Origin: Cantharellus purpuraceus
Lineage: Eukaryota; Basidiomycota; Agaricomycetes; Cantharellales; Hydnaceae
NCBI GenBank assembly: GCA_025174535.1
Contig: JALBUN010000029.1
Coordinates: 62,001-126,000 of the forward strand
Length of the DNA: 64,000 nucleotides
Direction: 5' to 3'
Shown here one piece after another: positions 1 through 64,000 of the stretch. Every line of letters starts with the position of its first letter. Positions within the stretch are counted from its first letter, which is position 1. The position numbers and the translations under genes are program-made. Below the pieces are notes generated by a model. That model saw nothing but the letters and a program-made list of their open reading frames with translations, ran no database searches and was not told where the DNA came from.

Positions 1-360
1 AGTAACATAGAATGTAAGGTTCTGGATTTCTCTGACAGAAAAACAGATAGACAGATCTATAGCTTGTGAAATAACAGCATTAGTAGTGCCATCAAATAAT
101 CGGAGTGGTATCGGAGTTATGGTGTATGTATGGAGTTTATGTAAATCAGAAAAAGAGGAATCGAGGAAACAGTGAGTAGAACCGGAGTCAATTAATACTT
201 GGATAGCGGTATCGGGAATGGAGTTGGAGTAAATGAGGAGGGTAAGGGAGTCGGAGGGAAAGAGTGGATGCATTCAGGTGGACCTTGTTTGTCATATGGG
301 GAGTACAAATGCAGCCCTCAGCCTGTACGGAGGCTATAGGACTGCTTACTATTTTTTTGG
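1..360 (-). pseudogene. Ty3/gypsy pol, protease region (copy A, runs off window)
   Basis: Reading leftward from the gag end, the minus strand encodes the start of a gypsy polyprotein. The aspartic protease signature LIDSGSTHCFLD lies at about 150-190, followed by a stretch typical of fungal gypsy proteases that continues past position 1. A one-base loss near 240 breaks the frame just before the protease: the upstream piece (NKVHLNASTLS) and the DSG piece are in different frames. Reverse transcriptase and integrase, if present, lie outside the window. The retropepsin identity is secure from the motif; function is unlikely because of the break. Confidence 0.75.
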
Positions 361-1434
361 GTCTGTCATGGCATTGGCAGCATGGCCCTTTGCCTTTGCT
401 GCTGATGAGGTTGCCTTGTTGCAATCCTTGGCTTGGTGGCCAGGTTTTCCACAGAACAGACAGAGGTTGTTGTCCATGCACGCTGGCATTCCTGCTGGGT
501 AAGTTTTCCATCCTTCCCCAGCTTGGTGGAGAGGTCCGGAGTACTCTTGCGAGCTCCAGAGTTATTGCCAGTGCCAGAGTTGTTCTGACCGGAACCAGAG
601 GTGGCAGCATTACCCATGTTTGACTTCTGGGCAGAGTTGGTAGTAGTCTTCTTATCGGACCCCTTGTTGGACTTTGGGGTCTTGTCCAATGATTTGTCTG
701 ATTTTTTGTTAGCCGAATTTTCATGGGAGACCTCAGATTGACATTCCCAATAATGGGCATCGATGGATTGGGCAAGCTTGCGAAGGTTAACCAAAGTATC
801 TGGCTTACTGACGTGTGATATCTCATCCTTGATGCGGGATGGGAGACCAACATAAAATTGGTGTTGGAGTGTGGCATCACCCCATTGGACTTTCAGGGCT
901 AGCTGCTGGAAGCTCACAATGTATTTTGTGATTTTGTGATTTTCCTTCATCCAAAGTTGATCGAGTTCATTCTCGGCATTGGCCTCAGGGTTGTAAGGAC
1001 CGAAATTGGTCCGAAGTTCAGAGATGAAGTTGGAGTAGTCATCTGGCCATATCGGCTCATCAGAGTCGTCCATGAGCACTGGCTCAAAGTAGTCCAGTGC
1101 GGTGCCCTTGAGATAGGACATAGCAAAGGTGACCTTCACCCGATCAGATGTGAACGCATCGGGGCGGTCATGGAAGTTCAACCAGCATTGCACCAAGAAT
1201 GGCTGGAGCTTTCGTGGATCGGAGCCATCGAATAGGTCAGGTTCTTGGACCTTGGTCCAGGACTTAGGGGCTTGTGGGGTACAGATGCTGCTGGTGAGTA
1301 GGGAGATGGCTTGCGCCAGATTTGGAGAGGGCAGAGTGTCGTCTTCTTCATTGACAGCCTCTATGTGGTCCATCAGTTCTTCAACGACCTCAGGGATGGT
1401 GTCAATGCTGGGAGCAGGCACCTCAACAGTTCAT
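349..1434 (-). pseudogene. Ty3/gypsy gag, copy A, frameshifted
   Basis: This is a retrotransposon Gag (capsid-like, Retrotrans_gag family). A long open stretch covers about 350 residues; it contains the core 'LWMKENHKITKYIVSFQQLA' and a basic Ser/Asn/Lys-rich linker. The CCHC zinc knuckle (CxxCxxxxHxxxxC) is encoded but displaced into another frame by a one-base deletion near 480-500, where copy B has one more base. The only nearby ATG (1434) is out of frame with the main stretch, as in copy B, so the true start is uncertain. The gene sits 64 bp inside LTR A, the normal place for gag after a 5' LTR. It would package element RNA if intact. Confidence 0.85.
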
Positions 1435-1498
1435 GCGTGTTTGGAGTTGGCGGTGGATCATGGCATTGGTAGGAGTGAGTATGGCAGTTCGAATATAC

Positions 1499-2060
1499 TG
1501 TTACGCACTAGGTCCAATTGGTGGTCAGAGATTGGGTTGGAGGTTTGGTTGGAGTCGGAGAAGGAGTCGGGTACGTCATGGGGGTCAGAACGGACTTGGC
1601 TTCAGCTTATGTGCTGCACCCTCACTAATACCGGTGTCTGAGATTTTGGAGACGGAGTACGACTTAGAGAGTTAGGATCAGACTTAGGAACTAGGTGTGA
1701 TTCGAACTGGGGAATGAAGTCCCCAGTCGGGCAACTTAAATACATATTTGAAATCTAATAATAATTACTCCAGGGATGGGTCTCCAAGGCCAATGGCCTT
1801 ACATGAGTATGTCCAAGTCTGACGGGGATGGATGTCCAGGTTCCTATGGTGCTGCTGATGCATCAATCGGAACTGGAGATGGATGGGTGGAATTGGCAGT
1901 TACAATCAGACAGGTAAATGGAGACGTGACAGTTTCCAAATGGAGTATAGATTTCATACATGCGGGGATCTGAGTGGATCAGACAGGGATCTGAGTGGAT
2001 CAGACAGGGATCTGAGTGGATCAGACAGGGATCTGGGTGTTAATGAATATAGTCATAACA
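1499..2060 (-). repeat. Gypsy 5' LTR, copy A (562 bp)
   Basis: The sequence starts TGTTAC and ends ATAACA, giving TG...CA ends with short inverted repeats. Closely related copies lie at 6492-7008 and 9026-9563. It lies just upstream (minus sense) of gag copy A. It is longer than its relatives because an internal 21-bp unit is repeated more often. Confidence 0.88.
1964..2037. repeat. 21-bp tandem repeat inside LTR A
   Basis: The unit gatctgagtggatcagacagg occurs three times in full and once in part. LTR copies B and C carry only about one full unit plus a partial one, so copy number varies between family members. Confidence 0.85.
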
Positions 2061-2966
2061 AAGATCCCCACCATGTCTCTCTTATGCCATTGGCGATCCT
2101 ATATTCCTTCACAATTCCATTGAACCATATACATTCCTTGGCATTTCACCTCTATATCGTAACATGGATAGAAGAGTCAAATGTGAGGTAGAATTTCAGT
2201 TGCCATCGCCAACCTATCCTCCCACTTCAATCCAACTCATGTCAGGCAAAGGGACCAAATACCCTTGGAACAGGATACCATATAGAGACAGATCACTAAG
2301 ACAATAAGGAGTATTTGTTGTGGATGCTGTCTAAAGTCCTCAAGTGACTCAGGGTCAATTTACCTTTGGAGCCAGAGGGAAGATGGTATTGGTGGATGTT
2401 TCTATTGTTCTTTTATATGACTCACCCCTGTTTCATCTTTTAATTCATTCATACACAACTTACTCATCCTTGTTCTATTTTTGGTTCTTTTATTACTCAT
2501 ACTTACAAAGATTACCCCTATCTGTCGCTTCATTTCTCCATGATTTCCCATTAGTAGTTCAACTTCACATGCTTTGTCAGCTGGCTTGATCAGCATTTCT
2601 TGCATCATATCGCATCATTTGCTCCTCATATTGTGTCATTGTGCCCTGGGATTTGTATATAAAAGGGCACTAGTTTTCGCCTTTGGGATAAATCAACAAG
2701 TTTTCAGCCAATGCTCTATAGTCAAAGTCCACGCTCTAAGTCTACACTCCACACTCTACATCACAATCCATCAGCTCTACACTGAGGTAAAGCACCTTGG
2801 TTCAACAATCAGATTTCCCTCCGTCACCCAGAGGTCACATCTCCTGAAACCAGCTTTCATGTACCTCCCAACCAGGCTCTCCATTGTCATCCAGTCACAG
2901 AGCATGATCAACCATCTGGACCGTCCTTTTTGCTCCCATCCTCATCCAACCACAGAGCACTATTAC
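2061..2966 (+). repeat. Inverted partial copy of the 4760-6173 element
   Basis: From 'agatccccaccatgtctctc' to 'cacagagcactat' this is the reverse complement, with scattered substitutions, of roughly 4882-5820. It includes the TATA-like 'tatataaaagggc' (2655-2670) of that element's LTR. It abuts LTR A directly and is cut at about 2966 by the hairpin sequences, so it is a truncated insertion. Confidence 0.8.
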
Positions 2967-2968
2967 AC

Positions 2969-3101
2969 CTCAGTGAATAGAAGAAGATTCACTGAGGTGA
3001 GCATGAGTTTCTTGTGCATGTTATAGTTTATTGACTGTAGCATAGTTCTTGTCTAGGTATTACTTAATGTTAACCACTTAGTGAATCTTCTATTCACTGA
3101 G
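2969..3101. repeat. Pair of related short hairpins
   Basis: At 2969-2996 CTCAGTGAAT and ATTCACTGAG face each other across 8 bases. At 3079-3101 a similar hairpin (TTAGTGAAT ... ATTCACTGA) occurs with the loop in the opposite orientation. Together they resemble the ends of a small inverted-repeat (MITE-like) element of about 130 bp. No coding potential was seen. Confidence 0.5.
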
Positions 3102-3136
3102 TTCTTGTCTAGCACCATTTCCTTATTATTACCTTC

Positions 3137-3446
3137 CTGTATATTGTCTGCATTGACCATTAAAATGGATTGTAACCAAAGTATAAATGTTAAATTGTTT
3201 CTGGTGTTGTGCTGCAGTAGGATTTGATATTCTTCTCAGCTGTTCATTCATGGAATTGTGGTGATTTAGAGTTGTGTTTTGGAACCTGCAAAATTATGGT
3301 GTTAGGGCAAACTCTAAATCACCACAATTCCATGAATGAACAGCTGAGAAGAATATCAAACCCTGCTGCAGCACAACTCCAGAAACAATTTAACATTTGT
3401 ACTTTGGTTACAATCCCTTGTATTGGTCAATGCAGAGTATATGCAG
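3137..3446. repeat. Foldback element, about 310 bp
   Basis: The two halves are reverse complements around a 36-bp loop (3274-3309). The inner 51 bp (3223-3273 and 3310-3360) pair perfectly; the outer ~85 bp pair with scattered mismatches. The transcript would form a long hairpin. This is the structure of a foldback/MITE-type element. No target duplication was identified. Confidence 0.85.
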
Positions 3447-3728
3447 AAAAGTAATACATTTCTTAGCAGCAAGAAATGAATAAGACTTCCAGAGTCTAGA
3501 GTTCACAGACGCTTAGGGGTCCAGATATTCCAAAATGAGGGGAATGCACTTAGAGGCTAAAGGAAGTAGGTGGATGAATCCAACCGTCCAACCAGTGACA
3601 CTCTGAAGTGGGTAACAGTGATATGTGAAGTAGTCTAGCAACTGCTTCACACGAGTTCAAGATTCTAATGCTCTGCAAAGGCAGTACACACTAGTAACTT
3701 AAACAAGAGCACTAATGGCAGGACTATA
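3447..3728. other. Unassigned sequence between foldback and gypsy copy B
   Basis: No open frame or family was recognised. It ends abruptly at 3729, where the protease coding sequence of gypsy copy B starts in mid-motif, so it is probably part of another insertion that truncated copy B. Confidence 0.5.
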
Positions 3729-4759
3729 GAACCAGAGTCAATTAATGCTTGGATGGCGGTATCGGGAATGGAGTCAGAGTAGACGAGGAGGGTAAGGGAG
3801 TCAGAGTGGGAAAGAGTGGATGCGTTCAGGTGGACCTTGTTTGTTGTATGGGAGTACCAATGCAGCCCTCAGCCCGTACGGAGGCTATAGGACTGCTTAC
3901 TATTTTTTTGGGTCCATCGCTTTTGCATCGGACTTGTCCGTCGTGGCGTTGGCGGCACGGCCCTTTGCCTTTGCTGTGGATGAGGTTGCCTTGTTGCAAT
4001 CCTTGGCTTGGTGGCCAGGCTTTCTGCAGAACAGACAGAGGTTGTTGTCCATGCGGTGCTGGTGTTCCTGCTGGGTAAGTTTTCCATCCTTCCCCAGCTT
4101 GGTGGAGAGGTCCAGAGTACTTGTGAGCTCTGGAGTTATTGCTGGTGCTGGAATTGTTCTGACCGGAACCGGAAGTGGCAGCATTACCAGTGTTTGACTT
4201 CTGGCCTGAGTTGGCGGTGGCCCTCTTATCAGACCCCTTGTTGGACTTTGGGGTCTTGTCCGATGATTTGTCCAATTTGTTGTTGGCTGAATTTTCACAG
4301 GAGACCTTGGATTGACATTCCCAATAACGGGCGTTGATGGATTGGGCGAGCTTGTGAAGGGTAACCAAAGTATCCAGCTTACCGACATGTGATATCTCGT
4401 CCTTGATGCTGGATGGGAGTCCAACGTAAAATTGGCATCAGAGTGCGGTGTCGCCCCATTGGACTTTCAGAGCTAGCTGCTGGAAACTCACAATGTATTT
4501 TGCAATTTTGTGATTTTCCTTCATCCAAAGTCGATCAAGTTTGTTCTCAACATTGGCCTCGGGATTGTAAGGACCAAAATTGGTCCAAAGTTCAGAGATG
4601 AAGTCGGAGTAGTCATCTGACCATATCAGGTCATCGGAGTCGTCCATGAGCGCTGGCTCGAAGTAGTGTGGTGCGGTGCCCTTGAGATAGGACATGGCGA
4701 AGGTAACCTTCACCCGATCGGATGTGAATGCGTCGGGGTGGTCATGGAAATTCAACCAG
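3729..4759 (-). pseudogene. Ty3/gypsy gag, copy B, C-terminal part
   Basis: This is a second Gag copy, about as decayed as copy A. In minus sense it covers the capsid core from the NFHDHPD motif, then an in-frame TGA near 4424, the Ser/Lys-rich linker, a two-base loss near 4115, and an intact CCHC knuckle CLFCRKPGHQAKDC (about 4020-4062). The gag stop is at 3900-3902. A short protease remnant (ALIDSGS) ends at 3729. The N-terminal part of the same gag is at 6179-6427, separated by the inserted element 4760-6173. Confidence 0.85.
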
Positions 4760-6173
4760 TGTCGGTTCGCTTAAGGAATAGATCCTATAAGCCTGCGCGC
4801 AACGGTCCTAGCAAACAGACGGTGTGTAACGCAGTTGTTCAGCACTCCAAAGATCAATCAGGGCGAGGGGTACGTAACAGGGAAGTGGGATAGTGCTCTG
4901 TGGTTGGATGAGGATGGGAGCAAAAGGTCGGTCCCGATGGCTGATCGTGCTCTGTGACTGGATGACAATGCGGAGCCCGGTTGGGAGGTACGCGAAAGCT
5001 GGTTTCAGGAGAATCAACCTCTCGGTGGTGGAGGGAAATCTGATCGTTGAACCAAGGTGTTTTACCTCAGTGTAGAGATGATGGATTGTGATGTAGAGCG
5101 TAGAGCGTAGACTTAGAGCGTGGACTTTGACTTTAGAGCGTTGGCTGAAAACTTGTTGATTGATTCCAAAGGCGAAAACTAGCGCCCTTTTATATACAAA
5201 TCCCCAGGGCACTACGACACAATATGAGGAGCAAATGATGCGATATGATGCAAGAAATGCTGATCAAGCCAGCTGACAAAGCGTGTGAAGTTGAACTACT
5301 AAAGGGGAAATCATGGAGAAATGAAACGACAGATAGGGGTAATCTTTGTAAGAATAGGGGGTGATGAGTAATAAAAGAACCAAAAATAGAACAAGGATGA
5401 GTAAGTTGTGTATGAATGAATTAAAAGATGAAACAGGGGTGAGTCATATAAAAGAACAATAGAAACGTCCACCAATACCATCTTCCCTACGGCTCCTAAG
5501 GTTAATTGACCCTGAGTCACATGAGGACTTCAGTCAGCATCCACAACAAATACTCCTTATTGTCTTAGTGATCCGTCTCCATATGGTATCCCGCTCCAAG
5601 AGTATTTGGTCCCTTTGCCTGACACGATGTAACCTGAGTCGGATTGAAGTGGGAGGATAGGTCGGCAATGGCAACTGAAATTCTACCTCACGTTCGACTC
5701 TTCTATCCGTGTTACGATATAGAGGTGAAATGTCGAGGAATGTATATGGTTCAACGGAATTGTGAAAGAATATGGGATCGCCAATGGCATAAGAGAGACA
5801 TGGTGGGGATCTTGGACGTTGAAAGAGTTTTGGAAGTATTTTGACACGTGGAGGTGGCTTAACATGCCCGTGGAGCTCGGCGTATTTTTGATAGTCCTCT
5901 GTGTCCAGAGACCAGTGTGACGTATTATTAGAAGTGATGTTGGAGAGGGGAATAGAATGGGAAGCCATGTGAATGATGATGAAAGGATTGGTGTGAATAG
6001 AAGGCTGATAATGATCGATGGCGATGAAACACGAGTGACGATCGATGGCTAGAATTAGAGACTGAGGTGGAGAGGGAGTTGCGGCGCTATTTAAAAGTTG
6101 ATACGAAAAGACGCTGGCGGAGTTGGACTGTCAGAGTGGTTCGATATGCGTCCTCGATGCGTCCTGGCTCGTC
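4760..6173 (-). mobile_element. 1.4-kb LTR-type insertion in gypsy gag B
   Basis: It interrupts gag copy B exactly; joining the flanks recreates the gag sequence seen in copy A. The flanks are ACCAG (4755-4759) and ACCGG (6174-6178), a 5-bp target duplication with one change. The left part (4760-5338) is an LTR also present as a solo copy at 14642-15186 and inverted at 2061-2966. It has a TATA-like TATATAAAAGG in minus sense near 5190-5200. The right part holds another TATA-like box (6088-6097) and a 144-aa ORF. No reverse transcriptase is present, so it is a non-autonomous or deleted element. Confidence 0.65.
5534..5968 (-). CDS. 144-aa ORF of the 1.4-kb insertion
   Basis: ATG-started ORF beginning MASHSIPLSNITSNN, about 120 bp downstream of the TATA-like TTTAAATAG. 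It is basic and Arg-rich in the second half. No domain was recognised. It may be the N-terminus of a gag-like gene that was deleted downstream. The inverted partial copy at 2061-2966 preserves only the second half. It is probably not a host gene. Confidence 0.35.
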   Translation of the reverse strand: MASHSIPLSNITSNNTSHWSLDTEDYQKYAELHGHVKPPPRVKILPKLFQRPRSPPCLSYAIGDPIFFHNSVEPYTFLDISPLYRNTDRRVEREVEFQLPLPTYPPTSIRLRLHRVRQRDQILLERDTIWRRITKTIRSICCGC

Positions 6174-6178
6174 ACCGG

Positions 6179-6427
6179 CATTGCACCAAGAACAGCTGGA
6201 GCTTTCGCGGATTGGAGCCATCGAAGGGGTCAGGTTCTCGGACCTTGGTCTGGGACTTAGGAGCTTGTGGGTTACAGATGCTGCTGGCGAGCAGGGAGAT
6301 GGCTTGTGCCAGATTTGGAGAGGGCAGGGTGTCGTCTTCTTCATTGACAGCCTCTATGTGGTCCGTCAGTTCTTTGACAACCTCGGGGATGGTGTCGATG
6401 CTGGGAGCGGGGACCTCGATGGTTCAT
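6179..6427 (-). pseudogene. Ty3/gypsy gag, copy B, N-terminal part
   Basis: It matches the first ~80 codons of gag copy A (PAPSIDTIPEV ... SWTKVxEPDPFDGS), with a one-base difference near 6225 shifting part of it. An ATG at 6427 is one base out of frame with the body, the same flaw as in copy A, so the source element may already have had this organisation or used a different start. Confidence 0.75.
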
Positions 6428-6491
6428 GCGCATTTGGAATTGGCGGTGGATCGTGGCATTGGTAGGAGTGAGTATGGCAGTTTGAATATAC

Positions 6492-7008
6492 TGTTACACA
6501 CTAGGTCTGATTGGGGGTCGGAGATTGGGTCGGAGGTTGGGTCGGAGTCAGAGCATGTCGTGGGGGTTGGAACAGACTTGGCTTCAGCTTATGTGCTGCG
6601 CCCTCACTAATACCAGTGTCCGAGATTTCAGAGGCAGAGTATGACTTAGAGAGTTAGGATTGGACTTAGGAACTAGGCGTGATTCAATATTCGAACTGGG
6701 GAATCAAGTCCCCAGTCAGGCAACTTAAATACATATTTTGAAATCTAATAATAATTACTCCGGTGATGGGTCTCTGAGGCCAACGGCCTTACATGAGTAT
6801 GTCTGAGTCCGACAGGGATGGATGTCTGGGTTCCTATGGTGATGCTGATGCATCAATCGGAACCAGAGACAGATGGGCGGAATCGGCGGTGACAATCGGA
6901 CAGGTAGATGGAGACATGGCGGTTTCCAAATGGAGTATAGATTTCATATGCGTGGGGATCTGAGTGGATCGGATGGGGATCTGGTCGTTAATGAATATAG
7001 TCATAACA
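6492..7008 (-). repeat. Gypsy 5' LTR, copy B (517 bp)
   Basis: TGTTACAC ... CATAACA ends; same family as LTR A and LTR C. It is shorter mainly because the internal 21-bp unit is present about once. It sits 64 bp upstream of gag copy B in minus sense, as LTR A does for gag copy A. Confidence 0.85.
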
Positions 7009-7009
7009 G

Positions 7010-7353
7010 GCTAGCAACCAAGAAGTTGATGGGGCAAATCTTAGTCAATATACAAACTACTGTAACAGACAGAGAGTAGCCCATATAAGTATGTGGAGAA
7101 TTGAATAATAAAACTAAAAGTGATAAGACAATAAGATGGATATGGACTACAACACAGAAAGGAGTTTGGAGTTTGGACACAAGTCTGAACTAATACTAAG
7201 CAATATAAAAGAAGAAGGTTTGTTGTAACCCATAAGAAGAAACTACTTATAGGGAGAACAATAATGGAGTTTGGGGTTGATGGAGGTGGAGTTGAAGGAG
7301 TTGGAGATGGAGATGGAGATCCAGAGATTGGACTTGGTGTTACAGGATGTAAC
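7010..7353. repeat. 344-bp direct repeat, left copy
   Basis: It runs from gctagcaacc to the palindromic TGTTACAggaTGTAACA. It is a direct repeat of 7668-8011 with point differences and small indels. In minus sense it starts TGTTACATCC, so both copies look like LTRs of a small element. A polypyrimidine and GGAGAT-rich stretch lies near 7270-7320. Confidence 0.7.
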
Positions 7354-7667
7354 AGGATGCACACATGCATAATTCCCTGTTGAGTATGAATGATATGTAC
7401 TCCTTGGTGATATTGGTTAAGTGTTAAAGGCTGGAAAACTTGGGGTTCAATAGAAAGATGCTAATGGTGAAAGGGAGGGGACTTTACTGCTCCAGTTCAA
7501 CTGGAGACAGAGTGGGGACAATAACTATTGAGTCAAATCAAGTGGACTTGGCTTCAACTTATGTGTTGCACCCCCTCAGATCATCGGTCCAATATTTCAG
7601 AGTTCAGAGTACAGAGTTTGGATTAAGGATCCAGAGTTCAACTTGTCAAGAAGGTACTTGTCAAGAA
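7354..7667. other. 314-bp spacer between the 344-bp direct repeats
   Basis: No gene is present. The spacer contains a stretch (about 7545-7625) resembling the 'gacttggcttcaactt' region of the gypsy LTR family. Two LTR-like repeats around a short non-coding core resemble a TRIM (miniature LTR retrotransposon) or an internally deleted element. Confidence 0.45.
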
Positions 7668-8011
7668 GCTAGCAACCAAGAAGTTGATGGGGCAAATCTT
7701 AGTCGATATATGAACTACTGTAATAGACAGAGAGTAGCCCATATAAGTATGTGGAGAATTGAATGCTGAAACTAAAACAATAAGACAATAAGACAGATAT
7801 AGAGTACAACACGGAAAGGAGTTCAGAGTTCAGACCCAAGTCTGAACTAAACTAAGCAATATAAAAGAAGGAGGTTTGTTGTAACCTATAAGAAACTACT
7901 TATAGGGAGAACAATAATGGAGTTTGGGGTTGATGGAGATGGAGTTGATGGATAATGGAGATGAAGGAGATGGAGATCCAGAGATTAGACTTGGTGTTAC
8001 AGGATGTAACA
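7668..8011. repeat. 344-bp direct repeat, right copy
   Basis: Partner of 7010-7353. It directly follows (minus sense) the truncated copia protease region. It may be the 3' LTR of an internally deleted copia element or part of a separate small insertion; the sequence does not decide. Confidence 0.7.
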
Positions 8012-9685
8012 TTAAGAACACATGGTGAGTGGAGAGATGAATGACAGCAAGTAGGTTACTTCATAGTGTACATGTAGAACTTTGGTGAACCTTACTTCCT
8101 TGGCCTGTGTTCCATCTATGATTGGTCAGAAGATGACATCACCCCTTCCAACTGAATATATGGTGTCATTGTTTTGCTATGCAAATTGGCATGTGATACA
8201 GCTTGTAGTTGTGTAGCCATTCCTTTCTCAGTGTCATATGACTTGTAGCACCAGTGTCTGTGTTCCAGTAGTCATCAGGTGAGGTGCAGGAGTGGACAGC
8301 AGATAGACTCACATTGGTTGCAAGCTCATTTGCTCCATCTCCTTGTCCTGCTTCCTGAGCACTGTGGATTGGCTTTGGCTTTCCATTCATGGTACCTCTC
8401 CCTCACTACTCAATGTATGCAGGTCATAGTTCAGGATGTGTGATCCAGCACTTTTCAGCCAGATGACCCCTCTTCTTGCAGACTGTGTATGTTGCATTTG
8501 CATTGGGATTTGTTCTCTTGGCATGAGAAGCTGTGAGTGCAGTGGATGAGATAAGCAATGCCTCATGCTTCAAGTCCTCATTTTGGAATGCCATTGCAAT
8601 GGCATGCTGGTCTAGGTTTCCCAGTAGAAGGAGGGATGATGTGAATGCTCCATACTCAGCCTGATCTAACCCTGACATTGCTGTATGAACACCAATTTCA
8701 CCAATGATTTCTGCTGCAGTGAGAGAGCTGGGCATTAAGGCTATGATGTTATTCATTGCAGAGGTTATGTGAGCAAAGTATTTGGTAAGTGACTCAGCCT
8801 CATCCTTATGAATATTGAGTAACTTTTGTACTGCATGGTATTGTGTGTTTGCTATCTGAGATTGATGTGCATGTTTAAGGTGCCTCCACATAGCTATGGG
8901 TCATCCATGATGCCCTCAACATGCATGTGAGTGAGTGATACAAGTATGATGCCAGCCACTTCCTCTCTTTTGAGCATCCATTTTGCAATTTCCACCATGT
9001 CTTTTGGCTTGTCCAATTCACCAATTGTTACACACTAGGTCCGAATCAGGGTCAGAGATTGGGTTGGAGATTGGGTCAGAGGTCTGGTTGGAGTTGGAGT
9101 TGGAGTTGGAGTACATCGTGGGGGTCTGAACAGACTTGGCTTCAGCTTATGTGCTGTGCCCTCACTAATACCGGTGTCCGAGATTTCGGAGATGGAGTAC
9201 GACTTAGAGAGTTAGGATCGGAATTAGGAACTAGGTGTGATTCAATATTCAAACTGGGGAATCAAGTCCCCAGTCGGACAGCTTAAATACATATTTGAAA
9301 TCTAATAATAATTACTCTGGTGATGGGTCTCCAAGGCCAATGGCCTTACATGAGTATGTCCAAGTCCCGACAGGACGGATGTCTGTTCCTATGGTGATGC
9401 TGATGCATCAATCGGAACTGGAGATGGATGGGTGGAATCGGCGGTGACAATCGGACAGGTAAATGGAGATGTGATGGTTTCCAAATGGAGTATAGATTTC
9501 ATATGCGTGGGGATCTGAGTGGATCAGACAGGGATCTGGGCGTAAATGAATATAGTCATAACACCAATGGTGATCCTCCATGCATTTGCAGTCATGAGTT
9601 TGCCCTGCATAGTGATCACCCAGACATTGTAATTTGTGCTGGTGAGTCTGATGGTTTTGAAGTTTTCAGTATCGGTGTCCATCAT
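8012..9685 (-). pseudogene. Ty1/copia gag-protease relic, interrupted by solo LTR
   Basis: In minus sense: ATG at 9685 (MMDTDTENFKTIRLTSTNY, a copia-type Gag start), interruption by solo LTR 9026-9563, then the Gag body with 'MSGLDQAEYGAFTSSLL', a zinc knuckle, and a copia protease with the motif DTGATSHMT near 8240. Damage includes a one-base loss near 8890, stops after the knuckle (8424) and in the protease (8166 and near 8130), and deletion of everything beyond the protease. The first knuckle ligand is Tyr instead of Cys (YTVCKKRGHLAEKC), a single G-to-A type change. Confidence 0.85.
9026..9563 (-). repeat. Solo gypsy LTR, copy C, with CCAAT target duplication
   Basis: TGTTACAC ... CATAACA, 538 bp, same family as LTRs A and B. 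It is flanked on both sides by CCAAT (9021-9025 and 9564-9568), a perfect 5-bp duplication. Removing it with one CCAAT restores the copia Gag reading frame. The LTR therefore arrived after the copia element and lost its internal part by LTR-LTR recombination. Confidence 0.93.
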
Positions 9686-9713
9686 GATGATTTCTTTTTA
9701 TTCCGGTTAGAAA

Positions 9714-9728
9714 CCGGGGCCCATAACC
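9714..9728 (-). other. Putative copia primer-binding site
   Basis: In minus sense GGTTATGGGCCCCGG lies about 30 bp upstream of the copia Gag start, where a tRNA primer site is expected just after the 5' LTR. The 5' LTR itself is separated from it by the 7.8-kb element and resumes at 17538. The tRNA identity was not determined. Confidence 0.45.
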
Positions 9729-9734
9729 TATTAA

Positions 9735-10300
9735 GACGCTTATTCAGAAATACAACAAATACGTATGTACAACCTATTTTCCTCAAATTTTATACAATAC
9801 ACTTCAATTCAAACTTATTTTCATATTTCAACATGATTCTCAAATTTTACACAATATACTAGATTAAAACATATTTTGATATTTTGGCATAATTCTCAAA
9901 AATAATTCTTTTTTTCCTGATTTAGTGGTGGCAACTCTCTTGAAGGAACATCCAAATATCATTGATTCTTTCTTATACAATACTTATAACATAATTTGAA
10001 CTATCTTTAATCCCCACCTGGTATTTGTATATCTAAATACCCTATATAATACCAATTATATTAATACATACATTCCTATTATATCCATGTAAATAATTAT
10101 GTTCATCTCAACCAAATGTCTTATCTTTAAAAGTTTATTAAAATATAGAATATATGTTTATATTTATGAAAATTTCACACATCCGAAATCTTTTAAGATA
10201 TCCAAATTGTAACTCCCTGGCTTTATGTATCATTGAAATTCTGATGTATATCTCATATACATCAGAATATTGTATACTGACATGATTCCGAACAAGCGTC
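9735..10300. repeat. 566-bp terminal direct repeat, left
   Basis: I compared it base by base with 16969-17534 and found no difference. Its own ends are inverted (GACGCTTATTC / GAACAAGCGTC). The inner side is followed by TAG (10301-10303). It is non-coding and very AT-rich. Near its right end is a perfect hairpin with 14-bp arms and a 3-base loop (10238-10268). Confidence 0.93.
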
Positions 10301-10379
10301 TAGGGAGGTCATTTTAAAAACAAAAATCATCACCTTATATCATCAACAAGCTTCTTTCTCCATAGATTTAGACATGCCA

Positions 10380-10877
10380 TTATGAATTCTTATCTTCATT
10401 GGTATGTCTGGACACTGTCCAACACAGCAAAGCCAATAGTATACCAATACTAGTTATGTAGATCATGTGCACTGTACGGCCAAGATATAGTTTCTGCCTA
10501 TTTATATCTGGGCCTGGCTGTCTAACAAACGCCTGATTCACATGTGTGGTTATAATGTGTGCATATCCAGAGGTTGGATCAGAACCACTTACAAATCTGT
10601 TGGTTTTATTCAGAAAACCTGCAAATTCTGCTACAAAAATAGGATCACTTTCATTATAGCCTATTTTATCAGGTTGTAGACCAAGAAATACATATTTGAT
10701 ATGAGGATACTTTGAAAGATGGAACACTTCACCTTCAGCATATGAACGGTCCAGATACTGCCCAAAGGGGTACCAGTCACACGTTGCACAATTAGCTAGC
10801 CGGTGTGGATTGCTGTGAAAAGGCTTTTGGTAAAACTGTTGATTGAGACGCTGTTTCAGTAATGGATCAGTCTCCAT
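10380..10877 (-). CDS. 165-aa protein with C-terminal membrane anchor
   Basis: ATG at 10877. The first ~135 residues are soluble and contain a small Cys motif (NCATCDWYPFGQYLD) and several aromatic positions. Residues about 138-156 (MIYITSIGILLALLCWTV) form one hydrophobic segment followed by a short polar tail, so a tail-anchored or type I-like topology is likely. No family was recognised. A splice-acceptor-like 'ttttatacttatag' lies just before the ATG, so an upstream exon is possible. It lies next to the left repeat and downstream of the transposase on the same strand. Role in the element is unknown. Confidence 0.55.
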   Translation of the reverse strand: METDPLLKQRLNQQFYQKPFHSNPHRLANCATCDWYPFGQYLDRSYAEGEVFHLSKYPHIKYVFLGLQPDKIGYNESDPIFVAEFAGFLNKTNRFVSGSDPTSGYAHIITTHVNQAFVRQPGPDINRQKLYLGRTVHMIYITSIGILLALLCWTVSRHTNEDKNS

Positions 10878-10989
10878 AGATACCTATAAGTATAAAACAT
10901 ACAAATATTCAATTTTATTCTGGGAAAAAAATTTACAGTTGAATGTAGCATAGGTATACAATAATACTATTACTATTGTCTTTCCAATA

Positions 10990-11090
10990 CTATTTAATAC
11001 ATTCTGTAGATTTAAAGCTTGATGTTGCTTCCCAAGTTTTATCTGCATAACATTTCCATTTAACTAAATATTCTACGTAATTTCCTTTTT
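10990..11090 (-). pseudogene. Frameshifted chromodomain tail of the transposase
   Basis: One frame over from the transposase stop, the minus strand reads EYLVKWKCYADKTWE and ends at a TAG at 10990-10992. This is the centre of a chromodomain. Its N-terminal strand (NEVEQIIRQRKRK) is the last in-frame part of the transposase ORF. The two halves join if one A is removed from the five-A run at 11086-11090. Of the methyl-lysine cage, the Trp (VKW) and the following aromatic (KCY) are present; the first aromatic appears to be Asn. Confidence 0.75.
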
Positions 11091-12409
11091 CTTTGCCTTA
11101 TTATTTGTTCTACTTCATTTTCAGTCTCATAATGCATCTCCACATCATACTCACATCTTTCTAATAGTCGTTGTTGAGATAGAGTCATCTTGTCAACATC
11201 TTCTGCTCTTTCCAGTAATGATCTGGGTGGCTCAATATCTGGGTCCTCTTCCTCAGGGTAATCAAAATATTGTTCACACCATTTTTCATGATAAGGGGAT
11301 GGTTTGATCTTACGTAGTTCTACAAATTTCTTAATATTCCATAATAGACATGCTACCTTTAATTCCAGATTAAAGACAGCAGGATTTGTAGTTCTAATAG
11401 ATCTCTTATTATCAAATTTTTCAAACAATATTGCAAACCCTCCAAAGAATGCTTCTACTGTTGAACTAAAGGCACCAAACTTCTTATTAAAAATCTTTTC
11501 TTCAGGTTTAAGTTCAACATTTTTTGGCTTCCTAAAAGGATAAAAGAAGTTCTTAGGCTTTAATATACTTGCCTTTACTACTTCTTGAATAGCAGATGGA
11601 TAAGCTCCATCAAAGCCTATCTGATCATTCTTATCTATTTTATTCCATACAGCCATCTCTACAAACATTTTTGCATCAGGATTTAGTTTACATGCCAATG
11701 AAGGTGAGGTGAATAGAACCATTTGATTAATGTCAATGCATACTTGAGTACTAAATCCTGCCTTTTTAAATTTATGTGAGTACCCCTCTTCAGATGTCGA
11801 TCCAATCAAAATTCCTCTTGTATCATGACCATCAAGAAGTAATGTCACTGATTCCATTTTTGGAGGATTCTTTATAAGAGCTGATAATATCCTTATTATT
11901 ATATTTGAGAACATTGTACGCAGTGAATCAGTAACTTGTTTATCTAGATCAAAGTTAAGATGATGCAGACGACCATAAAATTCCTTATGAACATCATAAA
12001 AGCTACTTGATGGCATGAAATTTCCTATTTCTTCATAAGTAGGACCTTTGAGTAGATGATATAGTACTAACAAGCCTTTTTCTATCTCTCTATAAGGTGT
12101 AGAATGTTCTTCAACTGAAAACAATACCACAAGAAAGAAAAATACTGGTATTGGTCCAAGCTTGTTATATACTACTTTTTTTACATCATCCATGTCATTC
12201 ATATCTTTTAGTTTTGTTCTATGATATTTTTTGTGTTCTAAGACAGGCCACTTTGTGTATAGAAAATTCCAATGATTGTCCATCAACTTATTATATGCTC
12301 TGTCCCTTTGATCATTCCACATTTTAAGTTGCTGAAGCTCTTTTTCTTCTTTATCTTTTTGCTCTTTCTCTTTTTGCTCCTTTGTGTGTTTTTGCTGGTC
12401 TGAGGGCAT
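11060..12409 (-). CDS. PIF/Harbinger-like DDE_Tnp_4 transposase
   Basis: 449 aa. The N-terminus (1-30) is Lys/Glu/Gln-rich. Residues about 110-145 resemble the helix-turn-helix that precedes DDE_Tnp_4 domains. The catalytic core shows D193 (LLLDGHDTRG), the basic SHKFKKAGF and QVCIDIN strand, D267 (GFDGAYPSA, matching the family's DSGYP) and E319 (STVEAFFGGF, matching VERAFG). It would cut and join the element's ends. The last residues are the start of a chromodomain that is cut off by a frameshift, so the natural protein may be about 30 residues longer. From memory, similar LLLDGHD-type proteins are abundant in Rhizophagus; this was not checked. It is divergent from the 216-aa gene across an 87-bp gap. 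Confidence 0.85.
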   Translation of the reverse strand: MPSDQQKHTKEQKEKEQKDKEEKELQQLKMWNDQRDRAYNKLMDNHWNFLYTKWPVLEHKKYHRTKLKDMNDMDDVKKVVYNKLGPIPVFFFLVVLFSVEEHSTPYREIEKGLLVLYHLLKGPTYEEIGNFMPSSSFYDVHKEFYGRLHHLNFDLDKQVTDSLRTMFSNIIIRILSALIKNPPKMESVTLLLDGHDTRGILIGSTSEEGYSHKFKKAGFSTQVCIDINQMVLFTSPSLACKLNPDAKMFVEMAVWNKIDKNDQIGFDGAYPSAIQEVVKASILKPKNFFYPFRKPKNVELKPEEKIFNKKFGAFSSTVEAFFGGFAILFEKFDNKRSIRTTNPAVFNLELKVACLLWNIKKFVELRKIKPSPYHEKWCEQYFDYPEEEDPDIEPPRSLLERAEDVDKMTLSQQRLLERCEYDVEMHYETENEVEQIIRQRKRKLRRIFS

Positions 12410-12496
12410 TTTGACTAAGATAATATTATATTACAGTAAAACAAAAATATGTTCATAATTGAATTTTAAATTAAATAATATTTATTCTATGAAGCT

Positions 12497-13147
12497 ATGT
12501 TGTCTGTCTCTAAGCAAGTTGTTCGTAAAATATCTACTGTCTTTGTTAAAAAAGAACCAGAGGATGATGAAAATCCTTTGTATATAGACTCTGACACCAT
12601 CTACATAAAATTCAGATTAAGAAATCCCCCAAAGGACTTCTTTCCAGCTGGATCGGTTTCTCAGGAAAGAGATAAAACACCAGAAGCACTGTACAATAAG
12701 ATGATTGAAAAGGGCAATGAAATAAGTAATTCAACCTGGATTCAACAAAATCATTGTATGTCAAGTCTGCAAACCATGCAACAGGATAATCTGCCTAGTT
12801 GTAATATTTCTATTGCTAGAGAAACTGGCAAGAAGTGTGATATTTCTATTGCTGGGGAAACTTGTAAGAACTGTGATGTGTATAACAATTTGGTTACATC
12901 AATGGTTGTTGCATTGAAACAACAGCAGAGAGTTTTCAAGAAAAGTAAAATCACAATCTATGGTATGATCATAACTAAGGATGGTAGGTTAAAATTATAT
13001 GAAACCACCAATAACAATCAGGGTGTTTCAATTGTTGTATATCCTTCCTCTGGATACAGCATAGAAGCTCAGTTTGAAGAGTGTTCTAATGCTATTGACA
13101 TTATATTCCAAAGTATAAGAAATCAGATGTTCAAAGAATCCTCATAA
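12497..13147 (+). CDS. 216-aa element protein, unknown function
   Basis: ATG at 12497, divergent from the transposase, so the 87-bp gap probably serves as a bidirectional promoter. The N-terminus carries FVKKEPEDDE, which fits a SUMO acceptor consensus. Residues about 103-128 hold a tandem duplication (NISIARETGKKC / DISIAGETCKNC) visible at DNA level around 12800-12875. The C-terminal ~80 residues look globular (KITIYGMIITKDGRLKLYE). No family was recognised. In known Harbinger elements the second protein is a Myb/SANT DNA binder, but no such signature is visible here. Confidence 0.6.
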   Translation: MLSVSKQVVRKISTVFVKKEPEDDENPLYIDSDTIYIKFRLRNPPKDFFPAGSVSQERDKTPEALYNKMIEKGNEISNSTWIQQNHCMSSLQTMQQDNLPSCNISIARETGKKCDISIAGETCKNCDVYNNLVTSMVVALKQQQRVFKKSKITIYGMIITKDGRLKLYETTNNNQGVSIVVYPSSGYSIEAQFEECSNAIDIIFQSIRNQMFKESS

Positions 13148-13165
13148 GGAGTTGATTTAAAAGTC

Positions 13166-13390
13166 CTAGTTTCTACACTCACAACATTTTTCATCTATTT
13201 TCACTTTGATAATTTCAAGATTTGAACTTTTGTTCACACAACAATAAGTACCATTAGTATCATGATGAGTATTTTTTGAATGTTCAGAGCTCTTAGGACA
13301 TTTAATATCCTTACAATCTGTAACTACAGATGTAGTAGTTATATGATTGCACTTCCAAGTAATTTGAATTTTTTCACTATCACCACACAT
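13166..13390 (-). CDS. 74-aa cysteine-rich small protein
   Basis: ATG at 13390. Nine cysteines including CC pairs near residues 50-51 and 69-70 and a final CxC arrangement (EKCCECRN). There is no clear signal peptide. The Cys/His content suggests metal or disulfide structure; no family was recognised. It is the most downstream of four short minus-strand ORFs separated by only 38-77 bp. Confidence 0.4.
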   Translation of the reverse strand: MCGDSEKIQITWKCNHITTTSVVTDCKDIKCPKSSEHSKNTHHDTNGTYCCVNKSSNLEIIKVKIDEKCCECRN

Positions 13391-13441
13391 GCCTTCATTT
13401 GAGTGAATAAAAATATTGCATATTCACTTATCTGATTTATC

Positions 13442-13621
13442 TTATACTTGTTGTAGTGCACGTAGTGGTAGCTGAATCTCATTGTCATCATAAGTAACAG
13501 TTATTAGCAAAGTGTCATCTGACAAAGTGCCAGTTACTAATGTAACAATACCTGTCACTGTCATTTGTGTTCTTGCATTGATAAATGATACCTTATCACC
13601 AATCTCGGGTATATTCAACAT
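13442..13621 (-). CDS. 59-aa small protein, possible SH3-like barrel
   Basis: ATG at 13621, stop at 13442-13444. The sequence opens MLNIPEIGDKVSFINAR and alternates strand-like hydrophobic runs with turns (TGIVTLVTG, LLITVTYDD, IQLPLRALQQV). The GDKV start and evenly spaced beta strands are typical of small SH3/KOW-like barrels. The fold assignment is only a guess. It lies between two other tiny ORFs on the same strand. Confidence 0.45.
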   Translation of the reverse strand: MLNIPEIGDKVSFINARTQMTVTGIVTLVTGTLSDDTLLITVTYDDNEIQLPLRALQQV

Positions 13622-13659
13622 GGTGTCTCTGGTTATTATATATTAATTTTCAAAACTCA

Positions 13660-13905
13660 TTATTTCTCATCTAATTTCCTATCAAGTATATCTACAAACT
13701 TCTTAAATGCTTCAAAACACTGTAGAACATTCTTTCTACTATTAATATGTTTCATACCTGTTACTGTTACAGGGAAACAACACCTTACATTTGTTATCAC
13801 TTCTGAAAACAACCCTTCTGTGATAGCATGATCAAGCTCTCTTGTAACAGTTACTAGGTAAAACTGGGGGACTTTTCTCGATGTTTGAATGCAAGGTATT
13901 GTCAT
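13660..13905 (-). CDS. 81-aa small element protein
   Basis: ATG at 13905. Begins MTIPCIQTSRKVPQFYLVTVTRELDHAIT, with a CC pair at mid-length and an amphipathic C-terminal helix (ECFEAFKKFVDILDRK-like). No family was recognised. It is the third of four tiny minus-strand ORFs. They could also be exons of one gene; I did not find a convincing GT-AG set joining them. Confidence 0.4.
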   Translation of the reverse strand: MTIPCIQTSRKVPQFYLVTVTRELDHAITEGLFSEVITNVRCCFPVTVTGMKHINSRKNVLQCFEAFKKFVDILDRKLDEK

Positions 13906-13982
13906 TTCCTCTAAAGCACTTTTTCCCTTATTCTTCCTTATCTAAGTATGTAAAAATTTTCTTGAAGACTCCTTTAAACATT

Positions 13983-14150
13983 TCACATCATCTTTTTGTA
14001 ATCAAAACTGAGGATCTCATCATCAGTATCTAAAGTAATATCTCTAAAATCTGTCTCAAAAAACTGTTTAGTCCATTGTGTGTCAACCATTATACCATAA
14101 TCCCAAAGATCATGAGAACTCCAATCATTGCACTTCTTATCTTTACCCAT
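13983..14150 (-). CDS. 55-aa acidic small protein
   Basis: ATG at 14150, stop 13983-13985. Begins MGKDKKCNDWSSHDLWDYG and is rich in Asp and Trp, ending DYKKMM. A further 17-codon ATG ORF begins immediately after its stop (tgaaatg). It is the most upstream of the cluster of tiny minus-strand ORFs. Its reality is inferred from consistent strand, compact spacing and protein-like composition. Confidence 0.35.
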   Translation of the reverse strand: MGKDKKCNDWSSHDLWDYGIMVDTQWTKQFFETDFRDITLDTDDEILSFDYKKMM

Positions 14151-14641
14151 GATGTCAATAAAGAAGGATATATAAAATTTATTTACTAGATATGTGCATA
14201 GTTCTGAAGAGCAGAATGTCCATATTTTTATCTAATATTTATAAATTGAATTATATATATTTTCTAAAGTTGTCAATAGCCAGATGCATGCACTTGTTCT
14301 GAATACTACAACAAAGTCCCATACAGAATTCCCTGTCCTTTCATCTATCATTCTTCTACCAGTTCCTTGTTTCCTATCTTGCCAGTCTTTCATTCCAAAT
14401 TCTTTGCTGCATAGCTAAATAGGTGTACCAGCCGATTGGATATTATCATATCATGGTAATGACGTCGGATGGAAGGTCACCTTGTCAGGAGCAGTTTGAT
14501 CACATTATCAAAGGACAGCCTTTGGCTGTGAGGGTTGATAATGATGCACTTACTGAGCAGACAGTAGGTGAGACTTTGCAGCGGCATGGTGTACCAGATA
14601 ATTGAATCGTTGTCCTTGAGCAGCCCGATGATGTCACTCGG
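14151..14641. other. Element interior without a recognised gene
   Basis: 14151-14420 is AT-rich like the rest of the element. From about 14425 the composition becomes richer in G and C, and a plus-strand frame (14453-14605, starting MVMTSDGRSPCQEQF) is open but unrecognised. This segment abuts the solo LTR and may be part of the sequence that came with it. Confidence 0.4.
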
Positions 14642-15186
14642 TGTCGGTTCGCTTATGGAATAGATCCTATAAGCCTGCGTGCAATGGTCCTAGCAAGCAG
14701 ACGGTGTGTAACGCAGTTGTTCAGCACTCCAAAGATCAATCAGGGCGAGGGGTACGTAACAGTGAAGTGGGATAGTGCTCTGTGGTTGGATGAGGATGGG
14801 AGCAAAAGGTCGGTCCCGATGGCTGATCGTGCTCTGTGACTGGATGACAATGCGGAGCCTGGTTGGGAGGTACGCGAAAGCTGGTTTCAGGAGAAGCAAC
14901 CTCTCGGTGGCGGAGGGAAATCTGATCGTTGAACCAAGGTGTTTTACCTCAGTGTAGAGATGATGGATTGTGATGTAGAGTGTAGACTTAGAGCGTTGGC
15001 TGAAAACTTGTTTTTTGATTCCAAAGGCAAAAACTAGCGCTCTTTTATATACAAATTCCCAGGGCACAACGACACAATATGAGGAGCAAATGATGCAAGA
15101 AATGCTGATCAAGCCAGCTGACTAAGCTTGTGAAGTTGAGCTACTAAAGGGGAAATCATGGAGAAATGAAACGACAGATAGGGACA
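14642..15186 (-). repeat. Solo LTR inside the 7.8-kb element
   Basis: About 545 bp, TGTCGG ... GGGACA. It matches 4760-5338 (LTR of the element in gypsy gag B) with a few dozen differences, including loss of a short repeated 'agcgtag' stretch. The minus sense has the same TATA-like box. I found no matching target duplication; flanking gatgatgtc and gacatcatt are inverted to each other. The insertion shows the 7.8-kb element is not brand new at this site, or that it carried the LTR with it. Confidence 0.75.
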
Positions 15187-15198
15187 TCATTAGACTGC

Positions 15199-16428
15199 TC
15201 ATGGACAGCCATTCACCCCAAGGTGACCTTGTATCCTACGTCTTCGGAGGCTTACATTACTGGGTTCTACCTCTACATCTTTTTCTTGAACTATGAATTT
15301 GAGATTGATCAGAGTCTGAATCAGATTGATCAGAGTCTGAATCAGATTGATCAGAGTCTGAATCAGATTGATCAGAGTCTGAATCAGATTGATCAGAGTC
15401 TGAATCAGATTGATCAGAGTCTGAATCAGATCGTTCCTTAGACCTTTTTTCTTGATGCCTTGAACTAGGAGTTTGAGATCGTTCATTAGACCTTTTTCTT
15501 GATGCCTTAAACCTTGAGTCATTCCTTGCTTCCATGTTTGAAAATTAATCCTATTACCATCTACGCCATATGATGACATTTCATTCTTTCTAGTATATAT
15601 TGTAGATAGTTTTCTAGGCTCACCATTTATGAATAATTCCATTCTATTTAGTCTACAAGACTGATCTGAGTCTATAAGTATATAGTCTACACCTCTTTTC
15701 TCTATCTTAAATGTCACCTTTCTGGTACCATTTTCCTGTAACCTTGTTACCTCCTGTTCTTGTTTTCCAGCCCAGTGATTCATATCAAATTTCCAGTCAA
15801 CAATCTCAGATATTATTGCTTTATATTTATCACCCTGTTTCTGAAGTTTATTAATGTCTGTTCCAAGTTCCACTACAGTATCATCTGTTTCTACAATCCA
15901 CTCATGCACTTCAGATTTCCATTCCACAATGTCTGATATTGTTGCAATACATCTATTAACCTGTTTCTGAAGTTTATGAATATCTGTTCTATAGTCCAAT
16001 ATAAGATTCTCTGCATTATGTGTATTGACCTGTTGATGAATATCTGTTCCATGGTCTGATATTGTGGCAACACACCTATTAACCTGTCTCTGAAGTTTAT
16101 GAATATCTGTTCCAAATCCTGATACAATATCATTCATTTCACTCATCCATTCATCTAAATTCTCTTTCCTGTCTGTCAAAGTAGTTATAATTGTATTTTT
16201 TTCCTCAACCTGTTTCTTAAGCACCTGAATTTCCTGACTCTGGGAATTAACCTGTTGTTCAAGCATAGTGATCTGCCTATCCTTTTCACTCATCCAAGAC
16301 TTGACATTTATAAGATCAGATATTAATTCATCTTTTACTTCCATTTGACTTGCCATAGCTTTTATCAGTGCATCATTGTCACTTATCCAGCCTTTGATTG
16401 CTTTTATATCTTCAAAGATTTGTGGCAT
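15199..16428 (-). CDS. Coiled-coil protein with SD-repeat tail
   Basis: ATG at 16428. About 270 residues are a long coiled coil with a recurring heptad-rich block (KLQRQVNRCxATISD-like, at least four degenerate repeats, about residues 100-215). Then comes a globular-looking stretch (GVDYILIDSDQSCRLNRMEL). Downstream the original frame reads IQTLINL repeats; a good donor (GGTGAGCC, near 15630) and an acceptor near 15533 would instead splice into a frame reading RS-rich sequence plus SDSDSDQ repeats, ending at 15257. The spliced version looks more protein-like. Such proteins can be structural or nuclear scaffolds; role unknown. Confidence 0.6.
   Translation of the reverse strand: MPQIFEDIKAIKGWISDNDALIKAMASQMEVKDELISDLINVKSWMSEKDRQITMLEQQVNSQSQEIQVLKKQVEEKNTIITTLTDRKENLDEWMSEMNDIVSGFGTDIHKLQRQVNRCVATISDHGTDIHQQVNTHNAENLILDYRTDIHKLQKQVNRCIATISDIVEWKSEVHEWIVETDDTVVELGTDINKLQKQGDKYKAIISEIVDWKFDMNHWAGKQEQEVTRLQENGTRKVTFKIEKRGVDYILIDSDQSCRLNRMELFINGEPRKLSTIYTRKNEMSSYGVDGNRINFQTWKQGMTQGLRHQEKGLMNDLKLLVQGIKKKGLRNDLIQTLINLIQTLINLIQTLINLIQTLINLIQTLINLIQTLINLKFIVQEKDVEVEPSNVSLRRRRIQGHLGVNGCP
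15303..15430. repeat. 21-bp tandem repeat, six copies
   Basis: Six near-perfect units of gatcagagtctgaatcagatt. Because 21 is a multiple of three, all frames stay open; one minus-strand frame encodes SDSDSDQ heptads. It lies in the 3' part of the coiled-coil gene. Confidence 0.95.
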
Positions 16429-16575
16429 TTTCAAATCCCTCTCTGCTTATAAAACAGAAATGAAAAAACATAATAATCATTTTTTTCTGAACATTTGATA
16501 TTTTGTATAGGCAGTAGATATATACATCTTGCTTTCTTAATAAAATGATTATTATGTTTTTATGTTATAAGCATT

Positions 16576-16902
16576 ATGAAGATGCTCTCTTTTATGCTTC
16601 AATGCAAGATAGAGTTTGATAGAAGAGTTAATGATTGGTATATATCTCGGATAGGATCCCTCCATGATTTGTTTCTGAGGTAAGTTCCTTTATAAATATC
16701 AAGGTTCCAATCACTGACTTTATACAGATGTACTGATGGCACACTTCTGGAACAGAAATTAACAGAGTTATATACTAGTATGGAGCAGGATCATTATTTT
16801 CCACCACTTTGGATGGAAAATCTGATGGTATTGCACCCTAAAGTACGAGGGATAGTCATACAGTCTCATGTTAGAACAAGATTATCTACCACTATGCCCT
16901 AA
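16576..16902 (+). CDS. 92-aa spliced small gene at the right end of the element
   Basis: Exon 1 is 16576-16679, intron 16680-16727 (48 nt, GTAAGT ... TTATACAG with an internal CTGAC branch-like motif), exon 2 16728-16902. The product starts MKMLSFMLQCKIEFDRR and contains an acidic-aromatic centre (EQDHYFPPLWMENLM). No family was recognised. The clean consensus intron argues that genes in this element use the host spliceosome, and that the other short ORFs might also be exons. Confidence 0.55.
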
Positions 16903-16968
16903 CTAAGTTACTTTGTTTTAAAAATAGCTTCACTGCATTAAAGGTGTTTGTTTCCAAGACTTTCCTAA

Positions 16969-17534
16969 GACGCTTATTCAGAAATACAACAAATACGTAT
17001 GTACAACCTATTTTCCTCAAATTTTATACAATACACTTCAATTCAAACTTATTTTCATATTTCAACATGATTCTCAAATTTTACACAATATACTAGATTA
17101 AAACATATTTTGATATTTTGGCATAATTCTCAAAAATAATTCTTTTTTTCCTGATTTAGTGGTGGCAACTCTCTTGAAGGAACATCCAAATATCATTGAT
17201 TCTTTCTTATACAATACTTATAACATAATTTGAACTATCTTTAATCCCCACCTGGTATTTGTATATCTAAATACCCTATATAATACCAATTATATTAATA
17301 CATACATTCCTATTATATCCATGTAAATAATTATGTTCATCTCAACCAAATGTCTTATCTTTAAAAGTTTATTAAAATATAGAATATATGTTTATATTTA
17401 TGAAAATTTCACACATCCGAAATCTTTTAAGATATCCAAATTGTAACTCCCTGGCTTTATGTATCATTGAAATTCTGATGTATATCTCATATACATCAGA
17501 ATATTGTATACTGACATGATTCCGAACAAGCGTC
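16969..17534. repeat. 566-bp terminal direct repeat, right
   Basis: Same length, orientation and sequence as 9735-10300. It is flanked by TAA on both sides (16966-16968 and 17535-17537). The 14-bp-arm hairpin recurs at 17472-17502. Confidence 0.93.
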
Positions 17535-17537
17535 TAA

Positions 17538-17695
17538 GACTAGAGTTTGTGGGAGTAGAAGACTAGTTAGATTAGTATATGTACTCATGATCGTAATATT
17601 GTACCTAGAGTTCGTGGGAGTAGAAGACTAGTATCTTCCACGAACCCCGCTGTCTACTTATATAGTCGTATGCCAAATAGATCCAAATGATTAGT
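17538..17695 (-). repeat. Probable remainder of the copia 5' LTR
   Basis: In minus sense it has a TATA-like CTATATAAGTAG (17655-17668) and twice the block ctagagtt(t/c)gtgggagtagaagactag (17545-17570, 17607-17632). Joined to 9714-9734 across the 7.8-kb element it would form LTR U5 end plus primer site. It is cut at about 17695 by the LINE fragment. The assignment is inferred from position only. Confidence 0.4.
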
Positions 17696-17697
17696 CA

Positions 17698-18606
17698 TTG
17701 TCGCGTCACTTCGCAACAGGAAAAATAGGCGCTGCGGCCACCACGTTATCGGAAGGAAACTACCGTCAATTCTGCCTTGGAAGATCATCCAAAAACACAG
17801 TCTTTGAAGGAGAACTAGTTGGTATATTATTGGCTATCCAAATCGCATCCAAGCAAAGTACAGCCCGCACAATCCTCATAGCTCTGGACGGCCAGGCCGC
17901 TATTACTGCACTTCTCAATAACACCTCTCAGCCGGCGCAATACCTCATCAATGCCATACACGCCAACATCCATTGCCTCAAATCCAGACGCGGTCACCTA
18001 TTCATTCACTTCAAATGGGTTCCAGGACACAAAGCAGCGATCGGCAACGAAAAGGCGGACACACTTGCCAAGGCAGCAGCAGAAGGAATCTGCTCCCCCA
18101 AACCAGATCTTCCATGCCTGCTACACCGAAAACTACCAGCCAGCGTCGCCACTCTCAAAGCCCACAGGAAAAGTAGCGTAAAAATGAGATGGAAAGTGCT
18201 CTGGCAACAATCGCCAAGATACTCAAAGCTAAGCAGAATCGACCCAACCCTGCCTAGCCGCAAGACAACACGCTACCTCCTAGGCCTACCCCGTCGCGCG
18301 ACAAGTATCCTAATACAGCTGCGCACTGGCCATGTTGGACTCAATTGCTTCCTCAAGCGCATCAAGGCCGTAGACTCTGCACTATGCACCCACTGCAAAG
18401 TACCAGAGACAGTTGCACATTTCCTAAATCACTGCAAGAGATACATAGAGCAACGCAAGAAGCTACGCCAGAACACCGGAAAAGCTAGTTACTCAACCGC
18501 ACAACTCCTTGGAAATACAGAGGTCATCAGCCATACTCTCGACTACATAGGAAACACAGGCAGATTCGAACACTACAAAGATGTAGCCCAGAACAAAGAC
18601 ACCTAA
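17698..18606 (+). pseudogene. LINE (non-LTR) retrotransposon RNase H tail, 5'-truncated
   Basis: About 300 codons open from 17698 (a TTG; no ATG start). It carries the RNase H core: Glu in KNTVFEGELVGILLA, Asp in LIALDGQAAI and the C-terminal Asp in GNEKADTLAK. The first catalytic Asp block is missing at the truncated left edge. It ends with a CCHC-like motif (CTHCKVPETVAHFLNHC), common at the C-terminus of Tad/I-type LINE polyproteins. 5' truncation is the usual fate of LINE copies. Codon use is GC-rich, unlike the AT-rich element to the left. Confidence 0.85.
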
Positions 18607-19814
18607 GCCACCGCCACTTATCTCGAAACATACACTACTGACTTAAAATCCCAGTGACGCAGACTCACTCAAGGTCAGCCCTACATTCGGCTCACGGCTC
18701 TCGTTTTTTGCCGTACTCTCACAGGGGATCCCACCCCACATCGCGCCCCCGGCCCAGCACTCCAGTCGAACTGAAAAGCCCAACAGACACAACAAAGGCC
18801 GATAACCCCCTAGAATCAGTACCACCATTCACAGCCACCTACACCCCTATACCCTATTACCATACCACTGCCATCTATAACCACGATGCACCAAGCCCCA
18901 TATACCGGTGATGCGGGGAGTTTCGACCGCGTCTGGTTCTCCAGACGCGGGATCCCTACGCAGAAAGAGGCAATGACCCAGGGATGCAAACATACCCGAA
19001 TGTGCGCTAGGTTTAGAACCGCGTCACCAGCCATTAAGTTGGCCAGATATAAAGCTCTTAATCCATAGCTTCATTTATCCCATCACCCTCATCTCTATTC
19101 ACAAAAGTAGTACATACACGTCCACCCTCTAGGGGTAACTCACACCACAACTGTAACTAAGTAGATATGGTGCACCATAAGCGCAAAGCGCTTCAAGCAC
19201 CCTAATTGAACTTCTCTCTCTCTCTCTCTGAAGATGCAGAGTAGCGATATTAGTTACACGAAGTATTGGGAAATGCCTTTAATACTGAAATTCATGAGTG
19301 GCGAAGTGTGACTATAATTGCGTCACTATATTCACACTGTTGCCGATATCACGTCTTGCTGGATTTTCCTTACTGGGAAAGCTGTTTCCTCTCCTGCTTT
19401 CCTCAACCAAAGTAGAGGGAATAACCATACCAGTTTTAACAAGGAGCACCCTAAACATCAACAAAGCAAAGTGAAACTCAAACCTCTTGATATTCGCCCT
19501 TGGTTGCCCGCATGCCCTGAAACTGCTCAACTAACTCCAATGAATTAGTAGCAAACTTCACATTCAGCCTCTCAAACTTCAAGCCCTAACGGCGTTTAAA
19601 CAGCAATATAGTAGGCATCATTTGTCATTCTTCCAGCAGTCATGCTTCAGGATAAATCAAATTTCCTTCGGAACTTCAATGGTAAGATTGGTGATGGCTG
19701 CCTTCAGGTCCTGTCTTAGCCATTCGGGGGGCGCTAGCAACACCTTATACAAATGCTCGACTTTTGCTTTCCTTGGTATAATCGCACACAAGCATACGTG
19801 TCGCCCCTCCATCC
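18607..19814. other. LINE 3' region and promoter-side intergenic DNA
   Basis: 18607 to about 19070 looks like the tail of the LINE copy (C-rich, no stable gene). After that come a short CT microsatellite (about 19212-19229) and low-complexity spacer before the terpene cyclase gene. No other gene was recognised. Confidence 0.5.
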
Positions 19815-21656
19815 ATGGATATGATAACCAGTTTTACTCGCCCATCTGTTGCGAATGACACCCGTGATGAGGATAATACTACACAATACACACACCCTCG
19901 CATTGCGACGCGTCTAGCAGGCATCCCGAACACTCTGCGCTTCAAAAATGTCATATTCGACCTTGGAGACGTACTCTTTACATACTCCACCTCGTCCTCA
20001 AAATCTCCCATATCCTCTGTTGTCCTCAGGCACATCCTTCGCTCCTCGATCTGGTTCGAATACGAAAAGGGGAACCTGACTGAAAAGGAGGTCTACGAGC
20101 AAGTGGCCAAGGAGTATAGCTTGCCTGCCAAAAATGTGGCTCGCTCCTTCTCACTTGTTCGCGAATCTTTGAAGTGTAATGCCACTCTGATCGAAACAAT
20201 CACAGCTATCAAAGCAAGTGGACGACGAATCTTCGCAATGTCCAACATGTCTGCTCCTGATTGGGTCGCAGTCGAGAAAAAATTAGATCCTTCCCAGTGG
20301 GCCCTCTTCGATGAGATCTTCATCTCGTGAGTTTTGATCAATCATACACATAATTCCATTGACAGTGCACAATTCAGAGCCAAGGCACACGAACGCAAGC
20401 CGCACATGGGATTTTACAGACATGTCTTGACACAGGCCAGTATTGACCCCGCTCATACCATCTTTGTGGACGACAAGATTGAAAATGTGATCACTGCACG
20501 CTCTTTTGGAATGCACGGCATTGTGTTCGACAACATCACCAATGTGACACAACAATTGAAGGCTCTCTGTGGGGACCAGATCGAACGAGCCAAGAGTTTC
20601 CTGCGTACGAACAGGAAAAACCTGACTTCTGTGACTTCCGATGGTGTAATCTTGCACGAGGTGAGAAGCGAAAGCACAGCCCATGCCTCGCACGTCTCAG
20701 AATAATTACAGAATTATACGCCGCTTCTCATTCAAGAAGCCACTGGTGATAAGTACGCGAATATGTTTTCTGCAGACATGTCTCCCTCATGATGCGTGCA
20801 GGTCCCTTGTGGATTACGATCTATCGCCTCGTCTGTCAAATTTCTTCAGTTACTCTTCGTCCATGCCATCGGTCCCTTCGGTGTTCTGGAAGGAACAGTT
20901 TTCGTAAGCAGAGCATCTACGTGGAATTTAAGATTATAATAATTTCCACAATAGTGATGACTTGGATACTGCCGCTATTGCGTTGACGGTAGCAGACGTT
21001 GACGACGCGGCGAAGTTTAGTATTATGGACGAGATGCTTTTGTTCCGTGATCAGGATGGTCTGGTGCAAGTTTACTTTGATCACTCTCGTCCTCGACTAG
21101 GTATGATCCAGGCCATATCTATCACCACTCATCATTCAACCGGTCTTCAGATCCCGTCGTGTGTGTCAACGTTCTCACGCTGTTCTATCGTAACGGCCGA
21201 GGACATGAACTGGAGTCCACCCTTGACTGGGTATATTCATGTCTCGTTTGTCGCGCATATACCGACGGAACCCTGTACTACACGACGGCAGAGGCGTTCC
21301 TCTTCTTCCTCTCCCGTCTCATGCAGAGTTCACCTTCCGTTCATCAGCGCTTCAACCATGTCTACAAGGCGCGTGTCATGGAGCGATTTGAGGTTGAGGC
21401 AGACTCCCTCGCGTTAGGGATGCGTATATTGGCAGCTGCGACGGTTGGACTTGTTTGCGATGCAGATGTCCGGAAGCTGGCTTCGATGCAGTGCGACAAT
21501 GGGTCGTGGGCAACGGGCTCGATATACAAACTCGGAGCATCGGGGACCACGATCGCCAACGTCGGACTAACGACTGCGCTGGCGATCAAGGCCATTCAGG
21601 CGGCTGAGACTACTTCGAACTTGGCCCGACAATCGGCTGATATCTCAGTAAATTGA
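19815..21656 (+). CDS. HAD-like class II terpene cyclase (drimane-type sesquiterpene synthase)
   Basis: Six exons give 529 aa: 19815-20326, 20378-20660, 20712-20752, 20802-20903, 20955-21100, 21151-21656; all introns are 49-51 nt. The N-terminal half is a haloacid-dehalogenase domain with its motifs intact (FDLGDVLF, FAMSNMS, ERKPHMGFYRHVL, IFVDDKIENV). The C-terminal half has the protonation motif DDLDTAAIALT and an alpha-barrel typical of AstC/albicanol-synthase-like enzymes. Family knowledge: the barrel cyclises farnesyl diphosphate to a drimanyl phosphate and the HAD part removes phosphate when active. The exact product cannot be read. It is convergent with a dehydrogenase 118 bp away, a plausible tailoring partner. 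Confidence 0.88.
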
Positions 21657-21774
21657 GATATCATGTTCTGGTTGTGGTAGAATATAGGTATATAGCGGTA
21701 CAAGTGCGTATGACAATAATTGTATTTATTCATGTTCGGGTGCACGATTTCAACGTGCCGATCATCAAGGGTCA

Positions 21775-23313
21775 TCAAGCTCGTATCGGCTCTTCGATAG
21801 CCTTAATCTGTTCTTCTAGATATGCCAGTAACTCGTTCTGTACCTTCTCATCTGCCGCACGGGGGTCGGCAGTGCCGATACGAGCCCATGGGATTAGGTA
21901 CTACAGGCAATATATTAAGCCACATGAAAAAAAAAAACAAGGCAAACGTAACACTCACGCTACCGACCGCTTGTTCAGCTTCTGGCATGGTTCCGGCCCA
22001 GAGTTGAGTAAACGCACCGTAACTAAGTATGCGCACTTGTTAGAGTGGGGTATATACGGGATGGAAGTCACGTACGCCACAGGTTTTAACATTATCCTCG
22101 CTGCGGCTTTTTCAATAGCATTACCATGCCTACATTGCGCGTGATGTTAATCCTTGAGCTCTCGTGTGGAGTGATCAAAGGGACATGCCGTTGAAGTTCT
22201 GTGCTAATGCCACCTGGGTGAAGAGAATAAGAGGCGACCTTATCGTGGTGATGTCTGTTCAGGAGGTGGGTGAACATGATATTTCCCTAAGTGCGTCTGT
22301 GAGAAAGGATAATTACTGGTGAGTTGAAGTGAAAATAAGATTACCATTTTACTAAAGCCATAGAGGTGCCATTGAGCTCCAGTTCCCGGCAAGCCTGTTG
22401 GGCCCCATTTCTTTATTTTTGCATCACGTTCTGGACCACCTTTGAACGCTGCCCAATCCATTCCGTTTCCAGTAGCATATACGTGGGCTGAGGAAGACGT
22501 GTTGACGACGCGAGCTTTCACACCGTTTTCAGTAGTGGAACGCTCGAGTGCAGGGAGCAAGAGCATCTGGTCATGATATCAATATGTGACAGTTATACGA
22601 CAAATAAATTCATACTGTGAAGTAATAGTGTCCAAGCACGTTCACACCTATTTGGTGGGTGGTTAGTATTTTGAGTGCATTATCCGTGTACTATATCCAT
22701 ACCAAACTCTGCGGAGGTGTTGGTAAGTGAATCATGCAATGGAAATAACTACGTACGAAGATCGTATCCTTGGGCGGTGAGCTCATCTGTTGGTGGAACC
22801 ATGACACCCCTGCCAGTGTGGGTGGTGGGTCAGTATAACCTTTTCTTGGAGTCATTGGATGGAAAGACCGACGCATTGTTGAAAAGGATATCCAGCTTGT
22901 CCTCTTTGCTCAAAAATTCTTGAGCGGCACGTCTGATACTATGGAGATCGCTCAAATCGAGCTCAAGTTGTAGAGGTTTTCTGCCGGTCTCTTTCTCGAG
23001 CTTCTCTGCAGCATCTTTAGCTTTGGAGAGCGAGCGAGCGGCGATGTAGACCTTGGCGTTTTTCAAGAGGAGCTGGAGGGCAGTTTGATAGCCAATGCCT
23101 GTATTGGAACCTGTGACCACGACAGTCTAAACACAAACACAAGTGATGTTCAATTTGAGTAACTGGAAAACATGGACTGTGGAAAAGGGGAACCTTTCCA
23201 GAGAGATTGGGGATGTCTCTGGCAGGGTTGAACTTGGACGGTGGGGGGAAGATAGTATGGGATAGTGTAGAGTTAGGAGCGACCTTGGCAAGGACGTAGC
23301 TTACACCGGGCAT
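21775..23313 (-). CDS. Short-chain dehydrogenase/reductase (retinol dehydrogenase-like)
   Basis: ATG at 23313, exon 1 to 23194, a 67-nt intron, then the Rossmann start VVVTGSNTGIGYQTA and NNAGV across a splice, a YGFSK catalytic YxxxK, an SLHPGGIST stretch and the end YLIPWARIGTADPRA. At least seven introns are supported by conserved residues on both sides. One junction after the HPGGIST exon could not be joined in frame with a GT-AG pair, although AIEKAAARIML ... AYGAFTQLWAGT clearly continues the family pattern. A one-base change or unusual intron is possible there, so the gene may be damaged. It would oxidise or reduce an alcohol/ketone with NAD(P)(H). The position next to the terpene cyclase suggests drimane tailoring. 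Confidence 0.8.
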
Positions 23314-24529
23314 GGTTAAAAAAGAAAGGGAATTTGAAGGTGAGGGAATGGTGAGTACATGCAACCATGTGTATATACGCACAAGCCCAGGTATTACGGA
23401 ACACTGACGCAATGCACAATTGCGCCTCGGCGAGTGCAAGAGGACGTACGCAACCAAAGTGATGGCCTGTTATCAGGCTGCCGTGTGGACGCGTCACAGA
23501 GAAGCACCGCCCCCGCCGTTTCTGCTTGCGTGCGATGGTTTCGCCTTGTGTAAATCAACAATTTTGCTCATTGCTCCCTATTCGGTGATAGTCTGATTGT
23601 CTTCATGGTAACATAGAGGCGACTTCTCCCTCCGACGCACTTTCCCAACCGTTTCTCCATTCCTCTCGACAATCATACAAAGAATAATCTCCCCGCTGCA
23701 GCCAATGGTAGAGAACTCGCCTCACGGCCCTCACCTCTTTATTGTTGCCTCACCTTTGATTCCACTACAGCAGCGGGAGAAATGTGTGGATTTTTCGTCT
23801 TATCATTGGGTTGCAATAATATGCATTATCACTCCGTGGTGTAACGGGGGCTAGATCATTTACATAGTAATGGCACCAGCGTAATTGTACCGTGGGTACC
23901 GCTGACAGACATGACATGACTACCGACCTGCAGATGTACCTGTATTGGGTTCCACGCCGATGTGGCTGGGATTGAATGTCAAAATATACCGGTTGACAGG
24001 GCGGCGACTGAGCGTGCTCCTAGTATGCAAGGTGTATATCCATTTCAAGCATTTGTGATCGACGGGCGCATTTCTTTCTATAAAACATTAGCGCCTTACA
24101 TAACCGCGTGCACACCGCTTCAGGCGTCTAATGAATCGCTTCTCTCTTACTGCACCTTCAGATGTTCAGTCGAGAGTAAAGGTGAGCCTTATTATATATT
24201 ATATTTTCTTACACTGCCATAGTGTAGAAAGATAAGGACTTTACCTCAGACGTTCAGTGGGAAATGAACGGCGGAGAATCGGAAAGGACATGCGGAGCAT
24301 GAATAGCTATATTAGAATATGTTGTGGATGTTCGAGAGAGCAGTCACAGGTTACAGTGATTTTGCGAGAACGACAAATAATTTGGAGGCGTCTAGCTCCA
24401 TACTATTAAGTCTACTCCACATTCGGAGCGAGCCGAAAGCGTGGATCTATCTGGAGAGAAGATGACCATGACGGCGTGGAACCTCACCTTTACGGGCCCC
24501 ACTGCTCGTCGTTTGAAACGGCGACCATC
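23314..24529. other. Intergenic region between SDR and NIPA gene
   Basis: Two divergent promoters should lie here. I see no further gene; a few short open frames lack protein-like features. Confidence 0.5.
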
Positions 24530-26703
24530 ATGTCGCTCTCTGCTACAACCTCAGCCTCCTCAAATACCGTCCCACAAAAGTACAGGCCGTGAGTTTAGTA
24601 TGGAGCCGTGTTGCAACACGAGCAATGACGTCTATCTAGGGTTGGCGTAGCGCTTGCAATTGGCTCGGGTCTCCTCATCGGCTCTTCCTTCGTATTCAAG
24701 AAGAAGGGACTTCTGAGTTCCCAGAGGGGTCAGATCGCTGGACATGGTGTAGCTTATCTCAAGAGCGTAAGCAGATTGTTACCTTGTTGCAGCTTCTGCA
24801 ATGTTCACACTACCAGAGTCACGCTAAGAACTTCTTGTAGCCCCTATGGTGGACAGGAATGACAATCATGATATTAGGTATGATGGCGTGCTTCATCTTA
24901 GACAGGCGAGCTCAAGGTTACTTGTCAGGCGAGATCTGCAACCTTGTGGCGTATTCCTTCCTGGAAGGTCAGTGGGTAGCTTTCTCGAATAGCCCGTGTT
25001 TCTTACCCATTGTGTAGCAATCATAGTCGTATGTTCTACGCGCATACACATTTTCGCACTCTTATAAATTACTCAGACCCCCATGGGAGCGCTCTCAGTG
25101 GTGATATGTGCCATGCTATCCCATATTTTCCTCCAAGAAAAGCTCTCTCTTTTTGGCTGGATAGCATCTCTACAATGCATATTGGGTGCAACCATCCTTG
25201 CGTTAAATGGTCCTGAAGAACAAAGCGTCACCACTATCGCTGCGTTCAAGAAACTATTTCTCGCACCAGGGTTTCTCTCCTATGGGTCTGTCGTCATCGC
25301 CGCTGCAATCGTTCTTGCCTTGGTTGTTGCGCCCCGCTGGGGCCGACGTAGCATGCTGCCTCACATCGGAATTTGTAGTCTTATCGGAGGCCTTAGCGTG
25401 AGTTGTACACAAGGTCTCGGTGCATGTATCGTCACCAGCATTCGCGGCGAGAACCAGTTCAAGGTGCGTTATGCACTGGGTTGGGGATGTGATTGTAATG
25501 ACCAAATGCCTCGAGTGTACAGAACTGGTTCACATATTTCCTTCTCGCTTTTGTAATAATAACACTTCTCACCGAGGTCTACTACCTCAACGTTGCGCTT
25601 GCCATGTTTAATACAGCAATGGTTACCCCTACATACTACGTCGTAAGCAGAACATTCCCTCATCACCGTCGCATCTGACCCCTAACTCACGCTTCAACAA
25701 GATGTTTACGTTCTGCACGCTCGTTACCTCCGTTATTCTATACCAGGGTCTCAAAGCCAGCGCCACACAGATTATCACGGTTGTGCTCGGATTTTTTGTC
25801 ATCTGTACTGGCATTTTCATCCTCCAAATGTCCAAAGTAGATCCGCGGGAGCTCACCAATGTTGATCGCCGCACCACGCTGCTCCTGCAGGCTGCACGGG
25901 TCGAAATTAACCCCAAGGGCGCGAGGGATCTCGAGCGCGAGGCCTCTGGTGCCTCTCGTGTCTCTGGTCGGCGTAGCACGCATTCGTACCCGCATAACCG
26001 CATCAGGCCCTCTGCGATAAACGGTGCAGATCTCGAAGCACTCGCCGACGGCCGTCCACAGCTCCCCTCCGAGCCCCACGTGCTGAACGAGGAGGTTTGC
26101 GATCCCACCATATCAAACGAGGAGGATCTTGAGGCGGGGTGGGTAGATCTAGACTTTGAGGACGAGGCCAGAGCGATGGTGGAGAAGACGGAGGATCCTG
26201 GCATCGATTCCCTACGCGGTACCTTTGGCGCAATTGGTACGATCATCCGGGCGCGGAGACGGGCCACGGCTCTATCGCAATCCCGCAGCCTACGGAATAG
26301 GTCGTCCAGTAATGGTATGTCGGATGATGGTCACAGTCGACGCGGGACCGGACCAGGAGTCAAAGAAGGTGGCGGAGATGTAGAAAAAGCTGATTTGAAG
26401 CGAGAGACGTTGACTGAAAACCCGGCTGTGAATGGGAACAGCCAGGTCCTCGTTGCGTCTCCATTATCCACGCCAGGGTCTCTGGACACACGTCGAAAGA
26501 CCAGTGTTCACTTTACAGGAAGCGACTCAGCGCCTGTCACATTGGAACAACAGAGGGATCAGGATAGGGCCGATCCGATGGTCCAGGCAAGTGCAGCCGT
26601 TGAAGAGGCTGCAAGAATGAGGGCACAAACGCTACCTACGACACTGAGCACTGAGCGGACGGAAACAGATGTGGTATTTTTAAATAAAGAGTCACGACCA
26701 TAA
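24530..26703 (+). CDS. NIPA-type magnesium transporter, paralogue 1
   Basis: Eight exons give 593 aa: 24530-24588, 24640-24766, 24841-24877, 24929-24967, 25018-25028 (11 nt), 25077-25463, 25523-25642, 25702-26703. The family core is clear: GSSFVFKKKGLL, WWTGM, GEICNLVAYSFLEAIIVTPMGALSV, a 'GPEEQSV' loop, and LFLAPGFLSYG through FILQMSKVDP, making about nine membrane segments. After residue ~315 a long cytosolic tail rich in Ser/Arg/Glu follows. NIPA proteins move Mg2+ across endosomal or plasma membranes. A paralogue lies at 48388-50835. The 11-nt microexon was chosen because it restores EAIIVTPMG. Confidence 0.92.
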
Positions 26704-27002
26704 ACGATTCATTGCCACGCTATCTATTATGATTATCAATGATATACCAATCAAAAGCATGATGATTGCAATGATCACTAGCAATAGAATGATAACATGT
26801 AAAAGGCTTTCATAGGTCAACATACAGGTCGCGTAACATCACTACGCCCGTTTTGTTCGAAATGCAAAAATGATCATCCATAAAAATGACAACAAAACAT
26901 ATAACTTGTGCAATATTCAAAAAAATCCATAGCACTAAATAAGACCAACATCAGATTTGCTTTGCGAGGTATTCGAATGCACAGGCTTACTACGATGAGA
27001 TT

Positions 27003-30000
27003 CTACCGTGGTGGATACCTGTCGCGCGCATAATACGGTGGAGAACGCGGAGGCGGCATATCACGCCTAACGTATGGATCGGGTACTCGATCCCGACTAT
27101 ATGGAGATGGGTCGCGCGGGTTTGTCATCCCTGTTGCACGGGGATCATAATAGGGAGGTGGCGACGGAACTCGAGCAGGAGGGTATTCATATGAAGCTCT
27201 TGAAGACGCCTCGTATTCTTCCCGCGCCCGCTTGGGAGCACGGTGCGCATCGTCGAACATGCCGGGACGTCTGCTTGGACTAGGACTCCTCGGCCTCACG
27301 CGCGGGTTCTCTCTGTAGTTCAAAACGTCACTGGGCACTGGCGGAGGGTACCGCGCACGCTCCGCAACTTCGCGAGGAATGAAACGATCGTCATATGTAT
27401 CAGTCAGGCGCGCTTGCAGTGGACGATGCGGATGAATGACAGGTTCCTCCCATCGTGACGGGGTAGGAGAAGGAGATACACCCCGTGCCGGAAACTTTCT
27501 CTCTGCAGCTACCCAACTCTCGTATGCATCGCGATCTTTGTCTTTATCGATGGATCGGTCTCGATCCCACGAGGCCGGTGGAGGTGGAGGTGGAGGTGGG
27601 GGTGGGGGTGGACGAGGGCGAGAGTGTACATCTGCATCAGTAACGTGAGGATCTCGCTCCCTACTATACGCGTCTCCATGCCATTCACGCGTCTCAGCAT
27701 ACCTACGAGAACGTTCTCGGTCTGCCTCAGAACCAGCATATGAGACAGGGGTGTAACTTTCGCGCTCGCGCCATTGCCGAATTTCTTCGCGACGTTCTAT
27801 GACTGAGGGGGCAGGTGATGGCGGAGGCGGGTAAAAATTGTCAGAGACACGACGCGGCAAGTTGGCCTCTGGAGGTTGTCGTCGTGAGTCCTCTGGATAA
27901 CTACGCGACGAATCAACATTGGGAGGCAGGAGTGGTTCGCGGTAGGACGGTGCAGACATAGATGACGCCCTATCACGCTCCCGAGGTGCATCATGCGAAG
28001 GATCTGTGGAACGCCGGGGACCTGGGGATGGTGCACGGGAGATTGAGCGAGGTCCTGCAGATGTCGCACTGGGATGTGAAGGTTGGGAAACATTGACACG
28101 GTCATCGGGTCTTTGCCCCTGTCCAGCACGAGACTCGGACGGTTGGGGCAGCTGAGGGTCCGCTGGATGTGTCAGACGACGGTCGGGCACTGAACGCGAA
28201 GCAGTTTTATCCATGGATACTCCTGTGAGGGGATGTCCCATATTTGAACTGGTAGTATCGGGTCGTCGAGTCGCCTCAGGTGAAGCTGGGTCAGACCTAG
28301 ATATCTTGTTGCCAGACGGAGCACTCTGACCAGAAAGGTCTGGGCCTTCCACAGACGAGGGTACTGTAGCTTGAGGTTGATTCGTTCGAATAGGGTTTGG
28401 CGGTGCAATACTGGGTGGAGGAGCTCGCGTATAAGGAGGACCTTGCGTATAAGGAGGGCCTTGAGTTGGACGGAGACGTTCACGGTCATGAGACTGATTG
28501 GAATAGGCAGGTATGGCAGCTTCTGAGCGGCGCTCGGCAGAGAGTGATGCAGGCGCAGGACGGGATGAACTTGACTCTAGGCGGCGAGAGTTGTGATCTG
28601 ACTGAGCAACCTCCACAGAGCGTTGGTGTTCAGGGTGTGCAGGGACGTCAGCACGATGCTGTTCGGGATGCAAAGAAATCTCTGGATGACGCTGCTCTGG
28701 ATGACGCTGCTCTGGATGACGCTGCTCTGGATGCATCTCTGGACGGCGCTGCTCTGGATGCATAGGAACCTCTGGACGACGCTGTTCTGGATGCATAGGA
28801 ACCTCTGGACGGCGCTGTTCCGGATGCATAGGAACCTCTGGACGGCGCTGTTCTGGATGTATAGGAACCTCTGGATGGCGCTGTTCTGGATGCATAGGAA
28901 CCTCTGGACGACGCTGCTCGGAGTGTATAGGAACTTCTGAACGACGCTGCTCGAGATGCACAGTAGCTTCCGGATGAGGACGTTGCTCCTGATGAGGATG
29001 AACTTCGGAACGACGCTGCTCTAGCGATGAGCCAAGTCCCAGCGCGGATCGCTGATCGGGAGGAGCAGCAGGCTTGTGGTCAACACTGGCTGAAGACGAG
29101 GACGTCGATGGCGGTGGCGGTGGTCGTCGATCCATAGGAGGTCTGCTTGATCTCTCATACTCAAATCTGTCGCGCAGACGCTCTCTTTCCCGGTCTCGCT
29201 CACGCTCCCTGTCTCTCTCCCTGTCCCCGTCCCAGTCTCTTCCTCTGACCCAATCGCGATCCCTATCATATCTAGAATCATAGCGTTGGGGAACTCGACC
29301 GGAATCGCGACGATCAAGAGGCTGAGAGTATCTCGAAGAATCATACGGCAGGTACCCTGGACGCTCGCGATCATGGTCGCGTTCCCTGTGTTCCCTGTCA
29401 CGGTCAAGCCCTTCAGGAGACGAAGCAACAGGATGAGCATCTTTGTATAAGACTGTATCCTTTGCAACATTAGCGGCTGCTGGTGGCTTGTTGACACCTG
29501 CACTGTCGTTTAGAGACGAGGCAGTCACAGGCGGAACACGGCTCTGCTCGTGAGTAACCCCAGAAGCGTTAGATGAGTGCGTGGCTAGAGAACTCCGCTG
29601 ATGCTTTTGAGGAGGGAACGGAACGCTAGATTTGGAGCTGTTAGGAGGCAACGGACTAGGAGTGGAAGTCCTAAAGTCATGGCTTCTGGGCGGCATTGTG
29701 TCATTATGATGTCTGCCACTGCTTTGGTCAATACGAGCACTATCAACTGGGCCATTCGCAGCTTTCTGGCCTTGATGGTGAGAACCAGATTGATTGAATG
29801 TGCCGGGCGTAGACTGTGGCGTGGCAAGAGAGCCCAAGACCCTCGAGGCTGAAGTAGTGGTGGGAGTCTGTGGCCGTTTTGCAGAATTGAGCACGGAAGC
29901 ACTACCGACCTGCAAGACGTCAGGCTTTTGAATTCTGGCAGATGCCTTGGTATTGTCGGACTGAGACATTGAGCCAAGCTGGTCAGTCTGATGTTGGTTT

Positions 30001-30533
30001 TGTTCTTTATACGCCTGAGACAAGGGATGAGGCCCCAGGTACAGACTGGCTAATGCATCCGGATTTGGAACTGCCTGAAAGAAAGGATGTTGACCAGAGA
30101 GGATTGTCTGCTTGAGCTTACGCAATATCTCAATATCGGACACCTCCCCAGAGTTGGACTCTTGCTGCTGCGATGGCGGTTGTTGCTGCGATACAGGCTG
30201 TCCCGAGCCTTGGAAACCCTGGTTGAAGTATGCAGAGCCTTGACCCCCAAAAGAGGGAACAATGCCTGGCTGCTGCTGCTGCTGCTGCTGCTGGTACTGG
30301 AAGCCAGCCATCTCGGGAACAGACACCCCAGACTGCTGCTGTTGTCCCTGGGAATGGTGATACGAGTTGAACATGTTACCAATTGAAGATGGATTGTACG
30401 ATGTCTTGGATGGGAGTAAGAAAGGTGCCGCGGTTGGATCTTCGACGAGAGTGAGGACGGTTCTTTCCCTTGCGATGTTGCTGGTGCTCTTGCCTCTTGC
30501 GCGTTGCTTCCGTCCTTGCTTATTTGGGGGCAT
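27003..30533 (-). CDS. Large disordered Pro/Arg/Ser/Gln-rich protein
   Basis: A single open frame of 1176 codons from ATG 30533 (PNKQGRKQRARGKS start, basic) to 27003. One short conserved-looking helix (DIEILRKLKQTILSGQHPFFQAV, about residues 140-160) precedes long low-complexity regions: polyQ, an RE/RD-rich block (about 380-480), HPEQR repeats, and a Tyr/Pro/Arg-rich C-terminus. The composition resembles RNA-processing or condensate proteins, but no domain was recognised. No intron was needed, unusual among its neighbours. It is convergent with the NIPA gene (300 bp apart). Confidence 0.75.
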   Translation of the reverse strand: MPPNKQGRKQRARGKSTSNIARERTVLTLVEDPTAAPFLLPSKTSYNPSSIGNMFNSYHHSQGQQQQSGVSVPEMAGFQYQQQQQQQQPGIVPSFGGQGSAYFNQGFQGSGQPVSQQQPPSQQQESNSGEVSDIEILRKLKQTILSGQHPFFQAVPNPDALASLYLGPHPLSQAYKEQNQHQTDQLGSMSQSDNTKASARIQKPDVLQVGSASVLNSAKRPQTPTTTSASRVLGSLATPQSTPGTFNQSGSHHQGQKAANGPVDSARIDQSSGRHHNDTMPPRSHDFRTSTPSPLPPNSSKSSVPFPPQKHQRSSLATHSSNASGVTHEQSRVPPVTASSLNDSAGVNKPPAAANVAKDTVLYKDAHPVASSPEGLDRDREHRERDHDRERPGYLPYDSSRYSQPLDRRDSGRVPQRYDSRYDRDRDWVRGRDWDGDRERDRERERDRERERLRDRFEYERSSRPPMDRRPPPPPSTSSSSASVDHKPAAPPDQRSALGLGSSLEQRRSEVHPHQEQRPHPEATVHLEQRRSEVPIHSEQRRPEVPMHPEQRHPEVPIHPEQRRPEVPMHPEQRRPEVPMHPEQRRPEVPMHPEQRRPEMHPEQRHPEQRHPEQRHPEISLHPEQHRADVPAHPEHQRSVEVAQSDHNSRRLESSSSRPAPASLSAERRSEAAIPAYSNQSHDRERLRPTQGPPYTQGPPYTRAPPPSIAPPNPIRTNQPQATVPSSVEGPDLSGQSAPSGNKISRSDPASPEATRRPDTTSSNMGHPLTGVSMDKTASRSVPDRRLTHPADPQLPQPSESRAGQGQRPDDRVNVSQPSHPSATSAGPRSISRAPSPGPRRSTDPSHDAPRERDRASSMSAPSYREPLLPPNVDSSRSYPEDSRRQPPEANLPRRVSDNFYPPPPSPAPSVIERREEIRQWRERESYTPVSYAGSEADRERSRRYAETREWHGDAYSRERDPHVTDADVHSRPRPPPPPPPPPPPPASWDRDRSIDKDKDRDAYESWVAAERKFPARGVSPSPTPSRWEEPVIHPHRPLQARLTDTYDDRFIPREVAERARYPPPVPSDVLNYRENPRVRPRSPSPSRRPGMFDDAHRAPKRAREEYEASSRASYEYPPARVPSPPPYYDPRATGMTNPRDPSPYSRDRVPDPYVRRDMPPPRSPPYYARDRYPPR
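28676..28955 (-). repeat. Coding minisatellite of 15-bp and 33-bp units (HPEQR / HPEQRRPEVPM)
   Basis: Within the disordered gene, three to four 15-bp units (HPEQR) sit next to about seven 33-bp units encoding HPEQRRPEV(P)(M/I). All unit lengths are multiples of three, so the frame is kept. Such arrays vary in length between strains. Confidence 0.9.
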
Positions 30534-31185
30534 CAAGACGGCGCTCAAAGAATAGCCGCTGCCTCAAGGCGCAAATTTTCAACAAGGTTTAACTCAGCAG
30601 GTTGCCGTAACTGAAAAATTGACATAAAATTCACCTAGATTTACTCAATAAAGTGCCTCTCTGAGACTTAATGATGCTCAGAGACGTGCAGAAAGGTCAA
30701 GATGCGCAGAGCACTAGAATAGGGTGAGAGTAAGCGTGTCGCAGCTGAGTTGCTGACTTTAAAAGGGAACCCCGCCCGCCTCATAAGTTCGCAAGAGAAG
30801 CCTCTGTCACAGGGTCAACAACCCATTGGATGGCTCCAAAATGGATTGAAGGAATGCACCCAGATACATACATATAATCCAAGAAAGGGTATACATAAAA
30901 AACCATGCTCAACCTCCCACTCCCACAGTTTTAGTAGTCCTGATGTAAGAGCCCACCTGCTGCAAGTGGGCGGCTGCTTTGGCCACAAAAAGTCAATGCA
31001 GACTTAGAGTCATCAATGACTTAATGTTGTAGCGGTGATACGGGCGTAGAATAGCCGTATGGGTTCGGGAAATTGGACCAAAACCCGAGCGTCTCCGCGG
31101 CTTGTGTGGCTGACACTCGTTGCTCTGACCATACCAGCTGCGCCTCTTTTCGCAAGCATAACAATATTTGCTATCATAAACGTGA
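30534..31185. other. Intergenic, promoter side of the disordered gene
   Basis: No gene seen. It holds the 5' region of the disordered-protein gene and the 3' region of the Zn2Cys6 gene. Confidence 0.5.
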
Positions 31186-33743
31186 TCAATCACTGATGCG
31201 CGAAAAGAAGTAGAAGGGAGAACGAACCAACGATTGACCAGTATGCACTGCGAGTTTCTCCGTGGCCTGAAAAAGGTCACACGTATGGTTTAGAGACAAC
31301 AGCGCCGAATGGGCTTCAGGATTCCGTGGACAACACACAACGAAAGTACCGAGAACCATCTACGGAAGAAACGTTAACAATCAGATGTGAACGAACAATT
31401 GCTGCTCACTGCCGCAGAGAAAGCATGTGTCCAGAAAGGTCGGAAGCAAACCGTGGCAGTAGGTTGATACTGATAAATATCATGCAGTGACTCTATCATT
31501 GCATGTGAAGATCCGAGTGCAGTCTTCACAGAATGAGCAAAAGGGTGATCGAAAGGGGTCTCTGGCATCTCCCGAACAGCCTGAATGAAGAACCAGCGAT
31601 GTAAATGCAGTAGGGCTGTGGTCATCTAATTATCTTCGTGTAATTCGTGACTGAAGAACATTTACCTGTTTCAAACGATGCCTTAGTCAGAAATTTTTGC
31701 ATCGCCCGTGCCGGTTCGGTACCCCCACCAAGTAACGCTGGTCTATCGTTCTTGGAGGGCCATTCGATCGATGCCGGTGGAGCTACTCCAAGGAGTTCAT
31801 TTTCGAAAAGCGGTATTTGGGAATAAGTTGTTCCTTTCTCCCTAAAGGCTCTCTCGACTACACTATCAAGTGCAGCGGTGAAGTTGTGTTTGTGCGTGAA
31901 CCCTGCGAATGATATAAGCAATCCTGTCCCTCACATTCTAAAAAATTAGACTCACAACCACCGCCAGGATGCGGGTCAGGATCAAAGGGCCTTTTGCACG
32001 TTATGACTTTGAAAGACAATGATTTGGCGCGACCCGAATTGAATGCCTGGAAATAGTATTGAACTGGTGGCATAGGATGTCATTGGGATAATTCGTACCT
32101 GCCAAGAGTCTAGATTCATAGCCTCCCAAAACACCTGTTCTCGGACTGCGCTACACCCCCTTTTCAGTTTCGCTTGGTCATAATCTTGCAACAGGCTGTC
32201 AGTGCCAAAACAAAACAAGGACTTAGACGAGGATTTGAACGTACTCAACCCAAGCTGCGAGCGAGCATGAATAAGATGAAAGTTTAGATATCAGTGCGTA
32301 CAAACTCACCATCTCACACAACCGTCCCATAACGCTCCATAATGCTAAGGTATAGCCACTGCTCCGCCGTTCAGTGCAAACATGATAATGGAGCATGATT
32401 GTCTATGGACAAGGCATTAGATGGTCTTTCACGAGATATTACGTCCATAAATACCATTGACTGCGCTGCGAATACTGTTGGATTCTCGTATATCGGATGA
32501 ATACACAACGCTGCTCGAGCCAACGCGTGGTACTCTTCTGCTATCACGAAACGTCGCCGTTCCTCGATGTTAGCCAGGACCCCGAGCCCGCAAAGCATGA
32601 ACAAGATAGAAATAATGTGTGATGATATATGTCTTAAAGACCTTACTGGCTCCTCCCCCGGATAACATTCGGCTACCACGGAAGCCATAAATAAGGGACG
32701 AGGTATCGGATCCGAGCTATGGCCGTCTCAATTGTAGGAGGGAACGTGTTGGAGACAGACGTACCACCACCCATAGTGCGCATAGTATAACTCAGATAAA
32801 AATATAGTTGTTTTGTAGGATGGTAAGTGTGGCACAAAGTCATCCAACTTCTCAATCGGTAGGGGATCAGGTGGAAATGGGAAAAGTGCGCTGAGTAAGA
32901 CAATATCCGCCGGGAGCGACATTGGGCTGTCAGACCTCTCCTGCATGAGACTAGACAGGACGCGAGGGTTTTCCCGTACGAGATACTAAGGCACACAATG
33001 TCATGATGGATATATGAGAGAGATGCGTGTAAATCTTGCCTCCGTAGCTGCGGTAGGTCCGTACAAGGACATCTCACCGCTATCATCGAAAATGGAAAAG
33101 GTGCCTAAAGCATCGAGGATTTCCTCTTCATCCGCCGTAGAAAAATGTGCAGACCCTGGACTAGCCGAAAGTTTGTTGGGCTTCCTGTCCCTCAAAAGAG
33201 GGTGTGGTTCTGACGAGATGGACGCCTGCAGGTTATATAGGGCTTCTTCAAGCAAGTAACTCCAATTGCGAAGTTCCGCAATAGTTTCCTGAAGCTCGAC
33301 AATGATTGTGCTACGAGATCTGTATATCATGACCAGGTTAGGCAACATTAGCCACGCAGTAGAACTTCGACCTCCCGGGCGCCTTTCTCGAGGGTTCCTA
33401 GACAAGACACGATGAGTTGATATCGTACGTCGGTGTTGACGTAGAGAACGATTACCATCAGGGCAAATGGTAGAACAACCTCGTCGCTTGCAGTTGTAGC
33501 AAGGGACATCCCTGTCTCGTCACAATTGACTGACATGAACACGTGTTTGGGATGAAAGCAAAGACAGAACCTGTCGCAACCTAAGCGGAGCCTGCGGCAC
33601 TCCTTGCAAGCCTTTCGATGAAAAGTAGATTGAGATTGTGCATGCGGTAATGGCATGAGCGAGGTAGAAAGGTTAGAAGGCGTGCTCGGGTCTGAAGGCA
33701 TTTCTTGCCTTTGAGTCTTTTTTTGAGTCACTTGTTCGATCAT
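31186..33743 (-). CDS. Zn(II)2Cys6 fungal transcription factor
   Basis: ATG at 33743. Exon 1 ends in the zinc cluster RKACKECRRLRLGCDR, the next exon continues DVPCYNCKRRGCSTICPDG after a 60-nt intron, so six cysteines are in the expected order with one extra Cys. A short coiled coil follows (VELQETIAELRNWSYLLEEALYNLQ region). Then DDSGEMSLYGPTAATE and a long middle-homology region (33000-31380) with ALLHLHRWFFIQAVREMP and, in the last exon, VLGTFVVCCPRNPEAH. The stop is at 31186-31188. At least eight introns; not all joints were resolved. It acts in the nucleus as a DNA-binding regulator; targets cannot be read. Confidence 0.85.
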
Positions 33744-36700
33744 GCTTGGTGGCAGTGTCAGCTAGCGTTAAGTCGCCAAGAGCTACGTCGATCAATATCA
33801 ACTCCGCTGGTACGACCCAATTAGAACCGCGGCCTAACCAGAAACACAGCCTACATTATAACTTACACATCATCATCTCCACGATCTACAATAACTGATC
33901 TACAACGCCTCAAGGCACCCCTGACATCTCTCAACATGATCTCTGAACTTTTCTCTTGTCAAGAAGAATTGATAACCGCCAGATGGTCTTCTGAAGATCA
34001 CTGATCATTTACCGGGGAGTTCCCCGAGTTGACGCCTTGGCCAGTAATTAAGTGTCGAAGTGAGGAGGTTCTCGAAGTTCTTCCCGATGCAAACGATGGC
34101 GGCTAACTAGCATCTGTACAATGATTAACGAAGCTTCCCGCTTTGAGAGGATCCGTCATGACAATGTATCTCTACGAGTGAGTGCAACCTCTTGCTCGCA
34201 GCATAGAAACGAGCTGTGCCCGATATGTGGAGACCATAGGTAGCTGTATTTTAGGACAGGCAACGTATATCTATCTACGATGCGATATATGAGACGAATC
34301 AGCCTAGTGACAGGCGAGCGAATATCAGCCGATCGCTAGCCGCAGCAAATACAAAAGATCGTGCGAGTTAGGTTGAGCGACTGAAAGTTTCTATCGCTCT
34401 GTTGATGAAAACGCACAGCTGCGTTGATCCAGGATAACCGCCAAAATTACTATCATGCTAGAGATATATTTGTGTACCATGGCCTGGTCTGTGGTGTTTG
34501 ATCTGAGTGGATTAGCAATGGTAATTGAGTGCAAAGAATAGACTGAATTCATTGTTCATTGACTTAATTTGGGGGATTCCTAACCTTGAGTAGCATAGCC
34601 AGAGTATATTATATCCATTATAATTAAGAACGCATTCGCTATGTTGAAAGTGGTGTCAGTTGTCATTATGTGCAATGTTCTGGTAGAATTGATTTCCCAG
34701 TCGCACTGGTCATCCAGAATCCTGCATTGAGCTAAATGGATGAACAACCCACATCATTCCGTAACGTGGACTTAGGGGGTGTGGATATCAATAGCATAGC
34801 CAGAGCATTGAGCATACGAAACATACATATTGCGATGACAAGCTTGAACGCACATCCACATGGTGCGCGATGTTCAGGAGTGATATCTTAGTTATAATGA
34901 TTATCTATTAGATTAGGCCATGTATATGAATTTTGAAGCCCTAAAGACTCGGTTCAATGGCAAATAGATTGTTGCCAAATGGTTTAATTTATGCACCTTG
35001 GATTTAGAGGGTCTACACGTTTAATAGCATAGCCTGTCTTGTAGGCACTAAAATCAAATCTGACAATCTTCGTAGGTAGGAAATGTCGGACAATCGATCA
35101 GAATTGAGGTCGATTCCTAGCTGCAAAGCAGCTTCAATGAAATTATTAAAAAAATGCATGGTCGGTGATCATGATTTATGGGACTAAATTAGCAACCCGG
35201 AACAAAGTAAACCCACTCGGAAACTTCATCAAATTACACCCACAAATCCACTAGTCTTTCTATAGAAAAGTGGAATAAAATTAGTCGCCAAAATTGATCT
35301 CCCCATCGGTATGTCCACAAATATGCCTGTTATACAGGACCTCAGAGCACACTGACCAATGCGTGAGATTTTTCAACGAATGAAACGGAGCTGGAACAAC
35401 ATGCAATTTCGGGCCCCGATCTCGAAAGTTCACCTAGAGCCGACTCATTCTCGCTCACGACTTATCGATCATTCATCAGACAGAGCATTGTGCATGTGAA
35501 AACAATCGGACCGCCCATTGACATAGCAGAAGCTGATCATTTCTCAACCATATCCTTGGGTGACTGATACAGTACGCGATGTTGCACATCTGCCACACTG
35601 CCCCCTTGGATGAACGCTGGAGACTTTCCTGATATTCAAAACCATCTATGACAACTCAAGCATGTTTCTAGCATATTCTATGCTTTAGAAACGAGACTAC
35701 TGGTTTCGTACTTCTTCGGAGATTCTTGTTCCAGGTGCTGCAGCCGTTACCCGGCCTTATGTTCGGAATGACGTGCTTTCGGACCGTTCACACACCGATA
35801 CAACTTGACGCAGATTAAGCAATGCTTGGATGCTCCTAAGTCATCCTGTCTGCCTGCCTCGGAGTGTGGGTCGGATATCCGGTAATGCTTGTTCCGGGCG
35901 CCACTGCACATGTTGAGCGCATTCATCGATTCTGGTTCCCTGTGCGCAAGCGCACTGCAGCATCAAACTTATACCTAATGTGCGTCGTTTAATGTTTGTT
36001 GTTGTCTCGGAGACTCACGGGTAATAACCGCAGTTGATACCTTCTCGTCTTCATATTTCCAAATGGGGCGCTCTTCTTCTCTGCCCTCTCGGATCTTTAA
36101 AGTCTCTAGGCCAACTCTCTGCCAGTGTTGAACCTTGGCTATGAACAAAGAGACCGGGGCTTACTCCATAAGGCTGCTGCTGTGCTCAAATATAAGACAA
36201 TGAGCTAAGCGAGCGTACCCGTTTTTTTACGCATTTTTTTGTGATGTACAGTCCAACAGAAACCACCGTGTATGCAAATCTGTTTGTGCGTCAATACGAG
36301 CGCTGCGCTAGCTATTTGTCAAGCCACTGACTCAGGCCGACAGTCCCATGTATCCGTGGTCATTCCTTCACATCTTATCGTAAGCGCATATCGCGTTTAG
36401 TTCTGCCTTCAGACCCTTATCACATACCCAGGACGCCCCTTTCTGGTCTCTTTTGTATGTCGGAATCTTCTGTCACCAGTTCATAGCCGCTTCGAGTTTC
36501 TTTTATATCTCTCCAAGCGATGGTCAGAAGATGGGTGAGTCATTGACTTGCGACATCATATCACATACTAAAATGATGTTTTAGGCTCTGATTGAAACTA
36601 GGCATTACTATTGAGTCCAACATAGGCTACCATGGTTTACTGTAATGTAGACATGCTGCATCGCGGGAGGCGCGGGACACATGTTTCCTAAAATGATTGG

Positions 36701-38768
36701 TTGAAAACGAACCAACTTTGAATGGCGGCGTCGGTTCGGAGCGTTTGTGAGCGTAAAGAAAAGGTTTTAAGGCCACGGGCCTGTGGCCAGCGGCTGGTTC
36801 ATCTGCTTCCGCGAGCTATAGCCTATCAGATATCCCAAAAACAGACGTCAGGATTGCCCTAGATATGTGTATGAACCCTAACCCCATTGCAGGATCAACT
36901 TCGCAGCAAGCTTGCTCCGCCAGTGTGGGCACAGCTCTTGACACTGTAATACCGATGGCAGGGCTTTGCTAGCGCTTACTGCTCAACAGATGGAATTAAT
37001 TCAGGCATAGTTTTATGCGCCATGTTGTGGTCGCATGACATTACTCAACATCAACTGAGCCATTGGCTTTAATGAAGGAAACATTGGGTGGTCTTGGGGA
37101 GCCATGATTTATGAACCGCTGCGTGATGGTGTCCATGTCGAATCCTGATAATCGTTTCTGGAATGCCACCACTGGGAAGTTAGGCGCTTCGGCAAGGTAA
37201 TGGTCAACCACCACTGGCATGATATCGTGCGAGGAACCCATATATCAGCTTTGTACTTTAGGGTTAAGATGCTTAGATGCACAACCGTTTAGTATATATA
37301 TATATCACGAAGTTATGAATTACGGGAATCACAAGTTCCCAAATCTGAACTCATCATCAAAAAGAGTTTACTGGCAATGGATCTGTCACGGCAATTACGT
37401 CGTTGACGATGTCCTATCCGGGATCTTGGACTGGAACTGTCTATTGACATCGTCCTTGAGCCCAGTCAAGTCACCCATACATACACGAAAAGGATCTGAT
37501 AGACTTTGAAACAGATGATGCTGAACCGAAGATGACGCGAACAGTATGAACGGGCGTAGATTCTGGATGCAGTTGGTGTTGAAGCGGGTTGCTCAGGTGC
37601 CACGGGAGACGCGCGCACAAACAAAAGTTGGTATAACGGCGGTGTATAATAGGCTGCAGGGTTGTACCTCGCTCCCATCTGTTTTTCTGCTTGCAACAGT
37701 TGGTAACCTTTTTCTCGAAGCAAGGCTGTAAGCATAGCTTCAGGCCCACCGCCATAATGTTACAATACTAATCCATTCGCTCTTGATTTGGTACCCTTCG
37801 GATCAATCATCTTGTATTTTATATCTTGACACGCTCCATCAAGCTACTGTCGGAGTTTGTTTCTCTCGGAGGGCTGTGCACGATGATTCTATAGCCGGTT
37901 TCACATCAGTCTGCCGGTCATGGCGAGTTGAGCTCGACAAACAGCGAAGCTGCCAGGATGTTTTCGCTAACTTGATCTCCGCTCAGCCAATTTCAAGTTA
38001 ATTCCCAGACTTTGCCAAAGGACGACTGTATCTCTGACTTTATATCTGACGACCACCGGATTCGCTGTACCTCATAAGCGGTGATCGGCTCTCGGGTTTC
38101 AGAGGATTATCATCATTATAGGATCGTTAGATTTCAGACGCCCGTCGACTGGATGTTTTGAAAAAAAAAAAATAACCTATACACTTTCAATACGTGTCAC
38201 TCATTCGGCTCCACAGCTTTCAACGACCGTTTTATGCATGTTGAAAATGATGACAATACTTGAACACCCAAGTGGACCCTCTGTCAGCCAAAAGAACACT
38301 TGGGCGGTCCATCTGTCGGCTGAAACACGTCACCTCGTGCTTTCTACCAACTCCTATCTCTACCGATAGGTCTAAATCTGATTGTTATGATGCAGACGTC
38401 ACATTTGACAGTGCCTTGGCACTTGGTCGTATCCCAAGTTTGTGCCACCTCCCTAATTGTCCCACGCATTTGGATTTATCAACGCATCCTTGTATGTCCG
38501 AAGGAATTACTTTGAGACGCTCAAAAGTTCATGATACGAAGCTTTATCCAAGTATCTATACTATATATTTTATTGTCGCTGCCTCAGTATGTGGTGGACA
38601 AAGACAAATATAGTTTAAAATTTAAACCACACCCCCCGGTACCGCAGCACAGGACGCCTGTCACGTGATGTTCTTGACTTGTCACATTTCACTCGACCGG
38701 CCACTCTTGCTTGTAGCCTCGTGTCTTATTTGTGCTCCACGTGTTATCTTCATCCTTTTTAATCCAGC
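33744..38768. other. 5-kb stretch without a convincing gene
   Basis: No family-matching protein on either strand. Two minus-strand open pieces (37041-37241, with clean ATG and codon-like composition, and about 37466-37740, containing LTALLREKGYQLLQAEKQMG) could be exons of a small unrecognised gene. Three degenerate ~40-bp copies containing 'agcatagcc' occur at about 34561-34604, 34763-34806 and 34997-35037. The rest shows no obvious structure. Confidence 0.5.
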
Positions 38769-41700
38769 ATGCCAAAGCTTACTATGAGCGTTCGTCCTGA
38801 CAAAAAGCTCACAGACTTTTTCGGTAAAAAGCCGGGGACTGGATCGCGCCCAAGCCAGCCTATTTACGACGTGTCGTCACCCGAACTACAATCGATTATA
38901 TCTATATCATCTGACGATGTCCTCGTCCCAGTGTTGTCCTCTCAGTTGGATTATTGTACGCGTGGTCACGACGATACCCCTCGAGCTAGTCCTCGTTCTC
39001 GAGGTAACGCTCGTTCTAGAAAGCATCCGACCGCGTCGTCTTCGAAACTTTCGGAAGCACACTCGACTCCCGTCTCCGACTTTTCCATAGTGTCCTTGAA
39101 ATCATCTGCCAATGATGTTCGGGCTGTGACAGGAGTGTCTCCCCATATTCCCGCCGCCGCTTCTCAGACGCCAAAGAAAAGCTCGAGAAAACGAAAGCAG
39201 CAGCCCATTAGCCTTATTTCCTCAGAAGAATCAGATGGTCCTATATATCCTTCGATTCATGTGAATCTTCCTCCCAAGAAGAGCGGGCGGGAATTGAAGC
39301 CCTCTCCCCAGCTTTTGTCTCCGGGTGAGCCGTCAATGGTTGCCCCCATTGTTCCCCTTACACCGCGACAGAACATTTTGAGCCAGATGAAATGCTCGCC
39401 CGAGAAACCTGATTCGTTTTCTCTACCAGCTACGCCGTCAAAGAATAGTAACTCTCCCTTACCGGCCTATAATCAACATTCACCATCAAAACGTGCGCGC
39501 CACGATTTATCTTCCTCTGTTAGGCTCAAGCTATCCGGCCCTGGTTTCGATGCGGACGACGAGAGCGAAGACCAAGCCGGTGCCTCTTCCAAGAGACTTA
39601 TCGGGGGGATTACTCCAACTATTCACTTCCCTCAGCAATTCGAGGCAGACACTGAAGGACTCATGAATGACGAGATGCAAATGGATGTGGAGGTAGCGAT
39701 TCCGTATTCGAGTCCTGCCTCCGGCGCTGGCGTGACGGATGGAGCGAATCAACGTGGTATCAAGGAAAATGAGGAAGGATGCAATATTTTGACATGTCAC
39801 CTTGGATCTAATGCATCCCCCCGGGAGGAGACACGTGAAGTTGTTCCCAGCAGCCAGCAAAATGAAACGGAGTTACAAATGGACTACAGCCATGTGGGTG
39901 TCGATGACAAGGACACCTCTGAGCTTTCATCTCATCCAGCCTTACCCACTGTTTCTCCAATCAAGGCCCGCACAGAAAATGTCATCGCGCGCATCAGGGC
40001 CAAAGCAGAAGCTGATGCTGCAGCGCAAGCCGAAGGCGATTGCCAGCGGTTATCACTTGGATTACTTGGCAGCGATGAATCAGACTTATCAAGCTTGTCG
40101 AGCCCTTCAAATGATGAGGATGAACTCGAACTTGAGCTCGAGCTCAGCGCCTTTGGGAAGGGCAATACTTTGGAGTATGTTCCGTTTCTCACACGCGATT
40201 TGATCTAATCCCCTTTTCAGGCCTATCGATTCTTCTTCAATGTCCGCGCATGTGCGATCCCCAACTTCACAAGGGCCTGGAACAAGACGATCAACGCGGC
40301 ACCTGGATGGTCCTGCACCCAACTACGCGAAAAGACTGGAATTGTTCCGTGAGGACTCTCCGCCTCCACCTAGAAAGGCTGCTTTTGATTTAAATAGAAC
40401 GCTGAAAACCAAAACGACGATACCAGAAATTTGTCCTCTTGACATATTACTCAAGGACCATGCACGCGAAGGGGCGCGCAAGGCTCGTATTGAGGCAAAG
40501 CGCAAGGCAGACTTTTCAAGTGCTCTTGGCTCTGAGACGACTCCAGGCCCTGATTCCAGTGTCTTTAAAACGCCTGAACGTGTTAATCGCCTGAACGCCA
40601 AGGCAGAAAGCCCAAGCAGCGATTCATCCTTACCTCGGGATGGCAATGTATTCCAGGACATTTTGATGGATACCACTGCTCGTGAAGAATTACTAGGCAA
40701 AGATGGGGCCGAAGCTGTTGGAAAGATTCTCGACGACGATCGGAAGAAGAGTGTTGTTAAGCAGAAATCCATTGGTGTTTCATTCTGGCGCGATGATACA
40801 GAGGTGACTCTTTACTTCTGAATTTCCGCACAAGTGTTAAAGGCTGGTTTTATTAGGGCGTCAACGACGCTCTTCCTCAGTTAGTAACTGATCAAAGTCA
40901 TGTGTTTTTGACTGCCTTGACTGATGCGATAAAACGCGAGGGTATGTTGCTGCATTATATCGTCTCTTGCTTATTTGAAGGCTTCCCCGGTAGAGTATGG
41001 GTTAGCATCCCTCCTGGTGGATTCTGGCGCTCTTGCGTCAATCCCACTTTCAGTGGGACTTTTGGACTGGCTTTTTTCCACCGGTGAGTCCTCTCATTTA
41101 CTTGCCTGTCGGCTGTTAACTCACTCGTGAATAACAGCCATGTCTGCAGCCAACAGTGACCTCTCCCTGTCTGCTTATCGAGCTTTGCTTGTCTCGCATC
41201 GCAATGTTTACTCTGCGGAGGTCATGTCTCGCGCACAACTTGACTTCCGTGCCCTCCTCATTTCACTTTTCAAACTCGGCATGAATGCCAATATTGCTCG
41301 ATTGCTTGGAATGAGTGAGGAGGGTCAGGTGTCCATAGTGGCCACGAGTCAGCAAACGAGAATGGAAAGAGTTTGCCGTTTCCTTACCATGCTTGAGGCA
41401 CTTGGTCGGTGCGTGCCGTCTGTGTAGGATCACTTTGGCTTTTCAATTAACAGTTTCTTCGATAGTTCTCAAGGCGTTGATCCGGTGGCTATACCTTCCC
41501 TTGTGTGTGCGCTTCTTCTCCTTTCCCTCGACCCATCAGCGACACCCGAACTCCAGCAAGACGCTGTCTCCGCAATCGAAGCCGTACTCACGAACCCAAA
41601 CGTCACCCCCATCATCGAGCTTGATACATGCAAATCCGTTCTCCATGCTGCCAAGGAGCTAGGATTCCAGCCTGATCTTCAGGTACAAACTCTTGCCCTG

Positions 41701-42267
41701 TTACCAGGGTGCAGTCCGAGTTCGGGGCGTGTTCGGCGATGGATCGCATGGGCGATGCTTGGAGGCGACCTCCAAGACCTTCAGGAATGTGCAGATGTGC
41801 CTCCTATTCAGACAATGGTCAATCTATTTTCCAAGAGTTCTCCAGGGGACGTGAAGCTTGAAGTGACTCCCGACACGAACTACGAACAGCTTGGTGCCCT
41901 GGTCAATATTCTTTCGGTCGCCATGACGGACGTCAATGGGTATGTTCGACGCTGTGATGGTAGTGCTATGACCAAGAAGCTGTGCGAAGTGCTCGACCGG
42001 ATGAACGGGAAAATAGGTGTGTTGAGTGCTACCACTACGCCACGCTAAGCTGAGTAATTATTTTTAGTGGACACTCGGGCGGCACACATTGACCGTACAA
42101 GAACCAAGGAGGCGATCAACAGGCTGCACAAGAGACTGGTCTATCAACGCCATGCGGTGCTAGAGACGATGCGTACGAAGGCTGGAAATATGGAACAATT
42201 CCTCGTCCCGAAGTCGGGGGCTACATCAAGGCCGAAGCTGATGAAAAGTTTTGTCAAGGACTCATGA
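38769..42267 (+). CDS. Possible SMC5/6-associated (CANIN/SLF2-type) protein
   Basis: ATG at 38769. Exon 1 (to 40174, 468 codons) is disordered and Ser/Pro-rich; its start has KKLTDFFGKK, a PIP-box-like motif (LxxFF). Intron 40175-40220, then a charged helix (HAREGARKARIEAKRKA) and NVFQDILMDTTAREELLG leading into a helical C-terminal domain (GVNDALPQLVTDQSHVFLTALTDAIKRE, YGLASLLVDSGALASIPLSVGLLDWLF, continuing to a basic end at 42267). At least five further introns of 46-56 nt. The helical region resembles, from memory, the CANIN domain of fungal Nse-type and SLF2 proteins, which load SMC5/6 at damage sites. Family assignment is tentative; the gene model is good. Confidence 0.6.
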
Positions 42268-42661
42268 AGTATACTTTTGGTGTTTCTCCTTCGCCGTGCT
42301 CTCCATACCGTATCTCAATACTAGACTGTATACCTATTGACGCTAATGAGAGAACATTAAGGATGAGCGGAGCAGTATTTGTTTGACACCGCATCCTGAT
42401 CATCTTTTCGCGCGTGCGAGAAGTACACTAGCTGATCATATATATATCCAGCGGTGCAAGAGCCTGGGAGAAATCGACCACTGGAAACGTGTATGAAACC
42501 GGCAGACCAGCCACATGTAGCTAGACCAGCCGAACACATACCTTATCCCCATGATGAATCACCGCGACAAAATCTTCATGTTGTTTCGAAAGCTTCATCG
42601 AGTTTCATTCCAACACGACTAAATGGTATAATACACAAGAAGTAATGTAAGAAAACAATTG
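42268..42661. other. Short intergenic stretch
   Basis: 3' flank of the preceding gene and left border of the LTR-like repeat. No gene seen. Confidence 0.5.
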
Positions 42662-42965
42662 ATCCATCAGACTTGCACTGCAACCGCTGGCTAACTTATC
42701 ATGAGTTCCAAAGAACACCACTCAAAGTAGCCCACGTCCTCGAGCTAGTTTCCTAGCATGTTCTCTGTATCACGGAGCAGTGCTACCTGTCATCGAATGG
42801 ATTCAGAAGGTGTGGCATGTGTAAACATGCGAGACTCGAGTTAGTTTCTATAGAATAGATCCTAGCTGAGTATGTTCTGAGGAAACATCAAACGTAGACC
42901 CCGCTCTTTATATACCCCCCACCACTCGGCTACGGCAGCCCGCACAGCCGGAGGGTGCACGGGCC
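42662..42965 (-). repeat. Solo-LTR-like repeat, left (inverted to 47639-47941)
   Basis: About 304 bp. Roughly 230 bp are almost identical to the reverse complement of 47700-47941; the remainder is diverged. In minus sense it contains a TATA-like GGGGTATATAAAGAGCGGGG, typical of an LTR promoter. No internal retroelement sequence accompanies it. Confidence 0.85.
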
Positions 42966-43667
42966 AGTTGCCAGAGACCGAGTGGCTATGGCAATATGCA
43001 TTGCGGGAAACTTTGGCAAGTCACTGCTCATGGTATTCTCCCACTGGCAGTGGTGGTGCGAGCTATTGTTGAAGTAATGAAATTACCTTTATAATGGACT
43101 GTAAGGTTGGCCTCTGTGCATTCCTAGTAATTGGACTTGAAAAAAAAAAGAAATCCAACTTTGCAAGGTAAGTATAGGAAAGGTAGTTATGCACAGCTGG
43201 AGCAACCGTGCGTGCTTCATGGTGGATGTAAAATACAAAACAACGGCTTCCAGCTTACACCGGTCATATGGTCGTGGTCAATCCCTACTATTTATAGGGG
43301 TGGGATGTAGGCGATATTAGAGATTGATTTGTTTGACATTTCAAACAGACCGGGTGGCTATTGTTTATAATACCAAGGCTCAATCAATTTTGCTCACAAT
43401 GTTTCCTTTGAGATATAGTTCATGACAATGGTAGAGCGTAAATGGATGCTTGTTTCATCAGGCGCACTGCAATGGCAATGACCGCATCAGAATCAATCCA
43501 AGCTATCATCCTACGATGCCTCATGAATCCCCGAAATGTTTAACCAAAGCATCAGTCGGAACGCTGTAGTAGCTGGCCAATTATGGATGGTAATGTGTCA
43601 TAGCACCGGCACTGTTGAATGTTCAAACTCCGATCATTCGTGACATTAATCCCCGCCCTCACGCATC
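42966..43667. other. Promoter region of ERCC1 homologue
   Basis: No gene. Contains an A-run (about 43140-43151) and ordinary unique sequence. Confidence 0.5.
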
Positions 43668-44968
43668 ATGACTGCGCGGGCGGGATCCTCCAATGCGCCT
43701 CCGGTAATTCAGCCAAGCTCTGGAAATGCAATTGTCATCAACTCTTGTCAGGTATTTAGAGGTTCTCGGTAGTTGTTGTGTCCCAGGCTAAGTGTGCTGC
43801 TGCTCCAGCGCCTTAATCCGCTCCTGGAAGCTATCCGGAATGTGGCTAAAGAATTTGGTGACATTGTTCCCGATTTTGAGGTGGGTCGGACAACAGGAGT
43901 TCTGTATTTGAGGTGAATTACTAAGGGATGTGAGCACGGTGGCTGTTTGATGTTGACGCTTTTTTATAGTTTGAAATATCACCGGCTGCACCCGGAGTAC
44001 ATTCATCAGCGGATTGAAAAGTTGGGACATAGGTATAATCTAAGAATACTCCTTGTTGTGTGCGATATTGTAAGTGTTGTGCTTATAGTATTGCTGATGT
44101 GTTTAGTGCTGACGCTATGTGACAAGAGTGAACATCAAGATCCCATTCGCGAGTTGACAAAGACGTGTTTAATCAACAATATCACAATCATTGTTTCTTG
44201 GACGTAGGTCGTTCTCTTTTTTTTGCTAGTTCCCTCGTGTCGGCAATGCATACTCACAACATCACAGAATTGATGAGGCCGCGCTGTATCTCTCAACATT
44301 TAAGCAGTATGAACATAAGCCCCCAGATATGATTAAGGAACGCGTGGACAAGGATTATGCTGCCGTCCTTCGTTCTGCTCTCACATCCATCAAGGGCATC
44401 AACAAGACCGACGTCGAGACCCTTCGCAGCAATTGTGGGGTAAGCCATTCTAACGGTTATCTCTAACGTGTGTATCACTCACGAAGAAACACCATCTCCT
44501 TACTCCCCTAACACGCAGTCGTTCGCAGGAATATCACACGCATCTGAACGAAGGCTCATTGACCTCCCCGGACTCGCTCAGACAAAGGTCCGACGGCTGC
44601 GAGATGCATTTCACAAGCCTTTTCATACCAATGCTACCAGCAGCAGCTTTCCATCGTTGATGTTCACAAAATCCCCTGCATCCAACGCGGTGTCTTCCAT
44701 CACCGACTCCACAAAGGAGACACGGCCAGAAGCGGGCATTGCGACTGGTTCAAAACGTCCGGCAGCATCTACATCCCAATCCCCACCCACCGACCCTATT
44801 CCACGCCCACAACCACCACGGCCACCCTCCCCAGTCTGGGATATCGAACTCGATCTGAACGACTCGCCACCTCCCGAGGAGGGTCTGGAAAACCCCCCTG
44901 CCCGGAAACGACAGAGATCTGATCATTTGTTTGGCGAGCCGGATATTAGTATTCTCGCGCCCAACTGA
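43668..44968 (+). CDS. rad10: DNA repair endonuclease non-catalytic subunit ERCC1/Rad10
   Basis: Six exons give 328 aa: 43668-43751, 43809-43912, 43970-44069, 44127-44203, 44268-44439, 44519-44968. The start MTARAGSSNAPPVIQ leads into NAIVINSCQRLNPLLEAIRNV, DFEVGRTTGVLYLSLKYHR, LHPEYIHQRIEKL and the helix-hairpin-helix region SIKGINKTDVETLRSNCGS ... LIDLPGLAQTKVRRL. It pairs with XPF/Rad1 to cut DNA 5' of lesions in nucleotide excision and crosslink repair. The C-terminal ~110 residues are Pro/Ser-rich with a basic ARKRQRS patch, longer than the human protein. The small exons make it easy to miss. Confidence 0.93.
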
Positions 44969-47638
44969 CTGGTTAGAGGGTTTCCGCTGTATGTATGTTT
45001 CATGGCGTGGCGTGGCGTGGCGTGGACAATTGTTGAGGCAGGCGCGATATATTCATGCCTCATTATACTCCGCGTTGCACCGCGCCCTTAAAGGTTCAAT
45101 ACGCAAGTGGAAGGGGGAAAGGAAGATCACACATGGTTCGAGATCCACGGTGTGCCAGGGGAAAAAGTGCCAGTGATGCATCACGGAAATTGGAATAGAC
45201 AATTCGAATTGGTATTTATGTCAATTTTTAAGGATTCTGGCTCCTTATGCTTGTATTCCCCTTCCCAAGCTAGCTATAGACAGGTATGATACATATTATT
45301 TCATGAGTAACTTGAACCCGTTGTGATCAACCCTAAGGATCATTGGGCCGAATACAATAAAACCCGCGGAGAGTTTTAATAACAGTATGGGCATGAATAT
45401 TGCTTGGTCCGACTAGGTCAACCTCCTGCTCTTTGAGATCACTGAATTGGCAGATTAGGACGCTGGTGGACTGGTAGGACTCTCGTGGAAGACATTGTTA
45501 AATTTGTCTCTTGCTTAACATCGAATTTCCAGTGCTCATTGTTCGATGTTTCACCATCAGGAAGCTCTTCCAAACCTTGGATGTCTGTGGAGTCGGCAAT
45601 TTTGATCTATTAGGCTGCGAGGACAGCCGTCAGGTTCCGAAATCGGTTGAAGCGACTGTTGACTATTAAAAACATAAATGTGTTCTATCGGGGTTATGGC
45701 GGGCACTTGGGTAGTGGGTACATCAAAGATGGACAAAGTTCTTGCCGTGTGACCACCTCCGGCCAAACAGCTTCCGCCTCTGCGATACCTGTGCTTGACG
45801 TCGCAGCAGCCTTTATGGCCTTCGCCTTTGTTCCGGATGGGTGGATTGCGCCATTCTGATGGACACGAATCTTCGACGAGGTCACAGCGCGCACCGTCAA
45901 GCATAATTTTTAACAGAAGTGGCACCATTAGATCTCATCATGCATCAGCTACCCTATTTCCCGAAAACAATCATGTAGTAGGTCATTGCTACACTCAATC
46001 GACTACCAAGGAGTCAAGCCTAACCACCGCGGCGGCGCGGAAGTTCACTGATCATTCGACCCCGGTGATTCTCTGCCCCACAAAACGGAGGAGTTTAGGA
46101 CAATGCCGAAGAACCTGTAGTAGTGGGCCGTCGGTATGCACCAGGTCATTTGGTGCATGACGTAGGTCGTCTTTTCATGCTCTTGCGACACAGACACGAC
46201 AATTTCAAATTCAACGTCGATCCTTTTTCGTCCGAGTCAACGCTATAGAAGGATATTGATGGTTGTTGCATGACATCTATGTGGAGCTATCGGAGGGCTA
46301 TTATGCCACATGCATGAGTTTGAGTGATGGATACACTTCATTGACAGCTCAATTACCGTCAACCCTGTTCCCCCACAAGCAGACGATGTGCCAGTCGTTG
46401 CATTAATTCATCAGAATTGTTGAGGTTTTACCTCAAGACACTGCTGTCGATGATCTAGCTCATGCCGCCCAAGACTAATAGTGCTTTTCTCAACCGACTC
46501 GTCGTTTCCATCAGTGTCAACAGCTTATTGCTGTGAATATTGTATGTGATGCATGAATGCAATTATACATTCGATCCGCAGATAGGATCATTTGCAATAG
46601 GACTTGATCATACTAGGTACATATATCTTTGACGATCTGCTTTTGATCGAGGCATCTGAGATGTCTGAGGAGATCGCAGACCAGCGAGCTTTATATTGCA
46701 CGGAGAATTGGTCTGAGGGCAGGGATACTGACCGTGACCCGATGGGGAGGAAGATGGGGGACTTTGGGAATCTGAACGAAATAGACGGTCGATTGCTAGA
46801 AGCTTCGCCATTTGATGTTCGGGGAAAGAGGAACCGTCATCTGAGAAAAAGAAGCAGATCGTATCGTTGCGGAGAGATATACATGCCCGGAATTTCAAAT
46901 TTCAAACTCCTAATAGCGGGTTCTAGAGTACTGGTTCGTCATGTCCGAGTGGCTTTGCTTGCTATTAGTTTTAGAGCGGGGCAACGGTGCCCAGCAGCCC
47001 TATCCGAATAGATGAATTTGGCCTGGCAATAAGGGGAGAAACTGATGCAAGATGGCGACCGATTTCACGAAAAGTTGATCTCAGTGTACACCGATCAAAA
47101 GGCACAGGTTGCGTGTCGACAGTCCATTGGGCGAAATATTAGGAAGTCCGATGCGAAAAAGGTATCTCCTCTCTCTCAGAAACATGATTCGTTGCAACCG
47201 CTTGATTTGTGTCGCTCTATAGTCGCCAAGAGTCTTGCGGATAACGATAGTTACCAACGAGACTGAGGTGCCAATATGTGAGGTCGCCGAATTTGTGAGA
47301 TACTGCGGTACACAAGAATTTCGAGATTGCGATGTCCGATGCGATATAAGTGGGATGACGCGAGTGGATTCAAAGTTAGACCTCTCTCTCTCCTCGCTCA
47401 CTACTTATACTATCTAAATTACCTATTTAGGAGTTCAATAGTACTGGAAACTTATTTATGGTAGCTTGAGATTTATCATACAACAATAGTCGGCTTCGGT
47501 TGCACGAAGTCATAGGTGTAGCCGACACATAACGGTCTCGTGCGATGACCGTTACACAATGTGGCTTGCTCGGGCACGAAGCGATGTTTGACGTTGATGT
47601 GGTATGTTGCCACATGCGTGGTCCGTGCACGCCAATCA
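44969..47638. other. 2.7-kb stretch without a recognised gene
   Basis: Contains a short (ggcgt)n run near 45004-45025. Open frames at 45557-45928 and 46604-47011 lack homology or codon features I could recognise. Sequence from about 47500 leads into the right solo LTR (a short inverted repeat around aacggt/accgtt near 47535-47555). Confidence 0.5.
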
Positions 47639-47941
47639 GGCCCGTGCACCTTCGGTTATGCGGGTTGCCGTAGCCGAGCGGTAGGGGGTATATAAGGAGC
47701 GGGGCCCAGATTCACTGTTTCCTCAGAACATACTCAGCTAGGATCTATTCTATAGAAACTAACTCGAGTCTCGCATGTTTACACATGCCACACCTTCTGA
47801 ATCCATTCGATGACAGGTAGCACTGCTCCGTGATACAGAGAACATGCTAGGAAACTAGCTCGAGGACGTGGGCTACTTTGAGTGGTGTTCTTTGGAACTC
47901 ATGATAAGTTAGCCAGCGGTTGCAGTGCAAGTCTGATGGAT
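47639..47941 (+). repeat. Solo-LTR-like repeat, right (inverted to 42662-42965)
   Basis: 303 bp, with TATA-like GGGGGTATATAAGGAGCGGGG at 47684-47704. It is in opposite orientation to the left copy. The full LTR probably starts further left (around 47516). No retroelement coding sequence adjoins it. Confidence 0.85.
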
Positions 47942-48387
47942 TTCCTTTTTTATAAAAATTGTCTTGTATCTTAGATATGCGCAATGGAGACTTGATGAAG
48001 TTGGCAAGTTGAAAATGACATGCACTGAAAGTGTGAGAAGGATGACAATTGTCAAAGTCCTATTGAAGGGGCCGCGGAACCAAGGTCTAGCATGTTGGTT
48101 CTCAAGTTGAGCTCTTGAGATTTGGCTCTTTGATTTCGATGGTGCGTGTACATATATCGGCATGGACATGGTATGCTGACCGGTGTGATATATATATATT
48201 TGTTTGTATGCAAAGAGTAACGAATGATAACGTAGCTAATACTGTATCCCACCCTGTCCAAAAGTTATACACAAGCGTCCAGTAGTGACCAGGGGGAGCA
48301 TGGAAAAGAAAAAGGACAGTGAACAGAGACATACACCAGACTCAGGGGGGGGGGGAAGGGGACCATATCCTCGTACCCATCCAAAAG
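47942..48387. other. 3' flank of NIPA paralogue 2
   Basis: No gene. Has a TA microsatellite (about 48190-48200) and a G-run (48347-48355). Confidence 0.5.
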
Positions 48388-50835
48388 TTATAAGCGCGTA
48401 GAACTCGACAGCAATCGGATACCCCCCTGCGCTGGCCCATCAAAGTCGGCATCCGACTCTGACTCGCCCTCTAGGTCCTTCTCACTCAACGGCTCTCGCA
48501 CCAAACTCATACTCTCATCCTGATCGTCCGCGCTCCCCGTCTTGGGATAACTCCGCCCACTGCTCGACTGATACCGATGCGGTTGTGTCGCTCGTGGCGG
48601 CTCATCATCGTACGACACGGCCGGGAAGCCAGCTCCCGATGCCGTCGCAGGAGACGTTTCAAACGGATCTGACAATGCAGGCTCAAAAAACCTCCGCTTC
48701 CCAGGCGGCGCTGTTACAGCGCCACGCTCCAGATCTAAGCCAAGCGGCGACGGCTGGCGCTGTATGTGGGAACCTGCCGGTGTCGCCCGCTGTGACCCGT
48801 GAGAAGCCAGCATCTCATGTCGTGCCCCTGCAGGTTCTCCAGGGCCATGATAATAATGTGCTACATCCTGGTCTCCGAACTTGATCGTCGGCGTTCTTGG
48901 CGGTCCACTGCGCAGCGATATCTGCTCCCGCGATATATCCCCGACGTCTGACCCATTCGTACTCTCGTCCCGTCTCGGCATGGGCGCGTCGTACAGTTGG
49001 TGCCGAGGTATGTGGTCCGGCGCGCCTTGCAGCTCGGGAGTTCCGCCTGGGAACCCATGTCGTGGACGAGCGGAACGAGATGTATCCCGCGACGACTGGC
49101 TTATCCGCCGGGCGCTGCGCGCACGGATAATGCTTCCCACAGTGCCAAAGGAGCCGCGCAAGGCGTCCATGCCAGGGTCTTCGGTGCCTGATATGGACTT
49201 TTCTGTGTTCTCCGTGTTCCTTCGGGCAGCTTGTAGGAGGATTGTTGATCGTCTATCTAGCTTATTGAGTTGCGTAGGATCGACCTTGCTCATCTGCAGG
49301 ATAGTGATACCAGCACCTTGACCAGAATGAGTTAGACATAAATTTCAAAGTAAGTGACGTACAGATGACTACGAAACCCATTACAACTGTAAGAATTTGG
49401 ACTACAGTTGAATTGAGACCTTTGTACAGCACCTGGATCTCGTGTGAAGCGGCAAAAACAGTACGATATCAATGCACTTACTACAGTGGTTATCAAGGTG
49501 AACCCCGTAAATATAACGTAATACGTTGGTGTAACTGCATCACATCTATCAGCCATATGAACAACAAATAAATATTAAACGCACCCATGGCTGTCAAAGA
49601 AACACAAACTTTAATATCTGCATCGTTAATCACATCAACACTCACCAGTATTGAACAAAGCGAGTGCCATGTTCAGGTAATACACTTCCGTGACTGAGGT
49701 GAACCGTTGAGCACAACTGACAGCTCGAACAAAATGCCGACACTGACGTAAAGTGATGGTCACAAAAACAATCAATATGTAAATAAAGGCATTGTTGAAC
49801 TGCACAAATTGTCAAGGAAGGCAAACAGCCCGGAATACGCGTGCGTACCTGGTTCTCATGCAAGAATATGTTTGTAACGATAGCTGAGCCAAGGCCAGTC
49901 GTCGTACTGACGCTCAAACCCCCAATCATGCTGCACACCATGATACACCACAACATGTTTTTCTTTCCATACCGTGGGATGAAATAAAATATGATAATGA
50001 GTGAAATGATGATGAGTGTGCCACCAAATGCTAGAAACCCAGGAGCTAGGAACAATTTCTCAAAGTCTTTGATTTTGCCAACAGTTGACTCCCGAGGGCC
50101 TATAAAGGGTGTGAGTAAGTAACCAAGGCAGATAATGCATATTCGTCACCGTTCAGTGCTATAATAACTGAGCCTACAATGCACAGTGAGCATCCGACCC
50201 ATCCAAAGAACGTAAGGGACTCGTTGAGGAAGATGGACGATAAAATGGCACAGATGACGACAGATAAAGCTCCAAGAGGGGTCTTGGATGCATAAACGCG
50301 ATGAGCGACCATCGGGTTGGTACGCGACATTCAGGACATACCACGACAACCGCAGGGACGAATGCGTATGCAGCAAAATTGCAGATTTCCCCTAAGAGGG
50401 CATGTCGGTTTACCGCCCGAAGGTGGTCGTACGACCGGGATGCTCACCAAGTATCATCATAGACATGCCAGTCCACCACATGGGCTATACGTGTCATTGC
50501 TCAACCGGTGTTTGGAAATACAAGCGGCGCGGTGAACTCACCGACTTGAGGTAAGCCACACCTTCGCCTAGGTCTTTCCCTTGCGAACGAAGAAGCCCCT
50601 TCTTCTTGAACACAAAGCTCGAGCCAATTAGTACACCTGATGAAAAGTCAGCAAATGGCCATGAGATGCCAGGTTGTGCTCACCTGATACGATGGCTAGC
50701 AAGATGCCAACGATCTAAAGACCCTGTTATCCCTCAAGGCATAACAGGAAGAGGAAATGGCTTTGCCTTAAATGATGAGGGTAGTTGGTGAATACCCGTC
50801 GAGCTAGAGCTTTCGGTGGAGGAGCTCGACGACAT
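48388..50835 (-). CDS. NIPA-type magnesium transporter, paralogue 2
   Basis: ATG at 50835 gives a Ser-rich start (MSSSSSTESSSST); the first splice joint before IVGILLAIVSG was not resolved. From there on: VLIGSSFVFKKKGLLRS, WWTGM, GEICNFAAYAFVPAVVV, TPLGALSVVICAILSSIF, LFLAPGFLAFG, EVYYLNMALALFNTAMVTPTYYVIFTG and ILQMSKVDPTQLNKLDRRS, then a ~280-aa disordered tail to 48388. About eleven exons, several very short, more than in paralogue 1. FLNESLTFFGWVG aligns with FLQEKLSLFGWIA of paralogue 1. It is probably a Mg2+ transporter with a different regulatory tail. Divergent from adenylate cyclase. Confidence 0.9.
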
Positions 50836-52492
50836 TGTGTACAATGAAAGGGATCTGACGTCGTGCGCAGCGTCGTCGTCGTCGTATGTAAAAAGGGCGA
50901 TCTTATTATGTAAGCCCGAGCGGGCAAGTCGGCAGTGGACCCCACAGGCTTGTACAGCTATATCATATATAGAACTTAGGCGGATCACCCAGACAGGAAT
51001 CATTCATGGTCCTACCATCGAGGTTAGATGGATTTACTGAGGTATGGTGCCACTAGACAAGTAATTAAATATTCAGTCTGGTAGTCGGATGGCACTGGGT
51101 GCCTGAGTTGGCAGGCCGGTCTAAAGCTTGACACGGAGCTATCCCCGGGCTGGAGTGAGAAATGAAAAAAAAATAAGGAAAGGCATCCAAGAACTATGCT
51201 ACGAACCCATGCTACGAACGAGAGGCTTCGAGTATGTGGAGAGGACTCAATCAGATGCCTAGTCGGGTCAGATGAAGCTTCTTGCAGCTCGCTTTATATA
51301 GTGCAAGCTGATACTTGAGAAGTTGTGGTTGCGCCCTGATGATCACCGCCCATCAACCTTACTCGCAGTTGCAGACGAGGGCTGTATACTGCGATGTATA
51401 ATGCGACTTAGCTGTCTGTCAGCATTGCGCCGTGATATCTACGCGAGCGTTGTCCAGCACATGAGAATGGTGACAGCTGTGATTTCGGGAGCCTCTGCAT
51501 CAAATGTTAGCAAGTGGCAGTAACCCTGCCACCGAAAGCCGACAGAGGTGAAACGAATTTCATAACCTCCCACGCACATCGAATCTAGAGATTTTTATGT
51601 ACCACTTATCGCGCCCTGTCTTGAATGGAGACACGCGAGAATGATATACATTGACGCACCGAGTTTCGGCTAGCTTTAACGATGTAGGTCAAGGTCACCA
51701 GGTCCAGCTTTGGTTTAAGCAGTCGCCACGGTCCTGGTGTGCCCCCTAATGATATCCTGCTGTGCTCGATTCGATAAATGACTCTCGGACATCCCCCCGA
51801 TCTAGGATCGTTCATAAGTAGATCCGGAAAACTCATCATATCATAGATCAACCACCCGTAACCAGCAAGAGGCTTTGACAGGCCATGCGACCGCTAGCAG
51901 CGCCAGCTCTGTAACTAGTGAAGGAAGCTTGACATCGGCGTGCGGCTATCATACTGTAACGTGACATCTATCAGTGATATAGCTGAACACTCGTCACTGA
52001 GTCCGAGTAGATCTTCTTGAAAATAAAAATACAAGGCCATAAGATGAAGCACCAAATCGGGCAAACCTTAGAGGTTGGACAAAGGGGACGCCGTACATTA
52101 TACTCAGACTCCGTCAGTGACAATTCCAAGTACCCTGCCAATCCTTCTCTGCGCGAGTCAATGATTCCACGCCCTCATACAGAGTGATATTTAAGAGTCG
52201 GTGACAAGATATTCGCAAGCTTGACGTTTGAGAAGGACTCAGGATTACGTCGGCTACACGGCGGTTTGTCAGCCTTGTTCGGCTTCATTCATCCCAACAC
52301 TCTGTTGCTCAATAAGTAAAGGGAACGGAGGTTTGAAATTGAGATTTGAAGGGTCAGCGTCCGTTTTTAACTTCCCTTTGACGACCATAGTGCTAATAAT
52401 TTTGTGGCGTAGTGTAATTACAGGGTCTTCGGACTTTGCCGTTGACAATAACTGCGTTTCTTCAGAGCCGCCACGCCACGACTCCCTCGACG
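50836..52492. other. Divergent intergenic region (NIPA2 / adenylate cyclase)
   Basis: 1.66 kb without a recognised gene; should hold both promoters. A splice-acceptor-like 'ctgcgtttcttcag' at 52453-52466 just before the adenylate cyclase ATG suggests an intron in its 5' leader. Confidence 0.5.
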
Positions 52493-55400
52493 ATGCACAC
52501 GTCTTCCACAGAGATATCCCTTGATGGTGGGCATATGTGGAGCCATTCGGACATGCCGCCGCCCACAAGCACCGAAGACAGTGTTGCAATAGCACCATGG
52601 GTCGCCGCGGGGTCGTCCTCGCCACCTCCAAAGCGGTCTAACTTTGGCCTTGCTACTGTTAAAGTCCTTAGCCGCCAGGCTGGTCATCCCAACAATATGT
52701 TTACTCGTCCAAGGGCAAGTGAATCTACCCTTGTGGATTCCATCCACAGCTCCAGCACCGGCGAGTCTTCCCAACGCACCATGGCCACCCCAAAGGGTTT
52801 CCTCAAGTCCATCAAGCGCACGTTAAGCCGGCCAAATCTCAGCAAGCACTCGTATGATTCACCTCCAGGCCCCCCACCGACCGTGGCCTTCTCTCACGAC
52901 ACCTCATCCACCTATTCACTCTATGTGCCGCCATCACCGCCACCCCCTCCATCCAAGAAACCTCGCAGATCTCAGAAGCAGAAATCCAGCACTAATCTTG
53001 AAATTCCTCCAAAGGATCTCCCCGGACTACCGGATGGCGCGTCCATGGAACGCATCCTCAATGTGTCCGTACGCGATATCGTCCATCCTTCTGCACTCGA
53101 GGACAGTTCCTACGGTAGTTTGGACAGTGCGGATACTTCATCTAGCCCTACATTTGAGGAATTTAGGGATAACGGTTGGATATCGCATTACGGCTACGGC
53201 TTGGGTCCACCGCCACCTCGTCAACCTTCTGGCTTCACCAACCCATTTACCACGGGCTCTGCAGTCTCGCTGGTACCCCGACGCAAGACTTCTCCGGACA
53301 CGTTGCGGATCCCTCAATCTACCGTACTTTTACCCGTGGCACCAGAACCGCGCCGCTTGGGTTCAGCAGAGAGTACTGCACTCAGCGAGGAGCCTGTTTC
53401 ATGGACGGCACCTCAGAGTTGGGCAGTGCCTAAAGAAGGCGATGAGGGGGAGTCACCTGATTACACTAGCTCAGAGGAAGACGAGGAGCCTAGCACCTCT
53501 CCACGGAACGGTACTTTTTTGTCGCCACAGACCCGGAACAAAGGGACCACAGAGGGAAAACCTCCTCCAAGGAAGGGATCTCATGCAAAGGTTGACCCTC
53601 CGGTACCTGTACGTGCAGTATTATTCCTCAAAGTTCGCGTCTCATCTTGTGTAGTATAAGATTCGTATCCACCGGTCAGATGGTGCCTACCACGTTGTAT
53701 CGTGTCCCCTCGATACAACAGTGGCTCAACTGCAGCCGGTGCTTCATCGGAAGCTCCTTTTGGGGCGTGAGGTACACAGAATGTACCTTCGTGAACGCGG
53801 ACGTGGTGCGTGTGAAACTTTTTTAATCTTTGTGAATATTCCTCTCAAAGGTAGTATTCAAGAGCGTTTATTAGCACCAACAGAACGCCCTGCCGTCATT
53901 GTGCGCCGACGACTTGAGCATGCTGGTTATGACGCTGCTGACGGTCTAGAAAACTTGGGCGCCGAGGAGATCCAGTTCCTTTTGAAATTTGTCTTCAAAA
54001 GCGAGCGGCTTGGTGGAGACCGAGTAAGCCATTGTGTTATTCTGTCGCCTATCGGCGATTAATGTGTCGTTTTTCTTAGGAGGAAGAAGTCATGCCAGAC
54101 TCATTCGAATATGTCGAACTCACTGGACGGAGTCTCCGGACAGTTCCCATCATGCTCTATCAACATGCGCCCAAGGTCGTCTACCTTAACTTGTCCAAGA
54201 ACCCGCTCCTGGAGATTCCACTCGACTTCATTCAATCGTGCGAAACGCTCCGCGAGCTGCGGTTATGTTACATGGCCATGAAGAAGGTTCCACAAAGTGT
54301 GCGCCATAGTGCCTCTCTGCAACGGTTGGACCTGTCTTGCAATCGTATCGTCGACCTTGACGAAGCCGGTCTGGAACTTATCCCAGGCCTCTTGAGCCTA
54401 AAGGTGCAGAACAATCGACTGGAGCGGTTGCCTACACCATTTTGTCAGCTTAGGCAATTGCGGTTTTTGAATATTTCCAACAACAAGTTCGACGTATTCC
54501 CGCAGGTCGTATGCGAGATGACAAACCTCATTGATCTGGATGTATCGTTCAACACGATCTCGGTGTTACCCCCTGAACTTGGGCAGTTATCCAAGTTGGA
54601 GCGGTTAGTAATTGTAGGTAATCAGGTGTCCGAGTTTCCAGAGCAATGTGCGGGGCTAGTGAGGCTCAGCGAACTTGACTGTCGGCGAAATAACATTACT
54701 TCCCTGCACGTCATCTGTCGCTTGCCCAGGTTGGCAACTTTGCGCGCGGATTACAACATGGTTCATGCGGTGGATCTATCACTTGGTCCCAGCTTCAAGA
54801 GCCTCGAAGTTACAAACAATGACATAACAAGACTGGCCCTTGTCCCGGGACCTGTTCGCACCAAGCCATTTTCCCTCACTCACCTCGATATCTCGCACGC
54901 GAAACTGTCTTCTCTCGACGATTTCGCCCTTGCAGCCTTGACATCCCTAACCTCCCTCAAACTTGACTACAACACCTTCCGGACTCTCCCAGATGTGCTT
55001 TGCTCTTTGACACACCTCACTCAACTCTCCTGCACGGACAATGAACTTGATGCTTTACCGTCGAACATTGGCGCCCTGCAGAACCTCCACACCCTTGACG
55101 CCCATAATAATAACCTAACAGAGGTGCCCCGCAGTATTTGGAATTGCGGCTCTCTGGTCCATATCAATTTGACGTCGAATCTAATTAGATTATGGCATGA
55201 TCCTCCGCCTGGACAGGAGAACAACGGGAACGAATTCGAATCCGTTGAGCCAGAGCGGAAAATGTCGAGTTCGACTATTGGTACTCTGAATACCCTGAGT
55301 ACATCGCATCCCCTTCCGCCTTTGCCACCACCCCTCGCAGGCTCGTTAAAGCGGCTATATCTCGGTGACAATCGCTTGGAGGACGATGTTTTCCATCCTT

Positions 55401-57986
55401 TGAAGCTACTCAAGGAACTCTCCGTTCTGAACCTGTCATTCAACCAGATTCAGGAGATTCCACCATTCTGGCTGCAGTCCATTTCGCAGCTAGAAAAGCT
55501 GTACCTTAGTGGCAACAAGTTGACAAGCTTACCATCGGAGAATCTGTATCGCTTAACTAAATTAACGGTTTTATTCCTCAATGGCAACAAACTCCAGACG
55601 CTGCCCGCAGAGCTAGGCAAGGTGAAAAGTCTGGCTGTCCTCGATGTCGGTAGCAACGTTCTCAAGTACAACGTCAACAACTGGGAGTTTGACTGGAATT
55701 GGTATGAGCACTTTTCTCTCTCCCTTTTCGTAGATGCTCATTGACGTGATGTGAAGGAATTTCAATCCGCAGCTGCGCTACCTGAACCTGTCTGGAAATA
55801 AGCGACTTGCGATCCGAGCTGACAACTCGCATTCCAAGAAATACACGAACAACGATACCACAACCGAGCAGCAGATGTTCTTGCAGAAGCAGCTTGCCGA
55901 GTTTACTGGCCTCAGGGATCTCCGTGTGCTCGGCCTTATGGAAGTGACGACGCCCTTATTGTCCTCAATTCCGGACGAGAACGAGAACCGTCGTGTCCGG
56001 ACGTCTCCTCCAGAAGTCAACGGGATGGCCTACGGCATTGCAGACACGCTGGGCGAGGTGGAACACGTTGGCATGTTCGACCTCGTGCTCCCGAGTTTCC
56101 GTTCGAGGGATGACGAGTGTTTATTCGGGATGTTTGGTCACTTGCGACCTCTTCCTAATAACAACAAGGTGTCGAAGTTCCTACATGAGAACTTCCTTGG
56201 TGTCTTCACGAAGACCTTGAACGTGTTGAAGAAGGACGGATCTGAAGGAGTAGCCGATGCGATGCGAAGAGCCTTCCTAGCCCTGAACAAGAATCTGTTC
56301 GACAACCTAACAACTAACAATAACTCGCGGAAGTTGTCTACTGGCAGTAATGCGACTGGAACGTTACTGGAAGTCTCCAGTTTGAAGGCTGGCGCAGAGG
56401 CCGTTGTCGTCTACATGGTAGGCAAGACCATGTATGTGGCAAACGCTGGGAACGCACTGGCAGTTGTCTCCCGACAAGGGTCAGCAAAGCTCGTCTCAAT
56501 GAACCACGACCCATTCGATCGTGCGGAGACGGCCAGGATTCGCGCTGCAGAGGGATGGGTGTCCCCCAAAGGCCTGGTCAACGACGAAGTTGGCGTTTCA
56601 CGGTCGTTTGGCTATTATCATGTCATGCCAGCTGTCAATCCTCAGCCGCATGTGACAGAGTGGCTCCTCTCAGAGCGCGACGAATTCGTGATCATTGGCA
56701 ATCGGGGTTTATGGGATTACGTCTCTTACCAGACGGCCGTGGACATTGCTCGCACGCACAGGGAGGACCCTATGATTGCTGCACAGAAACTTCGTGATTT
56801 CGCGATGAGCTATGGCGCTGACGGAAGTACGATGATCATGGTCGTTTCTGTTGCAGATCTCTTCAAAGCATCGGGCGCCCGACTCCGGCAGCCCGTCCTT
56901 GACGCAGAAGCCATCAAGCGCAAGAAGGATGAGGTGGCTGATCGTGTCATCGCCAGGCTTGAGCCAGAGGTTGAACCCCCCAAGGGATACGTGGCCCTCG
57001 TGTTTACAGATATTCGTAACTCGACGTTCTTGTGGGACAAGAATGCAGGTATGGCTACTGCCATGAAGCTTCACAATAATCTCCTACGCAGACTCCTTCG
57101 CTACACTGGTGGCTATGAGGTGAAGACCGAAGGAGACGCGTTCATGGTGTCGTTTTCCAATGTCCTGGCTGCGTTGCACTGGAGCTTTATGGTCCAAGTG
57201 CAACTTCTTCATGAGCCCTGGCCGTTGGAAATCTTGGAATGCGAGGATGGTAAAGAGATCAGAGATCCGCAGGGTCGACTGGTTGCCAGGGGCCTTTCGG
57301 TTCGCATGGGCATCCACTGCGGGTCACCGTATTGTGAGCGAGATCCAGTTACGCGGCGAATGGACTACCTGGGGCCGATGGTGAACCGTGCTGCGCGGAT
57401 CAACCAGTCTGCCGCCGGTGGTCAAATAATGTGCAGCGGGGACGTTGTGCGAGAAATTAAAAGCCGCGTTCTGGATGATGATCCAGAGAAACCCGTCGAT
57501 CCAGAATTAGCACCCACGATTGATGCCATTCGCTTGAAAGGAATAGTCATCAAGGAGGTAGGAGAGAAGCGGATGAAAGGATTGGAAGTTCCGGAAATTC
57601 TGTCCTTGGTGTACCCAAACGACCTGGCAGGTCGTCTCGAGCTCAAAGAAGATTCATGTGTGGATGGCAAGTGTTCCGAGGACGGGTCTCGCGTGCAGTT
57701 CAGTGAGGGTCAGATGATGCAGCTGGCTCATCTTTGCCTCCGCCTTGAGACCCTCTCTTCCAAGCGCGTTTTCCGGCCTTTGTCCGAACGCAAGTCTGGA
57801 AGCACGGACGCGGATCCCACGGAGGTCATGATGTATGGCGATCCGGATCTTCTCGTGCCATGTTTGAAAAATCGAACAGACAAAGAGCTTACCTATCTCT
57901 TGGATTCATTATCTGTACGGATCGACAATGCTCTGTCAACCCTACAACTTCGACGGACAATGGAATCTGCTATCATTCCTACATAA
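52493..57986 (+). CDS. Adenylate cyclase (Cyr1/Uac1/Cac1 type)
   Basis: Five exons give 1761 aa: 52493-53608, 53661-53805, 53851-54023, 54080-55701, 55757-57986. Order: disordered N-terminus with polyproline (1-370), Ras-association domain (about 372-480, IRIHRSDGAYHVVSCPLDTTV), about 20 leucine-rich repeats (490-1045), PP2C-like domain (about 1105-1385, MFGHLRPLPNNNKVSKFLHEN), and the class III cyclase domain (about 1425-1580) with metal Asp in FTDIRNSTFLW and KTEGDAFMVSF, ending after VNRAARINQSAAGGQIMCSGD. It makes cAMP under Ras control for the PKA pathway. Motifs look intact. Compared with many fungal relatives the disordered N-terminus is short. Confidence 0.96.
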
Positions 57987-58196
57987 TATCACACCAGGAT
58001 GACTATATTATGTATTCTCTTATCTGTACCATGTAGTATTAGCTAGACTGTATTTTAGACACCAGCAACACTTAAGGCAACTCTGGTCAGACGCCCTCAA
58101 AACATGAATTAAGTCTCCGTCACAAATGCTTCTACCGGAGATTGAATTATCTCTTAATTTACAACCCTGGTTTTCCTTGATTCTTCTCCCATTACC

Positions 58197-61100
58197 ATGG
58201 ATGCTATGGATGCCATGGAGGTCATGGAGGTTCAGGTCAATGGTGAGACCATGGAACCAGTGCAAACCGGCTCTTTCGGGACAGAAACTCTTCCTTTGCA
58301 AGTCAATGGTGAACCATCACTACTTGAAGTAGCCACAGCTGAGCTACATATGCAAAATGGAGATGGGTCTGATATATATATCTCGGAGTATGAAGCCCAA
58401 CAGGATCTACCGACGGCTAGCACAGGATATGTCTACGACACCCGAATGCTGGATCACTGGCCAACCATCGAACCTGACGAGAACGACTTCCCTCATCCCG
58501 AGCAACCTGCTCGGATTTCGATGATCTATTCTGCTCTGCGCACAGCAATGTGTTTCAAAAAAATGCGCAAACTATCTACCCGTTCACTTGAAAAGTACGA
58601 GGCCATGTTAATACACAGCGAAGACCATTGGGATAAGGTTGAAGCCATCGCTTGTGAGTGGATGTAGCAACTCTTCGAAAGCCTAGTATCTGCAATACAT
58701 CGTCACGTTAGTTGTGTTGATGTTTCTTAAATTTGTGCATTCTGGCCTCTGGCACGATCGTGCACACACATACTAACCAGACTTACTTTCCAGTGATGGA
58801 TGAGGAAGCAATACGAGATTCTGAGGAATACTACGAACGACTGTCACTATACGTACACAAACACACTCCTCAGGTAGCTAAGCTAAGTGCTGGTGGCGTC
58901 ATCGAGACGTGTCTGGCAGTTGCTCGCGGTGATGTTCGCAATGCATTTGCCATTGTTCGACCACCCGGACACCATGCTGAACCGGAGGAGCACATGGGTT
59001 TCTGCTTTTTCAATAATGTAGCTATTGCCGCTCGGGTGGTCCAAGAAATGACTCCATTGAAACGTGTTCTAATATTAGATTGGTGAGTTTCTTTTGACAC
59101 GTTCTTTGAGCATCTAACCTCGGTTCTTAGGGACGTACATCATGGTCAGTGTATTTTGGTTGTCAAAATTGACTCACTCCTATGAATGTTATCCTGTAGG
59201 GAATGGTACACAGAGAGCATTCTGGACAGACGATTCCGTGCTCTATATATCTCTCCATCGGTATGAGCAAGGTACATTTTATCCCAGTGGCCCATTCGGA
59301 AGCATGGAGTCCTGCGGAGAGGGTAAGGGCTTAGGCAAGTATGTCTGAAGGTGATGCCTTTCAAATTTCGTACACTCATGATTCTGCTATAGATCCGTTA
59401 ATGTACCATGGCCAGTAAAGGGCATGGGTGATGCAGACTACCTTTATGCTTTTGAAAAGATCGTCCTACCAATAGCATATGAATTTGCCCCGGAACTTGT
59501 CATTAGTCAGTATCTAGCGTCATGTGGGAACCAGAAAAGTATAACAATCTGACGAACCCCGCAGTTTCTGCTGGATTTGATGCAGCGGATGGGGATGTCC
59601 TTGGGGAATGCCACGTTTCTCCTGGTGGCTTCGCTCACATGACTCATATGTTATCCTGTCTCGCCGGCGGGAAATTAGCTGTGGCTCTTGAAGTAGGTCC
59701 CTAGTGGTACTAGGGATCAACATGATTTTGAAAGGTCAATAACAGGGAGGTTACAACCTAAATTCGAATGCATCGTCATCCCTTGCGGTCGCCCAAGTTC
59801 TATTAGGTGAAGCACCACCAGAATTACCTTCCATGGTTGCCAGCGAAGAGGCCACAGAGACTGTTTGGCAGGTCGCCATGCAACAAAGCAAGTACTGGAA
59901 GTGCATGCATCCCAAAGCTGTTGAGCCTCGCGAAGGTCTGCGTTATGCTTTGATAATCATACTACTAGCTCAACGATACTGCGCAGAATCACCAGTGCAT
60001 ACTACATCGATACCAGGTAAACGTCTTCACCTGCCATAATCTAATCGATTTACCATGTGCTTCTTATAGAAATACTTAAAGTGTATCGAGCGAACTTCCT
60101 ATTCAATACTCACCAGATGTACCAAGTACCATTTGTGGATGAGCGCCTTGGTTTGAGGTTCTCTGGACAAATGGTTTGCACGTAAATATGTATCCCTCTT
60201 TTCCGTCTTGTATATATCATTCAACATTCTCTTTACAGGAAGAACGTATATGCAGGCACTGGCACGTTGGTGGTCTTCATGCACGATCTGTGAGAAAAAT
60301 TTCTGCTACAATATCATTGACTGAGTACAACGCAGCTGTAACCTCCGCGTAGAGCTGGATGGGAAGCTGAACTGTGACGTTCAACAAGAGAAGTCATACT
60401 TGGTATGGTAGCCCTGGTTGTCGATCACAACATTGATTTTTGTCTGTAGGAGGATGCAACAAAGCAACTTATAGATTGGGTGACTAGTTCGGAAGAGTTC
60501 AGTTTTATTGATCTAAACCTCAATCCTCATCCACTCGTTCAAACCCGGCTCCAACATAGCGTCAGTTTGTTTCTGTAACCGCGTTGACTCAGACTTACTA
60601 TCTATCAGAATAATACCGTTGAGCAAGATATCCGTGATGTTGTGACTTATATCTGGGATAATTATATTGAGTAGGTTAATCGCATAAGAGGATCCTCAAA
60701 CACTGAAGTTGCAATCTAGACTTTCTGAAGCTCGACACGTCATTATTGTCTGTCATAGTGCAGGCTCTTATGCTGTGATGAATCTGCTCAAGTCAAGAGG
60801 TATGTCATGTACAGATCAAGTATCCATGGTGCTGACCCATTGTTAGAGGTGAAGAGGAAAGTCCGCGGTATCATACACATTGCAGCCACTGGCTTGCCGC
60901 CCCGAACACCTCAAAATGAGATGCAGCAATGGTACCGCCAGGTAGGCATTCACTCACGCTACGCCATGTTTGACAATCATGACGTTCGATACAATAGCGG
61001 TCCCTTAGCTTTGTGTCGGCTAAACGCCGCACAATGGATGATGACACAAAGTATCGTAAACGCTATGGAAATATACGATGGATGGGTCAGTTATTTGACA

Positions 61101-61287
61101 TCTTCTCCACGAACTATTCTCACTTGCTAACCTATCTCATCAGACGCCGATAGCTCAGTCCGTCTGTTAAGCGGGGCGATGCCTCAGATACAGACCTTTG
61201 TCGCTGAGCTGATCGGAAATGCTTTACCCAGTCTGCCGGCACAGACTGCAGAGCCCACATTAGGGAATGTAGAATCACTAGTTTAAA
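58197..61287 (+). CDS. hda1: Class II histone deacetylase with Arb2 domain (Hda1/Clr3)
   Basis: Probably 12 or more exons. Start [15 protein letters not shown] (58197). The deacetylase domain has all key residues: [30 protein letters not shown] split by an intron, [11 protein letters not shown] and, across another intron, EGGYN. The C-terminal Arb2 domain reads [47 protein letters not shown] and [15 protein letters not shown]. It removes acetyl groups from histone tails in silencing complexes (SHREC-type in fission yeast). The last exon is ambiguous: after DGW three acceptor/frames are possible, giving ends between about 61165 and 61287. It is tail-to-tail with the amidohydrolase, 85 bp apart. 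Confidence 0.92.
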
Positions 61288-61372
61288 CCTTCTGTGTCAC
61301 ATTTGTATCACACCATAAACACTAGCAAAAATTGCTTTAATGGCATGGGTGTATAACAACCCTCAAATTCAT

Positions 61373-64000
61373 TCAAAATAGGTCCACTGTACCACGGCGA
61401 AATGAAAAAACCCCCGCCACCTTACTGCTCAAGTCGAACATATCGCCTCCGCGGTATGCAACTATATCAGCATCAAAAGTACTAACTCTGGCGCCTAAGA
61501 GTTTCTCCAAATTAGTCGTCACAAGCGCAAGAGCTTCCTTTCGTGACACATGCGCAGGATTATCCAACGCCGCCTGTTCATTCATCGCTTAGTGCTCCTT
61601 CAACCAATTATTCATTAGCACCCACCAACGCCGCATCAAACCGCGTATTCCGCGCACTCCAAGCCTCAAGGATACCGAGTCCAACTGTCACGTTATGCGC
61701 CATAAATCTCGCAATGGGTCCTTCCTTCGTGAGCGGAGGGCCAGGTAGACTGAAACAAACATCAGGCTTTCCAAATAATCATCCATTCAAATCAACACGC
61801 ACATGACCTCTTGTTCCCACGTCCCAGGGAAGGACCGAGAAGGAACAAGAATTACGCCGATCCCAGCTTGTCCAATCTCATCCGCCACCAAATGTCCCTC
61901 GGCCGCTCCAACCAGCGTCAACTTGAGACTCTGACCCATCGCACTGTCCACTTCCTTCTTGAGAGCGATCAAAGTTGCAATGATGTCCGCGCTTTCGGCA
62001 TTCACCACCAGTGGGATCTCGCCCTGTCATTCTATATCAGACACCCTCACGAGCTTCCAGAGAATACTCCCCACCTTCGCAGCGCTGGTAAATACCTTCT
62101 GCTGCTCCCCTTCACCTCCTCCCAATAGTAACCGTCTGAGAGCCGCAATCTGAGTGCTCACGCTCGGAGAACCTCTACGCTCTATCGATACATGAATCCC
62201 AGTCACTTCCTGAATCATAGCTCCCTTCCTCTGACCATCAGCAGACTTATTACCTTGTCACCAAATCAGAATGACATGCCTGCGCCAACATGTGGCTCGC
62301 CCCTACAGAAAAGAACGTTCCAAGGCCAGAGAAGACACCGGAGTGGTCAGGAGCGCTGATCCCAGCACTCACCCCTGATCGGTACGCGAGCCTGGGAGTA
62401 CAATGTAAGTCTCGACCTCTTCACCGATGACCACGACGATCTGCATACAGTGCATTTCGTGTGCCGAACTGCAGTCCGTCTGCAGCCCTGATCACAGCGC
62501 CGTCACCACCAACAATACTAGGAACGCTGCCACTCAGCGGATCGAACACCCTCCCGTCTTGCGTCGACGCCTCCCCGTCGATTTCACCGAGTCCAAGAGG
62601 TGCACCGAAAGATGTCAGACCCGGCGCAAGCGCACCTCCCTCAAGGTGGACAACTTCATACCCCATCAAATTCCCGACCCCACACGTGAGCGTCGATCCT
62701 GTACACGTGATTCTCCCTGCTTCAACCACTACTACAGTACGCTCATTTTGTGACGTCCTGTCGAATGTGCTACCATCAAACGTCTGTTCGATCCCTACAT
62801 CACTGTCCACGCGGGACCATACGCTCTGCACGTTGACAAATACAACATTCTTGACGCTCCTGGATGGCTTCAGAGGAGGTAATCCTTCATATTCCACCGC
62901 TTGTGCTGCCTCCTCGTCGAAGTTGGGAGTGTTAGGGACTTCTTGGAACGCAGCTGGCTTCTCGTGAACGTGTGGGTTGTCGATTTGGGGGATTCCATCA
63001 ATGTAGACCTGCTTCGGGGTAGCACCAAGGGAAAGTGGGTGGCTATCCCATACGACGATATCTAGATATGGGTTTCAGCCACGCTGGTGTTGCAGTGAAA
63101 TAGGTAACATACCCGCGTCATAGCCTGTTACGGGAATGAACGTCAGACGACTCCTGGGACATCCTTGCCTAACTCACCTTGCCTCAAAAACCCAATGCGG
63201 TGGTCTAGTCCGATCACGGTTGCTGGAGTTGTCGTGACGCTCGCGAGCGCCAGATTGGCCGGCAGACCATAATAATGTGCCTGCTGTGCCTCGTACAGAA
63301 GGAATCGCGAGTCCAACACTTACGTCGAGGTCATCAAGGACCAGACGAACGATGGAGATATGACTCACCTGGATGATCACTCTTCAGATGCAGGGCTGCG
63401 TCAATGATAGAATACTACGATCGTAAAGTGTAGAAGATGACCTTCATCACGACGCGAAGGCCGCTGTCTGCCATCACACGCGGTGCGAATTCGGAACCTC
63501 GGAATGCCTCTCTCTTGTACCTGATTTACGCATGTAAATATGGCGACCAGGTGAGAAAACGGTGCAATGACCTTGAATTGGTAGCAAAGACGGCGATGGC
63601 AGGGGTGATGCCCCAGGTCTTCTTGATGAGATCCGGGACTAAGTATGCCTCATGTGCGTGATGGAATGCAGCGATCGGGAATTTGAACTCATTGGTGAGC
63701 TATATGCAGCGTGATGTTAGTCGGCCAGAAACAGATCTTCAGATATACGTACTCTGACCATACCGTCGAAATCGACGGCCTCGTAACAATGATTGTGGAC
63801 CTGAATGTAACCGACTTGGATAAGAAGGTGCCTTAATGAACGTCTTGAGCCTGTAGAACCTACTTTAACTTTGCCTCGAATGACGTCTGCTAGTGCTTCC
63901 CACTTGAGGTCGTCTGGGAATTCTTTGAGGCCAGACCAGCGTCCAGCCTCGGCAGCCGCACAATACTGATCTTGTCGCTGAACGAGCTGACGCGCTTCGT
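61373..64000 (-). CDS. Amidohydrolase family protein, C-terminal part
   Basis: The gene enters from the right edge; the N-terminal part is outside. In minus sense: QYCAAAEAGRWSGLKEFPDDLKWEALADV (63900-64000), NHCYEAVDFDGMVRL, FHHAHEAYLVPDLIKKTWG, a KSDHP metal-ligand motif near 63380, YEAQQAHYYGLPANLALASVTTTPATVIGLDHRIG and YDADIVVWDSHPLSLG. A second module with VEAGRITCTG and LEGGALAPGLTS follows, and the end FSFRRGTVDLF is at 61373. The two half-domains with beta-sandwich remnants match large basidiomycete amidohydrolases (~950 aa). Secondary-metabolite or nucleotide-type ring hydrolysis is possible; the substrate is unknown. Confidence 0.85.

Follow-up and report, generated by a model that had tools for sequence, protein, structure and literature searches.

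The locus studied here raises the question of what kind of mobile element carries two long direct repeats, each with inverted ends of its own, around a transposase gene. It lies in a 64-kb window (the whole stretch of DNA that was analysed, C29:62001-126000), and the genome searched was the window's own assembly of 40,153,731 bases in 50 contigs. The unit measures about 7.8 kb and has the order repeat-interior-repeat. Its left repeat (9735..10300) and right repeat (16969..17534) both lie on the plus strand and are identical at 566/566 bases by pairwise comparison, as the sequence-only reading of this DNA had claimed; with their flanks they form an identical block of 571 bp (9732-10302 and 16966-17536). 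The inverted ends claimed for each repeat are also present. In the left repeat they occupy 9735-9749 and 10286-10300, where GACGCTTATTCAGAA and GACGCTTGTTCGGAA (read on the other strand) match at 13/15 positions, and the repeat termini are GACGC..GCGTC. Outside the unit, the flank sequence at both ends is TAA (9732..9734 and 17535..17537, no strand assigned), the left and right copies of the target-site duplication, just as had been reported. The TWA-type flanks ascribed to each repeat are found on the outer side, where the sequence is TAA, but not on the inner side of the left repeat, where it is TAG; this TAG and the TAA on the inner side of the right repeat are constant parts of the interior and not target duplications.

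The interior (10301..16968, plus strand) has the constant ends TAGGGAGGTC.. and ..AGACTTTCCTAA. On the minus strand lie an orphan ORF of 165 aa (10380..10877), a chromodomain-like segment (10993..11097), a DDE_Tnp_4-like transposase of 449 aa (11060..12409), whose reading frame differs from that of the chromodomain-like segment, and a coiled-coil ORF of 411 aa with TTG as its start (15199..16434). An ORF of 216 aa whose family was not recognised (12497..13147) lies on the plus strand. The reported transposase is therefore present, but the count of about eight other ORFs was generous, there being four candidate genes (165, 449, 216 and 411 aa) plus shorter ORFs. The part of the interior at about 14461-15242 resembles a different repeat found elsewhere in the window, and a tRNA scan of the 64-kb window found none.

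The abundance of the repeat in this genome is far beyond chance. Its 5' end occurred 533 times (≤3 mismatches in 28 bp) and its 3' end 490 times (≤3 mismatches in 29), with 0 occurrences for the reversed-pattern controls of both ends. The inner junctions were found 58 times on the left (repeat-interior) and 61 times on the right (interior-repeat), and 55/58 left junctions had a right junction downstream in the same orientation at no more than 15 kb (median 6.6 kb). Three left and seven right junctions were unpaired, several of them near contig ends. When the attached repeats (58 + 61, four of them double-counted in arrays) are subtracted from 533, about 420 repeats remain as solos or fragments; a start from the 490 3' ends gives 375. 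A search with the transposase returned 102 stretches that we grouped into 61 places, 12 of which are full length without an internal stop. Since 57/58 interior starts and 59/60 interior ends adjoin the matching repeat junction, loss of one repeat was not seen. The two exceptional edges also adjoin a repeat, a diverged one in the divergent copy L141 and the repeat at C45:2948875. At C24:124737 the left repeat is truncated along with the start of the interior, and in two more divergent places (C24:166162 and C35:13044) the left junction is retained, with 2 and 3 mismatches. Full-length units in their dozens and lone repeats in their hundreds show that the element moves as one unit.

Typing of the fetched loci gave 126 full-length repeats (43 left, 37 right, 3 shared and 43 solo, with 14 partial matches excluded), a non-random sample consisting of the best matches to the window repeat, the best transposase matches, the repeats paired with listed transposases, and solos with an exact 5' end from the top of the matches listed. 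The outer 3 bp were common to both ends in 30/36 typed pairs (shuffles: mean 6.5, maximum 14); the six pairs in which the outer 3 bp differ comprise three in arrays (C38 and C45) and three elsewhere (C1:464203, C3:1362356 and C17:49346). The 43 typed solos represent 41 distinct flanks, 38/41 of which have an exact 3-bp duplication (shuffles: mean 5.6, maximum 13). Furthermore, an uninterrupted paralogous site, in which the flanks are joined with one copy of the duplication, was found for 44/71 queries, which include two duplicate sites (C16/C22) and the C45 array; an alignment gap is present in 3/44 of these matches, once at the junction (C1:2875101). The target consensus over 68 duplications is C-TWA-G (C 44, T 50, A or T 61, A 52, G 49), with exact TWA duplicated in 30/68. 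Many insertion sites lie within other repeats, at least three of them within copies of the same element (C15:536710, C23:3500919 and C24:168267). At C38, C44 and C45 there are arrays in which adjacent units have a repeat in common (four shared repeats in total, three of them typed), and the C45 array is flanked as a whole by one TTA duplication and has a paralogous site that is empty. The genome search with repeat and transposase that the sequence-only reading had proposed has thus returned a large number of full copies bounded by a single duplication at their outer ends, plus many solos, and its suggestion that a solo repeat and a full element share the same ends, in the manner of solo LTRs, is borne out. 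Chance or an assembly artefact was rejected as a source of the structure, which recurs in the same form on many contigs and comes with both duplications and empty sites.

The other suggestion made from the sequence was that two MITE-like copies had been mobilised together. Two independent MITE insertions that by chance came to flank a transposase gene and were then co-mobilised would fit the complete inverted ends on each repeat and the abundance of solos with their own 3-bp duplications, but the inner junctions are constant, the target duplications flank the outer ends only, paired repeats point the same way, and the two ends of one element are more alike than the same end is in different elements. 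Within pairs, the repeats differ by a mean of 2.2 bases (median 1; 11/36 identical; largest 13, in the C38 array), and the lowest mean among 20,000 permuted pairings was 7.6. A repeat's own partner was the nearest or tied repeat in 28/36 pairs and strictly the nearest in 21. Repeats from different elements differ by a mean of 10.9 (left-right), 10.8 (left-left) and 10.9 (right-right) bases, and since these are equally distant, the left and right repeats are not two lineages. Chance association is therefore refuted site by site and is very improbable as an account of the element, surviving only as the family's remote origin.

Since the within-pair difference contrasts with about 11 bases between elements at any end, the ends are homogenised in the manner of LTR elements. 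Copies recombine frequently, since four-gamete violations are common both within and between the repeats and the interior (repeat-repeat 200/325, interior-interior 213/528, repeat-interior 462/858). Conversion among copies is evidently a common event and could itself be what homogenises the ends.

A different source of the identical ends would be an RNA-independent process in which every transposition regenerates both repeats from a single one. A circle of one repeat plus the interior could, for example, be nicked at both inverted ends on opposite strands, with fill-in copying the repeat to each end before integration. The near-identity of the repeats of one element, the equal distance of left and right repeats of different elements and the existence of arrays are all consistent with this, as is the finding that 27 close copies differ by 0.40% over the initial 3.5 kb of the interior and by 2.1% in their left repeats between elements. 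In addition, the three non-array pairs without an outer duplication differ by 7, 5 and 1 bases versus a mean of 1.7 in the 30 pairs with one (p=0.05). However, frequent recombination between copies can explain the homogenisation on its own, and the divergence contrast between repeat and interior is not decisive because the halves of the interior show no correlation (r=0.12, p=0.25), that between repeat and interior being weak (r=0.30, p=0.03). No intermediate was observed. We regard regeneration as unlikely, though worth keeping in mind. If it did occur, the "LTRs" would be a 566-bp relative of a target-site duplication, arising from a circular or concatemeric intermediate, an interpretation we hold only tentatively; the LTR way of life would then have been reached independently of retroelements and of KolobokP. 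Jumping of the interior into resident repeats, read from the same divergence contrast, was rejected because the interior-halves control failed and four-gamete violations are everywhere, leaving a hint only.

As to the class of the element, PIF/Harbinger transposons have a TWA, C-TTA-G like target and a second, Myb/SANT-like gene. The fungal element resembles them in the DDE_Tnp_4 domain of its relatives, the 3-bp duplication, the C-TWA-G target and the short inverted ends, and differs in its long direct repeats, solos, arrays and size. Pfam recognised no Myb/SANT-like second protein in the six interior ORFs scanned, a scan that split genes could escape. The window transposase matched DDE_Tnp_4 at E=0.001 with 19.2 bits, under the Pfam cut-off of 24.8, and all three relatives scanned (P0001, P0002 and P0036) exceeded it with 34.5-40.0 bits. 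The residues D193, D226, D262, D267 and E319 are conserved in 12/12 aligned proteins. In all 12 the C/DxxH motif is absent between D262 and E319; by letters it occurs between D226 and E319 in 3/12 (P0002, P0007 and P0036), the window protein being without it. The Harbinger-like label given earlier is thus upheld by the target consensus and by the domain of the relatives, and is weakened by the sub-threshold score of the window protein and the limited share of exact TWA duplications.

A precomputed chromodomain is present in 41/60 among the relatives listed, and the relatives with an organism name, among the matches listed, come from Apophysomyces, Rhizomucor, Mortierella, Actinomortierella and Thamnidium. 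When the 12-protein profile was compared with solved structures, HP1-type chromodomains were matched, and no transposase was present in the 60 of 65 matches listed. The best structure model of the transposase has a mean pLDDT of 75.3 (the other four 71.9 to 44.5), and its best matches among solved structures are weak ones to retroviral integrases, none at E≤0.001. The chromodomain-like segment is out of frame with the catalytic domain in 30/30 copies examined (L031-L060), and the two are also in different frames in L141. Since the window transposase scores below the Pfam cut-off and the chromodomain-like segment is in another frame, the activity of the window copy is doubtful. The L141 transposase is 62% identical to that of the window over residues 1-412; the left repeat of L141 has 76% identity and is broken up by other sequence, and a right repeat was not seen within the stretch fetched around it. 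Between the window and L141, dN/dS is 0.37 for the 165-aa ORF, 0.52 for the 216-aa ORF and 0.86 for the transposase. A search for relatives of the 165-aa ORF gave five candidates, none at E≤0.001, and in NCBIfam the 411-aa ORF had only coiled-coil matches far under the cut-off, the other four proteins having no match. A scan of viral contigs for relatives with DNA context gave seven pattern matches and no relative.

LTR retrotransposons, especially chromoviruses, have paired identical repeats, solos and outer duplications, together with a chromodomain behind a DDE enzyme. The fungal element shares the first three, and its relatives the chromodomain behind the DDE enzyme. Given this LTR-element grammar, a non-autonomous LTR retrotransposon with a foreign reverse transcriptase and a captured transposase could be proposed, but the Pfam scan of the six interior ORFs found no reverse transcriptase domain, the 40 bases preceding the right repeat contain no purine run longer than AAAGG, the ends are inverted (GACGC..GCGTC) and not TG..CA, and insertion is at 3-bp C-TWA-G sites. 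We consider a retrotransposon origin extremely unlikely.

The repeat-interior-repeat layout has a precedent in KolobokP of the Kolobok superfamily in animals, described by Kojima and Bao (2022; PMC9587614), and the "new architecture" announced from the sequence is therefore too strong a term. Each KolobokP repeat (450 or 660 bp, against 566 bp here) likewise has short inverted ends, solos and arrays of the (repeat-interior)n type occur with outer duplications, and a DDE transposase lies inside (PMC9587614). Moreover, KolobokP termini are 5'-RR..YY-3' (PMC9587614), and since GA..TC here fits this Kolobok rule, it counts against too firm a separation from Kolobok. KolobokP differs in that its transposase has the C/DxxH motif and zinc fingers, that a His-Me nuclease is encoded and that the hosts are animals (PMC9587614). 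The element here belongs to a fungus and has a DDE_Tnp_4 transposase without C/DxxH between D262 and E319, most relatives of which carry a chromodomain, and the Pfam scan of six interior ORFs gave no match to a His-Me finger nuclease. Bacterial composite transposons and IS26-type units, as treated in the same paper (PMC9587614), are also bounded by two mobile repeats that can stand alone, but the transposase of the fungal element is in the interior and not in the repeats. Classifying the fungal element as PIF/Harbinger-like, and its architecture as resembling that of KolobokP, is supported, with the caveats given above.

Taken together, it is probable that this is a PIF/Harbinger-like DNA transposon with long terminal direct repeats, mobile as a whole unit, whose ends are equalised by conversion. 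In this PIF/Harbinger-like element the encoded DDE transposase would recognise the inverted ends carried by each repeat, use the outermost pair and presumably perform the insertion. The whole 7.8-kb unit inserts at C-TWA-G-like sites with a 3-bp duplication, and its two repeats stay identical, gene conversion between them being the most likely cause. Most solos are probably the leftover of recombination between the two repeats of one element, with loss of the interior, and the same recombination could give rise to the repeat-sharing arrays. Since each repeat owns both inverted ends, some solos may also transpose alone, presumably more rarely. In the clam element KolobokP-4N1, 46 copies with one repeat lost are described beside 90 monomers (PMC9587614); such loss was not seen in the fungal element, and this absence makes recombination the more likely main origin of its solos, with solo transposition possible. 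The chromodomain may direct new insertions towards silenced repeats.

Paired long direct repeats are the annotation mark of retrotransposons and are found here on a high-copy DNA transposon, so that its solo repeats could be mistaken for solo LTRs or MITEs. It is a second example after KolobokP, has a different type of transposase and comes from a different kingdom, which suggests that this layout arose more than once and may be possible without a homing nuclease. With many near-identical copies in one fungus, the maintenance of identical direct repeats in a DNA transposon becomes testable. Among the open full-text papers listed in our literature search, there was no paper on the chromodomain transposase family and no report of long terminal direct repeats in a Harbinger-type element. 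Elsewhere in the window, an adenylate cyclase ORF (55875-57986), whose matches place the host among the basidiomycetes and probably near the Cantharellales, has 533 matches at E≤1e-50, the best of the 120 listed being 93% identical; among these it is 54% identical to Ceratobasidium sp. 370 and to Tulasnella sp. 418.

In all 30 copies of the element that were examined in the C. purpuraceus genome (loci L031-L060), the DDE domain of the transposase and the chromodomain-like segment (window 10993-11097) lie in different frames, and in 28 of the 30 the latter stays open for 54 codons. The frame difference may represent a programmed shift, an intron or a fixed frameshift.

Within the element interior, the stretch at 14461-15242 has a higher GC content, with the arms of a 24-nt inverted repeat (88%) at its two edges, and part of it (14641-15183) is 90% alike to window 4759-5338. 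Since the distance between the inner junctions of the window unit (6,657) is close to the family median, it is probable that this stretch is carried by the element family generally. Both 566-bp repeats contain a near-perfect 31-nt palindrome near their 3' end, at 10238-10268 in the left repeat and 17472-17502 in the right.

Elsewhere in the genome, two solo repeats on contig C16 (L122/L123) are identical, flanks included, to those on C22 (L133/L134), reflecting either two haplotypes in the assembly or a segmental duplication. The same site of related repeats was found occupied by elements with differing repeats at C1:2372858, C36:28313 and C38:18673, and in a second set at C7:300490 and C9:546157; these shared sites could represent an old insertion whose ends were replaced, or one target used repeatedly.

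Beside the divergent copy at locus L141 lies a large inverted repeat structure (1646-4384; arms of up to 555 nt, 98%), and the target sites of several solo repeats fall inside it. Immediately downstream of the window element, an ORF at 17698-18606 matches PF00075, the RNase H domain, at E=5e-8 and is perhaps derived from a non-LTR retroelement.
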